This document shows positions 1 to 64,000 of a stretch of DNA of 64,000 nt, piece after piece (position 1 is the first letter of the stretch; each line of letters starts with the position of its first letter). A program made the translations under genes and the position numbers. The notes under the pieces are model-generated. The model made no database searches and had not been told where the DNA came from. It was given only the letters and a program-made list of their open reading frames with translations. The stretch comes from Flavobacterium terrisoli (GTDB lineage: Bacteria; Bacteroidota; Bacteroidia; Flavobacteriales; Flavobacteriaceae), in assembly GCF_030167905.1 (NCBI RefSeq), contig NZ_JARGNA010000003.1, positions 310,001 to 374,000 of the forward strand. The letters are read 5' to 3'.

Positions 1-414
1 GAAACCTTGTCCAAACTCGATTTCGAACTCCATTTACTCGATGATCGTGAGAATCTGAATACGATGGAAGCCAATGATTTTGTGCAAACCAAACAGGTAG
101 TCGATTTTGAGACGATTGAAAATCACATACCCGAAGGCGATGATATTTACATAGTCATCATGTCTTTTGGTTACCGAACCGATGATATTATTATCCGACG
201 TTTGTTGGATAAAAATTTCAAATATATCGGAATGTTGGGCAGTGTAGCCAAAACAGAAACCTTATTCAAAAACCTAGAAGCCGATGGTTTTGATAAAGAA
301 CAAATGGCCAAAGTTCACGCACCAATAGGTATTGACATCAAAAGCGAAACCACGCAGGAAATCGCCATCAGCATTGCGGCACAATTAATCCAAATCAGAA
401 ACCAAAACCGATGA
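1..414 (+). CDS. XdhC/CoxI family protein, C-terminal part (5' truncated)
   Basis: The reading frame is open from the first base, so the gene begins upstream and only about 137 C-terminal residues are present. What is visible is the Rossmann-like XdhC_C domain: acidic strands, the IVIMSFGYRTDD stretch where the family has its 'TH..D' segment, then YIGMLGS, typical of XdhC. XdhC proteins bind and sulfurate molybdenum cofactor and load it into xanthine dehydrogenase; that is family knowledge. Its stop overlaps the moeA start in an ATGA arrangement, implying translational coupling. With Moco and urate genes downstream, a xanthine dehydrogenase is expected upstream of the window. A full family member is usually 300 residues or more. 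Confidence 0.85.
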   Translation, partial: ETLSKLDFELHLLDDRENLNTMEANDFVQTKQVVDFETIENHIPEGDDIYIVIMSFGYRTDDIIIRRLLDKNFKYIGMLGSVAKTETLFKNLEADGFDKEQMAKVHAPIGIDIKSETTQEIAISIAAQLIQIRNQNR

Positions 415-1580
415 GAACCATTAGCGAAGCATTTTCCATTTTGGAAAGCCTCAATTATTACAAAAGAGTAGTTGAACTTCCGTTATTGGATGCCCGCAAT
501 CATGTATTGGCGGAAACTTTGTTGTCACCCATCAGTATGCCACCGTTTCGCCAGGCAACGATGGATGGATTTGCTTTGTGTTTACACGAAAGTTTAGAAT
601 ATGAAATCGTAGGCGAAGTCAAAGCTGGAGATATTTTTACAAATCAACTTCAACCCGGACAAGCGGTTAAGATTTTTACTGGTGCGGCGGTTCCAAATTC
701 TGCGCAAGCGGTAATCCAAATTGAAAAAGTTGCAGTTGAAAATTTGAAGTTGAACCTTCAGGAAAACATAAAACCCGAAGCGAATGTCCGTCAAAAAGGC
801 GCACAAATTGCTGCAAATGATATTGCTTTAGCCAAAGACACTTTGCTCAACACAGCTGCCATCGGTTTCTTAGCCGGTTTGGGTTTTGACAAGGTAAAAG
901 TGTTTCAAAAGCCAAGTGTTGCGATAGTTGTAACGGGAAATGAATTAATCGAAATTGGAAATCCTTTACCGGATGGAAAAGTCTACAACAGTAATACCAT
1001 TATGCTGCAAACCGCTTTGCTGAATGCGCATTTTGATAAGATTAAAACCTATCAGGTAAAAGACGATTTAGAAAGCACGAAAGTCACTTTAGAGCAAGCG
1101 ATTGATGAAAATGATATTGTCTTAGTTTCGGGCGGCATTTCTGTGGGTGATTATGATTATGTGGGTAAAGCCTTGGATAGTTTGGAAGTGGAAACCTTGT
1201 TTTACAAAGTCAACCAAAAACCGGGAAAACCTTTATTCGCTGGAAAAAAAGGAGACAAAATCATTTTTGCCTTACCGGGAAATCCGGCAGCGAGCCTGAC
1301 TTGTTTTTATATTTATGTGTTGCCAACATTGCAGCGATATTCAGGAATTTCAGTGTCGTATGTTTCAACTGTTGAGAAAAAAATAGCCCATAATTTTGTA
1401 GTCGATAATCCGAGAGCACAGTTTTTAAAGGCATTGGTTTCCAATGAAGAAGTTACAATATTGTCGCATCAGGACTCGGCGATGCTGAACACTTTTGCCG
1501 AAGCTAATGCTTTGGTTTATTTGCCCGAAGGAAAATACGAAGTTCAGCAAAATGATAAAGTTCTTGTCTACAGTATTTAG
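411..1580 (+). CDS. moeA: Molybdopterin molybdotransferase MoeA
   Basis: The 389-residue protein has the normal length and order of MoeA domains. It inserts molybdate into adenylylated molybdopterin, the last common step of Moco synthesis, in the cytoplasm. Visible signatures are MPPFRQATMDGFAL near residue 45, the KIFTGAAVP segment, the MoCF-binding domain with VVTGNEL and VLVSGGISVGDYDYV, and ALPGNPAASLTCF. The start overlaps the XdhC stop by four bases (ATGA). A 30-base gap separates it from the TSUP gene. All neighbours on this strand belong to Moco synthesis or purine breakdown, so it probably serves xanthine dehydrogenase here. Confidence 0.95.
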   Translation: MRTISEAFSILESLNYYKRVVELPLLDARNHVLAETLLSPISMPPFRQATMDGFALCLHESLEYEIVGEVKAGDIFTNQLQPGQAVKIFTGAAVPNSAQAVIQIEKVAVENLKLNLQENIKPEANVRQKGAQIAANDIALAKDTLLNTAAIGFLAGLGFDKVKVFQKPSVAIVVTGNELIEIGNPLPDGKVYNSNTIMLQTALLNAHFDKIKTYQVKDDLESTKVTLEQAIDENDIVLVSGGISVGDYDYVGKALDSLEVETLFYKVNQKPGKPLFAGKKGDKIIFALPGNPAASLTCFYIYVLPTLQRYSGISVSYVSTVEKKIAHNFVVDNPRAQFLKALVSNEEVTILSHQDSAMLNTFAEANALVYLPEGKYEVQQNDKVLVYSI

Positions 1581-1610
1581 TATATTTACAGTACTTAATT
1601 TTTCAAAATC

Positions 1611-2357
1611 ATGTTCGTCAGCGAAATACTAAATTCTCCTTTATTACTGGTTTTACTGGCGGTCGTTGCATTTTTGTATGCGAGCGTTGGTCATGGCGGT
1701 GCGAGTGGTTATTTGGCTTTGATGAGCTTGTTTGCCTTTCCGGTGACGTTTATGAAGCCGACAGCATTAGTGTTGAATATATTGGTTTCTGGCATTTCAT
1801 TTTACTTTTATTACCGCCAAAAAGAATTCAATTGGAAATTTTTTTATCCGTTTGCAATAACCTCGATTCCGTTTTCTTTTTTGGGAGGCATGGTCAACAT
1901 AGAAACCCATTGGTACAAAATAATTTTGGGAACGGTTTTGCTTTTTGCCGTAGCCAGATTACTGGGTTTATTTGGCAAAGGCCAGAAGGAATTGAAGCCG
2001 ATTAATCTTCCAATGGCATTAGTCATTGGCGCTATAATCGGTTTTTTATCCGGATTGATAGGCATTGGCGGAGGCATTATTTTGAGTCCGGTGCTGTTAT
2101 TATTAGGCTGGGCAACGATGAAACAAACCGCTGCGGTTTCGGCCTTATTCATCTTTGTAAATTCCATTTCCGGACTTTTCGGATTTGCGTCACAAGGCGG
2201 AACATTACCGGTTTCATCAACACTATTGATTGCAGTGGTTTTGATTGGCGGTATTGTCGGTGGTTATTACGGTAGCAAAAAAATGAATACTATTGCGTTG
2301 CGAAATGTATTGGCAATGGTTTTGTTAATCGCGGTTTTTAAATTATATACAATCTAG
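1611..2357 (+). CDS. TSUP (TauE/SafE) family membrane permease
   Basis: The 248-residue, very hydrophobic protein has about eight membrane segments and two glycine-rich half-repeats, FLYASVGHGGASGY near the N-terminus and FLSGLIGIGGGIILSP in the second half. That internal duplication is the hallmark of the sulfite-exporter TauE/SafE family. Members move sulfite, sulfoacetate or other small organic anions, and the substrate cannot be read from sequence. It sits between moeA and moaD, two bases before moaD, so it is almost certainly co-transcribed with Moco genes. A link to sulfur supply or removal, or to a purine-derived anion, is inference only. Confidence 0.88.
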   Translation: MFVSEILNSPLLLVLLAVVAFLYASVGHGGASGYLALMSLFAFPVTFMKPTALVLNILVSGISFYFYYRQKEFNWKFFYPFAITSIPFSFLGGMVNIETHWYKIILGTVLLFAVARLLGLFGKGQKELKPINLPMALVIGAIIGFLSGLIGIGGGIILSPVLLLLGWATMKQTAAVSALFIFVNSISGLFGFASQGGTLPVSSTLLIAVVLIGGIVGGYYGSKKMNTIALRNVLAMVLLIAVFKLYTI

Positions 2358-2359
2358 TT

Positions 2360-2611
2360 ATGGCAATCAAATGTCCGATAAAATATTATGGTATCATCAG
2401 CGATATTGTTGGTATGGATGCTGATTTGGCTGAGTTTAACGGTGAAGTTCCGGTCTTGAATGATTTGAAAGTGACGCTGGAAGATGCCTTTGCCGATATG
2501 AAAGAAGTAAACTATTTGTTTGCGGTCAATCAGACGCTGGTTTCCGATTTGACTTTGGAACTAAAAGATAACGATGAGATTGCCTTATTGCCGGCATTTT
2601 CCGGAGGCTAA
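2360..2611 (+). CDS. moaD: Molybdopterin synthase small subunit MoaD
   Basis: The 83-residue ubiquitin-fold protein ends in FSGG. The C-terminal Gly-Gly is the site adenylylated by MoeB and then thiocarboxylated to donate sulfur for the dithiolene of molybdopterin. Length and the terminal LLPAFSGG match the family. It starts two bases after the TSUP stop and is followed 11 bases later by moeB, the enzyme that activates it. moaE lies next in line, so the whole sulfur-transfer module is contiguous. Confidence 0.93.
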   Translation: MAIKCPIKYYGIISDIVGMDADLAEFNGEVPVLNDLKVTLEDAFADMKEVNYLFAVNQTLVSDLTLELKDNDEIALLPAFSGG

Positions 2612-2622
2612 TTTAAAATACA

Positions 2623-3714
2623 ATGCAAAACAAAAGATACGACAAGCAAATCCAGCTGGCTGAAATAGGCATTTCAGGTCAGGAAAAAATCACCAAGGCT
2701 AAAGTTTTAGTCATTGGCGCCGGTGGTTTGGGTTGTCCCGTTTTGCAAAATTTAGCTGCTGCAGGGGTTGGTTCAATTGGAATTGTCGATGGCGATATAG
2801 TGGAAGAAACCAATTTGCACCGACAGTTTTTATATACTTTAGCAGATGTTGGAAAAAGTAAAGCGGTCGTGGCCAAAGAAGTGGTTTCAAAGCAAAATCC
2901 TGAGGTAAATATTCAGATTTATACCGATTGTTTCAAAGCCCAAAATGCGCTCGAAATGGTTTCCGATTACCAAATCATAGTCGATTGTACCGATGATAAC
3001 GCGACACGTTATTTGATAAACGATATCGCTTTGGTCAAAAACATTCCGATGGTTTCTGCGTCGATTCACAAATTTGAAGGACAGCTTTCGGTGTTTAATT
3101 ACCAGAACGGACCAACTTACCGTTGCTTGTTTCCCGAAAGCGAAAATTTGAATCAATTGGCCAGTTGCAATGACAGCGGTGTTTTAGGTGTTTTGCCTAA
3201 TCTCTTGGGTGTAATGCAGGCCAATGAAGTACTGAAGATTATCCTCGACATTGGCGAAGTGTTAAGCGGAAAATTGCTTTTGTATAACGGTTTAAACAAC
3301 AATATCCAGGCGATCAGTTTTGCTTTGAATGAAACCGAAAAAGAAAAAGGCATCCAAAACGGATTGGAAGTTCTGAATAATCTGCTCAATATTGGTGTTG
3401 GTTCTATCAATGCCAATGATTTTTTAGTGGAATTGACTCAAAAAAGCAATGTGGTGATTGACATCAGGGAAACTTACGAAGAGCCAAAAATGGAAGCCCA
3501 AAACATCAACCATGTTCCTTTGGCACAATTGGACGATTTTCTAAAAAGTATCGACAGAAACCAAAAAATTATCCTGTTTTGCCAGGAAGGAAACCGAAGC
3601 AAACTCACCTGCGACTATTTAATCAAAAACGGTTTTGCCAATGTGTATCATCTTTCCAACGGGATTCAATCATTGCAAAAGCTAACCCATAATGAAATCC
3701 ATGACAACAGATAA
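2623..3714 (+). CDS. moeB: MoeB/HesA/ThiF adenylyltransferase with C-terminal rhodanese domain
   Basis: The 363-residue protein has an E1-like domain (residues 1-240) and a rhodanese domain (about 265-360). The nucleotide-binding loop VIGAGGLGCPV, the D-x-D-x-V-E..NLHRQ segment and a YRCLFPE motif identify the ThiF/MoeB fold. It should adenylylate the MoaD C-terminus. The rhodanese domain carries the loop FCQEGNRSK, whose cysteine would hold persulfide sulfur, so activation and sulfur donation are joined in one protein. The first Zn-site CxxC of classical MoeB reads TYRC here, and I see no second CxxC pair. Its 3' end overlaps moaE. Confidence 0.88.
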   Translation: MQNKRYDKQIQLAEIGISGQEKITKAKVLVIGAGGLGCPVLQNLAAAGVGSIGIVDGDIVEETNLHRQFLYTLADVGKSKAVVAKEVVSKQNPEVNIQIYTDCFKAQNALEMVSDYQIIVDCTDDNATRYLINDIALVKNIPMVSASIHKFEGQLSVFNYQNGPTYRCLFPESENLNQLASCNDSGVLGVLPNLLGVMQANEVLKIILDIGEVLSGKLLLYNGLNNNIQAISFALNETEKEKGIQNGLEVLNNLLNIGVGSINANDFLVELTQKSNVVIDIRETYEEPKMEAQNINHVPLAQLDDFLKSIDRNQKIILFCQEGNRSKLTCDYLIKNGFANVYHLSNGIQSLQKLTHNEIHDNR

Positions 3715-4147
3715 ACCAAGAAAAACAACTTTTATCCACGGACCGATTGCGGCCGATTTTATTGGCGATTCGATTTCGAAACACCAAAGTAAAACGACGA
3801 TTGGTGCGCACAATATTTTTTTGGGACAAGTCCGCGCTGATATCATTGAAGGAAAAGAAGTTGTTGCGATTGAGTATTCGGCATACGAAGAAATGGCAGA
3901 AAAGATTTTTCATGAAATCAGAGAATCGGCTTTCGCCAAATATGACTTAACTTGTATGCACATTTACCACAGTTTGGGATTGGTCAAAGCAGGTGAAATT
4001 TGTTTGTTCATTTTTGTTTCTTCGCCAAGACGAAAAGTGGTTTTTGAAGCTTTGGAATTTTTGGTCGAAGAAATCAAAGCCAAAGTACCAGTTTTTGGCA
4101 AAGAAATTTTTGAAGACGAAACCTATACCTGGAAAAAAAACACATAA
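3692..4147 (+). CDS. moaE: Molybdopterin synthase large subunit MoaE
   Basis: The 151-residue protein matches the catalytic subunit of MPT synthase, which pairs with MoaD to convert cyclic pyranopterin monophosphate to molybdopterin. Diagnostic stretches are GAHNIFLGQVRAD, VVAIEYSAYEEMAE, HSLGLVKAGEICLFIFV, SSPRRKVVFEA and the terminal KAKVPVFGKEIFEDETY with its catalytic lysines. The start at 3692 overlaps the end of moeB by 23 bases. A second in-frame ATG at 3701 would remove three residues and is equally possible. Confidence 0.93.
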   Translation: MKSMTTDKPRKTTFIHGPIAADFIGDSISKHQSKTTIGAHNIFLGQVRADIIEGKEVVAIEYSAYEEMAEKIFHEIRESAFAKYDLTCMHIYHSLGLVKAGEICLFIFVSSPRRKVVFEALEFLVEEIKAKVPVFGKEIFEDETYTWKKNT

Positions 4148-4148
4148 A

Positions 4149-5063
4149 ATGGTTGATATTACCCATAAAATTACCACACTCCGAACCGCAACGGCGCAAG
4201 CCATTGTAAAGGTTGGTTCATCGGATACCATACAAGCCATTTTGGACAAAAAAGTACCCAAAGGCGATGTGTTGGAAGTGGCTCGAACGGCCGGTTTGTT
4301 TGCCGTGAAAAACACCGCGAGCGTGATTCCCGATTGTCATCCGATGCCGATTGAATATACCGGAATCCATTTTGAATGTTTTGAGGATTTTATCGAAATT
4401 GAAGTCTGTGTCAAAACGATTTACAAAACCGGTGTTGAGGTTGAAGCCATGCACGGCGCGTCCATCGTAGCTTTAACGATGTATGATATGCTCAAACCGA
4501 TTGATAAGAATGTTGAAATTTCTACGGTAAAATTGCTGCACAAAAAGGGCGGCAAAACCGATTTTGGTGCCAAAGAAAATCACAACCTGAATGTAGCCGT
4601 AATTGTTTGCTCCGATAGTGTTTCGGCCGGAACCAAAGAAGACGCTTCGGGAAAAGTCATCACCGAAAAATTAGAGAAACTGGGCTTAGTCGTTTCCCAA
4701 TACGATATCATTCCCGACAGGGTAACCGAAATTCAGGCCAATATTCAAAGCCTGATCAAGAAAAAAACCGATCTAATCATCCTAACCGGCGGCACCGGAT
4801 TGTCGCACAAAGATGTCACACCCGAAGCGGTAATTCCGTTATTGGACAGAAGAATTCCCGGAATTGAAGAAGCGATTCGCTCTTACGGGCAGGAACGAAC
4901 ACCGTTTGCGATGTTATCACGCAGCGTCGTTGGTTTCAAAGGCGATACGTTGATTATGGCTTTGCCTGGATCGGTTGGCGGCGCTTCGGAATCGATAGAC
5001 GCGGTGTTTCCATCGGTGTTGCATTTGTTTAAATTGCTGAACGGATTCGACCATGGAAAATAA
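4149..5063 (+). CDS. moaCB: Bifunctional MoaC-MoaB (pyranopterin monophosphate synthase / MPT adenylyltransferase-like) fusion
   Basis: The 304-residue protein joins two domains. Residues 1-145 are MoaC, with the conserved CHPMP site, VKTIYKTGVEVEAM and MYDMLKP, where the active-site Asp and Lys sit. Residues 150-300 are a MoaB/MogA domain with VIVCSDSVSAG, LIILTGGTGLSHKDVTPEA and ALPGSVGGASE. MoaC completes cyclic pyranopterin monophosphate with MoaA; MoaB/MogA-type domains adenylylate molybdopterin. An open frame extends upstream to 3993 but that part lies inside moaE; ATG 4149 starts right after the moaE stop and gives the MoaC N-terminus. It overlaps moaA by 11 bases. Confidence 0.92.
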   Translation: MVDITHKITTLRTATAQAIVKVGSSDTIQAILDKKVPKGDVLEVARTAGLFAVKNTASVIPDCHPMPIEYTGIHFECFEDFIEIEVCVKTIYKTGVEVEAMHGASIVALTMYDMLKPIDKNVEISTVKLLHKKGGKTDFGAKENHNLNVAVIVCSDSVSAGTKEDASGKVITEKLEKLGLVVSQYDIIPDRVTEIQANIQSLIKKKTDLIILTGGTGLSHKDVTPEAVIPLLDRRIPGIEEAIRSYGQERTPFAMLSRSVVGFKGDTLIMALPGSVGGASESIDAVFPSVLHLFKLLNGFDHGK

Positions 5064-6057
5064 TTTCGATTTACAGGATTCATTTGGACGCGAACACAAC
5101 TATTTGCGCATTTCGATTACGGAACACTGTAATCTGAGATGCAGTTATTGCATGCCCGAAGAAGGTATTGCTTTGACGCCAAAATCCCATTTGATGACTG
5201 CCGAAGAAATTATCCATATCGCCAAAACCTTTGTGGACTATGGCGTAACCAAAATCAGATTGACCGGCGGCGAACCTTTGGTACGAAAAGATGCCGCACC
5301 TATCATAGAAGAATTAGGTAAACTGAATGTTGATTTAAGTATAACTACGAATGGAATTTTGGTGCCCAATTTCATTTCGACATTCAAAGCAGCCAATATC
5401 AAAACCATCAACATCAGCATCGATAGTTTGGTGGAAGAAAAATTCAATCAAATTACCAGAAGAAAATACTTCGAAACTGTTTTTAAAAACATAGATTTAC
5501 TATTGTCAGAAGGTTTTAAGGTGAAATTGAATGTGGTTTTAATCAAAAGTTTTAATGATGACGAAATCCTCGATTTTATTGCCTTAACCAGAGATAAAAA
5601 TGTCCAAATCCGCTTTATAGAATTCATGCCGTTTAGTGGTAACCAATGGGACAAATCCAAGTTGGTTTCCTATGCCGAAATCATGGAAACAATTCAATCC
5701 GAATATGCTTTCACCGAAATTGAACGCCTTACAGATGCGCCAAATGATACCGCTAAGAATTTCAAAATCAAATCCCATTTGGGCAGTTTCGCCGTGATTA
5801 GTTCGGTTACGAATCCGTTTTGCAGTACTTGTAACCGCATTCGTTTAACTGCCGACGGGAAATTAAAGAACTGTCTGTTCTCCAATTCCGAAACGTCTTT
5901 GCTGGAAACCTTACGCGCCGGAAACTCCATTTTGCCTTTGATTCAACAGAATTTGTTATCCAAAAAAGCCGTTCGCGCCGGCATGGATGACGACCTTAAA
6001 TTCCAGAATCCGGAGCTGTTTTCTCAGAACAGAAGTATGATTGCGATTGGTGGATAA
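5053..6057 (+). CDS. moaA: GTP 3',8-cyclase MoaA
   Basis: The 334-residue radical SAM enzyme catalyses the first step of Moco synthesis, rearranging GTP for MoaC. The N-terminal [4Fe-4S] cluster site is C26-x3-C30-x2-C33 within HCNLRCSYC, followed by RLTGGEPL. The C-terminal cluster site is CSTCNRIRLTADGKLKNC, the C-x2-C-x13-C pattern. It ends in Gly-Gly (MIAIGG), as active MoaA proteins do. The start overlaps the moaCB stop by 11 bases. It closes the Moco run; 54 bases later a promoter opens the allantoin genes. Confidence 0.95.
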   Translation: MENNFDLQDSFGREHNYLRISITEHCNLRCSYCMPEEGIALTPKSHLMTAEEIIHIAKTFVDYGVTKIRLTGGEPLVRKDAAPIIEELGKLNVDLSITTNGILVPNFISTFKAANIKTINISIDSLVEEKFNQITRRKYFETVFKNIDLLLSEGFKVKLNVVLIKSFNDDEILDFIALTRDKNVQIRFIEFMPFSGNQWDKSKLVSYAEIMETIQSEYAFTEIERLTDAPNDTAKNFKIKSHLGSFAVISSVTNPFCSTCNRIRLTADGKLKNCLFSNSETSLLETLRAGNSILPLIQQNLLSKKAVRAGMDDDLKFQNPELFSQNRSMIAIGG

Positions 6058-6085
6058 CTTTCAAATCAATATTCTTTAATAAAAC

Positions 6086-6115
6086 TTGTAAATTTTTTAA
6101 TTAAATTTATATTTG
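6086..6115 (+). promoter_or_regulatory. Bacteroidota-type promoter for the ureide genes
   Basis: TTG at 6086-6088 and TATATTTG at 6108-6115 are separated by 19 bases, the flavobacterial TTG / TAnnTTTG arrangement. Transcription would start near 6121. It lies just after the moaA stop and would drive allantoinase and the genes behind it independently of the Moco genes. Confidence 0.7.
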
Positions 6116-6151
6116 CAGGTTCGCCTATGCGAAAAATATAATTTTATAACA

Positions 6152-7477
6152 TTGCAAGAAAGATTACTATATAGTCAAAACGTTTGGGTTGACGGAAAAT
6201 TACAACCGGCGACCATTCGCATTCAAAACGGAACGATTTCCAATATCTATTTCAACAAACAAGATAACGCTGAAGATTTTGGCGAATTGGTCATTATGCC
6301 CGGCGTAATCGATGTTCACGTTCATGTTAACGAACCCGGGAGAACCGAATGGGAAGGTTTTGAAACCGCTACGCAAGCCGCAGCTGCCGGAGGAACAACC
6401 ACAATTATCGACATGCCTTTGAATGCGAGTCCGGTGACGACAACTTTGAATGCATTTCAACAAAAATTAGAATCGACCAAAGGAAAAATGAATGTCAATG
6501 TCGGTTTCTATGCCGGATTGGTTCCGGGAAACACAGCCGATTTACCTGAATTATTGACTGCTGGCGTAGTAGGAGTGAAGTGTTTTTTGACACATTCCGG
6601 AATAGACGAATTTCCGAATGTAACCGAAAAAGATTTAGACGAAGCGATGCCGATTATTGCTAAATACAATTTGCCTTTATTGGCACATTGTGAGTTATAT
6701 GATAAGGAAGTCGAATGTGATTTTGAAAATAATCCAACAAGTTACCAACATTATCTTGCCAGTCGACCAAAAAAATGGGAAAACGACGCCATCGCTTTGA
6801 TGATTCGCAAGTGTCGTGAACACCATTGCCAGGTGCATATTGTTCATGTCGCTTCCGCGGAAGCTTTGGCCCAAATTGAAGCCGCTAAAAAAGAAGGTTT
6901 ACCAATCACAGCCGAAACTTGTACGCAATATATTTACTTTAACGCCGAAGCAATTCCGGATGCGAGTTGCATTTACAAATGTGCGCCACCGATTCGGGAG
7001 AAAGCCAACAATGACCAATTGAAACAAGCTTTTGTTTCGGGCATTTTGGATTTTATCACGACCGATCATTCGCCTGCTCCGCCAAATATCAAGGAAATGG
7101 AAAGCGGTAATTTGAAAAAAGCCTGGGGCGGCATTGCCGGAATTCAGTTTTTGCTCAACGGTTCCTGGACAGCGATGAGAGACACAGTGACTTTGGAACA
7201 ATTTATACCAATGGTGACTTCAAAACCCGCAGCGTTTATTAAGGCGAAAAACAAAGGAACAATAGCAATTGGAAAAGACGCCGATTTTGTCATTTGGAAT
7301 CCTGGAGTAAGTGAAACAATCAAGGCAGAAAACATATTATTCAGATATAAAATCAGTCCGTATATCGGGCAAAATTTAAACGGAGTTGTTTCGGAAACCA
7401 TCGTAAATGGCGAAACCGTGTATCAAAATAAAGTAATAAGAAATAAAAATAAAGGACAATGGCTTTTGCAAAAGTAA
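6152..7477 (+). CDS. allB: Allantoinase (AllB-type cyclic amidohydrolase)
   Basis: From the TTG at 6152 the protein is 441 residues, normal for allantoinase. It hydrolyses allantoin to allantoate. Metal-site signatures are DVHVHVNEPGRTEWEGF, GVKCFLTHSG (the lysine to be carboxylated), LLAHCELYD, HIVHVASAEAL and TTDHSPAPP. Dihydroorotase belongs to the same superfamily, but the NEPGRTEWEGF motif and the adjacent allantoicase favour allantoinase. The frame stays open to a TTG at 6113, but that codon is part of the promoter -7 box and would not be transcribed. No ATG is available, so TTG 6152 is preferred. The gene overlaps allantoicase by 19 bases. Confidence 0.9.
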   Translation: MQERLLYSQNVWVDGKLQPATIRIQNGTISNIYFNKQDNAEDFGELVIMPGVIDVHVHVNEPGRTEWEGFETATQAAAAGGTTTIIDMPLNASPVTTTLNAFQQKLESTKGKMNVNVGFYAGLVPGNTADLPELLTAGVVGVKCFLTHSGIDEFPNVTEKDLDEAMPIIAKYNLPLLAHCELYDKEVECDFENNPTSYQHYLASRPKKWENDAIALMIRKCREHHCQVHIVHVASAEALAQIEAAKKEGLPITAETCTQYIYFNAEAIPDASCIYKCAPPIREKANNDQLKQAFVSGILDFITTDHSPAPPNIKEMESGNLKKAWGGIAGIQFLLNGSWTAMRDTVTLEQFIPMVTSKPAAFIKAKNKGTIAIGKDADFVIWNPGVSETIKAENILFRYKISPYIGQNLNGVVSETIVNGETVYQNKVIRNKNKGQWLLQK

Positions 7478-8478
7478 CAGAGATAGTCAAGGAATCACCG
7501 GCATTTACCCAACTAACCGACTTGGCGGCAGAACGCCTGGGCGGAAAAGTATTGTATGCGACCGATGATTTTTTTGCCGAAAAAGAGAATTTGATTTTAC
7601 CAACGCGTGGTGTGTTCATCACCGACAAATATACCGACCGTGGCAAATGGATGGACGGCTGGGAAAGCCGCAGAAAAAGAACGCCTGGACACGATTGGGC
7701 TGTTATTCAATTGGCGACTTCGGGAAAAATTACCGGCTTTGATATTGACACCAATTTCTTTTTGGGGAATCATCCACCACATGCTTCGATTGAAGCAATC
7801 AACATTTCCAATGCAGAAGGAATTACCGATTGGGAGAATTTAGCATGGAAAGAGATTTTGCCAAAATCCCATTTGGATGCCGGTTCGCAGAATTTCTACG
7901 AATGTGAAAGCGATGAAATTTTCACGCATTTGCGTTTGCACATTTATCCTGATGGTGGCGTAGCACGTTTCCGGGTTTACGGAGAAGTCTTTAAAAACTG
8001 GGATGCGGTTTCCACTTCACAGGAATTGGATTTGGCTGCTGCGATTAATGGCGGTCAGGCGATTGCCTGCAACGATATGTTTTTTAGTGCGATGAGCAAT
8101 TTGATTATGCCCAATCGCGGTGCCAATATGGGAGACGGCTGGGAGACCAAAAGAAACAGAACACCTAATAATCGTGATTGGGTGATTTTGAAATTAGCCC
8201 ACAAAGGAATTGTGGATAGAATCATAGTCGATACCTGTCATTTTAAAGGCAATTATCCTGATAGTTGTTCGATTGAAGCTTGTGTTTCAGAAACTGACGA
8301 TGTTGTAAATAGTACCGATTGGAAAACTTTATTACCCCAACAAAAATTGAGTGCTGATCATATTCATGAATTTATTTCCGAAGTAAATGCTTTGGGAACG
8401 ATCACGCATATTCGTTTGAATATTTTTCCTGATGGTGGCGTAAGCCGATTAAGAATCTTTGGTAAAATCAGTAAATAG
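7459..8478 (+). CDS. alc: Allantoicase
   Basis: The 339-residue protein is built of two similar halves, as in known allantoicases: GKWMDGWESRRKRTPGHDW in the first and MGDGWETKRNRTPNNRDW in the second, each followed by an IDTNFFLGNHPP or VDTCHFKGNYPD strand. It cleaves allantoate to ureidoglycolate and urea. Its start overlaps the allantoinase end by 19 bases, and its TAG shares one G with the GTG start of the next gene, so translation is tightly coupled. No ureidoglycolate lyase gene follows. Confidence 0.93.
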   Translation: MAFAKVTEIVKESPAFTQLTDLAAERLGGKVLYATDDFFAEKENLILPTRGVFITDKYTDRGKWMDGWESRRKRTPGHDWAVIQLATSGKITGFDIDTNFFLGNHPPHASIEAINISNAEGITDWENLAWKEILPKSHLDAGSQNFYECESDEIFTHLRLHIYPDGGVARFRVYGEVFKNWDAVSTSQELDLAAAINGGQAIACNDMFFSAMSNLIMPNRGANMGDGWETKRNRTPNNRDWVILKLAHKGIVDRIIVDTCHFKGNYPDSCSIEACVSETDDVVNSTDWKTLLPQQKLSADHIHEFISEVNALGTITHIRLNIFPDGGVSRLRIFGKISK

Positions 8479-9890
8479 TGGTAATCAGTACATTTATATT
8501 AATCGTTTTATATGTGATTTACTTCAGTGTTTTAATACTGCTGGGCTATATTTCGTATAAAATGCCGAAGCTTAAAGTCACCAAATCTGAGACCGAAGAA
8601 ACGGAAGAAATAAAAAACAACAGCCAGAATTATATTTACACCGGAATACTGTTAGCGATTGTCGGAATTTTGGTCAATACTTATATTTTGGTCCAAGGCA
8701 CACCTTTGGAAAGTCATATGATGGAATGGCTCAATATTGTCATCCGTTTGATGCATATCACTTTCGGAATTGCTTGGATTGGGGCTTCGTTTTACTTTGT
8801 ATTCCTTGAAAATGCCTTGAATAGGACAGAAGATGTCCGCGATGAATTGGCCGGAAATCTCTGGGCAGTTCACGGTGGTGGATTCTATTATTTGGAGAAA
8901 TACAAAATCGCACCAAAGACGATTCCAAAGCATTTGCATTGGTTCAAATATGAAGCTTATTTTACCTGGCTTTCGGGTTTTTGTTTGCTGTTTGTGGTGT
9001 ATTATTTCAATGCTTCCGCTTTCCTGATTGACAAAAATGTAATGGATATTACCGCTACGCAAGGCATCTTAACAGGAATCGGATCTTTTGTTGTTGGATG
9101 GATAATTTATGACCAAATGTGTAAATCGGCCTTAATCAAAAATCAATTTTGGTTTTCGATTATCGGTTTTATTTTCCTGATTACGTTTGCGTGGTTTTAT
9201 TGCCATGTGTTCAGTGCGCGAGCGGCTTATATCCATTTTGGTGCGATGATAGGAAGTTTGATGGTAGCGAATGTATTTTTTGTGATTATTCCCGGCCAAA
9301 AGGAAATGGTGCGTTGTGCCAAACTAGGCATTCCATTGGATCCAAGTTTGGGTAAAAAAGCCTTAGCGCGTTCGTTGCACAACAACTATTTCACACTGCC
9401 GGTGTTGTTTGTGATGGTGAGCAATCACTTTCCATCGACCTTTGGCTATGAATATCCGTGGTTGGTTTTGGCCATCATTTCGCTCGGCGCGGCAGGCGTA
9501 AAGCATTATCTGAATTTAAAGGAAAAGAAACAACTCAATGTTTGGATTTTGCCGGTTTCGGTGGTAATTTTATTGGCGGCTTGTTTTATTACGGCGCCAA
9601 GTACGAATCCGAACGAGTGTAAAACTGAAGTGACGATTACCGAAGTGCAGGAAATTGTGCAGAAACGTTGCGTACAATGCCATTCGTCGGCGCCAACCGA
9701 TGATACTTATAAAGTCGCTCCAAGTGGCGTTATGTATGACACACCGCAGGATATTGTAAAGAAAAAAGACTTAATTATGCAAAGGGTTGTTTTGACCAAA
9801 ACAATGCCTCAGAATAATAAAACCAACATGACCGAAGAAGAACGAAACCTGATTCGATGTTGGATAGAACAAGGCGGAAGCCTAAAATAA
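8478..9890 (+). CDS. puuD: Membrane urate hydroxylase/oxidase PuuD with C-terminal cytochrome c domain
   Basis: The 470-residue protein has about eight or nine membrane helices and a short C-terminal haem domain. The N-terminal part matches the PuuD family (FGIAWIGASFYFVFLENAL, GFYYLEKYK, FKYEAYFTWLSGF). C398-VQC-H402 is the haem c motif, with a methionine in KTMPQNN as possible axial ligand. PuuD-type proteins oxidise urate to 5-hydroxyisourate, passing electrons to the respiratory chain rather than to oxygen as soluble uricase does. The start is a GTG overlapping the allantoicase stop by one base. The next gene encodes the two enzymes that process its product. Confidence 0.88.
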   Translation: MVISTFILIVLYVIYFSVLILLGYISYKMPKLKVTKSETEETEEIKNNSQNYIYTGILLAIVGILVNTYILVQGTPLESHMMEWLNIVIRLMHITFGIAWIGASFYFVFLENALNRTEDVRDELAGNLWAVHGGGFYYLEKYKIAPKTIPKHLHWFKYEAYFTWLSGFCLLFVVYYFNASAFLIDKNVMDITATQGILTGIGSFVVGWIIYDQMCKSALIKNQFWFSIIGFIFLITFAWFYCHVFSARAAYIHFGAMIGSLMVANVFFVIIPGQKEMVRCAKLGIPLDPSLGKKALARSLHNNYFTLPVLFVMVSNHFPSTFGYEYPWLVLAIISLGAAGVKHYLNLKEKKQLNVWILPVSVVILLAACFITAPSTNPNECKTEVTITEVQEIVQKRCVQCHSSAPTDDTYKVAPSGVMYDTPQDIVKKKDLIMQRVVLTKTMPQNNKTNMTEEERNLIRCWIEQGGSLK

Positions 9891-9897
9891 TGACGAT

Positions 9898-10746
9898 ATG
9901 AATTTATTAGCCTTTAATAATTTGCCCGAAGAAACAGCCAAAAGAGAGTTATTTGCCTGTTGCGGTTCAACCCAATGGACCGATTCGATGATGAAACATT
10001 TTCCTTTTGTTTCCGAAAAGCAATTGGTGGATTTGTCGGCTCAAATTTGGTATGATGAATGTAATGAAAATGATTGGCGCGAATCGTTTACACACCATCC
10101 GAAAATTGGTGATGTGAAAAGCCTGACCGAAAAGTTTGCAGGCAAAGAGCAAGCCGGAGTAGCAGTAGCAACTCAAGAAACCATCCAAGCTTTGGCGAAA
10201 GCCAATGGTGATTATGAAGCCAAAAACGGTTTTATCTTTATTGTTTGTGCCACCGGAAAATCAGCTGATGAAATGTTACAAATTCTTTTGGATAGATTAA
10301 AAAACACGCCCGAAGAAGAACTCCATATTGCCATGGGCGAACAGCAAAAAATTTCCATCATTCGTTTTAAAAAAATGTTACCTGATGGTGATTTCAGTTT
10401 CCTGAAAGTAAGTCAAATTACGACACATGTTTTAGATACAGCCGTTGGTTTACCCGGAAAAAACATCTCTATAAAATTGCAGGCGAAGCGAAACAATATT
10501 TGGCAAACCATTGCGCAAGGCATCACCAATAATGACGGCAGGATTCCCGATTTATTGCCACAGGAACGCAACCTAAAACCCAATACCTACAAAATGGTTT
10601 TTGACACCGGAAGCTATTACAAAAAACAAAACCTAAAAACGTTTTATCCCGAAGTGGAGATACTGTTTACCACTTTTGATGAAACCCATTATCACGTGCC
10701 ATTGTTGGTCAATCCGTTCGGATATAGTACTTACAGAGGAAGCTGA
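9898..10746 (+). CDS. Bifunctional OHCU decarboxylase / 5-hydroxyisourate hydrolase (UraD-UraH fusion)
   Basis: Residues 1-160 are the OHCU decarboxylase domain, with the active-site FTHHPKIGDVKSL and KFAGKEQAGV. Residues 174-282 are a transthyretin-like 5-hydroxyisourate hydrolase, starting ITTHVLDTAVG and ending in the family-specific YRGS. The fusion would convert 5-hydroxyisourate via OHCU to S-allantoin in one protein. The domain order equals that of the plant allantoin synthase (TTL). It follows puuD by seven bases, so substrate producer and consumer are adjacent. The domain calls are firm; activity is by family knowledge. Confidence 0.93.
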   Translation: MNLLAFNNLPEETAKRELFACCGSTQWTDSMMKHFPFVSEKQLVDLSAQIWYDECNENDWRESFTHHPKIGDVKSLTEKFAGKEQAGVAVATQETIQALAKANGDYEAKNGFIFIVCATGKSADEMLQILLDRLKNTPEEELHIAMGEQQKISIIRFKKMLPDGDFSFLKVSQITTHVLDTAVGLPGKNISIKLQAKRNNIWQTIAQGITNNDGRIPDLLPQERNLKPNTYKMVFDTGSYYKKQNLKTFYPEVEILFTTFDETHYHVPLLVNPFGYSTYRGS

Positions 10747-10757
10747 AAAAGAAAATA

Positions 10758-10800
10758 GACCCGAGGCGCAGCCGAATTGTATGGAGCGCAGCGGAATAAA
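10758..10800 (+). repeat. Short intergenic repeat, type 1 (copy A)
   Basis: A GC-richer stretch starts GACCCGAGGC and ends GGAGCGCAGCGGAATAAA, between the UraD-UraH fusion and the DUF6986 gene. Similar words occur at 51781-51824 and, inverted, at 47827-47842. It contains no recognisable gene. Its position inside an otherwise compact operon suggests a late insertion. Confidence 0.5.
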
Positions 10801-10837
10801 TATAGAACAAAGAGAATAGATATTAAAAATCAGAATT

Positions 10838-12175
10838 ATGACGATTCCTAATAATAAGAAAGAACAATTGTTCCAAAGTTTATCCCAGGCAAACAATACT
10901 TTTAACGAAGTATATCCCGGCGACCGAAGTGAGCGCCAACCGGTACACACTTTGTATGGCGGAGCCAATCTTTTCAAATCGGATGCGCCGATTGCCTTAG
11001 GGCATCGTGCTTTGGAAATCTTGGAAACCTATGCACCGAATCATGAAGTTTTCGGAAAAGCTTTTGGCTTGACCGGTGGCAATGATTTCAGCAAACGCAT
11101 TTATGATAAGGTGGTGGCCAAATTAAAATCGGAAGCCATAGAAGATTTTCGTATCGATTTTGAAGACGGTTATGGCAACAGAAGCAATGAAGAAGAAGAT
11201 GCAACTGCGGTTAGCGCTGCCAAAGAAGTAGCCAAAGGAATGGCAGACAAAACGCTTTCGCCATTTATAGGAATCCGAATCAAACCTTTTACCGAAGAAA
11301 TGAAAGAAAGAGGTTTGCGTACCTTGGATATTTTCGTTTCGACTTTGGTAAAAGAAACTAACGGTAAATTACCTGAGAATTTTGTGGTGATGTTGCCAAA
11401 GGTTACGATTCCGGAACAACCGGAAACTTTGGCCAATTTTTTCACCATTTTGGAAGAAGAATTAGGTTTGACCAAAGGCATTTTGAAAATGGAAATGATG
11501 GTTGAAACTACACAAGCTATCATGGATATTAACGGAACCAATCCATTATACAGATTCATCAAAGCGGCTCAAGGTCGTTGTATCGCGATGCATTTTGGAA
11601 CCTATGATTATACTGCCAGTTGCAGCATCACGGCCAAGTACCAAGAAATGGATCATCCCGTTTGTGATTTTGCCCACCATATGACCAAAGTCGCTTTGGC
11701 ACACACCGGAATCTGGTTGAGCGATGGCGCAACGAACACGATGCCTATCGGTCCACACCGAGGCGATTTGACTCCCGAGCAGGAAGAAGAAAACCGTCAA
11801 GTCGTTCACCGTGCCTGGAAAAAAGGATATGATCATATTCGTCATTCTTTATGGAATGGCTATTACCAGGGTTGGGATTTGAATCCGGCACAATTCCCGA
11901 TGCGTTATGCTGCCGTTTATGCTTTCTTCCTGGAAAGTTATGACGATGCAGTTGACCGTTTGAAAACCTTTGTGGAAAAAGCGGCGCGTGCTACGCTAAT
12001 CGGAGACGTATTTGATGATGCGGCAACCGGTCAGGGATTATTGAATTACTTCCTTCGCGCCTTAAACAGCGGTGCGATTACCGAAGAAGAAGTGTTGGCA
12101 ACTGGCCTGACATTAGACGAGATTCGCGGTCGTTCTTTCAAGAAAATTTTGGAAAACAGAAAGGCAAATAGTTAA
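10838..12175 (+). CDS. DUF6986 / HpcH-HpaI aldolase-like protein of the purine cluster
   Basis: The 445-residue protein resembles the citrate lyase beta/HpcH-HpaI TIM-barrel superfamily. It has IDFEDGYG near residue 107, a conserved acidic metal-type segment, then FIGIRIKPF and GILKMEMMVETTQAI. Genomes with ureide pathways often carry such proteins, some misnamed phosphoenolpyruvate kinase. Its substrate is not known to me. Given its place after allantoicase and UraD-UraH, and the absence of a ureidoglycolate lyase, a role in glyoxylate or ureidoglycolate handling (aldol, malate synthase-like or lyase chemistry) is a hypothesis. It is 91 bases downstream of the fusion gene, with a repeat between. 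Confidence 0.7.
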   Translation: MTIPNNKKEQLFQSLSQANNTFNEVYPGDRSERQPVHTLYGGANLFKSDAPIALGHRALEILETYAPNHEVFGKAFGLTGGNDFSKRIYDKVVAKLKSEAIEDFRIDFEDGYGNRSNEEEDATAVSAAKEVAKGMADKTLSPFIGIRIKPFTEEMKERGLRTLDIFVSTLVKETNGKLPENFVVMLPKVTIPEQPETLANFFTILEEELGLTKGILKMEMMVETTQAIMDINGTNPLYRFIKAAQGRCIAMHFGTYDYTASCSITAKYQEMDHPVCDFAHHMTKVALAHTGIWLSDGATNTMPIGPHRGDLTPEQEEENRQVVHRAWKKGYDHIRHSLWNGYYQGWDLNPAQFPMRYAAVYAFFLESYDDAVDRLKTFVEKAARATLIGDVFDDAATGQGLLNYFLRALNSGAITEEEVLATGLTLDEIRGRSFKKILENRKANS

Positions 12176-12219
12176 CAATCAAATGTTATTAAGTATCTGA
12201 AAATGAGTGAATGCTCATA

Positions 12220-12270
12220 AGTTTTTAATGGTAAATTAGCTAGTAAATAGATTAACTAACCATTAAAACT
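12220..12270 (+). promoter_or_regulatory. Long inverted repeat in the aqpZ leader
   Basis: AGTTTTTAATGGT (12220-12232) and ACCATTAAAACT (12259-12270) pair over 12 bp with one bulged T around a 26-base loop, ending seven bases before the aqpZ ATG. It has no T-run, so it is not a simple terminator. An operator or an mRNA leader hairpin is possible. Confidence 0.4.
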
Positions 12271-12276
12271 AAACTT

Positions 12277-12984
12277 ATGAGAAAATTATTCGCAGAATTT
12301 TTCGGTACCTACTGGCTCGTTTTTGGCGGCTGTGGTAGCGCTTTGTTTGCCGCAGGAATTCCTAATCTGGGAATCGGATTTGCTGGTGTTTCTTTAGCCT
12401 TTGGATTAACCGTTTTGACAATGGCTTACGCTGTGGGTCACATTTCGGGCGGACATTTTAATCCGGCGGTGTCTTTCGGACTTTGGGCCGGTGGAAGATT
12501 TTCGGCTAAAGAGTTATTGCCTTATATCATTTCGCAATGCTTGGGCGGAATTGCTGCAGCGGGAACTTTGATGTTCATCCTTTCAGGAAAATATGACCAA
12601 GTCATTGACAATACTAAAGCCGGTGCTTTTGCCACCAACGGTTATGGCGCTTTTTCGCCTGATGGTTATTCGATGGTAGCTTGTTTTGCGGCAGAATTTG
12701 TCCTAACGATGTTCTTTTTACTTGTAATTCTGGGTGCAACAGACAAATTGGCCAACGGTAAATTTGCAGGTGTCGCTATCGGTTTGGCGTTGACATTAAT
12801 CCATTTAATTAGTATTCCGATTACCAATACTTCGGTAAACCCAGCGCGTTCTTTATCGCAAGCTGTTTTTGCCGGAGGTGAACCATTAACTCAGGTTTGG
12901 TTGTTTTGGGCAGCGCCAATTGCAGGAGCAGTAGTTGGTGGATTTATTTATAAATTACTTTTAGAGAAAAAAGAAGATTTATAA
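12277..12984 (+). CDS. aqpZ: Aquaporin Z-type water channel
   Basis: The 235-residue protein has six membrane segments and both NPA motifs, HFNPAVSFG and [11 protein letters not shown]. The arginine after the second NPA and the overall pattern match AqpZ rather than glycerol facilitators. It should carry water across the inner membrane. It follows the purine-breakdown genes but is separated from them by about 100 bases containing an inverted repeat, so co-transcription is uncertain. A strong terminator follows. Confidence 0.92.
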
Positions 12985-13005
12985 TTTCAATATAAGTTAA
13001 TCAGT

Positions 13006-13049
13006 AAAGAGAAAAGAATGAAATTATTTGTTCTTTTCTCTTTATTTTT
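13006..13049 (+). terminator. Rho-independent terminator after aqpZ
   Basis: A perfect 13-bp stem, AAAGAGAAAAGAA (13006-13018) with its complement at 13031-13043, encloses a 12-base loop and is followed by ATTTTT. It ends only five bases before the alkB ATG. Confidence 0.8.
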
Positions 13050-13054
13050 GAAAT

Positions 13055-13657
13055 ATGAATTCACTTTTTCCCAAAGAAAAAATCACGTTTAAGATTCCGG
13101 ATGCCGAAATCGAATACTATCCGAATTTCTTTGACGTTGCTCGGGCCAATGAACTTTTGGAGAAGTTAAAAGCTGATATTCCCTGGCAGCAGGATTCAAT
13201 AACTGTTTTTGGAAAAACACATCCGCAACCGCGATTGACTGCACTTTTTGGCAATGAAGGCAAACCATATGGTTATTCCAATATCGTCATGCAGCCGCAC
13301 CATTGGAATCCGTTATTAATGTTTATTAAAAATGAAGTCGAAGAGATTTGCGGTGAGAATTTCACCACAGTTTTGCTTAACTATTACCGTGACGGCAAAG
13401 ATAGCAACGGTTGGCATGCCGATAATGAACGAGAATTAGGCCGAAATCCGGTCATTGCTTCGGTGAGTTTTGGAGCTGAGCGAAGCTTTCAATTGCAGCA
13501 CAATACCATTAAAGAACAAAAATTGAAAATCAATCTGGAACACGGAAGTTTGCTGATTATGAAAGGCCCAACACAGCATTTTTGGAAACACCAAATTCCT
13601 AAAACGGTCAAGCCAATTGGCTCCAGAATCAATCTCACTTTTCGCATTATCAAGTAA
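13055..13657 (+). CDS. alkB: AlkB-like 2-oxoglutarate/Fe(II)-dependent dioxygenase (alkylation repair)
   Basis: The 200-residue protein matches the short bacterial AlkB group. The iron ligands appear as H-x-D in GWHADNERELG and the distal histidine in TQHFWKHQIPKT; SRINLTFR supplies the 2-oxoglutarate-binding arginine. VSFGAERSFQLQH is also characteristic. It would remove methyl groups such as 1-methyladenine and 3-methylcytosine from DNA oxidatively. The ATG lies just after the aqpZ terminator, with a TATTTTTG at 13043-13050 but little room for a leader. Confidence 0.88.
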   Translation: MNSLFPKEKITFKIPDAEIEYYPNFFDVARANELLEKLKADIPWQQDSITVFGKTHPQPRLTALFGNEGKPYGYSNIVMQPHHWNPLLMFIKNEVEEICGENFTTVLLNYYRDGKDSNGWHADNERELGRNPVIASVSFGAERSFQLQHNTIKEQKLKINLEHGSLLIMKGPTQHFWKHQIPKTVKPIGSRINLTFRIIK

Positions 13658-13670
13658 TTCCCATTTTCAT

Positions 13671-13678
13671 TATATTTG
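13671..13678 (+). promoter_or_regulatory. -7 element for the sterol desaturase gene
   Basis: TATATTTG matches TAnnTTTG, but no TTG lies at the right distance upstream. It argues against the upstream TTG start at 13676, which is inside this box. Transcription would give a very short leader to ATG 13694. Confidence 0.4.
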
Positions 13679-13693
13679 AATAAAAACAATTTG

Positions 13694-14518
13694 ATGAACG
13701 AAATCATACTATATTTTAAGGACATTCCTTCTTCACACAGGGCGCTTATTTTAGCCGGTGGCATTACTATTTTCTGGCTGATTGAAAGTGCGGTTCCATT
13801 TATCAGATTTGGCTATAACAAATGGCAACACGCCGGAATCAATATCTTTTTTACCGTTACAACTATCATTGTCAACTTCTGTTTGGCTTTTGTTTTGGTC
13901 AATGCTGCACAATGGACGGTTGACCATCATTTTGGTTTATTGAATTGGCTGCCAGAAATGAATATTTGGTTATTTGCTATCGTTGGTTTGCTGCTTTTGG
14001 ATTTGATAGGAGCTTATCTGCCTCATCTTGTAGAGCACAAAACCAGATTTCTGTGGCGTTTTCATTTGATTCATCATACCGATACCTGGATCGACACGAC
14101 TTCTGCTAATCGCCATCATCCAGGCGAAAGTGTATTGCGTTTTATTTTCACCACTGCCGGTGTTTTGATTATTGGCTGTCCGATGTGGATGGTTTTTATG
14201 TATCAGACTTTGTCGGTTGTGGCAACACAATTCAATCATGCCAACATTGTTCTGCCAAAGAAACTGGATAAAATCTTAAGCTATTTTATTGTTTCACCCG
14301 ATATGCATAAAGTCCATCACCATTACGTTTTGCCTTATACAGACAGCAATTATGGCAATATTTTTTCAGTTTGGGACCGATTGTTTGGGACTTTCAAAAC
14401 TTTGGACAGAGAGAAACTGGTTTATGGCGTTGATACCCATATGAAGCCCGAAGAGCATAATAATTTAAGGAATTTATTGTCGATTCCTTTTCAGCGATAC
14501 CGTTCGCCGGATTCTTAA
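13694..14518 (+). CDS. Sterol desaturase / fatty acid hydroxylase family membrane enzyme
   Basis: The 274-residue membrane protein has the histidine boxes of the fatty acid hydroxylase superfamily: HLVEH, FHLIHHTD, NRHHPGE and KVHHHYVLPYTDSNYG. These bind a di-iron centre that hydroxylates or desaturates lipids. The lipid substrate cannot be told from sequence; ornithine lipids, carotenoids or hopanoids are options in the family. The ATG at 13694 is preferred to the TTG at 13676 because the latter overlaps a -7 box. No clear terminator follows. Confidence 0.85.
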   Translation: MNEIILYFKDIPSSHRALILAGGITIFWLIESAVPFIRFGYNKWQHAGINIFFTVTTIIVNFCLAFVLVNAAQWTVDHHFGLLNWLPEMNIWLFAIVGLLLLDLIGAYLPHLVEHKTRFLWRFHLIHHTDTWIDTTSANRHHPGESVLRFIFTTAGVLIIGCPMWMVFMYQTLSVVATQFNHANIVLPKKLDKILSYFIVSPDMHKVHHHYVLPYTDSNYGNIFSVWDRLFGTFKTLDREKLVYGVDTHMKPEEHNNLRNLLSIPFQRYRSPDS

Positions 14519-14626
14519 GATTCAAAAAAAAACAAGCAGCCAATTACCAACTAATTATTTTTTTTATTAATATTGAAATACGAATTGATCAGTTGAAATC
14601 TATTTTTAAATAATGCTTTTACAGAA

Positions 14627-14902
14627 ATGAAAAAAAGTAAGCTTGCAGACTTTGACAACGAACAAATTGAAAGAGTTGTCAGTATGGCTCAGGAGGAAAG
14701 AAAACCTTTTGAAGTAATAAAAGAAGAATTTGGACTTACCGAAAATGAAGTAACCGAATTAATGAGAAAACGTTTATCGAAAGATAATTTTGAGCTTTGG
14801 AAAAAGAAAGCGACCGGAAGTAAGCCAAAGCCAAAACCGATCATTGACGATTTCGATGATGATTTAGAAGGAAAATACTATATCAAAAATAAATTTGACT
14901 AA
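14627..14902 (+). CDS. DUF2805 / TIGR03643 family protein (first tandem copy)
   Basis: The 91-residue protein has a helix-turn-helix-like core, FDNEQIERVVSMAQEERKPF then EFGLTENEVTELMRKRL and FELWKKK. That is the TIGR03643/DUF2805 pattern found in many Bacteroidota and marine bacteria. The function is not known to me; the fold suggests nucleic-acid contact. The tail after residue 65 is Lys/Pro then Asp rich. A perfect terminator separates it from a second copy of the family immediately downstream. Confidence 0.8.
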   Translation: MKKSKLADFDNEQIERVVSMAQEERKPFEVIKEEFGLTENEVTELMRKRLSKDNFELWKKKATGSKPKPKPIIDDFDDDLEGKYYIKNKFD

Positions 14903-14908
14903 AATTTT

Positions 14909-14934
14909 AACTCTTGTTCAGCAAGAGTTTTTTT
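14909..14934 (+). terminator. Rho-independent terminator after the first DUF2805 gene
   Basis: AACTCTTG (14909-14916) and CAAGAGTT (14922-14929) form a perfect 8-bp stem with a five-base loop and a run of T. It separates the two DUF2805 paralogues into distinct transcripts. Confidence 0.85.
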
Positions 14935-14957
14935 ATTTAATGCCGATTTTTGTCTTC

Positions 14958-15239
14958 ATGAAAACAAACTTGTTTACAGAACTGCAACTCGACAGAATCA
15001 TAGAAATGGCTTGGGAAGACCGTACGCCGTTTGAAGCAATTACTTTTCAGTTTGGCATTTCAGAACAAGAAACAATTGAAATTATGCGTCGCGAGATGAA
15101 ACCTTCGAGTTTTAAAATGTGGCGCCAAAGAGTTCAAGGAAGAACCACCAAGCACGCCAAACTTCGAACAAATGGTATAGATAGATTCAAATGTTCACTT
15201 CAAAGACAAATTACCCACAACAAAATCTCCAAACGTTAA
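14958..15239 (+). CDS. DUF2805 / TIGR03643 family protein (second tandem copy)
   Basis: From ATG 14958 the protein is 93 residues. It aligns with the gene before it: LQLDRIIEMAWEDRTPFEAI, FGISEQETIEIMRREM and FKMWRQRVQG match the helix-turn-helix-like core and W-containing end of the first copy. The tail is basic (KHAKLRTNG, HNKISKR), unlike the acidic tail of copy one. The frame is open to 14895 upstream, but that part runs across the terminator. The function is unknown. Confidence 0.78.
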   Translation: MKTNLFTELQLDRIIEMAWEDRTPFEAITFQFGISEQETIEIMRREMKPSSFKMWRQRVQGRTTKHAKLRTNGIDRFKCSLQRQITHNKISKR

Positions 15240-15282
15240 TCGGCATGGTTTTAGTTAATCAATTCTAAAATGTTAAAATAAG

Positions 15283-15303
15283 TGTAACTATTAGTTACAT
15301 TTG
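15283..15303 (+). promoter_or_regulatory. Palindrome overlapping the -7 box of the M61 peptidase gene
   Basis: TGTAACT-ATT-AGTTACA (15283-15299) is a perfect 7-bp inverted repeat, and its right arm runs into TACATTTG (15296-15303), a TAnnTTTG -7 element. A dimeric repressor bound here would block the promoter. No TTG lies at the expected -33 distance. Confidence 0.5.
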
Positions 15304-15336
15304 AGGACTTATTCAGAAAAATATAAATTATCAGCA

Positions 15337-17205
15337 ATGAAAAAACTAATTTTAAGTGCCATTGTAGCTTTATCTGCATTCAATTTTAATGCTGTCGCTC
15401 AAAAGAAATCTACCGCTTCTGCCCAACAGGTGAAAGTAGCCATAGATTTAAACCAAGTGGTAGACGATAAAGTGATGGTAACGATTACCCCGCCAACTTT
15501 TACATCAACTGATGTTGTTTTCCATATACCGAAAACTGTTCCGGGAACTTATTCAGCAGACAATTACGGAAAATTAATCGTTGATCTGAAAGCTTTAGAC
15601 AAAAGCGGAAAAGAATTAACGGTAACCAAAACCGATGAGAATTCATGGAAAATCAGCAATGCTAAAACGCTTTCAAAAGTTACTTATTGGGTAAATGATA
15701 CCTATGACACTGAAACCGGAAGAGGTTTCGGGAAAGATGAGATTTTTTCACCGGCCGGGACCAATATCGATCCAGGAAAAAACTTTATGTTGAATAACCA
15801 CGGATTCATTGGCTATTTTGATGACAAATTAGAGATTCCTTATAATGTTACGATAACACATCCGGCAACACTTTTTGGTTCAACTTCTTTGGTTGACGTT
15901 AATAAAAGTGATACCGTTGACAATTTTATTGCCTCAAGATATTTTGAATTGACAGACAACCCAATCATGTATGCCAAACCTGATTATGTGACTTTCAATG
16001 TTGATGGAATGGAGATTTTGTTTAGCGTATATTCTGCTAATGGAACACATACCGCGAAATCACTTTTAGCTGATTTGGAGAAAACCATGCGTGCTCAGAA
16101 AGCCTTTTTGGGACCAATCAATAACAACAAAAAATATACGGTTCTTTTGTATTTGTCTGACATGCAGAAAGCTGACGCAAAAGGATTTGGTGCTTTAGAG
16201 CATCACACCTGTACCACAGTGGTTTTCCCTGAAATGATGCCGGCAGCGGCTTTGGGCGAACAAATCAAAGACGTGGTTTCTCACGAATTTTTCCACATTG
16301 TAACACCATTGAGCATTCACTCAAAAGAGATTCAGTTTTTTGATTATAACAATCCTAAAATGTCAAAGCATTTATGGATGTATGAAGGTGTAACTGAATA
16401 TTTTGCCAACCTGTTCCAGGTGAATCAAGGCCTAATTGATGCTGATGAGTTTTACCAAAGAATGGTTGGGAAAATCACCAACGCTTCAAGTATGAACGAT
16501 ACGATGCCGTTTACTGAAATGAGCGCCAATGTTTTGGTTCAGCCTTATAAAGATCAGTATTTGAATGTTTACGAAAAAGGCGCTTTAATCGGAATGTGCA
16601 TTGATATCATCATCCGTGAGAAAAGCAACGGGCAAACAGGTATTTTAGATTTGATGCAAAAATTATCAAAGGAATATGGTCCTAATAAACCATTTAATGA
16701 TGAGGAACTTTTTGCTAAGATCACTTCTTTGACTTATCCTGAAGTTGGTGAATTTTTGACAACTTACGTTGCCGGCCCAACACCGATTCCATATGACACT
16801 TATTTTGCTAAAGTAGGTGTAGGTAAATCAAAAGTGAGTATTCCTATGAATCCGTTTCTGAAAGATCAATCGACGCCTTACATTACCGTTGATGGAAAAA
16901 CAAAGGAAATCATTGTAATTCCAAGTTCTGACTTGAATGATTTTATGAAAGCGTTAAGTTTGAAAGGTGGTGATGTCATTCTTGCCATCAACAGTAAAGA
17001 CTACAATCTTGACAATATTTACGATATGATTATGGAAAGTCAAAACTGGAAAGTGGATGACGCCATAACAGTTAAAATAAGAAGAGACGGAAAAGAAGAA
17101 ATCATCAATGGAAAAGTAAAATTGTCTACAGAAGAAGTTGAAGGCTACGGAGTTACTGATCCTTCCAAAGAGCAATTGAACAACGCCTGGTTAAAAGGAA
17201 AATAA
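15337..17205 (+). CDS. M61 family metallopeptidase (glycyl aminopeptidase-like) with PDZ domain
   Basis: From ATG 15337 the protein is 622 residues. It starts with a signal peptide (KKLILSAIVALSAF..AVAQ). An N-terminal beta domain is followed by a thermolysin-like catalytic part with zinc motif H316-EFF-H320 and a third ligand in LWMYEGVTEYF. A PDZ-like region follows near residues 515-600 (ALSLKGGDVILAINSKDY). M61 enzymes are periplasmic aminopeptidases preferring small N-terminal residues. The frame is open to 15301, but that codon lies in the -7 box. A strong terminator follows. Confidence 0.88.
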   Translation: MKKLILSAIVALSAFNFNAVAQKKSTASAQQVKVAIDLNQVVDDKVMVTITPPTFTSTDVVFHIPKTVPGTYSADNYGKLIVDLKALDKSGKELTVTKTDENSWKISNAKTLSKVTYWVNDTYDTETGRGFGKDEIFSPAGTNIDPGKNFMLNNHGFIGYFDDKLEIPYNVTITHPATLFGSTSLVDVNKSDTVDNFIASRYFELTDNPIMYAKPDYVTFNVDGMEILFSVYSANGTHTAKSLLADLEKTMRAQKAFLGPINNNKKYTVLLYLSDMQKADAKGFGALEHHTCTTVVFPEMMPAAALGEQIKDVVSHEFFHIVTPLSIHSKEIQFFDYNNPKMSKHLWMYEGVTEYFANLFQVNQGLIDADEFYQRMVGKITNASSMNDTMPFTEMSANVLVQPYKDQYLNVYEKGALIGMCIDIIIREKSNGQTGILDLMQKLSKEYGPNKPFNDEELFAKITSLTYPEVGEFLTTYVAGPTPIPYDTYFAKVGVGKSKVSIPMNPFLKDQSTPYITVDGKTKEIIVIPSSDLNDFMKALSLKGGDVILAINSKDYNLDNIYDMIMESQNWKVDDAITVKIRRDGKEEIINGKVKLSTEEVEGYGVTDPSKEQLNNAWLKGK

Positions 17206-17224
17206 AATAATTTTATTATAGATT

Positions 17225-17262
17225 AAAACCTCAATTTGGTCATCAAATTGAGGTTTTTTTTT
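17225..17262 (+). terminator. Rho-independent terminator after the M61 gene
   Basis: A perfect 14-bp stem, AAAACCTCAATTTG at 17225-17238 with its complement at 17244-17257, has a five-base loop and a nine-T run ending at 17262. Confidence 0.92.
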
Positions 17263-17277
17263 AGTATTATTGCCACT

Positions 17278-17330
17278 CGAGACCGATAGGTCGACCCGAA
17301 GCTTTAGCTGAACGGGCGAAGCAATTGAAC
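17278..17330 (+). repeat. Degenerate intergenic repeat (copy B)
   Basis: The stretch contains a small palindrome GACCGATAGGTC, then GACCCGAAGC and GAACGGGCGAAGCAATT. It shares GACCCGA and CGAAGC words with other intergenic repeats in the window at similar spacing. The similarity is weak. Confidence 0.3.
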
Positions 17331-17349
17331 GTAGTTAAAATTTTAAAAC

Positions 17350-18063
17350 ATGCAAAAATCATTTTTGGCCTTATTATCAGTGTTGGTTTTAGTATCCTGT
17401 TCGGAGAAGAAATCAAACAAAGATTTTGTGCTCAACGGAAATATCAAAGGATTAAAAAGCGGAACATTATATATTCAAAGAATAAAAGACACACTTTTGG
17501 TGCCAATTGATACGATTAAAATTGATGGAGATGCTCATTTCGTCAGCGAATTTGATTTGAAATCGCCCGAAATGTTATACTTGTTTTTAGATCGTGGTGT
17601 GACCAATTCAATTGATAATAACATTCCGTTTTTTGCTGAAAAAGGCGTGATGAATTTGGAAACATCCTTGGATTTTTTTACTGCTGATGTAAAAATTACA
17701 GGTTCAAAAAATCAGGCATTGTATGAGGATTACAGGAAGGGAATGTCAAGATATGTAAACTACGACTTGGATTTGGTGGAGAAAAAATTTAAGGCCTTCA
17801 AAGCAGGAAATCTTGACGAAGTCAATAAAATAAATGAAGAGCAACAGAACATTGTAAAAAGAAAATACCTTTATACTACAAATTTTGCGGTGAATAATTC
17901 AGACTATGAAGTAGCGCCTTTTGTTGCCTTGAATGATATTTATGATATCAACCTGAAATACCTGGATACGATTCAAAAATCTATGTCGCCAAAAGTAGCC
18001 CAATCTCTTTATGGCAAAAAACTTAACGAATTAGTGGCTGAAAGAAAAAAGATTGAAAAATAA
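17350..18063 (+). CDS. DUF4369-type lipoprotein
   Basis: The 237-residue protein has a lipoprotein signal with lipobox LVSC, so it is probably anchored in a membrane on the periplasmic side. The mature N-terminus reads FVLNGNIKGLKSGTLYIQ, the DUF4369 beta domain usually fused to thioredoxin-like TlpA/ResA domains in Bacteroidota. Here no CxxC thioredoxin domain follows; the rest is helical and Lys/Asn rich. It may be a stand-alone or shortened relative. It converges on the T9SS gene with seven bases between the stops. Confidence 0.72.
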   Translation: MQKSFLALLSVLVLVSCSEKKSNKDFVLNGNIKGLKSGTLYIQRIKDTLLVPIDTIKIDGDAHFVSEFDLKSPEMLYLFLDRGVTNSIDNNIPFFAEKGVMNLETSLDFFTADVKITGSKNQALYEDYRKGMSRYVNYDLDLVEKKFKAFKAGNLDEVNKINEEQQNIVKRKYLYTTNFAVNNSDYEVAPFVALNDIYDINLKYLDTIQKSMSPKVAQSLYGKKLNELVAERKKIEK

Positions 18064-18070
18064 GATTTGA

Positions 18071-21000
18071 TTATCTTAACATGGCAAAATGTCCTTTGTG
18101 GATTCTGCCGTCATTTCGAATAACATAGAACCAATAATCATCGGAAGGCAATTGTCTTCCGTTGTAGTTTCCGTCCCAAGCCTGATTGTTTTCCATAACC
18201 GTCAGTAATTTTCCATAGCGGTCAAAGATTAACACTTCAAAATTAGGCTCGAATTGGGAGAATTTAATGCTCCATCCATCATTGTTGCCATCGCCGTTGG
18301 GTGTGAAGAATTTAGGATAGTTTAATAAAAATACTCGTTCGGTATCTATTCCACATTCTTTTTTATCTCTAACGGTTACCAGATAAGCTCCATTTGGTAA
18401 ACCATTGAATACATTACTGCTTTGAAAATTAATACCATCAATTGAATATTCATAATCTCCCAAACCGGTAACATTAACTGTAATGCTGTTTTCGGTATCT
18501 GTCCAATCAACAGTGTCGATGGAAGTTATGGTTGGGGCATTTGATAAAACTACTGTAAAATATTCTGTGGTAAGGCAAGAACCGGTACCATGATTTAGCC
18601 CGACAGTTAGGGAATAATCCCCAGGAGTGGATACTACGATTGATGATGAGCTAATTCCAGTTGACCAAGCATATAAATCAAAACCGAGCGGTGCCGAAAT
18701 GGTTACACTATTATTTTCGCATAACGATATCTCATCCGGCAAAGTAATAACTGGTACGCTAACCAAATTTAATTCAAATTCTATAATTTGATGACATCCG
18801 TTAATATTGTCAATCCTAACATAAATAATGCTTTGACCTAAAGGAACTAAATAGTTGGTTGCTAATTGCTCAGTGTTGATTAGGTTTTCAGCACCATTAA
18901 ATGAAGAATAATATGAAAAACTATTCCCTGCTAAACTAGTGATTTGAGCATTATATAATGATAAATCAAGAATTTGGCTGCCATCATTTCCAATATCACA
19001 AAAGGTAACATTATAATCTATGGCATTCAAAGAGAAAATTAAACCAACAGTAATAGACAATCTGTTTATGCTTTCACAGCCATTGACGGTTTGAGTAGCA
19101 AAATAAGTTGCTCCATCTGCTAACAAAGTATTAGATGGTAAAACAATTGTACTACTATTAGAACTGTACCAATTTATGGTGGTTCCTGTTAAGACAATAT
19201 CATCTAAAGTTGGGTTTTGTGAAGCGCATAATGTTTGTGGACTATTTCCGGTTGGAGTTGGCGTGTTTTGAATGGTAATGGTAACAGGAACCAAAGAACT
19301 CTCACAACTGTTCAACGTTTGGGAAGCATAATAAGTGACGCCATTTTGCAACAAAGTTGTTGAACCCAATAAATTTCCTGCCGTTGGGGTATCGTACCAT
19401 TTTATATTTTGACCGGTTATAGCTATGTCACTTAGGGTCGCATTTTGTTGGATGCAGAAGGTTTGGGGGGAAATAACATTTGGAATAATAGATGGAGTTA
19501 CAGTTACATTAATCGCTGTTCTGTTGCTTTCACAACTATTTACAGTTTGTGAAGCGTAATAATTAGTATTATCAAGTAAGACAGTTGTATTAGGTAAAAT
19601 ATTTGTGCCGGTTAAAGTATCATAGAATGTTAAGTTTTGTCCGGGAACAATTAAATTTGATAAAGTAGCATTTTCACTTTCACAAAATGTTTGATTTCCA
19701 GCAACTGGAGCTAACGGACTTTGATTGATAGTAACAGTTACTGCTAATCTTGGACTTTCAGGGCAGTTACCAACTTGCTTTGCTGCATAATAAGTTTGTC
19801 CGTTTATCAAAAGTGTATTGGTCGTTAGCGGCGTAGTTGAAGTCAATGAACTGTACCATCTGATTGAGCCAAAGTTTGGAGATAAACTGCTTATGGTAGC
19901 ATTTTGACCAGAGCAAAATGTTTGATTGCCATCACCAGTTGGCATTAAATTATCACAAGGGCCTAATTTTATGACAAAGCCATCATCATATAAAACACCG
20001 TTGTGAACTGCATCAAAATTTTGGATATTGGCAGAAGGATCCAAATCTGCATTACCGGCAAAATAACCACAGTAATACTGGTAATCATTTTTTATTTTAA
20101 TGCCAGAAAAACGAAGTTTGTAAGTGGCAAATAGAGTTCCGTTTGCACGACCTAATCTGAAAGCAGTTTCAAAGTTTCTGTTGGAATCGAATTTGACAAC
20201 ATAACTTTCCCCATGCTGGGATGAAATGCCGCCATCCAATAAAAAGGTATTGGGTGAAGGATCGACATCGATGATTCCCATAAATGATGTAGCAAAATAG
20301 TAATTGTTGTTCGCATCCGATTCGATAACACTGAAAAAGGAATTGGGTTCAGGGTATTCCTTGTGATCAATATATACACCATTCGAATTTAGCCACAAAA
20401 TAATACCTGTTTCTGTTGCATTTATGACATTGGATGATGGGTCAACATCTACCGGATTATTGGAAACGAAATGGCTAAATGTTATAACATAGTTTCCATT
20501 GTCTGAAATGTGAAATCCGGAAGGCATAATGTTTTCGAAATTTTTTTCCCAAATTTCATTGCCATTGGCATTATCCAACTTTATTAGTTTTTCCTCATAA
20601 TAAGAAGGGATCGAAGGATTAGTGGATGGGACAAAAATGTGGTAAAGCAGATTTGGATTGTTGTCAGGGCCTATTTTTACAGATTCAAATTCGGTGTGTT
20701 GCCAGTCATAAGTTTTAGTCCAAATGATATTTCCGTTTGAATTCATTTTAACCACATAATTTCCCAATCCAACTGCCGATAAATTGAAAGCAGGATTTTG
20801 TTGGCTCAAGGTGATGTTGCCTACAAAACGTCCGGTAAGAAAAATGTTGTTTGAACTATCTAGATCAAACGATGAAGGGTCGATAGACGATTGCTGATTA
20901 TTCAAATCCTTAATGCTTTTTACCATCAATTCATTTCCCGAAAGATCAAGCTTTACAATCACTATATTGGGGTTAGAGATAACCGTGTTTCCAGAATATT

Positions 21001-21376
21001 CCCGTAGCACCATCAAAGCATAAATATTATTGTCTGTGCCAATTTTCATATCTATGACATAATCACTAGTACTTCTGACCATATTAAAAACTTTACCCCA
21101 AACGTAGTTTCCATCGGGGTCTAATTTTACCATATAACAAATATTACCGCTAATGTTAATTGTATTGTTTTCAATTATTTCAGTAGCAAGTCCAGGATTA
21201 ATGTCAAAATAATAAGAAGTACTTTCTCCCAGCAAATAGCTGTTGCCATCATCATCAACATCCATGGCAATTATACGATCAGTCTCACCATTTCCGAGTT
21301 GTCTTGCCCATTGAAAATCCTGGCCAAAACTTATGATTGGAATTAAAAGGAAAAAGAAAAATATTTTTTTATTCAT
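18071..21376 (-). CDS. T9SS type-B sorting-domain surface protein with Ig-like repeats
   Basis: The 1101-residue protein has a signal peptide (MNKKIFFFFLLIPIISFGQ). The N-terminal 470 residues look like a propeller-type SBBP/'WD-like' region with repeating GNSYLLGES and NNIFLTGRF phrases. About residues 475-785 hold four Ig-like units starting GNQTFC or PQTFC. The last 90 residues are the gliding-motility-type C-terminal domain: FTPNGDGNNDGW, FDRYGKLL, AWDGNYNGRQLPSDDYWF. That tail directs type IX export. An upstream ATG at 21424 is possible, but a minus-strand TATTTTTG at 21396-21403 lies between, so 21376 is preferred. The ligand is unknown. Confidence 0.88.
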   Translation of the reverse strand: MNKKIFFFFLLIPIISFGQDFQWARQLGNGETDRIIAMDVDDDGNSYLLGESTSYYFDINPGLATEIIENNTINISGNICYMVKLDPDGNYVWGKVFNMVRSTSDYVIDMKIGTDNNIYALMVLREYSGNTVISNPNIVIVKLDLSGNELMVKSIKDLNNQQSSIDPSSFDLDSSNNIFLTGRFVGNITLSQQNPAFNLSAVGLGNYVVKMNSNGNIIWTKTYDWQHTEFESVKIGPDNNPNLLYHIFVPSTNPSIPSYYEEKLIKLDNANGNEIWEKNFENIMPSGFHISDNGNYVITFSHFVSNNPVDVDPSSNVINATETGIILWLNSNGVYIDHKEYPEPNSFFSVIESDANNNYYFATSFMGIIDVDPSPNTFLLDGGISSQHGESYVVKFDSNRNFETAFRLGRANGTLFATYKLRFSGIKIKNDYQYYCGYFAGNADLDPSANIQNFDAVHNGVLYDDGFVIKLGPCDNLMPTGDGNQTFCSGQNATISSLSPNFGSIRWYSSLTSTTPLTTNTLLINGQTYYAAKQVGNCPESPRLAVTVTINQSPLAPVAGNQTFCESENATLSNLIVPGQNLTFYDTLTGTNILPNTTVLLDNTNYYASQTVNSCESNRTAINVTVTPSIIPNVISPQTFCIQQNATLSDIAITGQNIKWYDTPTAGNLLGSTTLLQNGVTYYASQTLNSCESSLVPVTITIQNTPTPTGNSPQTLCASQNPTLDDIVLTGTTINWYSSNSSTIVLPSNTLLADGATYFATQTVNGCESINRLSITVGLIFSLNAIDYNVTFCDIGNDGSQILDLSLYNAQITSLAGNSFSYYSSFNGAENLINTEQLATNYLVPLGQSIIYVRIDNINGCHQIIEFELNLVSVPVITLPDEISLCENNSVTISAPLGFDLYAWSTGISSSSIVVSTPGDYSLTVGLNHGTGSCLTTEYFTVVLSNAPTITSIDTVDWTDTENSITVNVTGLGDYEYSIDGINFQSSNVFNGLPNGAYLVTVRDKKECGIDTERVFLLNYPKFFTPNGDGNNDGWSIKFSQFEPNFEVLIFDRYGKLLTVMENNQAWDGNYNGRQLPSDDYWFYVIRNDGRIHKGHFAMLR

Positions 21377-21470
21377 AAAGAATCTTATAAAGCGCCAAAA
21401 ATAAAAATAATATTCGGAAAACATAAGAATTAATTTACCTATTTATAAATATTAATTGAACTTGAAAAGT

Positions 21471-21503
21471 TTGTCAAAACAATTAAAATATAAAGTAATT
21501 TTG
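21471..21503 (+). promoter_or_regulatory. Promoter of the B12-type radical SAM gene
   Basis: TTG at 21471-21473 and TAATTTTG at 21496-21503 have a 22-base spacer, within the broader 17-23 range described for flavobacteria. The ATG is 18 bases downstream of the -7 box. Confidence 0.55.
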
Positions 21504-21520
21504 CCCTTCTGAATCACTCT

Positions 21521-23701
21521 ATGAAAGACATCCTGCTCATAACGCCACCGTTTACCCAACTCAATACACCTTATCCGGCAACGGCTTATCTCAAAGGTTT
21601 TTTGAATACCAAAAACATTTCGGGTTTTCAAATGGATTTGGGTATCGAAGTGATTCTGGAAATGTTTTCCAAAGAAGGTCTTTTGAACTTATTTGGAACC
21701 AACCCAAAACCTGAAACTTCCAACTCGGAACGAATCCTTTGCCTGCAACAAGATTACATCAATACAATAGATGCCGTAATCTCTTTTCTGCAAGGCAAAA
21801 ACCAAACTTTAGCCCGTCAAATCTGTAGTGGCAATTTTCTTCCGGAAGCATCGCGTTTCGATCAGTTGGATGATATGGAATGGGCATTCGGGTCAATGGG
21901 AATGCAGGACAAAGCCAAACATTTGGCCACATTATATCTTGAGGATTTATCCGATTTCATAGTAGAATGTGTCGATGAAAACTTTGGTTTTAGCCGCTAT
22001 GCGGAACGTTTGGGAAGAAGCGCCAATTCGTTTGATGAAATGTATGTGCATCTGCAAAATGACCTGACCTATATTGACAAAATCACACTCAAAATCCTGA
22101 AGCAAAGACTCATTGAAGCCCAACCCAAATTGGTTTGCATTTCGGTACCGTTTCCGGGTAATTTATACAGCGCTTTTCGGTGTGCACAATTCATCAAAAA
22201 ATATTTTCCTGCAATAAAAGTCTCCATGGGCGGAGGATTTCCTAATACGGAACTCCGTGATTTAAAAGACCAAAGGGTTTTTGAATTTTTTGATTTTATC
22301 ACTTTGGATGACGGAGAATTGCCAGTTGAGCTACTTCATAATTATGTCACCCTGAGCGCAGTCGAAGGGATTTTTAAAAGAACATTTCTCCTAGAAAACA
22401 ATGAGGTCGTTTATAAAAACAATTCAACTCAATCCGATTACAAACAAAGTGAAGTTGGCACGCCCGATTATTCCGATTTGTTTTTGGACAAATACATTTC
22501 GGTGATTGAAATCGCCAATCCGATGCACAGTTTGTGGAGCGACGGCCGATGGAACAAACTCACGATGGCGCATGGTTGTTATTGGGGTAAATGTACTTTT
22601 TGTGATATTTCTTTGGATTATATCAAATTATATGAACCGATTTCGGCCAAAATTCTCGTGGACAGAATGGAGGAAATGATGGCTCAGACTGGCGAAAACG
22701 GATTCCATTTTGTGGATGAAGCGGCACCGCCGGCTTTGATGCGCGAAGTAGCTCTTGAAATTCTTCGTAGAAAAATTGCAGTGACTTGGTGGACCAATAT
22801 TCGTTTTGAAAAAAGCTTCTCGCGTGATTTGTGTTTTCTGCTGAAAGCTTCCGGCTGTATTGCGGTTTCCGGCGGTTTGGAAGTTGCGTCTGACCGATTA
22901 TTGGAACTGATTAAAAAAGGCGTAACGGTTGAGCAAGTCGCACAAGTAACCCGTAATTTTACCGAGAACGGCATCATGGTTCACGCTTATCTGATGTATG
23001 GTTATCCGACACAAACAGTTCAGGAAACTGTGGATAGTCTGGAAATGGTGCGTCAATTATTTGAAGCCGGTGTTTTGCAATCGGGTTTTTGGCACCAATT
23101 TGCGATGACAGCGCATAGTCCGGTTGGGATGTTTCCCGAGGAATTTGGTGTCATTCCGGAGCAGAACAATATTACCTTTGCCAACAACGACATTCAGTTC
23201 AAAGACAAAACCGGAATCAATCACGATAAATTTAGCTTTGGACTAAAGAAATCGCTGTTCAATTATATGCATGGTATTTGCTTTGACTATGAGTTGCAGG
23301 ATTGGTTCGATTTTAAAATTCCGAGAACTACCATAGCTTCAGATTTTATTCTTGAATGTCTGGAGAAGGAAGACCATTTGGAGGTTAAACCAACAGCCAA
23401 AGTCTTTTGGTTGGGCGGAAAACCACAGACAGAAGCTTTTGCCAAATCCAAAAAAGGGCATGCCTGGGAAATGATGAAATTGGTCTTTTTCGACAAGAAA
23501 GATACTTTTGAGATTAGTTTGGAAAAAGACAAAGCCGAATGGTTCTTAAAGGCAATTGACTTACTTCAAATCAGCAATCAAAAGACGCTGACTTTTGCCC
23601 AACTCAAAGCTGATTTCGAAATGCAATTTGAGGATTTCGAATTGTTTTGGTTTTCAAAACCCTTGAAAACCCTTAAGGAATTTGGGTTATTACTGCTATA
23701 A
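21521..23701 (+). CDS. B12-binding-domain radical SAM protein
   Basis: The 726-residue protein starts with a cobalamin-binding-like domain (ILLITPPFTQLNTPYPATAYLKG; KVSMGGGFPNTELR) followed by a radical SAM domain. The cluster cysteines are C353, C358 and C361 in HGCYWGKCTFCD, spaced C-x4-C-x2-C rather than the common C-x3-C-x2-C. Later signatures are FVDEAAPPALMRE, GGLEVASDRLL and MYGYPTQTVQETVDSL. Related enzymes methylate or rearrange lipids, tetrapyrroles or natural products; the substrate here is unknown. It stands alone between divergent and downstream genes. Confidence 0.85.
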   Translation: MKDILLITPPFTQLNTPYPATAYLKGFLNTKNISGFQMDLGIEVILEMFSKEGLLNLFGTNPKPETSNSERILCLQQDYINTIDAVISFLQGKNQTLARQICSGNFLPEASRFDQLDDMEWAFGSMGMQDKAKHLATLYLEDLSDFIVECVDENFGFSRYAERLGRSANSFDEMYVHLQNDLTYIDKITLKILKQRLIEAQPKLVCISVPFPGNLYSAFRCAQFIKKYFPAIKVSMGGGFPNTELRDLKDQRVFEFFDFITLDDGELPVELLHNYVTLSAVEGIFKRTFLLENNEVVYKNNSTQSDYKQSEVGTPDYSDLFLDKYISVIEIANPMHSLWSDGRWNKLTMAHGCYWGKCTFCDISLDYIKLYEPISAKILVDRMEEMMAQTGENGFHFVDEAAPPALMREVALEILRRKIAVTWWTNIRFEKSFSRDLCFLLKASGCIAVSGGLEVASDRLLELIKKGVTVEQVAQVTRNFTENGIMVHAYLMYGYPTQTVQETVDSLEMVRQLFEAGVLQSGFWHQFAMTAHSPVGMFPEEFGVIPEQNNITFANNDIQFKDKTGINHDKFSFGLKKSLFNYMHGICFDYELQDWFDFKIPRTTIASDFILECLEKEDHLEVKPTAKVFWLGGKPQTEAFAKSKKGHAWEMMKLVFFDKKDTFEISLEKDKAEWFLKAIDLLQISNQKTLTFAQLKADFEMQFEDFELFWFSKPLKTLKEFGLLLL

Positions 23702-23813
23702 GTTGACTTATAAATTCTTGATAACTTGTTCATTATTTTTATTTTGCAAGTCTGTATTAATCCTTTTTTAACATATTTTTAGATTCTAAATATATAAAGA
23801 GAATAGGCGCAAA

Positions 23814-25922
23814 ATGAATGTTAAAAAAACCTTTCCTAAAATACTTTGGTTAATAATTTCTTCTAGCATCTTTTTTATTATTCTTTATTTTACTCTTTTC
23901 TACTATACCAAAAAAGCAGAAAATCAGGTTTATAAAGATTCTGTAGAACAGTTTGATAATGAAATACATAAGCTTCTTGATTTGGAGTCAAAGCCCATTT
24001 TGGTCGCTATTAACAATGACACCAATTGGGATGAGTTTGTCAATTTTATCACCACAAAAGACAAGGGTTGGTTTGACGAAACCATTGGCAACGAATTAGA
24101 GATTTACGATGCAGAATATTTAGGAGCTTATGATGCTGAAAAAAACTTTATCATAAGAACACCAACGCCAAGGATAAAAACATTGGATTTTATTCCGAAA
24201 GTGGCGATGGATATGCTCACCGTCGAAGGAATTAAAAAGTTTTACTTAAAAATTCCTGAAGGAATTGTTGAAGTTACCGGAGCCGCAATTCATCCATCCG
24301 ATGATCCACTGAAGAATAAGACAAAGACTTCAGGTTACTTTTTTGTAGTCAGGTTGATGGATGCAGCTTTTTTCAAAAATTTGGAACACATTACCAGTTC
24401 CGAAATTCAAATGGTCAGTGCCGATTTTGATGCAGAAGTTGAAAAGCATAAAATTTCATCAATATTTGAGTTAAAGGATTCTCAGGGCAAAGTGATTGGT
24501 CATCTTTTGTTTAAAAGGAACTTCGAGGTTTATTTTGAAAACACCACTAACTTGCTGTATATCATCATTGTGACATTCTTTATCAGTTTGTTGATTAACC
24601 TGATTTATACCAGAAGATTGGTTTATTATCCATTGGATTTGGTGCGCAGGGTTTTGGAAACCGGAAATAAAAAAGCGATTAAATTGCTAAAGGAATCAAA
24701 CGGTGAGTTCAGTTATATTGGGAATTTATTCGAAGAGAACAACAATCAAAAGCTCGAGTTGATTACGGCCAAAATCAAGGCAGAAGAAAGCGACCGTTTA
24801 AAGTCTTCCTTCCTGGCCAATTTATCACATGAAATCAGAACGCCGATGAATGCCATTAATGGTTTTACGGATTTGATTATCAATACCGAAATCAATGAAA
24901 CGGAAAAACTGGAATACCTGAATGTCATTGAAAAAAGCGGTAAAAACCTGGTTTCCATCATCGACGATTTGATTGAAATGTCAAAAATTGATTCCAATCA
25001 GCTTACCCCTAATTTTACATTGGTGAATCTGGAATCTTGCGTTAACGAACTCTACGAAACGATTAAAGTTACCATTCAGAACAAGGACATTGAGTTCATT
25101 TTGATTAAAAGCTCAATGCCGGCGGAATTCAATATAGTGACTGATGATATCAAGCTCAAACAGGTGATCATCAATTTGTTGACCAATGCAATTAAGTTTA
25201 CCGATACAGGTATGGTTACTTTTGGTTATGAAATCGATGAAAAGAACGAGCTGATTCATTTCACGGTCAGAGACACCGGACTCGGAATTGATGAAGGTGA
25301 GCACAAAAACATTTTTGACCGATTCAAGCGTGTTGACAGCGATGTTTCTATCAAAGTTGGCGGTTTGGGATTGGGCTTGGCGATTTCAAAAGCGTATGTT
25401 GAATTGCTTGGCGGAACGATTTCTTTGGAGTCTAAAGTGGGCGAAGGTTCTACTTTTTACTTCTCTATTCCGTTACAGTATGCCAAAGTGGAACATATCA
25501 CGGTTCGTCCAATCAATAACCTTGAGTTTAAAAAATCAGAAGACAAATTGATTTTGATAGCCGAAGATGATAACATCAACTTTTTGCTGTTCCAAAAAAT
25601 GATGCAGAACAAAAATTATCAAATCATAAGAGCAGTTAACGGACAGGAAGCTGTTGAAGTGTGTTTGAATAACCCGAATATCGACTTGGTTCTGATGGAT
25701 ATAAAAATGCCGATAATGACCGGTTTTGAAGCGATTGAACGCATTCAGCCGATACGACCAACCTTGCCAATCATTGCTCAAACGGCTTATTCTTCTTCAG
25801 AAGACAAAGCCAAAATTGAAGAAGCCGGATTTACCGATTATATCACAAAACCGTTGAACAGGGAACGATTGTTCGAATTGCTGACAAAATATTTAGAAAA
25901 AGAAGACCATAATGAATTATAA
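23814..25922 (+). CDS. CHASE4 hybrid sensor histidine kinase / response regulator
   Basis: The 702-residue inner-membrane protein has a membrane helix near 10-32, a periplasmic CHASE4-like sensor (about 35-230, with NDTNWDEF and VTGAAIHPSDDP), a second helix near 245-265, a HisKA domain with phospho-acceptor H339 in LSHEIRTPMNAI, an HATPase domain (VRDTGLGIDEG; GLGLGLAISKAYVELLGG) and a C-terminal receiver with D629 in LVLMDIKMPIMTGFEA. It is likely a phosphorelay input module. The last 11 bases overlap the start of the beta-barrel gene, so the two are coupled. No output domain is present. Confidence 0.92.
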   Translation: MNVKKTFPKILWLIISSSIFFIILYFTLFYYTKKAENQVYKDSVEQFDNEIHKLLDLESKPILVAINNDTNWDEFVNFITTKDKGWFDETIGNELEIYDAEYLGAYDAEKNFIIRTPTPRIKTLDFIPKVAMDMLTVEGIKKFYLKIPEGIVEVTGAAIHPSDDPLKNKTKTSGYFFVVRLMDAAFFKNLEHITSSEIQMVSADFDAEVEKHKISSIFELKDSQGKVIGHLLFKRNFEVYFENTTNLLYIIIVTFFISLLINLIYTRRLVYYPLDLVRRVLETGNKKAIKLLKESNGEFSYIGNLFEENNNQKLELITAKIKAEESDRLKSSFLANLSHEIRTPMNAINGFTDLIINTEINETEKLEYLNVIEKSGKNLVSIIDDLIEMSKIDSNQLTPNFTLVNLESCVNELYETIKVTIQNKDIEFILIKSSMPAEFNIVTDDIKLKQVIINLLTNAIKFTDTGMVTFGYEIDEKNELIHFTVRDTGLGIDEGEHKNIFDRFKRVDSDVSIKVGGLGLGLAISKAYVELLGGTISLESKVGEGSTFYFSIPLQYAKVEHITVRPINNLEFKKSEDKLILIAEDDNINFLLFQKMMQNKNYQIIRAVNGQEAVEVCLNNPNIDLVLMDIKMPIMTGFEAIERIQPIRPTLPIIAQTAYSSSEDKAKIEEAGFTDYITKPLNRERLFELLTKYLEKEDHNEL

Positions 25923-26793
25923 AAAAATAACAGCCCTTTTGTTTTTCGGGCTGGCATCAATCCAATCCTTTTCACAGGAAGATAAAGCAGTAGTTGACAG
26001 CGTTGCTCAAGAAGAAAATGATAAAAAACTTTCCCTGAATTTAGATATTGTAAGCCGTTACCTTTGGAGAGGCCAATGTTGGGGCGGTAATTATGTTTCG
26101 TTGCAGCCAACCATTGAATATGCGGTTACGCCAAAACTGACTTTGGGTTTTTGGGGCACCACCAATTTTAAGGATGACTATTTTTACCCTGATGGTGTCA
26201 CTTACTATAAAGGGTATCAGGAGATTGATTTTTATGCCTATTACCAAATCAATGACTTTTTGCAATTCCAGGTTTGGGATTACTATTGGCCGTCGGTCAG
26301 CAGGGTAGAAGGTGTTGATAATGGTTTTTTCAACTACGGAAGCGATGGTTCAAAAACGGTGGATGCCATTTTGTATTTTGATTTTTCCGAAGGATATAAA
26401 TATCCTTTTAACGCAACCATAAGTACTTTGGTTGCTGGAAATGATTTCCGATATGACAACAATGGAGAAAATCCAAAGCAAAATTATACGACTTATCTGG
26501 AATTAGGTTATACTTTTAATTTGTTTGGAAAAAGTACCTTAAAAGCCATTCAGAATATTGAATTAGCGCCTACGGTTGGTGTAGTTTTGAATAACAAATC
26601 AGAGTATTATTCCAATGCAGATTATGACAAAGTTTCCTTTACCAATTTGTCTTTAAGTGCTACCAAGGAATTTGATCTGGGCAAAGGATTTTCCATGCCG
26701 ATTGCGTTGACTTATACGCATAATGGAGCTACAAAAAACACAGAAGCTTTCGGGAAAAATTTTGTAATAACGACGCTGAGTTTTAGTTATTAA
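25912..26793 (+). CDS. Outer membrane beta-barrel protein (TorF-like)
   Basis: The 293-residue protein has a signal peptide ending FSQ, then SLNLDIVSRYLWRGQ, which resembles the N-terminus of TorF-type porins. Alternating aromatic and polar strands follow (FYAYYQINDFLQFQVWDYYW) up to a C-terminal FVITTLSFSY with terminal aromatic residue. It should form an outer-membrane barrel. It overlaps the hybrid kinase by 11 bases, suggesting the two are made together. Its stop codon overlaps the convergent rimO stop by four bases. Confidence 0.75.
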   Translation: MNYKKITALLFFGLASIQSFSQEDKAVVDSVAQEENDKKLSLNLDIVSRYLWRGQCWGGNYVSLQPTIEYAVTPKLTLGFWGTTNFKDDYFYPDGVTYYKGYQEIDFYAYYQINDFLQFQVWDYYWPSVSRVEGVDNGFFNYGSDGSKTVDAILYFDFSEGYKYPFNATISTLVAGNDFRYDNNGENPKQNYTTYLELGYTFNLFGKSTLKAIQNIELAPTVGVVLNNKSEYYSNADYDKVSFTNLSLSATKEFDLGKGFSMPIALTYTHNGATKNTEAFGKNFVITTLSFSY

Positions 26794-28091
26794 ATCGGTT
26801 CGCCATAAAGGTCGAATTCTGTAGCGTCAATAATTTTTACATTCACAAAGTCACCAGTTTTTACGTAGAATTTACTGGCGTCAATCAATACTTCGTTGTC
26901 AACATCCGGACTGTCAAATTCGGTTCTTCCAATGAAGTGCTGGCCTTCTTTTCTGTCGATGATGCATTTGAATGTTTGCCCGATTTTTTCCTGGTTCAAA
27001 TCCCATGAAATTTGGGACTGCAAATCCATGATTTCAGCTGCACGAGCTTGTTTTACTTCTTCGGGAACATCATCTTCCAAAAGATAAGCATGCGTGTTTT
27101 CTTCGTGAGAATAGGTGAAACAACCCAATCTTTCAAATTTCATTTCCTGTACCCAATCTCTCATGGTTTCAAAATCTTCCTGAGTTTCGCCAGGATAACC
27201 AACGATTAAAGTCGTTCTGATGGTCATGCCCGGAACGGCTGCGCGGAAATCCTGTAATAATTTTGTCGTTTTAGCTTGGGTTGTTCCGCGACGCATTGAT
27301 TTCAAAATATTATCTGAAATGTGTTGCAGCGGAATATCGATATAATTACAGATTTTTGGTTCGCGTTTCATCAAATCCAATACATCCATCGGGAAACCTG
27401 TCGGGAAAGCATAATGCAAGCGAATCCATTCGATGCCTTCAACTTTGACCAAGTTTTCAAGCAATTCGGCAAGATTTCTTTTTTTGTATAAATCCAAACC
27501 GTAGTAAGTCAAATCCTGGGCAATCAGAATCAATTCCTTTACGCCATTTTTGGCTAAGCCTTCGGCTTCTTTTACCAATTTCTCAATAGATTGGGAAACG
27601 TGTTTGCCACGCATAATCGGAATGGCACAGAAGCTACACGGCCTGTCGCAGCCTTCGGCGATTTTTAAATAGGCATAATTTTTTGGTGTAGTCGTTAAAC
27701 GTTCGCCCAATAACTCATGCTTGTAATCAGCGCCTAATGCTTTTAGCAATAATGGCAATTCGGTAGTGCCAAAATATTGGTCCACATTCGGGATTTCTTT
27801 TTCCAAATCGGGCCTGTATCTTTCAGAAAGACAGCCTGTAACGAAAACTTTATCTACGATTCCTTTTTCTTTTTTATCGGCATATTCCAAAATGGTGTTT
27901 ACCGATTCTGCCTTGGCATTGTCAATAAATCCGCAAGTGTTAATCACCACAATATTACCTTCTTGTTCATGCACTACATCTTTGCCGCTGGCTTTTAATT
28001 GCCCCATTAACACTTCACTGTCGTAAGTGTTTTTAGAACATCCAAGGGTAATAACGTTGATTCTGTTTTTCTTTAAAGACTTAGTTCTCAT
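26790..28091 (-). CDS. rimO: Ribosomal protein S12 methylthiotransferase RimO
   Basis: The 433-residue protein has the UPF0004 N-domain (INVITLGCSKNTYDSEVLMG), a radical SAM core with CDRPCSFC (C-x3-C-x2-C) and a C-terminal TRAM domain. The methylthiotransferases RimO and MiaB are similar; LGCSKNTYDSE and LHYAFPTGFP point to RimO, which modifies an aspartate of S12. The start ATG at 28091 gives the usual short lead-in. Its last bases overlap the convergent beta-barrel gene. Confidence 0.93.
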   Translation of the reverse strand: MRTKSLKKNRINVITLGCSKNTYDSEVLMGQLKASGKDVVHEQEGNIVVINTCGFIDNAKAESVNTILEYADKKEKGIVDKVFVTGCLSERYRPDLEKEIPNVDQYFGTTELPLLLKALGADYKHELLGERLTTTPKNYAYLKIAEGCDRPCSFCAIPIMRGKHVSQSIEKLVKEAEGLAKNGVKELILIAQDLTYYGLDLYKKRNLAELLENLVKVEGIEWIRLHYAFPTGFPMDVLDLMKREPKICNYIDIPLQHISDNILKSMRRGTTQAKTTKLLQDFRAAVPGMTIRTTLIVGYPGETQEDFETMRDWVQEMKFERLGCFTYSHEENTHAYLLEDDVPEEVKQARAAEIMDLQSQISWDLNQEKIGQTFKCIIDRKEGQHFIGRTEFDSPDVDNEVLIDASKFYVKTGDFVNVKIIDATEFDLYGEPI

Positions 28092-28164
28092 AGATTTAAT
28101 TCCGAATTATTTGGAGAGCGTGCAAAATTACGCTTTTATTTCTAATTTGTTTGGTCACTTTTGA

Positions 28165-28198
28165 AAATAAAAAAACCATCCCGTTTTTGGGATGGTTT
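28165..28198 (-). terminator. Rho-independent terminator after ompP1
   Basis: On the minus strand AAACCATCCC (28198-28189) pairs with GGGATGGTTT (28182-28173) around a six-base loop and runs into T-rich sequence. Confidence 0.85.
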
Positions 28199-28220
28199 AT
28201 GATAAGGTATTCTGTGTTAA

Positions 28221-29714
28221 TTAGAAATTGACAGAGTAACTAAAAGTTATATTATTGTTGTATCTGCTGATTCTTGCCGGATCAGTCATGCCTGAAGAAA
28301 GAAATGCCTGATTGCTGTTTCTGTGGTCATAAGAATAGGCCAAATCGAATCGGCTTTCGCCAAAAGTATAACCAATACCACCGCTATAACCGGTTAAGTC
28401 ACCAAAAGTCTGATCTACTTTATATGGGCTTTCATCAAAACGATAACCGGCTCTTAAGCTCACTTGTTTGATTTTGAATTCACCACCAACACGAATTTCC
28501 ATAGCGTTGTCTAAAGCATTGCTCATAAAACTGTTTATACCGGCATAATCGCTTTTAGGTCTTATTCTGGTGTTACTGTAATCTTTGTTGGATACATCTA
28601 CACTAATTAGTCCTCTTTTGCCAATAATATAAGCCAAACTTCCGGTCCATTTTGAAGGAGTTTGGACAGTGTAAGGATCGTAAGTGATTGGATCCGGGTA
28701 AGTGTATATTTTTGAACCGATTCCGTTGCTGTCTATATGATAAGTGTATACTCCTTGTTGTAATTCATCGGTTAATCGATACCATTTTGGTGACTCATAA
28801 GCTAATCCGATACGAAGGCTTTTAATAGGTTTTACGATAGCGCCTAAGTTAAAAGAAAATCCTGATCCGGTTGTCCAAAGTCTGTTTTCAAACAAAATTT
28901 CTGAAATCGTAGATCCTCCTATGTTTGTTGGGTTTGCGTTGTCTTCATAGACTGCAGATATTTTTTCAATATTCACAAAATGAAAATTCAAATTGGCGCC
29001 AAGAAATAGTATGTCTTTATAGGCAGCTGCAAAGTTTCCGGTCAGTTTACCATTATAACCGGTTGTCAAAACTTGGTTTTCCTGATAATAATTTCCACCG
29101 ACAGGTACATTAGAGTCGTAAGTTGTGCTGGTTACAGGATCAAAAATATAATTATTATACCCTAAAAAAGCTTGTTGCTCATAAAAATTCATGTTATAAT
29201 AATTTTCATTCTCCAGTACATCCGTTGGAATTCCCTGAGCAATATTTACAAAATAATTGCCAATTGAATTATAAGGGTTAATTCCTGCAGAAAGCACACT
29301 GTTATTGAAATTATTAGTGTTTTCATAATTTAAGCCAACCGCAATTTTCTTCCAATTGTTTTTGCTCTCGGCTCCATCCTTGAATATGAATACAGCACCA
29401 AGTTGATTAATGTCTAAAGTACTGTCGGTATCATTTATTGAAGTGCCAAAATAACGGGATTTGTTTTTGGCATTATAAATCGAGCCGGTAATGGTGGCGA
29501 AGTTATTGTTGAAAAGGACAGAGCCTGCAGGGTTAATCCCGATGGCTGACAAATCGCCGCCAACAGCACCAAATGCACCTCCCATAGCCTTGAATCTAGC
29601 TGTTCCGGTGAGATTGTCAACCGCTAACCGAATCGCTTCATCAGGTGTGGTTTCCTGTGCTTTAATATTGGAGAAAGTCATTCCAATGCATAATAATAGT
29701 AGAGTTTTTTTCAT
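28221..29714 (-). CDS. OmpP1/FadL/TodX family outer membrane transporter
   Basis: The 497-residue protein has a signal peptide ending KAQ and then the family's inserted N-terminus: GTARFKAMGGAFGAVGGDLSAIGINPAG, here split as ARFKAMGGAFGAVGG and SAIGINPAG. The rest is beta strands ending in YNNNITFSYSVNF. FadL relatives carry hydrophobic molecules such as fatty acids or aromatics across the outer membrane. The start lies 20 bases beyond the terminator of the preceding lipoprotein gene, so transcription may depend on read-through or on a promoter I could not identify. Confidence 0.88.
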   Translation of the reverse strand: MKKTLLLLCIGMTFSNIKAQETTPDEAIRLAVDNLTGTARFKAMGGAFGAVGGDLSAIGINPAGSVLFNNNFATITGSIYNAKNKSRYFGTSINDTDSTLDINQLGAVFIFKDGAESKNNWKKIAVGLNYENTNNFNNSVLSAGINPYNSIGNYFVNIAQGIPTDVLENENYYNMNFYEQQAFLGYNNYIFDPVTSTTYDSNVPVGGNYYQENQVLTTGYNGKLTGNFAAAYKDILFLGANLNFHFVNIEKISAVYEDNANPTNIGGSTISEILFENRLWTTGSGFSFNLGAIVKPIKSLRIGLAYESPKWYRLTDELQQGVYTYHIDSNGIGSKIYTYPDPITYDPYTVQTPSKWTGSLAYIIGKRGLISVDVSNKDYSNTRIRPKSDYAGINSFMSNALDNAMEIRVGGEFKIKQVSLRAGYRFDESPYKVDQTFGDLTGYSGGIGYTFGESRFDLAYSYDHRNSNQAFLSSGMTDPARISRYNNNITFSYSVNF

Positions 29715-29734
29715 AGCAATTTTAATTTTTGTTC

Positions 29735-29772
29735 AAAAAAAACCTATGCAATAGTTTTAGTAAAGCATAGGT
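29735..29772 (-). terminator. Rho-independent terminator between the lipoprotein gene and ompP1
   Basis: On the minus strand ACCTATGC and GCATAGGT pair perfectly (29772-29765 and 29749-29742) around a 15-base loop and are followed by a T-run (A-run at 29735-29742 on plus). It ends only 20 bases before the ompP1 ATG. Confidence 0.8.
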
Positions 29773-29791
29773 ATATGATAAATTAGGTGTA

Positions 29792-30736
29792 TTATCTTCT
29801 TCCTCCTCCTCCGGATGATCTTCCTCCACCATAACTTCCTCCACCGCCACCAGATGAAGTGGAGCGTCCGCCGCCATAGTTGGTGCTTGGAGCGTAAGAA
29901 CGTGGAGTTGATTCGGTTCTTACATTGCCTCTAGGTGTTGAGGTGTTTGTATTTGGTCTTGGTGAGCTATTGGTATTGCTGTAAGTATTGCTTCTGACCG
30001 GGTTTACGGTATTGCTTCTTGAAGGGTTAAAACCGGAGTTGCTTCTTGTAGGGTTGAAGGTAGAACTTCTGGTATTGGTAACATTTCCTCTTACGCCTGA
30101 ATAAACATTGTTTGAATTTCTGGTGCCATATCTAGAATTACCAACTCGGTTTCCGGCATATCCATAATTATTTCCTCTTCTTCCACCGTAATAATGGTGG
30201 TAGTGATTATTGTAGTAACCATTGTATCCATATCCGTACCAATTGTTGTATCCGTAATAACCGCCATACCAAGGGCTGTACCAACCACCCCAACCAATAC
30301 TCCAACCAGGACCATACCAGCTGTTCCACCCCCAATAATTACCATACCAGTAATTATTCCAATAACCATAACCCCAGTTATTGTCATAGACATTAACGAC
30401 TACAGTTTGAGGATTGCTTCCCCAGCCTGAATTGTTTTCGTTATAATTTTGGGTATTGTTCGCTACTGAGTCATTGCTTACAGAGCTATAGCTGTCAACA
30501 TTAGTAAATACTTCAGCATCTTTATTTAAGTCGCTAAAGTATTCCTGGTATTTATCGCTTTGAGAATTGTCTTTAGAGGCAGTCTCTTTTTTCTTGTTTT
30601 CACCGTTTCCGTATACACCATCTCCGTCGTAATAGGAACTGTTTTGATAGGAACCACATGAGGTAATTGTAATTGCCAAAATCCCTAAGAGGGAAAATAG
30701 GGACAATCTTCTACTGAATAAATAATAAGTTTTCAT
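29792..30736 (-). CDS. Aromatic/glycine-rich lipoprotein of unknown function
   Basis: The 314-residue protein has a lipoprotein signal with lipobox TSC at residue 27. After a charged linker, residues about 110-185 are almost entirely W, Y, G and N, and the tail is Ser/Asn/Arg rich, ending in Gly-Ser-Arg repeats such as GGRSSGGGGRR. The composition suggests a low-complexity surface or periplasmic protein that phase-separates, binds polymers or sticks to surfaces; that is inference. It is upstream of ompP1 on the same strand and divergent from proS. I do not recognise a named family. Confidence 0.7.
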   Translation of the reverse strand: MKTYYLFSRRLSLFSLLGILAITITSCGSYQNSSYYDGDGVYGNGENKKKETASKDNSQSDKYQEYFSDLNKDAEVFTNVDSYSSVSNDSVANNTQNYNENNSGWGSNPQTVVVNVYDNNWGYGYWNNYWYGNYWGWNSWYGPGWSIGWGGWYSPWYGGYYGYNNWYGYGYNGYYNNHYHHYYGGRRGNNYGYAGNRVGNSRYGTRNSNNVYSGVRGNVTNTRSSTFNPTRSNSGFNPSRSNTVNPVRSNTYSNTNSSPRPNTNTSTPRGNVRTESTPRSYAPSTNYGGGRSTSSGGGGGSYGGGRSSGGGGRR

Positions 30737-30752
30737 ATCTATAGCATTTTTA

Positions 30753-30783
30753 TTGTTGGACTATACAAAAATAGTTAGTTTTG
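30753..30783 (+). promoter_or_regulatory. Promoter of proS
   Basis: TTG at 30753-30755 and TAGTTTTG at 30776-30783 are 20 bases apart. A minus-strand TATTTTTG at 30773-30766 overlaps it and could serve the divergent lipoprotein gene, though no matching -33 was found for that one. Confidence 0.6.
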
Positions 30784-30836
30784 TCGAACTATTTAGTTAA
30801 AAAAAGTTAAACAATTTTTATGCCAATTTATTCAAT

Positions 30837-32315
30837 ATGAGTAAGAACTTAACAAAAAGAGACGAAGATTATTCCAAATGGTATAACGAACTTGTGGTCA
30901 AGGCTGATTTAGCTGAGAATTCAGGAGTTAGAGGTTGTATGGTTATCAAGCCATATGGCTATGCAATTTGGGAAAAAATGCAAGCAGAATTAGACAGAAT
31001 GTTCAAAGAAACAGGTCATAGCAATGCCTATTTTCCTCTTTTTGTGCCCAAAAGCATGTTTGAAGCCGAAGAAAAGAATGCTGAAGGCTTTGCCAAAGAG
31101 TGTGCGATTGTTACTCATTACCGTTTAAAAAATGATCCTGATAAACCGGGGAAATTAATGGTTGATCCAAATGCCAAATTGGAAGAAGAGCTCATTGTTC
31201 GTCCTACCAGTGAGGCGATTATATGGTCAACTTATAAAAATTGGGTGCAATCCTATAGAGATTTACCATTGCTGATTAACCAATGGGCTAATGTGGTGCG
31301 TTGGGAAATGAGAACCCGATTATTCCTGAGAACAGCAGAGTTTTTATGGCAGGAAGGACACACGGCACATGCTACCAAAGCTGAAGCGATTGAAGAGTCT
31401 GAAAAAATGATGCATGTTTATGCGGATTTTGTAGAGAACTTTATGGCCATTCCGGTAATCAAAGGATTAAAGACAGAAACCGAGCGTTTTGCCGGTGCGG
31501 AAGAAACTTATTGTATTGAAGCTTTAATGCAGGATGGAAAAGCATTACAGGCAGGAACATCACACTTCTTAGGACAAAATTTTGCCAAAGCTTTTGATGT
31601 GAAGTTTGCCAATCAGGAAGGCAAGCAAGAGCATGTTTGGGGAACGTCATGGGGCGTTTCAACCCGTTTGATGGGTGCGTTGGTAATGACACATTCCGAT
31701 GATAACGGCTTGGTTTTGCCTCCAAATTTAGCGCCAACCCAAGTGGTGATTGTGCCAATTTTCAGAACTGACGAAGAATTTAATGCTATTTCAGAAGTAG
31801 CGAATGAATTGGTTGCCCAATTCAGAAAACTAGGTATCTCGGTTAAGTTTGACAACAGAACGACTCAAAAACCAGGCTTTAAATTTGCAGAATGGGAATT
31901 GAAAGGCGTTCCGGTTAGGATTGCCATTGGACCAAAAGATTTAGAAAATGGAACGTTTGAAATTGCGCGTCGTGATACGTTGACCAAAGAGGTCATTGCC
32001 AAAGACGGTGCGGTAACTTTCATTGCCGACTTATTGGAGCAAATCCAGAAAGATTTGTTCAATCGTGCGCTGGATTTCAGAAATACACACGTTACTGAAG
32101 TCAATTCGTTTGAAGAATTTAAGGATGTTTTGGAGAACAAGACCGGCTTTATTGCTGCACATTGGGATGGAACTCCTGAGACGGAAGAAAAAATCAAGGA
32201 TTTGACCAAAGCAACCATTCGTTGTATTCCTTTAGACCAAAAAGAAGAGGAAGGAATCTGTGTTTTTTCAGGGAACAAATCCACTGGTAGAGTGCTGTTT
32301 GCAAAAGCATACTAA
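30837..32315 (+). CDS. proS: Prolyl-tRNA synthetase (short, type-3 form)
   Basis: The 492-residue class II synthetase charges tRNA-Pro. It has [27 protein letters not shown], the motif-2 region [24 protein letters not shown] and an anticodon-binding domain near residues 285-390. It lacks the roughly 180-residue editing insertion of the long bacterial form and has the extra C-terminal domain of the archaeal/eukaryotic-like form. This is usual in Bacteroidota. A clear promoter precedes it. The tRNA-Glu pair follows with its own promoter. Confidence 0.95.
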
Positions 32316-32344
32316 TAAAAATCAGAAAAAATATTTTTTTGCTC

Positions 32345-32374
32345 TTGTGTGATTGAAAAATAGTTGTATTTTTG
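32345..32374 (+). promoter_or_regulatory. Promoter of the tRNA-Glu pair
   Basis: TTG at 32345-32347, a 19-base spacer and TATTTTTG at 32367-32374 form a consensus match. Transcription would begin near 32381, 17 bases before the first tRNA. Confidence 0.8.
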
Positions 32375-32397
32375 CAACCGCAATTTTAAGCAAAGAT

Positions 32398-32469
32398 GGC
32401 CCGTTCGTCTATCGGTTAGGACGCCAGGTTTTCATCCTGGTAAGAGGGGTTCGATTCCCCTACGGGCTA
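32398..32469 (+). tRNA. tRNA-Glu (TTC), copy 1
   Basis: A 72-nt cloverleaf is visible. The acceptor GGCCCGT pairs with ACGGGCT (first pair G-T). The anticodon stem CCAGG/CCTGG encloses TTTTCAT with anticodon TTC. The T arm contains GGTTCGATTCC. CCA is not encoded. An identical copy follows 22 bases downstream. Confidence 0.96.
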
Positions 32470-32491
32470 CAAAAAACATCAAAGGCTTAAT

Positions 32492-32563
32492 GGCCCGTTC
32501 GTCTATCGGTTAGGACGCCAGGTTTTCATCCTGGTAAGAGGGGTTCGATTCCCCTACGGGCTA
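32492..32563 (+). tRNA. tRNA-Glu (TTC), copy 2
   Basis: The 72 nt are identical to copy 1, with the same cloverleaf and anticodon TTC, and it probably sits in the same transcript. Only 22 bases separate the copies. Confidence 0.96.
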
Positions 32564-32712
32564 CAATTAGTTGTAAATTAGTTTTATAAAGCAAACGTTC
32601 AGTGTCTCGAATTTTGTTTTATTAGTTAAAACCAAAGTGATTATTTTAATTGTGGGAGGTTTTTCTTTTTTAACTAAATGTTTATTATTAATTACAATTA
32701 AATTACAAGAAA

Positions 32713-32964
32713 ATGGCAAATCACAAGTCAGCTTTAAAAAGAATCAGAAGCAACGAAAAGAAAAGAGTGTTGAACAGATACCAACACAAAACAACCCGTA
32801 ATGCTATCAAGGCATTAAGATTGGCTACAGACAAATCAGAAGCTTCTGCAAAATTGTCTACTGTTATTTCTATGATTGATAAATTAGCTAAGAAAAATAT
32901 CATTCATGATAACAAAGCAGCTAATTTAAAATCTAAGTTAACTAAACACGTTTCTAAGTTATAA
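32713..32964 (+). CDS. rpsT: 30S ribosomal protein S20
   Basis: The 83-residue, very basic protein starts MANHKSALKRIRSNEKKRV, the standard S20 N-terminus, and ends NLKSKLTKHVSKL. It binds the 5' domain of 16S rRNA during small-subunit assembly. About 150 bases separate it from the tRNA pair. That gap holds no ORF, and I found no clear -7 box in it. A bidirectional-type terminator follows. Confidence 0.96.
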   Translation: MANHKSALKRIRSNEKKRVLNRYQHKTTRNAIKALRLATDKSEASAKLSTVISMIDKLAKKNIIHDNKAANLKSKLTKHVSKL

Positions 32965-32983
32965 TCTAACTTATAATAGCATA

Positions 32984-33013
32984 AAAAAAGCACTCAAAAC
33001 TGAGTGCTTTTTT
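32984..33013 (+). terminator. Terminator after rpsT, usable from both strands
   Basis: AAAAAAGCACTCA (32984-32996) pairs perfectly with 33001-33013 around AAAC. Runs of A and T on both sides let it stop rpsT and the convergent response regulator gene. Confidence 0.92.
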
Positions 33014-33027
33014 ATTTTATATCAATC

Positions 33028-33438
33028 TTACATTCCGGGTTTTAAATTCTCCAACATTTCTTTGGTTATGGGCTTTGAAAGGAAGTCAATAACCATTGGG
33101 TAATTCTTTGCCTTTATCACATCCTGTGGATCAATCGTTGACGAAAGCACAATAAACTTCGCTTCTTTAAACAAGTCCTGATAGCCATTTTCAAGATAAT
33201 GATCCAAAAACTCCCAACCATTCATGATTGGCATGTTCAAATCCAGAAAGGTTAATCTCGGGTAAGACAAATTCTGATCCTGTTGATACTGAGGTGCCAA
33301 TTCATTAAAATACATTATAGCTTCTTCACCGTTTTTGGCAGTGAGTACTTCATGCGCAAAAGCACCCCTTTCAATGACTTTTTTGCAAAGCATCAAGGTT
33401 ATGGCATCATCGTCTATACAAAGTATTTTATCAAGCAT
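33028..33438 (-). CDS. Single-domain response regulator (receiver only)
   Basis: The 136-residue protein is a stand-alone receiver domain: CIDDDAITLMLCKKVI, phospho-acceptor aspartate in LTFLDLNMPIMNGWEF, VLSST and the lysine of FLSKPI. It has no output domain. It lies nine bases downstream of the PAS histidine kinase on the same strand, so the kinase is its likely partner. It may act as a phosphorelay intermediate or by protein contact. Confidence 0.9.
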   Translation of the reverse strand: MLDKILCIDDDAITLMLCKKVIERGAFAHEVLTAKNGEEAIMYFNELAPQYQQDQNLSYPRLTFLDLNMPIMNGWEFLDHYLENGYQDLFKEAKFIVLSSTIDPQDVIKAKNYPMVIDFLSKPITKEMLENLKPGM

Positions 33439-33447
33439 TTGAATAGA

Positions 33448-35166
33448 TTAATTGTTTTTGAATATGATGGTAAAAGTGGTCCCTTTGCCTACAGTACTCG
33501 TTACATTTATTGTTCCTCCCATGGCTTCTACCTGTGATTTTACCAAATACAACCCCAGTCCTTTGCTATCGGGATGATTGTGAAATCTTTGGTACAAGCC
33601 GAAAATTTTGTCTTTGTTCCTAACCAAATCAATGCCGATTCCGTTGTCTTTAAACGTCAGGATCAAATTGTCATCTACCACTTTTGAAGAAATGGTTACG
33701 CGCAATTGTTTGTTCTCTGATCTGTATTTTATGGCGTTGGTCAGTAAATTTAAAAAAATACTTTCTAAGTAGGACTTATTAATATTCAAAATTGTTACTT
33801 CTTCCAAATCAATCTTCAGAATCGGTTTGTGCAACCCAATCAAAAAGCTCAATTGGTTGAATACATTTTCAAATATTTCCTTAATCAGTACTTTCTCTTT
33901 CTGTATTGATGGATTGTCTTTGATGATTACCACTTTAACCAAATCGTTGATGGTTTCATTTAACAAATGCGTTGATTTTGTAAAGCCGGCAATGATTTCT
34001 TTTAATTCCGGATCTTCTATCGGCATGTCTTCCACCAAATTCAGCAAACCGGTCAAATTGGACAACGGTGCTCTCAGATTATGGGAAGTGATATATGAGA
34101 ATTGTTTTAAATCCTTATTGTTTTGTGTCAATTCTCGAATAAGCTGTTCTCTTTCTTTGACCTTATTCTTTTCTTCAGTAACATCTCTCTGAATCGATAT
34201 CCAGTGGGAATGTTCGCCATCTTTGTTGGTCACGGGAATCATCGAGAAGTTAATCCAGAACTCTTCACCGTTCTTTTTATAACTTATGCTTTCCACAAAA
34301 CATTCTTTATAATCCTGAATGGCGTTTTTTAGTTTGTCAAATTCAAGAATATCCGATTTTGGACCAAAGAACATTACAGGTGATTTTCCGATAACTTCAT
34401 TGGCCTTGTAGCCTGTCATATCGGTAAAGGCAGAGTTTACGAAAATGATGTTCGGAATTACTTCGGTTGAAGTGTCGATATCGGTAATCATGACCGCGTC
34501 TTTGGTTTGGGTAATTACCGTTTCGAGTAATCTCAATCGCTGCTCTTCTTCTTTTTGCTTGGTAATATCCTGAATCGCTCCAATCATCCTGATAGGTTTG
34601 CCTTCTTTGTCTTTGACCAAAAATCCTCTATCAAAAACATATTTATAACTGCCATCCGCACATTGAAAACGGTATTCATCCTGCCATTTTTCTGTTTTTT
34701 GTTCCAAAAAGGAGTAGAGTTTCACCGACATCTTCAAACTGTCTTCCGGATGAATTCGCTCAAACCACCATTTCGAGGTTTTACCGACTTCTTCTTTCTT
34801 GTACCCAAAAACACCCTGGATTCCTTTGTTCCAAATAAAACTGTCATCTTCAATTTTCCAGTCCCAAATAGTATCACTCGTCGCCTTGGCTACAATGTCA
34901 TAACGCTCATTGGATTCAAGGATTTCATTATTGGTCACTTTTAGTTTTTCAAAAACAGACTTGTTCTTTTCATCGTTTTGATACAGGATGATTTTTAAAA
35001 TAATCCCCGAAATCATAATGAAAATAAAATCTCTGATATAAAAATAAAAGGAGGAATTCTCAGGAGAAGCATTGATATAATCTAAAAAAATTTGGTGACC
35101 GAGTATGGCCACAAACATTAAGATAAGGACGTATGTTAATGTTATTTTATTAGAATTATTTTTCAT
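33448..35166 (-). CDS. PAS-domain sensor histidine kinase
   Basis: From ATG 35166 the protein is 572 residues. Two membrane helices (about 8-26 and 40-58) precede two PAS/PAC domains. The first is near residues 85-210 (TSDTIWDWKI, FRCADGS-like FQCADGSYKYVF); the second is near 215-340 (TQTKDAVMITD, GEEFWINFSMIPV). The HisKA-like box is YITSHNLRAPLSNL, and the ATPase has FKDNGIGIDL and KGLGLYLVKSQVEAMGG. The SHNLRAPL box is common in Bacteroidota kinases. An upstream ATG at 35190 would add eight residues. It is probably co-transcribed with the receiver protein. Confidence 0.9.
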   Translation of the reverse strand: MKNNSNKITLTYVLILMFVAILGHQIFLDYINASPENSSFYFYIRDFIFIMISGIILKIILYQNDEKNKSVFEKLKVTNNEILESNERYDIVAKATSDTIWDWKIEDDSFIWNKGIQGVFGYKKEEVGKTSKWWFERIHPEDSLKMSVKLYSFLEQKTEKWQDEYRFQCADGSYKYVFDRGFLVKDKEGKPIRMIGAIQDITKQKEEEQRLRLLETVITQTKDAVMITDIDTSTEVIPNIIFVNSAFTDMTGYKANEVIGKSPVMFFGPKSDILEFDKLKNAIQDYKECFVESISYKKNGEEFWINFSMIPVTNKDGEHSHWISIQRDVTEEKNKVKEREQLIRELTQNNKDLKQFSYITSHNLRAPLSNLTGLLNLVEDMPIEDPELKEIIAGFTKSTHLLNETINDLVKVVIIKDNPSIQKEKVLIKEIFENVFNQLSFLIGLHKPILKIDLEEVTILNINKSYLESIFLNLLTNAIKYRSENKQLRVTISSKVVDDNLILTFKDNGIGIDLVRNKDKIFGLYQRFHNHPDSKGLGLYLVKSQVEAMGGTINVTSTVGKGTTFTIIFKNN

Positions 35167-35276
35167 TACTCCAAATATATAGATTTTCAAATAAGTTTGA
35201 AAATTTAGCCAAAAACTTATTAAGGTTTTTATAAACCATTAGCCCTAATTTTAATAAAGTGTAAACTAATTTGTTA

Positions 35277-35310
35277 TTGGTTTTTTATCTAAAAATAAAG
35301 TGTACCTTTG
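35277..35310 (+). promoter_or_regulatory. Promoter of typA
   Basis: TTG at 35277-35279 and TACCTTTG at 35303-35310 have a 23-base spacer, at the long end of the accepted range. The box lies 20 bases before ATG 35330 and overlaps the frame's first GTG at 35300, which therefore cannot be the start. Confidence 0.55.
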
Positions 35311-35329
35311 CACCCACAAAAAAGCACAC

Positions 35330-37126
35330 ATGGAATCTATCAGAAACATTGCAATTATTGCTCACGTTGACCACGGAAAAACGACTTTGGTTGACAAAAT
35401 TATGTATCACTGTCAATTATTTCGTGAAAACGAGAATACCGGTGATTTAATTCTTGACAACAATGACTTAGAGCGTGAAAGAGGAATTACGATTACTTCT
35501 AAAAACGTTTCGGTTGTATATAAAGGAACCAAAATCAACATTATTGATACTCCTGGTCACGCCGATTTTGGTGGAGAAGTAGAGCGTGTATTGAATATGG
35601 CTGATGGTGTTTGTCTATTGGTGGATGCCTTTGAAGGGCCGATGCCACAAACGCGTTTCGTGTTGCAAAAAGCAATCGACTTAGGATTAAAACCTTGTGT
35701 GGTAATCAATAAAGTGGACAAAGAAAACTGTACTCCGGAAGAAGTACACGAAAAAGTTTTCGACTTAATGTTTGAATTAGGTGCAGAAGAATGGCAGTTG
35801 GATTTCCCAACCGTTTACGGTTCGGCCAAACAAAACTGGATGTCGGATGATTGGAAAAATGTAACCTCAAACATCGAACCTTTATTGGATATGGTGGTTG
35901 AACACGTTCCGGCTCCGAAAGTTTCTACAGGAACACCTCAAATGTTAATCACTTCTTTGGATTTCTCATCTTTTACCGGTCGTATCGCTATTGGAAGATT
36001 GGAAAGAGGAGAATTGAAAGAAGGAATGCCGATTTCTTTGGTAAAAAGAGACGGTAAAGTAATCAAATCAAGAATTAAGGAATTACACACTTTTGAAGGT
36101 CTTGGCCGTAAAAAAGTAGAAAGTGTAGTAGCCGGAGATATATGTGCGATTGTTGGAGTAGAAGGTTTTGAAATTGGGGATACCATCGCCGACTTCGAAA
36201 ACCCTGAAGCATTGCAAACCATCGCTATCGATGAGCCAACAATGAGCATGTTGTTTACCATTAATGATTCACCTTTCTTTGGTAAAGAAGGAAAATTTGT
36301 GACTTCACGTCACATTAAAGACAGATTGGCAAAAGAATTAGAGAAAAACCTAGCGTTAAAAGTTGGGGATACTGATTCTGCTGATAAATTCATGGTTTTC
36401 GGTCGTGGAGTTCTTCACTTATCGGTTTTAATCGAAACGATGAGAAGAGAAGGTTACGAATTGCAAATCGGGCAGCCACAGGTTATCATCAAAGAAGTTG
36501 ATGGTGTTAAATGTGAGCCAATCGAGGAATTAACCATCGATTTACCGGAGCATTTATCAGGTAGAGCGGTTGAGTTCGTTTCTGTTCGTAAAGGTGAAAT
36601 GCTTTCTATGGAAGGGAAAGGCGAGCGTATGATTGTGAAATTCAACATTCCGTCACGTGGTATCATCGGATTGAGAAATCAATTGTTGACCGCTACTGCT
36701 GGTGAAGCAATCATGGCACACCGTTTCATTGGTTATGAACCATTCAAAGGAGAAATTCCTGGAAGAAATAACGGTTCGTTAATCTCTATGGAAAATGGAA
36801 AAGCGATTCCTTATTCAATCGATAAATTACAAGACAGAGGTAAATTCTTTGTCGATCCAAACGAAGACATATACGAAGGTCAGGTTATTGGTGAAAACAC
36901 CCGTTCAGATGATATGACGGTAAACGTTACCAAAACCAAAAAATTATCAAACGTTCGCTCTTCAGGAGCAGATGATAAAGCCAGAATCATTCCGGCCATT
37001 AAATTCTCTTTGGAAGAAGCATTGGAATACATTCAAAAAGACGAGTATGTTGAGGTAACACCAAAATCGTTGCGTTTGCGTAAAATCTATTTGAACGAAA
37101 ACGACAGAAAACGTTTCAAAATCTAA
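35330..37126 (+). CDS. typA: Ribosome-associated translational GTPase TypA/BipA
   Basis: From ATG 35330 the protein is 598 residues, the family length. The G-domain motifs are AHVDHGKTTLVDK (G1), RERGITITSKN (G2), DTPGHADFGGEVERV (G3) and NKVDKE (G4). It continues with EF-G-like domains and a BipA C-terminal domain. It acts on the ribosome in 50S assembly and stress adaptation. The open frame begins at 35300, but that GTG overlaps the -7 box. A strong terminator follows. Confidence 0.95.
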   Translation: MESIRNIAIIAHVDHGKTTLVDKIMYHCQLFRENENTGDLILDNNDLERERGITITSKNVSVVYKGTKINIIDTPGHADFGGEVERVLNMADGVCLLVDAFEGPMPQTRFVLQKAIDLGLKPCVVINKVDKENCTPEEVHEKVFDLMFELGAEEWQLDFPTVYGSAKQNWMSDDWKNVTSNIEPLLDMVVEHVPAPKVSTGTPQMLITSLDFSSFTGRIAIGRLERGELKEGMPISLVKRDGKVIKSRIKELHTFEGLGRKKVESVVAGDICAIVGVEGFEIGDTIADFENPEALQTIAIDEPTMSMLFTINDSPFFGKEGKFVTSRHIKDRLAKELEKNLALKVGDTDSADKFMVFGRGVLHLSVLIETMRREGYELQIGQPQVIIKEVDGVKCEPIEELTIDLPEHLSGRAVEFVSVRKGEMLSMEGKGERMIVKFNIPSRGIIGLRNQLLTATAGEAIMAHRFIGYEPFKGEIPGRNNGSLISMENGKAIPYSIDKLQDRGKFFVDPNEDIYEGQVIGENTRSDDMTVNVTKTKKLSNVRSSGADDKARIIPAIKFSLEEALEYIQKDEYVEVTPKSLRLRKIYLNENDRKRFKI

Positions 37127-37148
37127 GCGATTTTAAATTACAATATTT

Positions 37149-37188
37149 AAATCCCAAATTCCAATTAGTGACTTTGGGATTTTTTTTT
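37149..37188 (+). terminator. Rho-independent terminator after typA
   Basis: AAATCCCAAA (37149-37158) pairs with TTTGGGATTT (37173-37182) around a 14-base loop and runs into a long T tract. Confidence 0.88.
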
Positions 37189-37280
37189 GAAGCTATTTCC
37201 CGCTGTTCGCGTCAATCTTTTGCTGTCGCTTCGCAAACTCAGCGCAAGCAAAAGGATTTTTGCTTCCATCGGGGCTAGGG
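37189..37280 (-). repeat. Flavobacterial intergenic repeat element (AGCCCCGATGGAAG type)
   Basis: On the minus strand it runs from CCCTAGCCCCGATGGAAGC to AGCGGGAAATAGCTTC, with GAAGCGACAGCAAAAGATT between. I recognise this as a family of short dispersed intergenic elements common in Flavobacterium. It fills the gap between the typA terminator and the esterase stop codon exactly. It has imperfect self-complementarity (CGCTTCG..., GCAAAAG / CTTTTGC). Confidence 0.65.
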
Positions 37281-38201
37281 TTATTTTTGCAATAAGAACT
37301 CCAGCGGAATATTCAATCTTTTCTGCCAGGCTTCTTCCGAATGATTTTCTCCGGGAAAGAATTTGGTCGTCCAATTGATTCTGCTGAATCCTTTTTCACG
37401 CATGACCAAATCCACTTTTTGCTGCAACGGCGGATACAATTCATCCAACGTTTTATCACCATAGTCAAAATAAATCCGGTTCGTTCTCGGATTCGGAAGA
37501 TAGGTTCTCAAATAATCATTAAAGGCTTCCGGAATTGGATTGTTTTCTACCGCAAAAATCCCCGGCCAATGCGTCGAGATACAAGCAGCAGCTCCAAATA
37601 CTTCCGGATATTCACATATCGCATACATCGAAATCAAACCGCCCATACTCGAACCGGCAATACATGTATTGTCTTTATCGGTTAAAGTCGAAAATTGGGA
37701 ATCAATAAAAGGTTTCAACTCGGTGACTAAAAATTTCAAATACAAATCGGAATAAGGTTTGAAAACCGCTTTAGTTCTTCCGGCTTTTTGCAATTGAGCC
37801 GTAATGGTATCTTTCTGCGTTTGCGTTAAACTTTCGTAAGGTTTCTGCGGAAAATACTCAGGATGTCTTTTTTCGGCGATATTCCAAATGCCCACGACAA
37901 TGAATTTCTTGACTTTGCCTTCGTCATTCAATTTTCCCGCGACTTCGTCGACTTCCCAAGCCTGCTTGTTCCAAGTGGTTTCGGCATCAAAAAGCATCTG
38001 ACCATCATGCATGTAAACTACGGCATATTTTTCTTTTTCCGAATAATCATTGGGCAACCAAACATCAACATTACGGGCATCCACAAATTGGGATTTGAAA
38101 TTCTCAAAACGCTGTACTTTTCCTCTGGAAACTTTCACGTTCTGGGCATTGGTAATCGTGGCCATAACCACTAAAAGGGTTGTGATTAATTTCGTTTTCA
38201 T
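37281..38201 (-). CDS. Secreted alpha/beta-hydrolase esterase (esterase D / enterochelin-esterase-like)
   Basis: The 306-residue protein has a signal peptide (MKTKLITTLLVVMATITNAQ). The nucleophile elbow is AGSSMGGLISMY (G-x-S-x-G), the catalytic histidine is in PGENHSEEAWQKR, and YAVVYMHDGQMLFDA gives the oxyanion strand. This fits the putative esterase family (PF00756-like). The substrate is unknown; acetyl-xylan, feruloyl or siderophore esters are options in the family. It starts three bases after the T9SS gene that precedes it on this strand and may be its operon partner. Confidence 0.85.
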   Translation of the reverse strand: MKTKLITTLLVVMATITNAQNVKVSRGKVQRFENFKSQFVDARNVDVWLPNDYSEKEKYAVVYMHDGQMLFDAETTWNKQAWEVDEVAGKLNDEGKVKKFIVVGIWNIAEKRHPEYFPQKPYESLTQTQKDTITAQLQKAGRTKAVFKPYSDLYLKFLVTELKPFIDSQFSTLTDKDNTCIAGSSMGGLISMYAICEYPEVFGAAACISTHWPGIFAVENNPIPEAFNDYLRTYLPNPRTNRIYFDYGDKTLDELYPPLQQKVDLVMREKGFSRINWTTKFFPGENHSEEAWQKRLNIPLEFLLQK

Positions 38202-38204
38202 AAT

Positions 38205-40562
38205 CTATCTTTTTAAGGCAAAATGCCCTTTGGCATTGCGGCCATCTTCAAATTGTATGGAGTACCAATAATCATCGGCTGGCATTTGGTGTCCGTTATA
38301 AGTACCGTCCCAAGCGTCTTGAGGTCCGAATTGTGTTAACACTTTTCCGTATCGATTAAAGATATAAATTTTACTATTGCCATTCACAGTCAGGTCCAAA
38401 CCTTTTATTTGCCAATAATCCTGATAGCCATCACCGTTTGGCGTGAAATAATGGGGAATGCCCAATACAAATACGGTCTGATAAATCGTTCCACAACCGT
38501 TCATATCCTGAACAGAAACAATATGTTGTCCCGGAAGGACAGGAGAAAAGAAATTAGTTGGCTGATAACTATTGCCATCAAGGCTGTACCAGTAATCACC
38601 ATTTCCGTTAACAAGCACTGTCACCGAATTGATTTGTACCAAATCATGAACTTCCACAGTATCTATAATGGGTGCTTCTGAAGCGTCTAAATGAACGGTA
38701 ACCGTTTTGGCACAGGAAGACAAAACATCGGTAACAGTTACAGTATAATCTCCTGGCTGGAATACCGAAATGTTCTGTGTATTAGCTCCGTTTGGTGACC
38801 AATAAAAATCATAATTTCCGGGAGTATTGATTATAGTATGTAAGGTAACAGGATGATTGGGTAGGTTGGCACACAAGATTCCCTGTACAGCAACAGAGGT
38901 CTGAGGAATGGCGGAAACTTCAAGCCGGATGATGTGTATGCCGATGCAGTCATTTCCATTTTCAACCCTGGCATAAATATCCTGCCCTGAAAATTGATTG
39001 GTTGTTATAGGGTTTTGTTCCATCAGAGCATCATTGATATTGTAATAATAACTTGCGGAGTTGCCATTGACCTCAAAACCAGCATCTGCCAAATTAAAAG
39101 AAGCGATTCCGTCTTCGGCATTGTCATCACAACTTTGAAGCGTGACGGTAGTCGTTGGATTCAGGCTCACATTTAAGGTTAACTGTGTCAAACTATAGCA
39201 ACCTGTAGAAGGATTTGTAACTTTAACCGTCAATGTTTGCGGATTGGTTGTGTTGTTGAATGTTGTATTTAGCGCATTTTGATTGTTTATGGCATCAGTT
39301 GGGTTGAGATAAAATTGCGTCGTTAGGGAATTGTCTCCATTGGTTAAAACCGAATTGGCCTGTGACAGATTAAAGGTAGTCATGCCATCAGGGAAAATCT
39401 CGAAATCACATTGGGTTATTTGTGAGGCAACTACTGTTGGAGCAGAGTTCAATATGATATTGAAGGATTTGTAAATAGTACATCCGGTAACTGAATTGTA
39501 AATTTTTACCCAGATGACTTCATTGGTAAAGGCGGTTTGATTGGTGTACAAATCGGGTAGGCTTATGGGATCAGTATTGGAATGATGAAAGCTAACGGCA
39601 TTGTTTGGATTTGCGGTTAACAGATTTCGAATTACGGATAAATTAAAAACAGCAAAACCATTATTATCGTTATCGCATTCCTGCAAATCAATAAGATCAG
39701 GAACACTAAAAGGAATTACGTTCAAGATAAAAGAAGCGGTGCTAAAACAACTGGTGATTGAATTTTGCACCCTGATAAATAAGGTTTGAGGATTTGTAGT
39801 GTTACTGAAAGCGGTTGGATTTGCAATGGCATTTGTACCAACAATGGCGTCATTTTCTGTTAAATGATAAGTGGCTATCATATTGCTTTGGCTTCCTATG
39901 GCTAGATTTCCACTTTGGGTCAAATCAAATTCGGTTAATTCATCCGAAATAGCATCGCTGTCGCAAAGCTCAAGGTTCAACGCACCGCTTAAACTTTGAT
40001 TAACCACAGGAGGTTCGCTAAAAGTTGCCGTTCCGGTCCATTCAAGCGAAAAATTGCCATTTCCCAGAGCCCTGTCTATGACAATGAAATAGGTTTCACC
40101 TACAAGAACATCTAACCATTGCACATAATTATTTCCCATTTCTGAAGGCCCTTCCCACCAGTCTGATTCTGTGTCAATCATTCCGGTTAGATTGCTATTG
40201 GATCCCGAAGCAATAGGATTTGTGGTAGAACATCTTATACTGGTACCTAAACTTTCACAGCTGGCATCGGGGCCAAAAACAAAAAAGTCAAAATCGGCAC
40301 TAAGAAAAGTACTTTCAGGGGTAATTAAAAACCCTAGTGTTCCGTCGGTTTTAATGGTGACCTTAATCCATAACGAATTGTTTTCGCCACTTCCACAAGA
40401 ATTAGCGCCGGTTACTTCCTGTATGCCTGCTCCCTGAACAGACAAGTTATTGAAGCTGGTATTTCCGCAGGAAACAATTGCATTCAGGCAATCATTTTGA
40501 GAAAAACCAAATTGAAAGCAAAGGAGTAAAAACAGAATAATTAATTTTCTGATAAAAGCCAT
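38205..40562 (-). CDS. T9SS type-B sorting-domain surface protein
   Basis: The 785-residue protein has a signal peptide ending FSQ, then NDCLNAIVSCGNTSF, the start of a prepeptidase-like domain (about 20-175) with GENNSLWIKV. Several ~90-residue beta repeats follow, each with a core like ECDNDNNGFAVFNL or QCDFEIFPDGMTTFNL. The type-B tail reads GIPHYFTPNGDGYQDYW, FNRYGKVL and AWDGTYNGHQMPADDYWY. It should be exported by the type IX machinery to the surface or medium. It lies 14 bases after the larger T9SS gene and three before the esterase, suggesting one transcript. Confidence 0.88.
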   Translation of the reverse strand: MAFIRKLIILFLLLCFQFGFSQNDCLNAIVSCGNTSFNNLSVQGAGIQEVTGANSCGSGENNSLWIKVTIKTDGTLGFLITPESTFLSADFDFFVFGPDASCESLGTSIRCSTTNPIASGSNSNLTGMIDTESDWWEGPSEMGNNYVQWLDVLVGETYFIVIDRALGNGNFSLEWTGTATFSEPPVVNQSLSGALNLELCDSDAISDELTEFDLTQSGNLAIGSQSNMIATYHLTENDAIVGTNAIANPTAFSNTTNPQTLFIRVQNSITSCFSTASFILNVIPFSVPDLIDLQECDNDNNGFAVFNLSVIRNLLTANPNNAVSFHHSNTDPISLPDLYTNQTAFTNEVIWVKIYNSVTGCTIYKSFNIILNSAPTVVASQITQCDFEIFPDGMTTFNLSQANSVLTNGDNSLTTQFYLNPTDAINNQNALNTTFNNTTNPQTLTVKVTNPSTGCYSLTQLTLNVSLNPTTTVTLQSCDDNAEDGIASFNLADAGFEVNGNSASYYYNINDALMEQNPITTNQFSGQDIYARVENGNDCIGIHIIRLEVSAIPQTSVAVQGILCANLPNHPVTLHTIINTPGNYDFYWSPNGANTQNISVFQPGDYTVTVTDVLSSCAKTVTVHLDASEAPIIDTVEVHDLVQINSVTVLVNGNGDYWYSLDGNSYQPTNFFSPVLPGQHIVSVQDMNGCGTIYQTVFVLGIPHYFTPNGDGYQDYWQIKGLDLTVNGNSKIYIFNRYGKVLTQFGPQDAWDGTYNGHQMPADDYWYSIQFEDGRNAKGHFALKR

Positions 40563-40576
40563 TGGTCTGATTTAAT

Positions 40577-43500
40577 TTAACGTTTTAAAGTAAAATGACC
40601 CTTGACACTGCGGCCGTCTTCCAACTCAATCGTATACCAATAATCATCGCCGGGCATCTGATGTCCATTATAGGTTCCGTCCCAACCCGGACTAAAGGCA
40701 CTGATTTGTTTCAGCAATTTTCCATAACGATCAAAAACATAAATGATTGTATTGGTACTCGATAACATGCTGACACCTTTGATATTCCAATAATCGTGGA
40801 TGCCATCACCGTTTGGCGTAAAATATTTTGGTATGCCGAGCACTGCAATCAGGATTGGTCCAAGTGAACCACAGCCGTTTTTGTCACGGACATATAATTC
40901 ATGGAAACCAATCGGCACATTGTTAAAAAAATTACTGTCCCGGTAGGGTCCGTTGACATCATCTAAGGAAAATTCATAATCACCCGAACCGGTTACATTG
41001 ATTAAAATCGAATTGATATCAGTCAATTCAGTCACTTCAATGGATTGAATCGTTGCAATTTCGGAACCGATAACTGTAATGACTCTGGTTCTGGTACAAC
41101 CAAAACTGTTAGTCACTGTAACACTGTATACCCCTGGCGTGTTTACGGTTAAGGAATAGTTGATTTGTCCGGCCATGATGACATTGTTATCATACCATTG
41201 ATAAGTATAGGCTGAAATCGGTGAGCCATCCACAATACCGGCATCAATAACCGCCTGGTTGGCAGGAACGCAAATAATGATTGTTTCTTCCTGATCAATT
41301 TTGGGTACCGGATTAACCACAAATGGAATAATGGTTTCGGCATAACAAGCGGTATTGATAGGATTTTCAACTACAACTCTCACGTTTTGTGTACCGGTTG
41401 TAAAAGGATTTGGTAATTGATTTGGAATTGTACTCGGGATAAGCACATTATTTTGGTCATAATAATAAACATTCATTCCAGTTTGCGTGCCTAGAATGGT
41501 ATTCAGATAAGTAGTAGTGTCAAAGTCATACAGGCCGTTCTGTTCAATCGAAATGGCTTCATCATCACAGGTTGTCGTCAGCGCATTTGAAACAGCAAAA
41601 GCTTCGGGCAAATCATCTACAATGAATTGCAACGGCACTTCATCATAACAAGGTTGGCCACCGGTTTGTGTGGTATTATTGCTGACCCTGATGGTAATCG
41701 TCTGACTTCCGGTTACATTATACGGATTGGGAAACGGTTGGATTTGTGTTCCGTTAGCCCTGAAATAGGTGACATTTACACCGGTTTGACCATTCAAAAC
41801 CGCAGCCTGGATTCCCGAAGTGTCAAAGCCATAAATACCATCCTGATTGTCATCACAATGACGGATTAAATTGGCAGCATTCACAGGATAAGCTGTCGGT
41901 AAGGCTTCAACAACCACATCAAAAGTCTTATAGCCAAAACAGGAATTGTCTAATGTGCTGTCGACACGAACCCAAATCGTCTGCGTATTCGGGAAACCGA
42001 TATTTCTGTAATTAGTAATATTGGCAATGGCTAAAGAGTTTCCGCTGGCATCAGTTTCCGCTAAGAAATCGGCTTCGGTTTTATAAAACTTAACCGATAC
42101 ATTGGCCGGTAAAATGGCCATCAAACTATTTTGAATAGCGGTGAAATTAAATGGTCCCGAAATACCATCACGGTCATCATTAACTGCATCAAGATAATCA
42201 TCACATAAATACTGATTTGGAACCACAAAGTTAGCCGGGATTTGCGTCACGGAAACAATCAAATCAATTCTTGCGACTCTAAAACAACCATTGCTGTTTT
42301 CCACATGAGCATAAACACTTGCGTTTCCGGAGGTATAGGCTAATGGCGTTGTAATTTCAAAAGTGCTGTTTTCACTATTGGCAGCCGCCAAAGTCGTATA
42401 ATAGGTGAAAGTTTCATTGAGGTAATTGGTTGAAATCACATCGTTTTTCTGAGTCAGGTTAAAAACAGAAATCCCATCGGTATCATCATCACATTGTTTT
42501 AAAGTGATTGGCGTAGTCACTACCGGTAAGGCATAAGTAGTCAATACCGCCGCATCAGAATACAAACCGCAACTGTTCCCATTTTTATTGATAAACACAC
42601 GGTATTTGTAACCAGCCATCAAAGGAGAAACATTGGAAACGGTTAGTGAAACGGTATTCACACCCGAATAAGTAGCGTTATTGACCAAGTTGGACCAACT
42701 GGTTTCATTATCGGTGGAAAGTTGCCATTGGTAACTGTCAACAGGAACAGAAGTAATTGTAAAAGTGGCAGATTGCAATTCGCAGGTAGTAATGTCAACC
42801 GGTTGTGCTGAAATAGATATAGGCGCCCCAATAACATAATTCCCGTTAGGTACTCCATAACCACTGGCGTTGACAACTACTCCGCTGCCGCCGATTACGA
42901 TTGGGGAATCTTCCCCTAAAACGCCATCATTGTTCACATCACTAAAGCCGGCTTCTTTTACATCAAAACAATCGTCATCATCGCTGTCCAGTTCTATATA
43001 ATTCAAAATGCCATCTCCATCTGTATCTGCAATGGTATAATTTACAACGCCACTGTCCGCTGAAGTTTCAAGACTGTTATCGAGACCATTGCTTCCAATA
43101 GGATTAAGGGTTATTCCATTGGTGTTGGATCCATTGCCCGGACTTCCTGATTCGATGATGTCAAAAATTCCATCGTTATCACTGTCAATATCCAAATAGT
43201 TTGGATAAGTATCATTGTCTGAATCAGCAGGAGTAATTCCGGTTCCGAAAATATCATCAATCCCGTCATTATTAGTGTCTGAGTTTGAAAGCGCTACGAC
43301 GTTTTGGCCTTGCGATTCAACAAAATCCGGAATAGCATCATTGTCACTGTCATAATCCAGTTGGTCAGCAATTGCATCATTATCCGAATTTTTCGGAACG
43401 CAGGTTGCTATCAGTCGCAAAGCAGCTCTACTGGTGTTGGTATCTACCAAATTTACATTGGTTACAGTAATTGCATCGATTAAATTTCCCCTGATGGAAA

Positions 43501-45676
43501 AAGTTCCCGTTCCCGTTGCCAATGGCACATTGCTGTTTAAACGAATGCGAATTTCAAAAGAAGAATACTCTGTTATCCCGTTTTCAAAAATCCCATCATA
43601 ATTGGTGTCAACCAAAACCTGATCATTTGGATTTAAGATGGTTAGTGTCCTATTAATTGGACAGGTAATCCTGATTTCTGTTGAAGCAGTAAATAAATCA
43701 TTGGCCAATGCTGTGGAAGCATATTCAACCGCCAAACTGATCGGATTGTTCCAAGTGGTGGTAAAGCTTACTTTGTTTTGTTTTCCATTGGCGGCTTCTG
43801 TGACAAAATTGCCATTAGCGTCACCAACCACCGGAGTTGCAGAAGGTGTTCCGGTTCCGGCAAATGCTACGGTACCGACAAAAGAATTGGTATAACTGCC
43901 AACAGCAACTGTTCCATTGCTTGTATTGGTCAAATTGACTCCTTGATCTCCGTAGGATTCAGTACAATTGGTAATGCCATCATTGTCATTGTCCAAATCG
44001 GCATTGTTGTTGATGCCATCATTGTCTGTGTCAATAGGGCATGAGCTAACCGGGATTTCATTGGAATTTATCGGAGCACTACAATTGGAAATAGTTGCGG
44101 AAACCAAATAATAACCCGGTCCGAGAGCCGATGGTGTATAACTGCTGTTGGTTGCGCCAGGAATCACACTTCCATTAAAAAACCATTGAAAAGTATCAAA
44201 TGGACTCAAAGTATTCACGGATAAAATCGTATTTGGAATGCAGCTGAGTTGTGTGATGTCTAATTGGTTAAAAGAAATTTCAGGTTCAAAAGTAAATCCT
44301 GAATAAAATCCACCAAAAGTTGCGGCACCACTGGTGCCATAAGCAGCCAGATACAATTCTTCAGTAGAGAATACCGAGACATCACCAGTCAACCCTGTGA
44401 TGACATAGGTTTCATAATTCGTATTACCAACTACAGCGGTTGGTCCGTCAACATTAGCAAACGCTGATAAAGTGGCTAAAGTATAATTGACGCCGTCAAT
44501 GATAAAATTTAAGGAAGCTCCGGTTTTAGTTACGATGGTTACCCTTCCGGTGAACTGTCTTCCGCCAACATAATCGATGGAAGGAATATTATCTATTATC
44601 CTTGGTGTCTGACAACTCAAGGGCGGCACAAAAAATAATTCCTGATTTCTTTGGTCTGTGGCACTATTGTCTCCTATACTCTGATAGGCAAATACTTTTT
44701 GACTGGTGTTTACATATAAATTTCCATTAAGATCAAAATTAGAACCATCAAAAACAACATAATCTCCAGCGTTTAAAATAGTTGCCGGTGTAGCTGATCC
44801 GCTCAGGTATACTTCAGTATTGTCAACATCTGCCACCAATAAAACAGTTTCAACCAAATCTATACCGGTACTTTTTATAAAAATGTATTCGGTTTCATTG
44901 ATGCGCTCTACCGGTACTATTTGGTCAAAACCTAAATCGAGATTACCAACGGCATTAGTTCCTCCAAACGAACCACAGTTTAAGGCTATCGGTTTGTCTG
45001 AGGTTACTAATGAACCAATTAATCCGTCTTTGTTGGCCGGATTTGGTCCCTGAACTGCCATCACATAACTTTCACCACTATTTAAAACGATGCTGAATGG
45101 GGCATTCCCTAATGCGCTATTGATAGGCTGAGTACCGGTTCTCATGCCACTGAAATTGACTGTTGTATTATTTTCTGAGGCTAAAACCGAAATGAATGTA
45201 GTGTGAATATCGGTATAATTACCAACATTGAGATTGGTCAATGCTCCAACCCTGAAATGGGTTCCTAATGAGGCTTTTCCTTTGGATACCAATTCACCGG
45301 CCTGGTTTCCGGAGCCTGCGGTTACTCTGGCAGAAACATAAATTAAGTCATCTGCTTCGACGATATAGCCTTTATTGTTGAATACGGTATTGGCCAAACT
45401 GGCATCAACATGCAGTTGGGTATCATTGCCATAACCTATATCGTAAATGTAAGGCGCGCTTCTGGAAACCGTTCCGTTTATGACGCCTCCGCCCAATTCG
45501 ATAATCCTGAAATTTATTGGATTTATATTGGGAGTTGAAATATATAAAAACTGATCCTCGGCAGTAACATTAGTTGATCCTGAAAGCGGCGGTATATAGT
45601 GTGTTTTACTAAACTGTGAAAAACAATTTATAGTGAAGAAGGCAATAAATGATAAAAAAAGTAACTTCATTTTCAT
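40577..45676 (-). CDS. Giant T9SS type-B surface protein with IgGFc-binding-like and TSP3-type Ca-binding repeats
   Basis: The 1699-residue protein has a signal peptide ending CFSQ. Residues about 25-460 resemble the IgGFc-binding N-terminal domain common in Bacteroidota surface proteins. Aspartate-rich type-3 repeats follow near 547-570 (DTDNDGINNNADLDNDNDG) and 770-895 (DSDNDAIPDF, DIDSDNDGIFD), which bind calcium. Several beta repeats with KQCDDDTDGISVFNL-like cores lead to the type-B tail (GIPKYFTPNGDGIHDYW; DGTYNGHQMPGDDYWYTI). The start may be two codons later. It is the first gene of a probable three-gene unit. Confidence 0.88.
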   Translation of the reverse strand: MKMKLLFLSFIAFFTINCFSQFSKTHYIPPLSGSTNVTAEDQFLYISTPNINPINFRIIELGGGVINGTVSRSAPYIYDIGYGNDTQLHVDASLANTVFNNKGYIVEADDLIYVSARVTAGSGNQAGELVSKGKASLGTHFRVGALTNLNVGNYTDIHTTFISVLASENNTTVNFSGMRTGTQPINSALGNAPFSIVLNSGESYVMAVQGPNPANKDGLIGSLVTSDKPIALNCGSFGGTNAVGNLDLGFDQIVPVERINETEYIFIKSTGIDLVETVLLVADVDNTEVYLSGSATPATILNAGDYVVFDGSNFDLNGNLYVNTSQKVFAYQSIGDNSATDQRNQELFFVPPLSCQTPRIIDNIPSIDYVGGRQFTGRVTIVTKTGASLNFIIDGVNYTLATLSAFANVDGPTAVVGNTNYETYVITGLTGDVSVFSTEELYLAAYGTSGAATFGGFYSGFTFEPEISFNQLDITQLSCIPNTILSVNTLSPFDTFQWFFNGSVIPGATNSSYTPSALGPGYYLVSATISNCSAPINSNEIPVSSCPIDTDNDGINNNADLDNDNDGITNCTESYGDQGVNLTNTSNGTVAVGSYTNSFVGTVAFAGTGTPSATPVVGDANGNFVTEAANGKQNKVSFTTTWNNPISLAVEYASTALANDLFTASTEIRITCPINRTLTILNPNDQVLVDTNYDGIFENGITEYSSFEIRIRLNSNVPLATGTGTFSIRGNLIDAITVTNVNLVDTNTSRAALRLIATCVPKNSDNDAIADQLDYDSDNDAIPDFVESQGQNVVALSNSDTNNDGIDDIFGTGITPADSDNDTYPNYLDIDSDNDGIFDIIESGSPGNGSNTNGITLNPIGSNGLDNSLETSADSGVVNYTIADTDGDGILNYIELDSDDDDCFDVKEAGFSDVNNDGVLGEDSPIVIGGSGVVVNASGYGVPNGNYVIGAPISISAQPVDITTCELQSATFTITSVPVDSYQWQLSTDNETSWSNLVNNATYSGVNTVSLTVSNVSPLMAGYKYRVFINKNGNSCGLYSDAAVLTTYALPVVTTPITLKQCDDDTDGISVFNLTQKNDVISTNYLNETFTYYTTLAAANSENSTFEITTPLAYTSGNASVYAHVENSNGCFRVARIDLIVSVTQIPANFVVPNQYLCDDYLDAVNDDRDGISGPFNFTAIQNSLMAILPANVSVKFYKTEADFLAETDASGNSLAIANITNYRNIGFPNTQTIWVRVDSTLDNSCFGYKTFDVVVEALPTAYPVNAANLIRHCDDNQDGIYGFDTSGIQAAVLNGQTGVNVTYFRANGTQIQPFPNPYNVTGSQTITIRVSNNTTQTGGQPCYDEVPLQFIVDDLPEAFAVSNALTTTCDDEAISIEQNGLYDFDTTTYLNTILGTQTGMNVYYYDQNNVLIPSTIPNQLPNPFTTGTQNVRVVVENPINTACYAETIIPFVVNPVPKIDQEETIIICVPANQAVIDAGIVDGSPISAYTYQWYDNNVIMAGQINYSLTVNTPGVYSVTVTNSFGCTRTRVITVIGSEIATIQSIEVTELTDINSILINVTGSGDYEFSLDDVNGPYRDSNFFNNVPIGFHELYVRDKNGCGSLGPILIAVLGIPKYFTPNGDGIHDYWNIKGVSMLSSTNTIIYVFDRYGKLLKQISAFSPGWDGTYNGHQMPGDDYWYTIELEDGRSVKGHFTLKR

Positions 45677-45689
45677 TTGCTAAAATTAG

Positions 45690-45738
45690 CAAATAAAAAA
45701 GAAAACATAAAAGAAGTTTTCCTATTTATGTTTTCTTT
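45690..45738 (-). terminator. Terminator after the ABC transporter genes
   Basis: AAAGAAAACATAAA (45698-45711) and TTTATGTTTTCTTT (45725-45738) form a perfect 14-bp stem. Read on the minus strand it ends in a T-rich run. Confidence 0.78.
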
Positions 45739-45758
45739 AAGAATTGGTAAATGATTGA

Positions 45759-46595
45759 TTATAAATCTCGTTTTTTGATTATCTGATAAGAAGAGAGAAT
45801 GAAGATGGCTGTCCAGGCCAACACAATAAGAATCGAGGAAAAATGAACATCATAATCTTTGACACTGTTTTCTCCTACTGCGTTTTGGATATTTTGGATG
45901 GCACTCATTCTGGTAAATGGTTCAATGATTAGATTGCTCATTGATTCAAGAGGCGCAAAGGAATAAAACGTATCGACTCTCGGGTCTCTGTCAAAGAATT
46001 CAAATTTGGCGAAAGCATAGGATATTTTTTCACCTATAAACCAAAAGAATAAAAAACCTAACGCAAAAGCAGAGCGCTTTATCAGTACACCCAAAAACAA
46101 ACAGAAGGAGAAAAACCCAAGAAGTTTCACAAAGTAAGCCAAAAGGTATTCCAACTCTGAAAATATTATGCTAGGTTCATTGTATGATGAAAAGCTCAAG
46201 CCCAGCAGTAGTGACATGACAAAGACAAATACTGTAGAGACTAAGGCAAAAAGCACGACGGTTAAAAACTTGGAAAGCATGAATTCCTTTTTGCTCATGC
46301 CGTCAATAAGGTTTTGCTTCAAAGTGCCATAACTGTACTCGTTGGCCATCATCGAGACGATGACTACCGCCAGGAAAAATTTGAGTAACGAAGCTACCCA
46401 GGTATTAAAATGCCAGATAAAGGGAAAATTGAAAATCCCCATTTCGGCAAAATGTATTTTAAAAGTTCCTATCTCAAACTTGATGGAAGCAATCAGGGCG
46501 ATAAAAGAGAGAATGACAAAATAGCCTATAGTCAAAACTTTACTGGCGCGATTTTTCCAGATTTTTTGTAATTCAATGGCAAGTAATCTTTTCAT
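45759..46595 (-). CDS. ABC transporter permease
   Basis: The 278-residue protein has about six membrane helices and the ABC-2/'ABC2_membrane' style seen next to single ATPase genes: MANEYSYGTLKQNLIDGMSK after helix two is typical of that family. It is 14 bases downstream of the ATP-binding gene. The substrate is unknown. Bacteroidota pairs of this kind often export or relate to gliding and antibiotic resistance, but nothing here decides. Confidence 0.85.
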   Translation of the reverse strand: MKRLLAIELQKIWKNRASKVLTIGYFVILSFIALIASIKFEIGTFKIHFAEMGIFNFPFIWHFNTWVASLLKFFLAVVIVSMMANEYSYGTLKQNLIDGMSKKEFMLSKFLTVVLFALVSTVFVFVMSLLLGLSFSSYNEPSIIFSELEYLLAYFVKLLGFFSFCLFLGVLIKRSAFALGFLFFWFIGEKISYAFAKFEFFDRDPRVDTFYSFAPLESMSNLIIEPFTRMSAIQNIQNAVGENSVKDYDVHFSSILIVLAWTAIFILSSYQIIKKRDL

Positions 46596-46609
46596 GGTCG
46601 AGGCGTTTA

Positions 46610-47503
46610 TTATTTGGTTAAAGCTAAAAATTGTTCTTCTAAACTCAGTTTTTTCATGACCAAATGATTCAGATAAATGCCTTTGCCAACCAGGTATTTG
46701 TTCAATTCGGCAGGATCAACATTTCTTTTGAAATGAACGATTACCTTACCTTCAACTTCCGAAATTTTTTCAATTTCCTGATGTTCATTGATGGTTTCAA
46801 TCAGCTTGTTGTTGTCATTGGCTTGAAGTTCGAAATAAGCTTCGTGCGCTATCATTCCGTCAACTGTGCCATTGTACAGGATTTCGCCATAGCGCAAAAC
46901 CAACACATGGCTGCACACTTTTTCGACTTCGTCCAATAGGTGAGAAGCCAAAAGAATCGTTGTGCCTTGAGAGGCAATCAATCTTATGATATCCCTGATT
47001 TGGTGAATTCCCTGTGGATCCAAACCATTGGTTGGTTCGTCCAAAATTAAAATTTCCGGGTCATTCAAAAGCGCAGAGGCAATGGCCAATCGTTGTTTCA
47101 TTCCCAGGGAGAAAGTTTTGAACTTGCTGTCTTTCCTTTCCATGAGGCCAACAACAGTAAGTTTTTCATCGACTTTATCATAGCTGATGCCTTTGATTTT
47201 GCAAACCAATTCCAGGTTTTCTTTTGCCGTCATGTAAGGATAAAAATTGGGACGTTCGATGATAGCACCTACTTTTTTCAAAGCGTCGTGGGTTTCCATA
47301 GCGCCGTCAAACCAACTGTAGTCACCGGACGTTTTGTTGACCACATTCAAAACGATGCCTAAGGTGGTGGATTTTCCACTTCCGTTTGGACCGAGAATGC
47401 CATAAACATTGCCTTTGTGTATTTCGAGAGAAACGTCTTTTACCGCATGGATTTTGCCGTAACGTTTATTGAGTTTATGAATGGAGAGAATAGTAGATTC
47501 CAA
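46610..47503 (-). CDS. ABC transporter ATP-binding protein
   Basis: The 297-residue protein has Walker A GPNGSGKSTT, Q-loop region, signature SLGMKQRLAIA, Walker B LILDEPTNGLDP and the switch histidine in LLASHLLDEVE. The C-terminal extension (about 220-297) is typical of DrrA/CcmA-like export ATPases. It pairs with the permease immediately downstream to form a two-gene exporter. Confidence 0.9.
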   Translation of the reverse strand: MESTILSIHKLNKRYGKIHAVKDVSLEIHKGNVYGILGPNGSGKSTTLGIVLNVVNKTSGDYSWFDGAMETHDALKKVGAIIERPNFYPYMTAKENLELVCKIKGISYDKVDEKLTVVGLMERKDSKFKTFSLGMKQRLAIASALLNDPEILILDEPTNGLDPQGIHQIRDIIRLIASQGTTILLASHLLDEVEKVCSHVLVLRYGEILYNGTVDGMIAHEAYFELQANDNNKLIETINEHQEIEKISEVEGKVIVHFKRNVDPAELNKYLVGKGIYLNHLVMKKLSLEEQFLALTK

Positions 47504-47550
47504 TGGTCAGTTTTTTTGATTTAAAATAGGACGAATGAAATCTTAATTTG

Positions 47551-47817
47551 TTACTGCTCTTTTTTTGGAAAGTAAAATTTATTGATAAATTGTTTTTTCA
47601 GATTCAAATAGAAAAGCGTTTCGTTAATGTCTTTGAGTTTAGAAGTCAAGGTTATTTTATGACCTCTGCTGTCATTGGTAGCCTGCAGTCTGCAAACTTC
47701 ACATTCATACTCGCTGAAATGAAAATTGATTTTTTTGGTTTCCACAAAGCGATGTCCAAGAATGGAACAGCGATAATTCTTTTTCACCATTCCTTGAGTT
47801 AAGTAATTAATATTCAT
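47551..47817 (-). CDS. Small zinc-ribbon-like hypothetical protein
   Basis: The 88-residue protein has CSILGHRF and YECEVCRLQAT, four possible Cys/His metal ligands like those of DUF1660-type ribbons, followed by a basic tail. The function is unknown. The first ATG (47817) or a second at 47790 could be the start; only the second part contains the conserved ribbon. It lies upstream of the ABC genes on the same strand. Confidence 0.55.
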   Translation of the reverse strand: MNINYLTQGMVKKNYRCSILGHRFVETKKINFHFSEYECEVCRLQATNDSRGHKITLTSKLKDINETLFYLNLKKQFINKFYFPKKEQ

Positions 47818-47826
47818 AGGATAGGG

Positions 47827-47842
47827 TTTTATTCCGCTACGC
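47827..47842 (-). repeat. Short repeat word (copy F, inverted)
   Basis: On the minus strand it reads GCGTAGCGGAATAAAA, the shared tail of the type-1 intergenic repeats at 10758-10800 and 51781-51824. It lies 15 bases from the palindrome at 47857-47880. Confidence 0.35.
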
Positions 47843-47856
47843 TTGTCACTAATTTA

Positions 47857-47880
47857 CCGAATGTTCACTGAACATTCTCC
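47857..47880 (-). repeat. 24-bp palindromic element (copy 1)
   Basis: On the minus strand GGA-GAATGTTC-AGT-GAACATTC-GG. An almost identical element is at 60018-60041, differing by one compensated base pair. The flanks are also alike (AGG before, TAATT after on this copy). It lies upstream of a minus-strand gene. Confidence 0.55.
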
Positions 47881-48027
47881 TCTTAATATCAAATGTCTCG
47901 GGTTTGTTAGGCATAGTAAACTTATCATTTTGCCGTTTAAGTGCAAAATATAGTCGTTAAAATGCATTGTTTTAACTATTTAATAAGTATAAAACCTACA
48001 AAATTTAACAATTTGAAAACAATTAAT

Positions 48028-49872
48028 TTACTTATAAGGAACAATGATTGGCTGCCCAATTTGGTAATCCGGAAGTGCTAAGTCATTGTTTTTGAATGAG
48101 TTTGACTTATAGATATTGCTTCCGTCAAAAGGAATAGACGGGTAATAAGAGAACGAAATTTGGAAGCTGTTGAACACCAAATAATCATTGTTGATTAAAA
48201 CACCTAAACTGAATTTGGAATACAATCTGCCATCAAAAGAGTCATCGGTTTCATCTCCCAAAAGACCAAAAGTCATATTGTAAAACGGACTAAAGTGAAA
48301 ACCATGCCAATTGCCCGGGGCATAAGTTTGGGTTTGAAAAGCCAATGATAATTTTCGGGTTCCATAGATCAGCGGATTATTAAACCCAGAAATACCATCG
48401 TCATCAGAGAGTTGAACCCGATCTTTTATGATTGGATTTCTGTGATTTCCGATGACCAAAATTGGTTTTATAAACTGTCTGATTTTCCAATCACCCCAAA
48501 ACATAAGATTGGTAAAATAATTGCCTTCAACCCTGAAAGTGGTTTCTTCGGTACAACCATTGCTAAAAAAGCTTCCCCATTGGGCATTGATGCCAAAATA
48601 GCCCAACTTAAAGTAATCACCATAGGCAAAACGACCGCCAAAATAACTTCTTCTTCTATCGTTTTTATCCTGAAATCCTGCAGTTATCGAATATACTTGT
48701 CCATACGGAATATCTTCGATGATGCCAAAGTTGAACAAGTATTTGTCTTCGGCAAACTTTCGGGTATTCAAACCGATGGTGCCTAAATACAATTTTTCAG
48801 AAGCAAAAAATCGGGTCGGATCATAAGGCAATGTTGGTGTTTCCAAATAGTCTACATTCTTATAACCTATGGTAGTCACTAAATTGGTCGTCCTGAAATC
48901 TTCGTCTTTTCCTTTGAAAATCTTAAATGAATGGCCTAACCAATATTCCTGAGTTTCCAATTTGAATCGATGGTCTTCAAAAATACCGTTGGTATCCGGT
49001 AACGAATCAACGTAAAACTTATTTTCAATATAAACACCTCCGGCCAAACGGGTCAAAGGAGAGACAAACTGTCGTTCAAAACGCGCACTTTTGGTGGTAT
49101 TGTTGTAAATTGAATTTTCATAAGTAAGAACCGTATTGATGTAAGTATTTTTAATATTACTAATCGAGTACTGACCGATATAAGCAGTTTGTCCCGTATC
49201 AAAAATTTTGGTGAAATCGTTTTTGAATTCGTGACCGAGACCAAAGAAATTACGCTCGGTGAGCTCAAAATTCCCTCGGGAACTCGACAAACTTCCGGAC
49301 GGAATCAAACTCCAGGAATCCAAAACGCGTATCGAAATATCAACCGAATCTTTACTGCCGGGAATTTCTACCGGTTTGATAATCACAGAACGGGTATAGC
49401 GCTGGCGACGAATCAAACGCTCGGATTCTTTGACCACAATCGAATCTAAAGGTTCATTTTTTTTGAAAAGCAATAAGTTACGGATGGTCCAGTTTTTGGT
49501 TTTGAGATGCAGTCTGTTTCCAAATTTTTCAACGCCATTATGAGGTTCGTCTTTGTAATTGTCGACAGCATATCCAAACGGATCAAGGGTTTCTATATTG
49601 ATGTTTCGGATGATTTTGCCTTCGCTTCTGTCGAATGCCTTTTTGATTAAGAACCTTTTCCTTTTGGCGCCGGAAGTAGGTTTTGGTTTTCGGCTGGATT
49701 TGAACAGTAATTTATAAACGGCTTTACTGAACTTACTTTTCTTGGAAATGGTTTCAATCTTCTTCAGTACTTTGGTAGAATCATTACCGCTATGCACTTC
49801 TTTTTCCTGCGCCAGGATATTTTGGCTGACAAGAAAAAACAGTAGGAAGTATGTGAAGTGTTTTAGGGTCAT
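48028..49872 (-). CDS. BamA/TamA-like outer membrane protein with POTRA-type region
   Basis: From ATG 49872 the protein is 614 residues. It has a signal peptide (MTLKHFTYFLLFFLVSQNILAQ). A POTRA-like stretch near residues 85-195 (IIRNINIETLDPFGYAV, LIRRQRYTRSVIIKP) precedes a long beta-barrel with NFFGLGHEFKNDF. It resembles the Bacteroidota TamA-like group rather than BamA itself, as it has one or two POTRA units instead of five. An upstream ATG at 49920 would add 16 residues, but that part overlaps the terminator of the gene before. A role in outer-membrane assembly or lipid transport is likely. Confidence 0.78.
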   Translation of the reverse strand: MTLKHFTYFLLFFLVSQNILAQEKEVHSGNDSTKVLKKIETISKKSKFSKAVYKLLFKSSRKPKPTSGAKRKRFLIKKAFDRSEGKIIRNINIETLDPFGYAVDNYKDEPHNGVEKFGNRLHLKTKNWTIRNLLLFKKNEPLDSIVVKESERLIRRQRYTRSVIIKPVEIPGSKDSVDISIRVLDSWSLIPSGSLSSSRGNFELTERNFFGLGHEFKNDFTKIFDTGQTAYIGQYSISNIKNTYINTVLTYENSIYNNTTKSARFERQFVSPLTRLAGGVYIENKFYVDSLPDTNGIFEDHRFKLETQEYWLGHSFKIFKGKDEDFRTTNLVTTIGYKNVDYLETPTLPYDPTRFFASEKLYLGTIGLNTRKFAEDKYLFNFGIIEDIPYGQVYSITAGFQDKNDRRRSYFGGRFAYGDYFKLGYFGINAQWGSFFSNGCTEETTFRVEGNYFTNLMFWGDWKIRQFIKPILVIGNHRNPIIKDRVQLSDDDGISGFNNPLIYGTRKLSLAFQTQTYAPGNWHGFHFSPFYNMTFGLLGDETDDSFDGRLYSKFSLGVLINNDYLVFNSFQISFSYYPSIPFDGSNIYKSNSFKNNDLALPDYQIGQPIIVPYK

Positions 49873-49918
49873 TATTGCTTTTATACAAAACGGGAAAGAT
49901 ATAAAAATATTGCCATGC

Positions 49919-49954
49919 ATAAAAAAATCCCCAACCGTTTTAACAATTGAGGAT
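49919..49954 (-). terminator. Rho-independent terminator after the nucleoid-associated protein gene
   Basis: On the minus strand ATCCTCAA (49954-49947) pairs with TTGGGGAT (49934-49927), one pair being G-U, and a seven-T run follows. Confidence 0.7.
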
Positions 49955-49976
49955 GGTGTTTTTTCTTATGTTAGCT

Positions 49977-51035
49977 CTAAGATTTGTTTTCTTTATTGAA
50001 GTAAACCAAATAGTAATACATCTGTTTTTCTTCATCCCAACCTTTTTCAACAAATTTCTCTGCACTTTCCGGGTTGATGAAATCCAATTTGATTTGGATG
50101 TTGGTATCGAGATTAATCACGTTTTTGATTGACTTTCTCGCGTCGGTTACAGCGCTATTGGCAATCGGGAAGTTGGTAATGTCTTCGATGCTGTATTTTT
50201 CACCTTTGTCTACTTTATAGTTTTTAAACTCCGGAATCAAATCAGGATTGTCCAATACTTCGTTTAGAAAAGCCGTTTCTTCAAACTGGTCATTTTTGGC
50301 AAAATGATTCACCGCGCGGTTCATGAACATTACTTCTTCTTTTTTGTCTTCTGCAGGAAGCACCACATCTTTCGCAAAGCCCTGACAGAATTTTAAATAC
50401 TTTTTGGTATAGAAATTCTCATCCTGGAATGCATCTACCGAAAGGAAATGCTCCAACCAATAACGCGCGTCATAACGGTTACTGTCTACAGTCAAAATCT
50501 TATAACCTTCTTCTTTTTTGTAATTGAAAATCAAACAGCCTTTGTCCAATTTGCTTAGGTTGATTCCCTGTTGTAAAATCATTTCCAAAGTAGTGCCTTT
50601 TTCTTCAAACTGCATAAAATCAGATTTGATTTCGCTTTTGAAAACCCCAATCGCATCCACGACATTATTGTCGATGGAAACATTGGTTAAATGCGCTACA
50701 TATACTTCACCATTCTTGATGTGCGGATGATTTGATTGTTCGAAAAGGTGTTTGGTAATCTTTTTAGAAACCTCATGTGTATCACTTGGATTGGTGAAAA
50801 GCTCAGTCGCCAAGTTGAACATATCGTTGTATTCCAAATCTACATCGTGTGCAAACTGGAAATAGTTTTCTTCTTTTTCGCGGAACGATTTAAAGAAATA
50901 TTCTTTTAAAAGCGGTACGATTTCGTCATTCAAACCATAAGGCTGGTCTGAAAGGAAAATGGCTTCGTTGCGGCTTTTGTTTCCAACACGGTGGATGGAT
51001 AAAGATTCGATGTGGGCGTTAAATAGGTTGATCAT
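49977..51035 (-). CDS. Nucleoid-associated protein (NdpA/YejK family)
   Basis: The 352-residue protein matches the 37-kDa nucleoid-associated family. It starts INLFNAHIESLSIHRVGNK and contains YVAHLTNVSIDNNVVDAIGVFKSE, near-universal in Bacteroidota members, and a C-terminal FINPESAEKFVEKGWDEEKQMYYY. It is thought to bind DNA; in Bacteroidota its role is little known. It is followed by a terminator and preceded by a repeat-filled gap. Confidence 0.85.
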   Translation of the reverse strand: MINLFNAHIESLSIHRVGNKSRNEAIFLSDQPYGLNDEIVPLLKEYFFKSFREKEENYFQFAHDVDLEYNDMFNLATELFTNPSDTHEVSKKITKHLFEQSNHPHIKNGEVYVAHLTNVSIDNNVVDAIGVFKSEIKSDFMQFEEKGTTLEMILQQGINLSKLDKGCLIFNYKKEEGYKILTVDSNRYDARYWLEHFLSVDAFQDENFYTKKYLKFCQGFAKDVVLPAEDKKEEVMFMNRAVNHFAKNDQFEETAFLNEVLDNPDLIPEFKNYKVDKGEKYSIEDITNFPIANSAVTDARKSIKNVINLDTNIQIKLDFINPESAEKFVEKGWDEEKQMYYYLVYFNKENKS

Positions 51036-51038
51036 TTG

Positions 51039-51150
51039 TAGCGGTTAGCTAGCTATCAGCGATTAGCCTTTAGCAGTTAGCTTTTTATAATTAATTAAAT
51101 AGTGTAATGTTATCAAAGCTGAGCGCTAATAGCTTTCAGCTAAAAGCTAG
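51039..51150. repeat. Imperfect TTAGC / GCTAA repeat block
   Basis: Left block (51039-51083) repeats TTAGC words such as CGGTTAGCTAGC and GATTAGCCTTTAGC. Right block (51115-51150) repeats GCTAA and AGCT words such as CGCTAATAGC and CAGCTAAAAGC. The two blocks are roughly complementary and could fold into a long imperfect hairpin. It fills the gap between two genes. Confidence 0.5.
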
Positions 51151-51151
51151 G

Positions 51152-51688
51152 TTAATTCCAATTCTCCTCAAACCCATAGTCTTCGAAGCTGTCATCGCCG
51201 CCAAACATATCCAAATCGTCATCGTCTAAATCGTCTTCAAATTCCGCATAGAAATCTTCATTTTCGGCTTCAAATTCTTTTTCAGGAGCAATCGCAGGTA
51301 ATACGCCGTGAGAGAACAATAGGTTTGGATAGATTACGCCAATTTCTTCCTCTTCAACTGCGGCCAATTCTACTAAAAATGTCCACATATTGATAAAGTC
51401 GTAAACGTAGATGATTTTGGTTTGGTCTTCGCCCAATAACTGATTCAATGGATAATCACTCATGATTTTTTGTTCGCCGACAATATCACCGGTATCAAAC
51501 ATCGGGATTTCCTCTTCCTGGTTCCATTGGTCATCACAAGTATAAAAAGAAGCCACTTCCAAACCGTCAAAACCAAACGCATTGACAATGGCATTGTGCA
51601 AATCTTCTAAAGTATCGGCTTCCTGAATCGCAATATCTCTGAAAACATCTTCTTCGGCATCAAGAATTGCTCTGAATTTATAAATCAT
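51152..51688 (-). CDS. Plasmid pRiA4b ORF-3-like family protein
   Basis: The 178-residue protein has the IS1096/pRiA4b ORF-3 fold: YKFRAILDAEEDVFRDIAI, then DTLEDLHNAIVNAFGFDG, VYDFINMWTF, ending in an extremely acidic tail (EFEDDLDDDDLDMFGGDD). The family's function is unclear; it is found on plasmids and chromosomes and not bound to mobility here. No transposase is nearby. The acidic tail is longer than in most copies I would expect. Confidence 0.82.
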   Translation of the reverse strand: MIYKFRAILDAEEDVFRDIAIQEADTLEDLHNAIVNAFGFDGLEVASFYTCDDQWNQEEEIPMFDTGDIVGEQKIMSDYPLNQLLGEDQTKIIYVYDFINMWTFLVELAAVEEEEIGVIYPNLLFSHGVLPAIAPEKEFEAENEDFYAEFEDDLDDDDLDMFGGDDSFEDYGFEENWN

Positions 51689-51752
51689 AATCGTAATTTT
51701 TATAAGCGAGCAAAGATAAATTATAATTCATCATTATGAATTGTGAATTATG

Positions 51753-51835
51753 AATTGTTGAAAAGATTTTTTGAATTGCTACCCGAGTACGAAGTGCAAA
51801 CGGTATGGAGCGAAGCGGAATAAATTGTTGAAAAG
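51753..51835. repeat. Type-1 intergenic repeat (copy C) flanked by 13-bp direct repeats
   Basis: Copy C (51781-51824) begins ACCCGAGTAC and ends GGAGCGAAGCGGAATAAA, like copy A. AATTGTTGAAAAG occurs on both sides, at 51753-51765 and 51823-51835. Such flanking copies could be a target duplication or simple repeated words of this AT-rich gap. Confidence 0.5.
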
Positions 51836-51842
51836 TATTTGC

Positions 51843-51872
51843 ACAAAAAAACCTAGCGACTGTACTAGGTTT
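51843..51872 (-). terminator. Terminator after the small periplasmic protein gene
   Basis: On the minus strand AAACCTAG and CTAGGTTT (51872-51865 and 51856-51849) form a perfect 8-bp stem that runs into T residues. Confidence 0.8.
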
Positions 51873-51881
51873 GCTTTATGG

Positions 51882-52274
51882 CTATTTTTTGGTTTTACAC
51901 GTCTCAATGATTTTGTGAAATGTGTCGTTTAGCTTGGTTAAAGCTTTGGTTATTTCATCATCCGTCGCTTTTTCGAGTACCAATTGATTGACGGTCTTGG
52001 TTTCTTTTTTCAGAATGATCAAGGCTTCAATCAGCTTTGGACTGCGAAATTCCTGAGGCATGTTTTCAACCGATAAAGCTTCTGCTTTTTCCACCAGCAA
52101 TTCAGAATACGTTTTAATCGGATCCAGATTTCCTTCTTCTGAAGAGTGAAATGTTTTTAGCATTACATCGTGGTACGCCTTAATTTGTGGCCATCTTTCG
52201 GTAATTGATAGTGCTGAAGCGCTATTAAAAGCAAAGAACGCGGCAAATGCAAAAAGCGATTTGAGAATTTTCAT
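51882..52274 (-). CDS. Small periplasmic hypothetical protein
   Basis: The 130-residue protein has a signal peptide (MKILKSLFAFAAFFAFNSASA) and a short all-helical mature part: SITERWPQIKAYHDVMLKTF, then AEALSVENMPQEF and a Lys-rich end. I do not recognise a named family; helical content and length recall small four-helix periplasmic proteins. It has its own terminator. Confidence 0.6.
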   Translation of the reverse strand: MKILKSLFAFAAFFAFNSASALSITERWPQIKAYHDVMLKTFHSSEEGNLDPIKTYSELLVEKAEALSVENMPQEFRSPKLIEALIILKKETKTVNQLVLEKATDDEITKALTKLNDTFHKIIETCKTKK

Positions 52275-52366
52275 TGGTTAGGTGGTATATATTTGGCGGC
52301 ACAAGTCTAACCATTTTTATTGATTATTTAAGTTAAAGCAGAAAATTATTTTAACAATTGTTTAGC

Positions 52367-52963
52367 TCAAAGATTTGCTGCGCGTTTGATTTTGTTTCTG
52401 ATTTTGGTAAATCTTTTATCCGTTGGATATTGTCTGTTGGAAGTCATGTTGTTGAAAATCAAAGCCACTACGAGTAAGATAATCGAGCCAACAAATACAG
52501 GAGTGATGACATACCAATAGCCTAATTTTAGGATGGCTGGTGAACCGGTTACTGCTATCAATGCCGTTGCGCCACCCGGAGGATGTAAGGTTTTGGTGAT
52601 TTGCATCATTACTATCGAAAGTGAAACAGCCAATGGTGCCGAAAGCCACAAAATATCAGGAATCAGTTTCTGAACTGTTACACCAACAATCGCTGAAATC
52701 AGATGACCACCAACCAGGTTTCGGGGTTGGGCTAACGGACTTTGGATTACGCCATAAACCAAAACACAAGAAGCGCCGAAGGAACCAATCAGAAAGACAT
52801 AATCGGGTGGTGAAAATTTACCATACTGCAGATAAGCAATAATGCCCATTCCAATAAATGAACCCAAAAATGCCCAAAAGTGTTCTTTGAAATCAACTAA
52901 GGTTTCTTTGTAAAGTACGTATCGCGCCTTGCGGTAATTGCGTTTTATTTTTTCAACAGGCAT
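52367..52963 (-). CDS. HPP family membrane protein
   Basis: The 198-residue protein has four hydrophobic segments and the name-giving motif in LHPPGGATALIA. The HPP family includes inner-membrane proteins linked in some organisms to nitrite or other anion uptake. It starts six bases after the ClC gene on the same strand, so the two are co-transcribed; anion transport is a reasonable but unproven link. The C-terminus is basic. Confidence 0.85.
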   Translation of the reverse strand: MPVEKIKRNYRKARYVLYKETLVDFKEHFWAFLGSFIGMGIIAYLQYGKFSPPDYVFLIGSFGASCVLVYGVIQSPLAQPRNLVGGHLISAIVGVTVQKLIPDILWLSAPLAVSLSIVMMQITKTLHPPGGATALIAVTGSPAILKLGYWYVITPVFVGSIILLVVALIFNNMTSNRQYPTDKRFTKIRNKIKRAANL

Positions 52964-52969
52964 GCAGCA

Positions 52970-54250
52970 TTATGATTTAGCCGAAGCATTATAGGTATAA
53001 ACCGTAAACGGATAAATGGCTTGCGCAGTATATTTGGCGACCAAACAAGTCAGGAATATCGGGAAAAACAAAGTGTAATCATTAATAATCCCACAGGTTA
53101 AAAAGATGGCTGTAAATGGGGCATTAATGCTGGCACTGAGCATAGCGCCCATTCCTAAAATCATAAAGTTAAGCGGAATCACATTGGTATTAAAAAAAGT
53201 ATTCAGGCAAATCGCCAACAACAAACCAAGAAATCCACCGATAAAAATACTCGGAGCAAACACACCGCCATCGCCACCCGAAGCCAAAGTCGCCGAAGTG
53301 ACAATGGGTTTCAGAATAATAATTCCTAAAAAAGTTATGGCTAATGACAGTGTCAATATCGTTTGATTGGCCACCAAAATATTTTCTTTAATGGCATGAT
53401 ATCCTTCACCGTACAATTGCGGAAGAACCAGTAAAGAAGCACTTAAAATGATAGTACCAAAGAGAATTCTGTTTGTATGTTTTTTGATTCTGGAAAAACT
53501 TTTTTTGAAATACAACACACATTTCGTCAGGTAAACAGAATGTAAACCAGCAATGATTCCCAATAAAACAAAATAGGGAATCGCATACCAATGCCAACCG
53601 TGAAGCTGTACCGCAAACAATGGTTTCTCATCCAACAGGAATATGATTAGGCAAGCAACGGCTGTGGCAATGGTGCAAGTCAACAGAAAAACGTTATTTA
53701 CTTTTTTGGAAATCACTTCCCAGGCAAATAAAATTCCGGCAAACGGACTAAAAAATAATGCCGTTATTCCCGCTGAAACACCGGCGCAAATGAGTTCCGT
53801 TTTGTGTCGGTTGAAAAAGTTTTCTTTCTCTTGCGCGATAGAACCAATAGTAGCTGTAGCGACAACCGTAGAAACTTCAATCCCGGTTGAACCTCCAAAA
53901 ATGACCGTAATAAAGCCATTGATAAAGTGCGACGGAATTTTGTAGAGAGGCAAACTATTTCTGCGTTGGGCTGTAGTTTCAAAGATTTCGCGTATGCCTT
54001 TGTTTTCTTTTTTCTGAAACAAATACCGGCGTAAAATATAAATAACCGATAAGCCCAACAGCGGGAAAAGGATAAAAAAGAACCAATTTTGGGTGGCTTT
54101 TCCTAAAAGGATGGTTTCATAATGTTCGGTGATTCGTTTCAGAACAATCGCCAAAAAAGTACTGAGCAACCCAATTAAAACCGCTACAAGAATCAGTTTT
54201 TGGTATTTAATAAAGTGGAATTTTTTTTTAATCTGTGCTGTGGTACTCAT
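52970..54250 (-). CDS. ClC-family chloride channel / H+-Cl- antiporter
   Basis: The 426-residue protein has about ten hydrophobic segments. The selectivity regions are GGSTGIEVSTV (where other members have the GxEGP-type glutamate; the E of GIEVS fits it), FSPFAGILFAWEV and GGDGGVFAPSIFIGGFLG. It transports chloride or a related anion across the inner membrane, as a channel or an antiporter, which sequence does not settle. It is first in a two-gene unit with the HPP protein. Confidence 0.9.
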   Translation of the reverse strand: MSTTAQIKKKFHFIKYQKLILVAVLIGLLSTFLAIVLKRITEHYETILLGKATQNWFFFILFPLLGLSVIYILRRYLFQKKENKGIREIFETTAQRRNSLPLYKIPSHFINGFITVIFGGSTGIEVSTVVATATIGSIAQEKENFFNRHKTELICAGVSAGITALFFSPFAGILFAWEVISKKVNNVFLLTCTIATAVACLIIFLLDEKPLFAVQLHGWHWYAIPYFVLLGIIAGLHSVYLTKCVLYFKKSFSRIKKHTNRILFGTIILSASLLVLPQLYGEGYHAIKENILVANQTILTLSLAITFLGIIILKPIVTSATLASGGDGGVFAPSIFIGGFLGLLLAICLNTFFNTNVIPLNFMILGMGAMLSASINAPFTAIFLTCGIINDYTLFFPIFLTCLVAKYTAQAIYPFTVYTYNASAKS

Positions 54251-54319
54251 CCGGGGAAACTAAGTTTTTACAAAGTTACTCTTTGAAAAACGAAATCCTG
54301 ACAGCAGAAAGTTAAAATT

Positions 54320-54670
54320 TTAAACCAAACCCAATTCCTTTTTAATCTTAAGCGATAGTTTTTCTTTGACTAATTTATACGATTGTTGAGTATAATGTTC
54401 CCATTCCTTAGCCGAGAGTGTGTTGATGTCTTCCACCAAAACCCATTTGTATTTGGCCACATAAGGCGCAGGTTTGATTCCGGTTCGGGTGTTCATTTCT
54501 TCAAATTCTTCTTCCAGAACCTTGAATGAAGCTGAAGTTGGCGATTCATTCAAACCAACGACACAAAACATTTTTCCGCCAATGCAAAAACACAAATCGT
54601 TATGCCACTTGATATCTTCAGTGACGTGAGGTAATTGGTTGCAAATGGCTTGGAGTTCTTCGATGTTCAT
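54320..54670 (-). CDS. MmcQ/YjbR family protein
   Basis: The 116-residue protein has CNQLPHVTEDIKWHNDLCFCIGGKMFCV, here split as LPHVTEDIKWHNDL and FCIGGKMFCVVGL, and APYVAKYKWVLVED, typical of the MmcQ/YjbR double-wing family. It is thought to bind DNA; its target is unknown. It is divergent from the TonB receptor, whose repeats lie in the 120-base gap. Confidence 0.85.
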   Translation of the reverse strand: MNIEELQAICNQLPHVTEDIKWHNDLCFCIGGKMFCVVGLNESPTSASFKVLEEEFEEMNTRTGIKPAPYVAKYKWVLVEDINTLSAKEWEHYTQQSYKLVKEKLSLKIKKELGLV

Positions 54671-54700
54671 CTGTTTTGATTTTCTTTAGACTGTAAATTT

Positions 54701-54748
54701 ACAATTCATCCCATCAATATAACAATTCGGTAAACTTAAATTTCATAG
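54701..54748 (+). promoter_or_regulatory. LytTR-type direct repeat upstream of the TonB receptor gene
   Basis: ACAATTCAT at 54701-54709 and ACAATTCGG at 54722-54730 have their starts 21 bp apart, two helix turns. Similarity to 57003-57050 continues through GGTAAACTTAAATTTCATAG. A LytTR regulator gene closes the downstream operon. A -7-like TATCCTTTG lies at 54752-54760. Confidence 0.6.
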
Positions 54749-54790
54749 TTTTATCCTTTGTCGGAAGTTTGCTTCATCAAAACAAAACCA

Positions 54791-56998
54791 ATGAAATCGG
54801 AGATTCACGAACACAGAAAAAAAACAATAAGCAAAAGAGTGAGTAATGCAACAATTTGCACTTTTTTACTTTTCTTAATTGCTTTAAACAGCAATGCACA
54901 ACAGATTATTTCGGGTAAAGTACTTGATGAAAAAAGCAAACCAATCGCCGGCGCCAATATCTTTATTGATGGCACTTACGATGGTGGTTCCACCGATGAA
55001 AAGGGTGAATTCAAATTTACCACAACCGCCAAAGGCAATCAGATTTTGGTCATCAGCTTTTTGACTTATGAAACGCTGAAAGTCACGATTGAGATAGCAA
55101 CTTGCCAAAACAAATCATTCAAACTCAAAGAAAGTGTCAACACACTCGATGCGGTGATTGTTACCGCCGGAACGTTTGATGCCGGAGATAAAGCCAGGGT
55201 TTCTGTCTTGAAACCATTGGATATTGTAACTACAGCCGGAGCGATGGGCGATATTGTTTCGGCTTTGCAAACCTTACCCGGAACACAAACGGTAGGTGAA
55301 GACGGTCGATTGTTTGTTCGTGGTGGTGAAGCCGATGAAACCCAAACGTTTGTGGATGGGATTCGCGTGGCCCAACCTTATGGCGCAACAACCGCGAATG
55401 TGCCAACACGTGGACGCTTTTCTCCGTTTTTATTTAGCGGAATGTCATTTTCGACCGGTGGTTATTCTGCCGAATATGGCGAAGCGTTATCGAGTGTTTT
55501 GTTGTTGAATACCCAAGATGAAGCGACCGAAGAGAAAACCGATATTTCATTGATGTCGGTTGGATTAGGTTTGGCCAATACCCAAAAATGGAAAAACAAT
55601 TCGTTGAGTTTTAATACCGCCTATATCAATTTGGAACCCTATCAAAAAGTATTTCCGCAACGCGCCGATTGGAACAAACCTTTTCAGTCGCTTTCGGGTG
55701 AAGCGGTTTACAGACACAGTTTTACCAATGGTATGTTCAAACTGTACGCTGCTTTTGATGCGTCGCAATTTGACATCAACAGCGAATCCATCAACAATCC
55801 CGATAAAATCAGAGTGGATTTGGATAACAATAATTTCTATCTGAATTCGTCCTATAAAGGCAACTTTGGTTCGCAATGGCAATTGTTTACCGGATTGAGT
55901 TATGGCTACAGCCAAAATAAAATCGGCTTGGATTTGGACAAAGTATCCAATTTGGAACATTCTTCCCATCTGAAATTAAAACTGAAAAAGTCTTTTTCCG
56001 ACAGGGTAAAGTTGTCTTTTGGTGGAGATTATTTCATTACCCAATTTGACGAAGATTTCAAGCAATACCAAGGCGATACGTTCAGCAGTGGTTATAACGC
56101 GAACATCGCGGCATTCTTCACCGAAGCGGATATTTTCTTCTCTAAAAAGTTTGCCATAAAAGTGGGTGCCAGACTATCCAACAATGATTTGCTGGAGGAA
56201 ACGGTGGTTTCTCCGAGAGCATCATTGGCCTATAAAGTTTCCAAAAACGGTCAGTTTTCGTTTGCCTACGGCAGTTTTACCCAAGCGCCAAGACAAGACT
56301 ATTTGAAATACGCCGATTATCTGGAAAGTGAAAAAGCGCAACACTATATCCTGAACTACCAATATAGCAAAGACCGAAGAACTTTCCGTTCTGAGATTTA
56401 TTTAAAGGAATATTCCGATTTGGTAAAATATGATACCGAAGCTTCTGAATTTGATACCAATTTCAGCAACACGGGAACAGGTTATGCCAGAGGTTTGGAT
56501 ATTTTTTGGCGCGACAATAAAACCATCAAAAATGTGGAATACTGGATTTCCTATTCCTATATCGACACGCAAAGAAACTATAAAAATTTCACGGCTGAAG
56601 TAACACCGAGTTTTGTGGCCAATCACAGTTTGAGTGTTGTAAGCAAATGGTGGATCAACAAATTAAAATCGCAGTTGAGTGTGACCAATTCGTTCACGAC
56701 CGGAAGACCATACAACAATCCGAATGAGGCAGAGTTTATGAACGGCAAAACCAAAGGCTACAATAATTTGAGTTTGGGCTGGGCTTATCTGATGTCACAA
56801 CAAAAGATTTTGTATTTTTCAGTATCGAATGTATTGGGAACAGCCAATGTTTTTGGGTATGAATATGCCAATTCACCAAATCCCGATGGCGTGTACAACC
56901 GAAGAACCATCAGGCCAACAGCAGATCAGTTTTTCTTTGTAGGTTTCTTTTGGACGATTAGTGAGAATAAGAAGGACAATCAGTTGGATAACCTTTAA
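54791..56998 (+). CDS. TonB-dependent receptor with carboxypeptidase-regulatory-like domain
   Basis: From ATG 54791 the protein is 735 residues. After a signal peptide comes an N-terminal CarboxypepD_reg-like domain (IISGKVLDEKSKPIAGANIF; about 35-115), a plug (VSALQTLPGTQTVGEDGRLF, VRGGEADETQTFVDGI) and a 22-strand barrel to the C-terminal FVGFFWTI. No SusD-like partner is next to it. The substrate is unknown. An upstream TTG at 54758 would add 11 residues with no hydrophobic start, so ATG is preferred. A direct repeat shared with the kinase operon precedes it. Confidence 0.9.
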   Translation: MKSEIHEHRKKTISKRVSNATICTFLLFLIALNSNAQQIISGKVLDEKSKPIAGANIFIDGTYDGGSTDEKGEFKFTTTAKGNQILVISFLTYETLKVTIEIATCQNKSFKLKESVNTLDAVIVTAGTFDAGDKARVSVLKPLDIVTTAGAMGDIVSALQTLPGTQTVGEDGRLFVRGGEADETQTFVDGIRVAQPYGATTANVPTRGRFSPFLFSGMSFSTGGYSAEYGEALSSVLLLNTQDEATEEKTDISLMSVGLGLANTQKWKNNSLSFNTAYINLEPYQKVFPQRADWNKPFQSLSGEAVYRHSFTNGMFKLYAAFDASQFDINSESINNPDKIRVDLDNNNFYLNSSYKGNFGSQWQLFTGLSYGYSQNKIGLDLDKVSNLEHSSHLKLKLKKSFSDRVKLSFGGDYFITQFDEDFKQYQGDTFSSGYNANIAAFFTEADIFFSKKFAIKVGARLSNNDLLEETVVSPRASLAYKVSKNGQFSFAYGSFTQAPRQDYLKYADYLESEKAQHYILNYQYSKDRRTFRSEIYLKEYSDLVKYDTEASEFDTNFSNTGTGYARGLDIFWRDNKTIKNVEYWISYSYIDTQRNYKNFTAEVTPSFVANHSLSVVSKWWINKLKSQLSVTNSFTTGRPYNNPNEAEFMNGKTKGYNNLSLGWAYLMSQQKILYFSVSNVLGTANVFGYEYANSPNPDGVYNRRTIRPTADQFFFVGFFWTISENKKDNQLDNL

Positions 56999-57002
56999 AA
57001 GA

Positions 57003-57073
57003 ACAATTCATCCATCAAAAATGACAGTTCGGTAAGTATAAGTTTTACAGCAAATAAAACCGCGATACTTTTG
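57003..57073 (+). promoter_or_regulatory. LytTR-type direct repeat and -7 box upstream of the kinase operon
   Basis: ACAATTCAT (57003-57011) and ACAGTTCGG (57024-57032), starts 21 bp apart, match the pair at 54701-54730, and similarity extends to about 57050. TACTTTTG at 57066-57073 fits TAnnTTTG. ACAGTT is close to the half-site word reported for other LytTR proteins. Confidence 0.6.
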
Positions 57074-57118
57074 AACTATAAATTAAAAGAGTTTTAATCA
57101 TCAATAAAATTAAAAGAC

Positions 57119-57739
57119 ATGACAAAAATTATCACCACAATCGCATTATTGGTTTGCTCATTATTAGGAGCGCAAACACAATTTGAACAAGGAATGGGAA
57201 AATCACTCGGGCTTTGGAAAGAAGGAAAAGCACAGGAAGCTTCAGATTTGATGGAGCGCATTGCGGCCGCAGAAAAAACCAATTGGTTACCGAATTATTA
57301 TGTAGCTTTAATCAATACAACGGAGGCATTCAATCCGGCGAACAAAGCAAAAGTGGCGGCCTTATTGGAAAAAGCGCAAAACGCACAGGACGAAGCGTCA
57401 ATGATCAGTTTGAATAACCCGGAACTTATGGTGATGCAGGCAATGATTTACACTGCATTGATTGTTCAGGATCCGATGGTCAACGGGATGAAATATTCTC
57501 CAAAAGTGATGGAATTGTATACCAAAGCCAAAATCATAGCGCCGGAAAATCCAAGAGCCGTATATTGTAAAGCCGAATTTGAAATCAATGGTGCACAATG
57601 GACCGGTGCCGACGTGAAAAAATTATGTCAGGATTTGCAAAGTGCTATTCCGTTATTTGAAAAGTTCAAACCGGAAAGCCCTTTTCACCCAAACTGGGGA
57701 TTGGATAGAGCAAAGGAAGCTTTGAAGAATTGTAAATAA
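57119..57739 (+). CDS. Secreted TPR-like protein
   Basis: The 206-residue protein has a signal peptide ending GAQ and a helical, Ala/Lys-rich body with TPR-like spacing (LWKEGKAQEASDLMERIAAAE; LYTKAKIIAPENPRAVY). A similar hypothetical precedes kinase genes in related genomes as far as I recall. It is probably periplasmic. It is first in the likely operon with the membrane proteins and kinase. Confidence 0.7.
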   Translation: MTKIITTIALLVCSLLGAQTQFEQGMGKSLGLWKEGKAQEASDLMERIAAAEKTNWLPNYYVALINTTEAFNPANKAKVAALLEKAQNAQDEASMISLNNPELMVMQAMIYTALIVQDPMVNGMKYSPKVMELYTKAKIIAPENPRAVYCKAEFEINGAQWTGADVKKLCQDLQSAIPLFEKFKPESPFHPNWGLDRAKEALKNCK

Positions 57740-57771
57740 GAACAAAAACTAACCAATAAAATAAACAAATC

Positions 57772-57951
57772 ATGGAAAATCAAAACCAAAACAAAGAAGT
57801 AAACAAATTAGCCGGAATGATATTCGTCGGATTTATGTTTGTCGGTATCGCCTCGGGAATGTATTTTGGCCACGTAGCAGTGGGAACTTTAGCCGGAATG
57901 GGTGTTGGATTTATTGCTTCGGCGATGTACCGATCGGAAAAGAATAAATAA
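57772..57951 (+). CDS. 59-residue two-helix membrane protein
   Basis: The ATG at 57772 opens a 59-codon frame ending TAA at 57949-57951. It encodes a short polar start (MENQNQNKEVNKL), then two glycine-rich hydrophobic segments, AGMIFVGFMFVGIASGMYFG and VAVGTLAGMGVGFIASAMY, and a short basic end. It lies 32 bases after the TPR-like gene and 20 before the kinase. The frame's use of typical codons and location support it being real. It could be an accessory of the kinase. Confidence 0.7.
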   Translation: MENQNQNKEVNKLAGMIFVGFMFVGIASGMYFGHVAVGTLAGMGVGFIASAMYRSEKNK

Positions 57952-57971
57952 AACACTTTAAAATTTCAGTA

Positions 57972-59309
57972 ATGAAACCATTGATAAAAGAAATCCCAAG
58001 AGCAATCATTTTATCGGTCACTATCTTTTTAGTGCTGCAATTGATTCGGTTGATTACGGGAAACCAGATTCACTTCGATGCTGCTTTGTTGAGCAACTTT
58101 GGCTATACGATGTTGTATGGACTTTCGTTATACATGGCCAATGCAATGCTTTTCATGTATTTGGATCGCGTTTTCAAAGCCGACAGATTTACGCCGAAAA
58201 GAATATTTCTTGGTTTTACCCTGTCATTTCTGATTTCAATTGTCGTTATTTTTTTACTGAGGGTTTTTGAAGATGTAATTGTTGAAGGAAGATCGTTTGC
58301 CACTTTTTTCAACAACGAATCGTTTAGCAATTACCTGGTTTCAATCATCATAACGTTCATTGTCACCTTGGCATTTCATGCGATTTACTTCTATAAGGCT
58401 TATGCCGAAAGCAAAGTCAAAGAGCAAAAAGTTATCGCCGGAACGGCTTCGGCACAGTTTGAAAGTTTGAAAAACCAAATCGATCCGCATTTCCTGTTCA
58501 ATAGCCTGAATGTATTGAGTTCGCTTATAGAGGAAAATCCGGATAACGCACAAAAATTCACGACTTCACTGTCTAAAATCTACCGCTATGTTTTGGAACA
58601 AAAGGACAAAGAGCTGGTTTCAGTGGATGAGGAATTGGCTTTTGCCAAAACCTATATGAACCTGCTCAAAATGCGTTTTGAAAACAGCATCAGCTATGAA
58701 TTACCGGCAGAATTCGGGAATCCGGAGGCTAAAGTCGTGCCTTTATCGCTGCAGCTTTTATTGGAAAACACTATCAAACACAATGTTGCGAGCGAACAAA
58801 AACCATTGCACATCAGGATTTATATCGAGAACAATTACCTGATAGTTGAGAATAATTTACAAAAGAAAGAAGTCCTGCAGGATAGAAAAGGCGTTGGCTT
58901 GCAAAACATCGTCAACCGTTATGCCTTGATTTCGGAACGAAAAGTTTTGGTAGATCAGACCGAAACGGCTTTCAAGGTAAAAATCCCGATTTTAACCAAA
59001 CAAATCGTCATCATGGAAACGAAAAATATATACAACGAAAATATGGCTTATATGAAAGCCAAGGAGAGAGTGGAAAAACTCAAAGGATTCTACGGTAACC
59101 TGATTTCGTACTGTTGTGTGATTCCGTTTTTAATCTTTATCAATCTCAGAACCGGCGGATTTCAATGGTTTTGGTTCCCAATGTTCGGCTGGGGAATGGG
59201 CTTGACGTTTCACGCTCTGGAAACCTTTGGCTATGGAAAATCATGGGAAGAGAGAAAGATCCAGGAGATTTTGAATAAGGAAGACAACAAAAACCAAAAA
59301 TGGAGTTAG
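57972..59309 (+). CDS. LytS-type sensor histidine kinase with C-terminal 2TM domain
   Basis: The 445-residue protein has four membrane helices at residues about 10-140, then a His_kinase domain with QIDPHFLFNSLNVL (phospho-acceptor H) and an HATPase end with KGVGLQNIVNRYALI. After a linker (TKQIVIMETKN) it carries a 2TM domain in residues about 355-445: RVEKLKGFYGNLISYC, then GWGMGLTFHALETFGYGKSW and EERKIQEIL. The same domain recurs in the next two genes. The cognate regulator is the LytTR protein downstream. A fused 2TM part suggests the kinase senses with these membrane partners. Confidence 0.9.
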   Translation: MKPLIKEIPRAIILSVTIFLVLQLIRLITGNQIHFDAALLSNFGYTMLYGLSLYMANAMLFMYLDRVFKADRFTPKRIFLGFTLSFLISIVVIFLLRVFEDVIVEGRSFATFFNNESFSNYLVSIIITFIVTLAFHAIYFYKAYAESKVKEQKVIAGTASAQFESLKNQIDPHFLFNSLNVLSSLIEENPDNAQKFTTSLSKIYRYVLEQKDKELVSVDEELAFAKTYMNLLKMRFENSISYELPAEFGNPEAKVVPLSLQLLLENTIKHNVASEQKPLHIRIYIENNYLIVENNLQKKEVLQDRKGVGLQNIVNRYALISERKVLVDQTETAFKVKIPILTKQIVIMETKNIYNENMAYMKAKERVEKLKGFYGNLISYCCVIPFLIFINLRTGGFQWFWFPMFGWGMGLTFHALETFGYGKSWEERKIQEILNKEDNKNQKWS

Positions 59310-59311
59310 CC

Positions 59312-59611
59312 ATGGAAACAAACAACGACTTCGAAAGATACCAACGCGCCAAAAAACAGGTAGAAAAAATCAAAGGGTTTTACACGCATTTGGCGGTTTA
59401 TATAGTTGTTATGGCAGGCTTGATTTATCTCAATCTGAGGTATACACCACAGTATTTGTGGTTTCTCTGGACCTTTGTAAGTTGGGGAATTGGATTGCTT
59501 TTTCATGCCGCGCTTATTTATAATGTCTTTTCATTCTTGGGAAAAGACTGGGAAGAAAGAAAAATTAAACAATTCATGGACGAAGAAAATAAAAGAAATA
59601 AATTTGAATAG
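59312..59611 (+). CDS. 2TM domain protein (first stand-alone copy)
   Basis: The 99-residue protein has the 2TM pattern: RAKKQVEKIKGFYTHLAVY, two hydrophobic helices, FVSWGIGLLFHAAL and DWEERKIKQFM. It aligns over its whole length with the C-terminal part of the kinase and the next gene. ATG 59300 is also possible and overlaps the kinase stop; the later ATG matches the paralogues' starts better. Confidence 0.82.
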   Translation: METNNDFERYQRAKKQVEKIKGFYTHLAVYIVVMAGLIYLNLRYTPQYLWFLWTFVSWGIGLLFHAALIYNVFSFLGKDWEERKIKQFMDEENKRNKFE

Positions 59612-59613
59612 TT

Positions 59614-59922
59614 ATGCTAAACGAAGACGAAATTAAATACCAGGAAGCCGCCAAACGCGTGAAGAGAATCAAAGGATTTTATACGCATGCCATAGTTTAT
59701 GTGGTGATTAATATTATGATCATCATTGCGAAAATGCAATTTGGTGATAATGGACATTGGAGTTTTGAATTGAGACATTTTTCCACGGCTTTATTTTGGG
59801 GAATCGGTTTAATAGCGCACGGCATGTCGGTTTTTATGCCAGGCATTATCCTGGGTAAAAACTGGGAAGATAAAAAGATTAAGGAATTGATGGAGAAGGA
59901 AAAGAATAATAAATGGGAATAA
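59614..59922 (+). CDS. 2TM domain protein (second stand-alone copy)
   Basis: The 102-residue protein repeats the pattern: AAKRVKRIKGFYTHAIVY, two helices, ALFWGIGLIAHGMSVF and NWEDKKIKELM. The ATG is two bases after the previous stop (TAGTTATG arrangement), so the two are coupled. It is the third 2TM unit in a row, and a stretch of repeats separates it from the regulator gene. Confidence 0.85.
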   Translation: MLNEDEIKYQEAAKRVKRIKGFYTHAIVYVVINIMIIIAKMQFGDNGHWSFELRHFSTALFWGIGLIAHGMSVFMPGIILGKNWEDKKIKELMEKEKNNKWE

Positions 59923-59979
59923 TTCAAAAAGCAGAATGCAGATTGAATTTATCAAATAACCAAATTGACGAATAACCAA

Positions 59980-60009
59980 ATGAACATAATAATCATTGAA
60001 GACATTTGA
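59980..60009 (+). pseudogene. Nine-codon ORF resembling the start of the LytTR regulator
   Basis: ATG at 59980 encodes MNIIIIEDI then TGA. The regulator starts MNIIIIEDE. The codons differ (AAC ATA ATA against AAT ATT ATC), so it is not a recent copy. It could be a remnant of a second regulator gene or a tiny leader ORF. A palindrome lies just behind it. Confidence 0.4.
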
Positions 60010-60017
60010 AATTAAAA

Positions 60018-60041
60018 GGAGAATGTCCAGTGGACATTCGG
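60018..60041 (+). repeat. 24-bp palindromic element (copy 2)
   Basis: GGA-GAATGTCC-AGT-GGACATTC-GG. Compared with 47857-47880 (minus strand) only the innermost pair differs, C-G here and T-A there, which keeps the stem. It lies between the 2TM and LytTR genes, close to the start of the latter. Confidence 0.55.
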
Positions 60042-60072
60042 AACTAATATGACCTCAATTAGCAAAAGGAAA

Positions 60073-60828
60073 ATGAATATTATCATAATAGAAGACGAGA
60101 AGCCCGCCGCAAGACTGCTCCAACGCAAAGTCGAAAAACTCGGCCTGCAGGTCAATACCCTGTTGCATTCTGTAGAAGAATCGATTCATTGGTTCAATTC
60201 CAATACGCATCCCGATTTGATTTTTCTGGACATCCAGTTGTCTGATGGTTTGTCGTTTGAAATCTTTGAAAATATCGATATCAAAAGCGCGGTGATTTTT
60301 ACCACGGCCTATGACGAATACGCCTTGCGTGCGTTCAAGCTGAACAGTATTGATTATTTGTTGAAACCGATTGACGAAGATGATTTGGAAACTGCGGTCA
60401 ATAAATTCAAGACGAGAAATATGGCGGCGCCCAATCTTTCGCTCGACTTCGAAATGATCAAGAAAATGTTGGTCAACCCGATTGACAGAGTGTATAAAAA
60501 GCGCTTCACCATCAAAATGGGACAGCAACTCAAGATGATTAACATTGAGGAAGTCGAATGTTTCTACAGCGAAAACAAAGGCACTTATATCCATACGCTG
60601 GACAACCGTGATTACTTATTGGACATCACTTTGGAACAACTCGAAACCGAACTCGATCCGGCAGATTTCTACCGTGTGTCGCGCAAATTCATCATCCCGA
60701 TGAAAACCATCAAAGAGATCCAACTCCACAGCAATTCAAGACTGAAAGTGATTTTACCGACCTACAAAGACGATGAGGTGATTGTGGCAAGAGAAAGAGT
60801 GAATGATTTTAAGGAATGGTTGGGGTAA
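60073..60828 (+). CDS. LytTR-family response regulator
   Basis: From ATG 60073 the protein is 251 residues. The receiver domain (about 1-115) has IIIIEDEKPAARLL, phospho-acceptor aspartate in DLIFLDIQLSDG and the lysine of YLLKPI. The LytTR DNA-binding domain (about 150-250) has FTIKMGQQLKMINIEEVECF, SENKGTYIHTLDNRDYLLD and FYRVSRKFIIPMKTIKEI. An earlier ATG at 60049 would add eight polar residues. Its partner is the LytS-type kinase. The direct repeats at 54701 and 57003 are candidate sites. It converges on a minus-strand gene three bases later. Confidence 0.9.
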   Translation: MNIIIIEDEKPAARLLQRKVEKLGLQVNTLLHSVEESIHWFNSNTHPDLIFLDIQLSDGLSFEIFENIDIKSAVIFTTAYDEYALRAFKLNSIDYLLKPIDEDDLETAVNKFKTRNMAAPNLSLDFEMIKKMLVNPIDRVYKKRFTIKMGQQLKMINIEEVECFYSENKGTYIHTLDNRDYLLDITLEQLETELDPADFYRVSRKFIIPMKTIKEIQLHSNSRLKVILPTYKDDEVIVARERVNDFKEWLG

Positions 60829-60831
60829 GGC

Positions 60832-61173
60832 CTATTCTTTTAATTTTGCAATTCTGGAATTAATAAGTTCAATTTCAGTTTCTACATCAAATAACTCCGC
60901 TTTATATTCGTTGCGTTTGACAATTAACCCCCATATTAATACGGCTGAAAATATACTGCCAATAAATAAAATGCTTTTTTCGGTGCCCATTATACTGACC
61001 AGATTTTGGCCCTTACCTCTCAACGGGATGAATGGAATCACCAAAGTCGCTATGGGATAAATGAGAATGGGTTTGATTAGGAACTTAAATTTTGTTTTTT
61101 TCAGGTGGTTTAGCTTTTCCTGTAAGGCTGTTTTTTCTTTTTCCAATTGATCGAGGGCAATCCTATTTTGCAT
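60832..61173 (-). CDS. Coiled-coil membrane protein of unknown function
   Basis: The 113-residue protein has a helical, charged start (LDQLEKEKTALQEKLNHLKK), two hydrophobic segments (FLIKPILIYPIATLVIPFI; KSILFIGSIFSAVLIWGLI) and a second charged helix at the end (ELFDVETEIELINSRIAKL). The layout suggests two flanking coiled coils around a membrane hairpin. I do not recognise a family. It ends the OsmC-sulfurtransferase strand. Confidence 0.6.
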   Translation of the reverse strand: MQNRIALDQLEKEKTALQEKLNHLKKTKFKFLIKPILIYPIATLVIPFIPLRGKGQNLVSIMGTEKSILFIGSIFSAVLIWGLIVKRNEYKAELFDVETEIELINSRIAKLKE

Positions 61174-61187
61174 TTTTTTATGGCAGA

Positions 61188-61586
61188 TTAAGAGGTTAGT
61201 GTAATATTAATTCCTTTTCTCAGCGTGTTGTGTACTTCCGCAATATTGTCGGTGTATTGTATCAAGTCCTCGATTTCGCGCTGCGGCGCCTCCGAAATGA
61301 TGTTTACGGTATAGGTGAAATTGGAACCGGTTTCCCCTTCGGCGCCAAATTCGCCATGGCAGACCACTTCCACATCGGTTAGCTGCAAATTTCGCTTGGC
61401 GGCTTCCCTGTAAATGTCATTGCAGAAACAGGTGGCCAGCGACAACAGTAGCAGTTCTCCGCCATTGACCGAAGAACCAAAACCGGATGCTTTTGGGGCA
61501 ATGCTTATTCCTTTCGCATCATTATTGGTCTGAACCAGGATGTCGTGTTGGTTAAAACTGCTTTTGATGGAAGCTGAGATTTTCAT
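61188..61586 (-). CDS. OsmC family protein
   Basis: The 132-residue protein has the OsmC/Ohr fold: GSSVNGGELLLLSLATCFCNDIYREAAKR, here split as GSSVNGGELLLLSLATCFCN and DIYREAAKR, and the end HNTLRKGINITL. The conserved cysteine sits in ATCFC; the second, resolving cysteine appears in VVCHGEFG. Members reduce organic hydroperoxides or act in osmotic stress. It lies between a membrane protein and the sulfurtransferase on the same strand, which may share the same thiol chemistry theme. Confidence 0.85.
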   Translation of the reverse strand: MKISASIKSSFNQHDILVQTNNDAKGISIAPKASGFGSSVNGGELLLLSLATCFCNDIYREAAKRNLQLTDVEVVCHGEFGAEGETGSNFTYTVNIISEAPQREIEDLIQYTDNIAEVHNTLRKGINITLTS

Positions 61587-61628
61587 GTTTTAATATGTTT
61601 AATAGTTTTGGCAAACCTAACGGTTATG

Positions 61629-62480
61629 TCAGGCGTTCGTTTTTTCTATCTTTTTATTGTTTCTACTCCATTCACTCCAGGAACCGACATAAAGTTTTGG
61701 CATTTCCATTTCAGCGTATGCTAATGCTAATAATGTATGACAAGCTGTTACACCCGAACCACAATGAATGATAATATTTTCCGGTTTCGTTTTTCCAAAC
61801 TTGGCCTCGTATTTTAATTGCAGCTCATTTGGTTTTAGGAATAGCCCATTAGGGTCTAAATTTTCTGTAAAAGGAATGTTTATCGCTCCCGGAATATGCC
61901 CGGCAATTAAATCAATAGGTTCAGTTATGCCATCATAGCGTTCTGTATCTCTAACATCTACTACGATATGACTTTTGTCCTGAGATATTTTTTCTACTTC
62001 GTTAATTTCTATTGTTGGTAATTCCCATTTAACAACCTGGTATGGTTGAGAGTTTTGTTTAATAACTTCTGTTTTTGAACTTAATGGGAAATGATGATTT
62101 TTAGCTTCATTTTTGCCACCGTTAAGCACTTGAACTTTTTTGTGCCCGACTGATTTTAGCATCCACCAAAATCTGGCAGCGGCGTTTGAACCATTTTTGT
62201 CATCATAAATCACAATGTGGCTATCTTTAGAAATTCCAAGCTCTGTCAGGGTTTTAGCAAAACTTTCAATTTGTGGTAAAGGATGCCTTCCGCCATTCGA
62301 AAAGTCACTTTTTATGTCTGCGAGTTGAGAATTTAAGTCAACAAAAATGGCACCTTCTAAATGCTCCCGTTCATAATCCGATTTTGCATTTTTACTGTTG
62401 CTCACATCGAAAATTAGCACATCTGAATTTTTATATATTTTCAAAAGTTCATCTGCTTCTATAATCGGGGAAATTTTCAT
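61629..62480 (-). CDS. sseA: 3-mercaptopyruvate-type sulfurtransferase (two rhodanese domains)
   Basis: The 283-residue protein has two rhodanese domains. The catalytic loop in the second is HCGSGVTACHTLLAL, where CGSGVTA is the mercaptopyruvate sulfurtransferase signature (thiosulfate enzymes have CRxGxR-type loops). Other markers are HLEGAIFVDLNSQL, GGRHPLP, VIYDDKNGSNAARFWWML, and VVDVRDTERYDG. It moves sulfur from mercaptopyruvate to thiol acceptors or cyanide. A ~150-bp repeat begins 50 bases upstream of its start. Confidence 0.92.
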   Translation of the reverse strand: MKISPIIEADELLKIYKNSDVLIFDVSNSKNAKSDYEREHLEGAIFVDLNSQLADIKSDFSNGGRHPLPQIESFAKTLTELGISKDSHIVIYDDKNGSNAAARFWWMLKSVGHKKVQVLNGGKNEAKNHHFPLSSKTEVIKQNSQPYQVVKWELPTIEINEVEKISQDKSHIVVDVRDTERYDGITEPIDLIAGHIPGAINIPFTENLDPNGLFLKPNELQLKYEAKFGKTKPENIIIHCGSGVTACHTLLALAYAEMEMPKLYVGSWSEWSRNNKKIEKTNA

Positions 62481-62529
62481 GGTAATTTGGTAGTTTCTGT
62501 TTGAATTGGGTTTCTGTTAAAATGATGTA

Positions 62530-62679
62530 TAACGTTCCGCGGATTGGTACTGTTGCGGAAAGTTAGCAAAAAATATTATAAGAAATTGTAAAATTCAGCG
62601 TATTTTCCAAGACCCGCGGCCAAAGGCCGAACGGTGCGAAGCAAAAGACAAAACCAGTTATTACCCCAAACGGCTGTTA
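62530..62679 (-). repeat. ~150-bp attC-like repeat (copy D)
   Basis: Read on the minus strand it starts TAACAGCCGTTTGG, contains a GC-rich core (62601-62652, with TCTTTTGCTTCGCACCG and the palindromic GGCCTTTGGCC) and ends CGGAACGTTA. The ends are roughly inverted (TAAC...GTTA), like integron attC sites. A second copy is at 63190-63336. It begins 14 bases after the stop of the hypothetical gene at 62693. Confidence 0.55.
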
Positions 62680-62692
62680 GTAGAAGGTGTTA

Positions 62693-63145
62693 CTATTTGC
62701 TTTTACATATCATGTATTTGCAAACTTCATCACTTCTCTCAATAAAGATTTTATCTGTATTTAGTCTTTCAAAAGTATATTCAGGTAAACTATTGTCTGC
62801 TCTGTATTTTATAATATTTTGAAGAAATAAATCAATTATCTTTTTATCAGTTTCTGTAACGTTTTTCGAATCGAAATTCTCGATTCCTAAAATCCAAATA
62901 TCTGTATATTCTTGTTTAGGCCTTAATAGATTTTGCAATTTTTCAGATAAGTCAAATAAAGTTGCTTTGTTAGTTAAAAACACGATTGTTGCTCGAGAAT
63001 AACTATAACTGGCATTAACTAATTGATAAGTTGCATAGACTTTATCATCAATTTTACGGTGATAATCACTAATTTCTAACTTGACGTTTTGTCCAAAACA
63101 AATTCCAGTTTGAAAAAGTAAATATGTAAAGATTAGTTTTCTCAT
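62693..63145 (-). CDS. Small secreted hypothetical protein in a cassette-like position
   Basis: The 150-residue protein has a signal peptide (MRKLIFTYLLFQTGICFGQ) and a mature part that looks like a small alpha/beta domain (VYATYQLVNASYSYS; ATIVFLTNKATLF). I do not recognise a family. Its stop is 14 bases before repeat copy D, and its start is 45 bases after copy E, so it sits alone between two repeats in the same orientation. AT content is a little higher than in neighbours. Confidence 0.65.
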   Translation of the reverse strand: MRKLIFTYLLFQTGICFGQNVKLEISDYHRKIDDKVYATYQLVNASYSYSRATIVFLTNKATLFDLSEKLQNLLRPKQEYTDIWILGIENFDSKNVTETDKKIIDLFLQNIIKYRADNSLPEYTFERLNTDKIFIERSDEVCKYMICKSK

Positions 63146-63189
63146 TTATGATGTTTCTTATGAAAAGCGACTCGTAAAATGCTTTTTGC

Positions 63190-63336
63190 TTACGTTCCGC
63201 GGCTTCGCGCAGTGCCGGCAAGTTAAAGAAAAATATAATAAGAAATGCTGAAGTTCAGAGTATTTCCAAGACCCGAGGCAAAGGCCGAACGGTGCGAAGC
63301 AAAAGACAAACTAGCTATTGTGCTAAACCGCTGTTA
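63190..63336 (-). repeat. ~150-bp attC-like repeat (copy E)
   Basis: Closely similar to copy D over its core (63261-63310), with the same ends approximately (TAACAGCGG at one end, CGGAACGTAA at the other). It begins 13 bases after the stop of the gene at 63349. The D and E orientations agree with the gene orientation. Confidence 0.55.
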
Positions 63337-63348
63337 ACGGTAGTACTT

Positions 63349-63654
63349 TTATATTACAATAAAACCTTTAAAATATGAGTAACTAAAAAATAAAAGAATG
63401 CTTATTTCAGCTAGTAAATATGTGATAAAATTTGTATTAAACTCCTTAAAATTTTTATATAGATTAAAAATTATTGGTGGAAATAAAACTATGTAGATTG
63501 ATATTCTTCCCCACAACAAAGCCGTTGGACTCATTGAGCCAGCACCTTCTCCAAAATATCCCCAGAGGAACAAGAATGAAGCAAAAAAAAGTACAACAGA
63601 ATAGAAAATTTCTAGAAATATAACTTTAACTAAAAGCTCAAAATCGATTTTCAT
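63349..63654 (-). CDS. Small membrane hypothetical protein in a cassette-like position
   Basis: From ATG 63654 the protein is 101 residues with three hydrophobic segments (EIFYSVVLFFASFLFLWGYF; LLWGRISIYIVLFPPIIF; YLLAEISILLFFSYSYF). An earlier ATG at 63678 would add eight residues but overlaps GCTAAC words at 63676-63690 resembling a repeat end. I do not recognise a family. It is followed by repeat copy E 13 bases after the stop, the same layout as its neighbour. Confidence 0.6.
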   Translation of the reverse strand: MKIDFELLVKVIFLEIFYSVVLFFASFLFLWGYFGEGAGSMSPTALLWGRISIYIVLFPPIIFNLYKNFKEFNTNFITYLLAEISILLFFSYSYFKGFIVI

Positions 63655-63895
63655 TTTTAATATATGTTTGTCTAGCATTACCGCTAACTAGTCTATAAGT
63701 ATGATAAAATCACCCCTATCTGTCTTCTTAGACCACATTGGGATGACAACCATCAGACATCAACAGCTAATATGTTCCGCTAAAATACTAATTATTTCCT
63801 ACAGAATGGCGATATGTTAAAGTTGGTAAAATTTTGTTAAGTAAATGACAAGCTAAACCCTAACTCGCTAACTTCGTTACACTTAATTTTCTCCT

Positions 63896-64000
63896 ATGAA
63901 GTTACTTTACACTTTGTCCATCTTTTTCACGCTGACCTTCGTCAATACTGCTTTGGCGCAAAAAGTGGTGTCTTATCAAAAGTTTGAGGCCTTTGAAAAA
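63896..64000 (+). CDS. Secreted protein, 5' end only
   Basis: The frame from ATG 63896 stays open to the window end (35 codons). It encodes a signal peptide (MKLLYTLSIFFTLTFVNTA) followed by LAQ and KVVSYQKFEAF. The rest lies outside the window, so the product cannot be named. The preceding 217-base gap (63679-63895) holds no ORF I can support. Confidence 0.65.
   Translation, partial: MKLLYTLSIFFTLTFVNTALAQKVVSYQKFEAFEK

Follow-up and report, generated by a model that had tools for sequence, protein, structure and literature searches.

The analysed sequence comes from Flavobacterium terrisoli (GCF_030167905.1, contig NZ_JARGNA010000003.1, positions 310,001-374,000 of the forward strand). This 64,000-nt stretch is referred to as the window; the genome searched comprised 3.5 Mb. 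The locus under study contains the following features, all on the + strand:

54701-54709 and 54722-54730, +, predicted operator 1: LytTR-type direct repeats ACAATTCAT and ACAATTCGG, PWM score 60.8
54764..54771, +, predicted -7 box of promoter 1: GAAGTTTG (compared with TAnnTTTG); T residues of the -35 position at 54741-54742, predicted TSS at 54776
54791..56998, +, TonB-dependent receptor with CarboxypepD_reg-like domain, plug and barrel; HusB-like by neighbourhood
57003-57011 and 57024-57032, +, predicted operator 2: repeats ACAATTCAT and ACAGTTCGG, PWM score 67.9
57066..57073, +, predicted -7 box of promoter 2: TACTTTTG; T residues of the -35 position at 57043-57044, predicted TSS at 57078
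57119..57739, +, secreted HusA-family protein, haemophore-like, TPR-like fold, 206 aa
57772..57951, +, small hydrophobic ORF, 59 aa
57972..59309, +, LytS-type histidine kinase with N-terminal membrane segments (by hydropathy only) and a C-terminal 2TM domain
59300..59611, +, first 2TM-domain protein
59614..59922, +, second 2TM-domain protein
60073..60828, +, response regulator: receiver and LytTR DNA-binding domain

For the receptor, the ATG at 54791 was preferred as start because the TTG at 54758 of the ORF list lies upstream of the predicted TSS. The ORF list starts the response regulator at 60049; the alignment onset lies within a few residues of 60073 in most relatives. The kinase matched His_kinase (LytS/AlgZ; PF06580, E 1.1e-25) and 2TM as its only Pfam families. 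The last gene of the operon encodes a receiver (PF00072, E 1.2e-14) joined to a LytTR domain (PF04397, E 2.8e-21), in agreement with the first-pass annotation, which had placed a LytTR gene at this position. The six-gene order is complete in 66 of the 80 relatives' loci, and a homologue of the 59-aa ORF was found between the HusA-like and kinase genes in 9/80; 2TM genes are multiplied beside the kinase gene in some genera. A palindrome at 60021-60039 (GAATGTCCA-G-TGGACATTC) does not seem to belong to the conserved circuit; an exact search of 228 loci returned only L031, at the same place. Riemerella RAYM_RS09735/09740 was likewise set aside as a studied homologue, as the available text of PMC5399024 describes an OmpR-type system.

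The secreted protein had been annotated as TPR-like. This fold was retained, but the protein can be placed more specifically: it is a member of the HusA haemophore-like family. Its profile A1 matched 6bqs with an E of 5.7e-17 (profile positions 41-206 of 206), Foldseek gave an E of 1e-6 with TM scores of 0.77/0.79, and the fold comparison yielded a Z of 20.8 (rmsd 3.1 over 189), the next entry scoring 16.0. The AF2 model (pLDDT 89.7) shows nine helices arranged as a right-handed TPR-like superhelix. Identity to P. gingivalis HusA is about 21%, and in an alignment at this level the equivalents of the groove residues F80 and P126 are each present in 30/30 sequences of a Flavobacterium set and that of M116 in 24/30, whereas W130 corresponds to G in 29/30. 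Y164 falls at an insertion in the profile alignment to 6bqs and was left out of the 30-sequence residue count. Since W130 is not conserved and Y164 lies at an insertion, porphyrin binding may be lost. No match to the protein was found in plasmid records. RhuH (PMC11967795) was discarded as a related haemophore, its fold being different in the part of the source available, and the term "HusA" in PMC8444969 is an author name.

The receptor matched four Pfam families at E <= 0.001, none of them STN, and no FecR or ECF sigma genes were detected among the eight proteins scanned at the locus. Its structural model is of lower quality (mean pLDDT 66.6, plug poorly modelled), and BtuB, the top fold hit with 15% identity, is too generic to indicate a substrate. 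A TonB receptor gene lies directly before the HusA-like gene in 25/30 Bacteroidia loci, and the same adjacency is seen in the window. As the secreted protein belongs to the HusA family, it and the receptor resemble a HusAB-type pair for ligand acquisition. A haem- or porphyrin-like ligand is conceivable, and we put it forward tentatively. For P. gingivalis, the available text of one study reports little change of husA under iron or haem limitation (PMC10913741), and hus genes are stated to respond to iron and haem in a section of another source (PMC10100897).

The first-pass annotation had described 9-mer pairs with a 21-bp start spacing and a similarity extending about 18 bp beyond them. Both pairs were recovered exactly, and the similarity turned out to be part of a 58-nt ungapped direct repeat (54691-54748 and 56993-57050, 71% identity) spanning both pairs. 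A genome scan for spaced half-site pairs, as had been proposed there, was run with ACARTTC-N14-ACARTTC and gave three exact matches, with 0 for the reversed-pattern control; the pairs exceed chance expectation. The third exact pair (contig C1) is probably a decoy: it lies about 90 bp before a lipoprotein gene and has no -7 box at +64. With an extended pattern and <=3 mismatches, the whole genome contains the two window sites at 0 mismatches and one 3-mismatch match (control 0), and when the promoter was included in the pattern, again at <=3 mismatches, only the two window sites were left. A wider regulon in this genome was not upheld; the 2-mismatch scan that might have indicated one (227 matches against 108 in the control) was too loose, and the stricter scans keep the two sites and the one 3-mismatch match.

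In each predicted operator, a gap of about 12 bp separates two 9-bp direct repeats, and the distance to the -35 position downstream is fixed; the repeats of operator 1 occupy the predicted positions -75..-67 and -54..-46. The available sections of PMC6193735 describe LytTR-activated promoters with two 9-bp repeats 12 bp apart and a strong preference for 10 bp before the -35, the repeat-pair architecture is also given in part of PMC4064291, and the flavobacterial sigma-A -7 box is placed at -12..-5 in the passage available from PMC9723704. In their predicted geometry (9-12-9, 10 bp, -35 position), the sites agree with LytTR-activated promoters. Among 158 exact sites of fetched relatives, which were chosen without use of the promoter, AnnTTT(G/A) lies 64 nt from the site start in 156, compared with a mean of 1.6 for other offsets. 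Upstream of the receptor and HusA-like genes, exact half-sites paired at distances of 8-45 nt had a spacing of 21 nt in 84 cases and of 25 nt in 1. The A at the predicted TSS is conserved (0.98 and 0.95), but reaches 0.53 in unlinked sites. No description of a LytTR operator in Flavobacteriaceae was found in the open-licence literature, and the available passages of three Flavobacterium papers naming LytTR proteins (PMC5395568, PMC10197871, PMC10057207) give no operator.

The motif recurs across Flavobacteriaceae, tied to the sigma-A -7 box. At <=3 mismatches, the receptor-side site was found in all 65 evaluable loci of the 80 relatives' loci (13 loci without receptor gene in reach and 2 at a contig edge left out). 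For the HusA-like-side site 74 loci could be evaluated, and 73 had it (3 lacking the gene and 3 at a contig edge left out). In the 74th locus, L082, only part of the HusA-like gene was matched, and there is an exact site at 7657. Both sites occur together in 65/80 loci, and elsewhere in those loci there are only 4, before the kinase gene. One genome (G279) has a split locus, with receptor and HusA-like genes far from kinase and regulator genes and a site at each. Among 150 sampled congeners we counted <=2 exact sites per genome, most of the places not having been looked up; four large-genome congeners have one exact site at another gene. Of 76 exact sites, 41 lead into the receptor/HusA-like/LytTR operon of fetched loci. 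In other family genomes, 16/76 precede genes of secreted DUF2141 proteins (assigned by sequence signature) and 5/76 DUF2807 genes; RDD, ABC ATPase, beta-lactamase-family, DinB_2 and DUF2306 genes also follow the site elsewhere. None of these seven gene types looks like porphyrin uptake.

The locus regulator was found in 228/299 family genomes. All 64 motif-bearing family genomes possess it and 0/71 regulator-negative genomes carry the motif (Fisher 3e-9), in a sample whose genomes are mutually related and whose regulator-negative members are often small. Outside the family the site was sought at receptor and HusA-like genes only; it precedes the homologous genes in 8/9 loci with an adjacent orthologous regulator and 0/17 without (p 5.8e-6), "orthologous" referring to a 200-bit cut chosen after the data were seen. 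Counting one row per family and regulator state gave 6/7 versus 0/10 (p 5.7e-4), and accepting any adjacent LytTR pair instead of the 200-bit cut gave 8/11 versus 0/15 (p 1e-4). Locus L267 has the regulator and no site. Among the eight positive class loci, scores are low for L278 (0.4) and L259 (7.8), and L276 has its -7 box displaced by one base. DUF2141 promoters bear the site in 11/17 regulator-positive and 1/5 regulator-negative genomes (one best locus per genome), a trend in the expected direction on numbers too small for a decision; one of the 11 (G152) was in the matrix training set. On the basis of these sequence comparisons, co-occurrence supports the regulator encoded at the locus as the probable regulator of the site.

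The repeat pairs are thus predicted, with good though not complete confidence, to be activator sites of the LytTR regulator that ends the operon, driving the receptor gene, the HusA-like gene and the regulator's own genes; we infer binding, activation and phosphorylation. The LytS-type kinase, with its 2TM-domain partners, would phosphorylate the regulator, and two regulator protomers would bind each 9-12-9 pair just before the -35 position. The bound regulator would switch on two sigma-A promoters, promoter 1 for the TonB-dependent receptor and promoter 2 for the HusA-like protein, the kinase, the 2TM proteins and the regulator, whose own gene would thereby come under positive feedback. Receptor and HusA-like protein would together acquire a small hydrophobic ligand in the manner of HusAB, with a tetrapyrrole as first candidate. 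This probable circuit is also kept in relatives. The earlier proposal of LytTR-type operators in one autoregulated unit is upheld in part: fixed sigma-A spacing, genus-wide conservation and regulator co-occurrence point to the operators and to autoregulation, but two promoters are predicted and therefore two transcription units.

A different regulator might bind the sites, either one of the eight other LytTR proteins or a non-LytTR factor. The genome does encode nine LytTR domains, and G155 retains a degenerate site before a DUF2141 gene in the absence of a close orthologue (best regulator match only 35% identical). We nevertheless consider this very unlikely in view of the co-occurrence in the family and class samples, and because no site scores above 0 within ~1.5 kb of the other eight LytTR loci in a matrix scan (best -6.9). 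In addition, the LytTR domain of the locus regulator carries R(V/I)SRK(F/Y), as do 74/80 orthologues, compared with R(I/V)HxS in the paralogues. A repressor site or RNA leader element instead of an activator site has nothing specific in its favour and is hardly probable, as no part of the repeats reaches the -35 position or the predicted TSS, from which they keep an almost constant distance on the upstream side. More weight may be given to an envelope-homeostasis regulon, in which membrane state would be the input of the kinase and its several exported targets would include the receptor and the HusA-like protein, with no dedicated uptake module. It would accommodate the DUF2141 and DUF2807 sites of other family genomes and the single sites there before genes of further membrane or exported proteins, the Pfam content of the kinase together with its predicted membrane segments, and the multiplied 2TM genes. 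We regard it as somewhat unlikely, given that the sites of the window genome are confined to the locus, that sampled congeners have so few exact sites (with the limited look-up noted above), that the 41 operon-linked sites form so large a part of the 76, and that receptor and HusA-like genes, the ones inspected there, bear the site in other families too. The phage-shock (PSP) framework was not adopted as an explanation; the available part of PMC11237479 treats Toastrack, which unifies DUF2807 and others, and LytTR in Firmicutes operons, which are other loci and an analogy only.

The first-pass annotation had further suggested a new surface-signalling system. The gene content did not bear this out, with a receptor devoid of STN, FecR and ECF missing from the scanned neighbours and no computed link between receptor and kinase. 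Signalling from the outer membrane to the kinase, with the ligand-loaded receptor or the HusA-like protein as kinase input, would fit the conserved unit of receptor, HusA-like protein, kinase and regulator, a layout common for sensor/target pairs. It appears unlikely to us, as receptor and kinase genes are separable (G279) and an orthologous regulator is not adjacent in 17 of the 26 HusA-like loci taken from outside the family. Rather doubtful, too, is the more far-reaching view of a dedicated lineage-wide circuit. In it, a 2TM-tuned intramembrane LytS kinase would read the capture of a ligand by TonB receptor and HusA-like carrier at the outer membrane, and feedback would run via one rigid LytTR/sigma-A code that also recruits DUF2141/DUF2807 surface proteins in many Flavobacteriaceae, amounting to surface signalling without anti-sigma and ECF factors.

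For the preferred reading, a LytTR-activated receptor/HusA-like circuit, the analysis provides a concrete operator/promoter code (ACARYTCATC-N11-ACARYTCRGT with AnnTTT(G/A) at +64). With this code the regulon of a two-component system that is widespread in the family can be tested directly, and 2TM and DUF2141 proteins, whose function is unknown, gain a place in a circuit.

With the LytS/LytTR systems of the AgrA/AlgR/PlnC class the locus shares a His_kinase-type sensor, a receiver-LytTR regulator, predicted autoregulation and, just before the -35, two imperfect 9-bp direct repeats with 12 bp between them. It differs from them by the flavobacterial sigma-A -7 box, the C-terminal 2TM domain of the kinase, the extra 2TM proteins and the receptor and HusA-like targets. 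The LRS systems (HdrRM/BrsRM) likewise combine a LytTR regulator, repeats just before the -35, positive feedback and small operon membrane proteins, but in them the regulator's partner is a membrane inhibitor, and their descriptions set them apart from two-component systems, whereas a receiver and a kinase are present here. FecA/FecR/ECF surface signalling relies on a receptor with N-terminal STN, a FecR-type anti-sigma factor and an ECF sigma factor; the common element is a TonB-dependent receptor gene in a regulated locus, in our case without STN and without FecR/ECF among the eight scanned proteins. The P. gingivalis Hus system shares the HusA-family secreted protein and a neighbouring TonB-dependent receptor (HusB there), the order here being receptor, then HusA-like. 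In contrast to that system a LytTR two-component system is attached, and in the 21%-identity alignment W130 of P. gingivalis HusA is not conserved and Y164 falls at an insertion. From these results, other Bacteroidia may have two-component-controlled relatives of the HusA/receptor pair that has been studied in P. gingivalis.

The LytS/LytTR pair of this locus is best read as positively autoregulating and governing a HusAB-like module; the regulator would bind two operators and activate from them, after phosphotransfer from the kinase. The features concerned are:

54701-54709 and 54722-54730: repeats of operator 1
54791-56998, plus strand: TonB-dependent receptor gene
57003-57011 and 57024-57032: repeats of operator 2
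57119-57739, plus strand: HusA-like gene
60073-60828, plus strand: LytTR regulator gene

Both repeat pairs lie exactly where the first-pass annotation had placed them, with the 21-bp start spacing, and the similarity that it saw beyond the 9-mers is borne out by a 58-nt imperfect direct repeat enclosing both pairs. The 9-mers presumably also fit the published LytTR consensus. A genome scan of the kind it had proposed, for pairs at this spacing, returned ACARTTC-N14-ACARTTC three times in 3.5 Mb (16 contigs; reversed control 0). The extended pair was found at 0 mismatches in just the two window places, with one more at 3 mismatches, and a search for site plus promoter (up to 3 mismatches) left only the two window places in the whole genome. 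The third bare pair (locus L001, on contig C1 of this genome, 1501-1528, minus strand) has no -7 box at the regulon distance; it is an exact ACAATTC pair, again spaced at 21 bp, and a lipoprotein gene begins about 90 bp beyond it.

A Pfam search of eight proteins at the locus identified the receptor (carboxypeptidase-regulatory-like domain, plug and barrel), a kinase with His_kinase and C-terminal 2TM domains, two separate 2TM proteins and a regulator with receiver and LytTR domains; the secreted 206-aa protein had no Pfam match. The best 80 of 596 confirmed Flavobacterium-type loci were fetched via the kinase, several of them cut off at contig edges. All six genes (receptor, HusA-like, kinase, 2TM, 2TM, regulator) are in this order in 66 of these best 80 loci, and HusA-like, kinase and regulator genes in 76; the 59-aa ORF between secreted-protein and kinase genes has a homologue there in nine. 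Locus L142 carries six separate 2TM-domain matches from kinase to regulator (10623-12571) versus two in the window. A YjbR-family gene (54320-54670, minus strand) diverges from the receptor gene, with homologues in reach in just L084 and L107 of the best 80 loci. Downstream of the second 2TM gene and ahead of the regulator gene lies a perfect 9-bp inverted repeat with a 1-nt loop (60021-60039); an exact search of 228 loci found it only in L031, which is this very place in the window's genome.

Upstream of the receptor and HusA-like genes in the best 80 of 596 loci, the site was present with up to 3 mismatches in 65/65 evaluable loci on the receptor side and 73/74 on the HusA-like side; in the lone miss, L082, the HusA-like gene match is partial and an exact site is present at 7657. 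A weight matrix, trained in part on the same 80 loci, found both sites in 65/80, the HusA-like-side site in 73/80, a site before the kinase in 4/80 and nothing else above zero in these loci. The exact motif ACARYTCATC-N11-ACARYTCRGT occurred in 69/150 sampled genus genomes, at most twice per genome, the exact search giving no match in the remaining 81, and in 64/299 genomes (59/236 genera) of the family. At class level, site plus promoter (up to 1 mismatch) was found in 9/295 genomes, eight from the same family and one other. The controls of the genus, family and class searches gave 0.

Sites were aligned on the site start (receptor set, 60 with up to 2 mismatches; HusA-like set, 73; unlinked set, 32). 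Every sequence of the receptor and HusA-like sets has an A at +64 followed by TTT from +67 through +69; the unlinked set agrees (third T, 0.97), and T at +40 is invariant in all three. AnnTTT(G/A) begins at +64 in 156/158 distinct exact sites in fetched loci (other offsets, mean 1.6), and strict AnnTTTG in 132/158; these sites were selected without any use of the promoter. In PMC9723704 the sigma-A box of flavobacteria, TAnnTTTG, spans -12 to -5, which predicts a transcription start at +75, repeats at -75 to -67 and -54 to -46, and a -35 position at +40. A occupies +75 at 0.98 and 0.95 in the two operon sets and 0.53 in the unlinked set.

The window's genome has nine LytTR matches; up to about 1.5 kb from each of the eight other loci, weight-matrix scores stayed below zero, the best being -6.9. 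The regulator (E <= 1e-60) is present in 228/299 family genomes, comprising 64/64 genomes with the motif, and the motif in 0/71 regulator-negative genomes (lists matched by eye; the Fisher value of 3e-9 ignores relatedness and genome size). In genome G279 the receptor/HusA-like and kinase/regulator genes are 2.2 Mb apart by the coordinates of their contig of 2.59 Mb, a distance that shrinks to about 0.4 Mb should the contig be circular, and a site is kept at each part. Genome G155 counts against this regulator: a degenerate site precedes its DUF2141 gene and the best match to the regulator is 35% identical. DUF2141 promoters carry the site in 11/17 regulator-positive versus 1/5 regulator-negative loci, a comparison of few loci.

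HusA-like profile matches were found in 64/395 Bacteroidia genomes, from which 30 loci were chosen non-randomly across families (4 Flavobacteriaceae). A receptor gene lies immediately upstream of the HusA-like gene in 25/30 and a kinase/LytTR pair adjoins it in 13/30. A matrix trained on Flavobacteriaceae sites alone, applied to the 26 loci outside the family, found a site in 8/9 loci with an adjacent orthologous regulator and 0/17 without (p 5.8e-6; regulator state taken from adjacent genes only, 200-bit cut set once scores were known). The scores of two of these eight are low, at 0.4 and 7.8, and the -7 box of L276 is off by one base. With any adjacent LytTR pair as criterion the counts were 8/11 vs 0/15 (p 1e-4); counting each combination of taxonomic family and regulator state once gave 6/7 vs 0/10 (p 5.7e-4). 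All these sites precede a receptor or HusA-like gene.

The main rival to a HusAB-like uptake circuit is an envelope response. Among 76 exact sites in 69 loci fetched from the genus and family samples, 41 lie no more than 1500 nt from the start of the operon's receptor, HusA-like or kinase gene; behind 16 of the sites comes an ORF bearing a DUF2141 signature, and behind five an ORF bearing a DUF2807 signature. Nine protein pieces scanned with Pfam gave DUF2807, RDD, DUF2141, DUF2306, beta-lactamase family, DinB_2 and ABC once each, one DUF6624 match below cut-off and one piece without match. Small secreted DUF2141-type proteins immediately follow the operator in ten loci of other Flavobacteriaceae genera (L138, L150, L160, L166, L171, L175, L184, L187, L188, L190) and may offer a clue to DUF2141 function. 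In four large-genome Flavobacterium, the gene behind the site is unlinked and encodes a protein of 351-352 aa whose N-terminus is hydrophobic; the Pfam-scanned piece without match is a 150-aa stretch of one of these four proteins. The operators are:

L124, 7856: before the 351-352-aa protein gene
L125, 8870: before the 351-352-aa protein gene
L126, 7291: before the 351-352-aa protein gene
L128, 8190: before the 351-352-aa protein gene

For the HusAB-like module, the AF2 model of the secreted protein (pLDDT 89.7) had P. gingivalis HusA (6bqs) as its best Foldseek match (E 1e-6, TM 0.77/0.79). Structure comparison to HusA gave Z 20.8 and an rmsd of 3.1 over 189 residues (next entry, Z 16.0), and the sequence profile matches the 6bqs chain at E 5.7e-17. 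According to PMC6173696, HusA is a porphyrin-binding protein of TPR-like type with homologues in Bacteroidetes only, and HusB is its TonB receptor; the hus operon is described in PMC10100897. Equivalents of HusA F80 and P126 are conserved in 30/30 and of M116 in 24/30 of the Flavobacterium set. W130 is replaced by G in 29/30 and Y164 is at an insertion in the profile alignment, so a porphyrin is no more than a candidate ligand here.

Searches of open-licence papers yielded no account of this circuit, an absence that is weak evidence. LytTR-autoregulated operons have 9-bp repeats, mostly with a 12-bp gap and a strong bias to 10 bp before the -35 (PMC6193735), and a pair of imperfect repeats separated by about 12 bp is common to LytTR regulators (PMC4064291). 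The geometry of the window's repeats agrees with both descriptions, as the LytTR-type architecture proposed by the first-pass annotation had implied.
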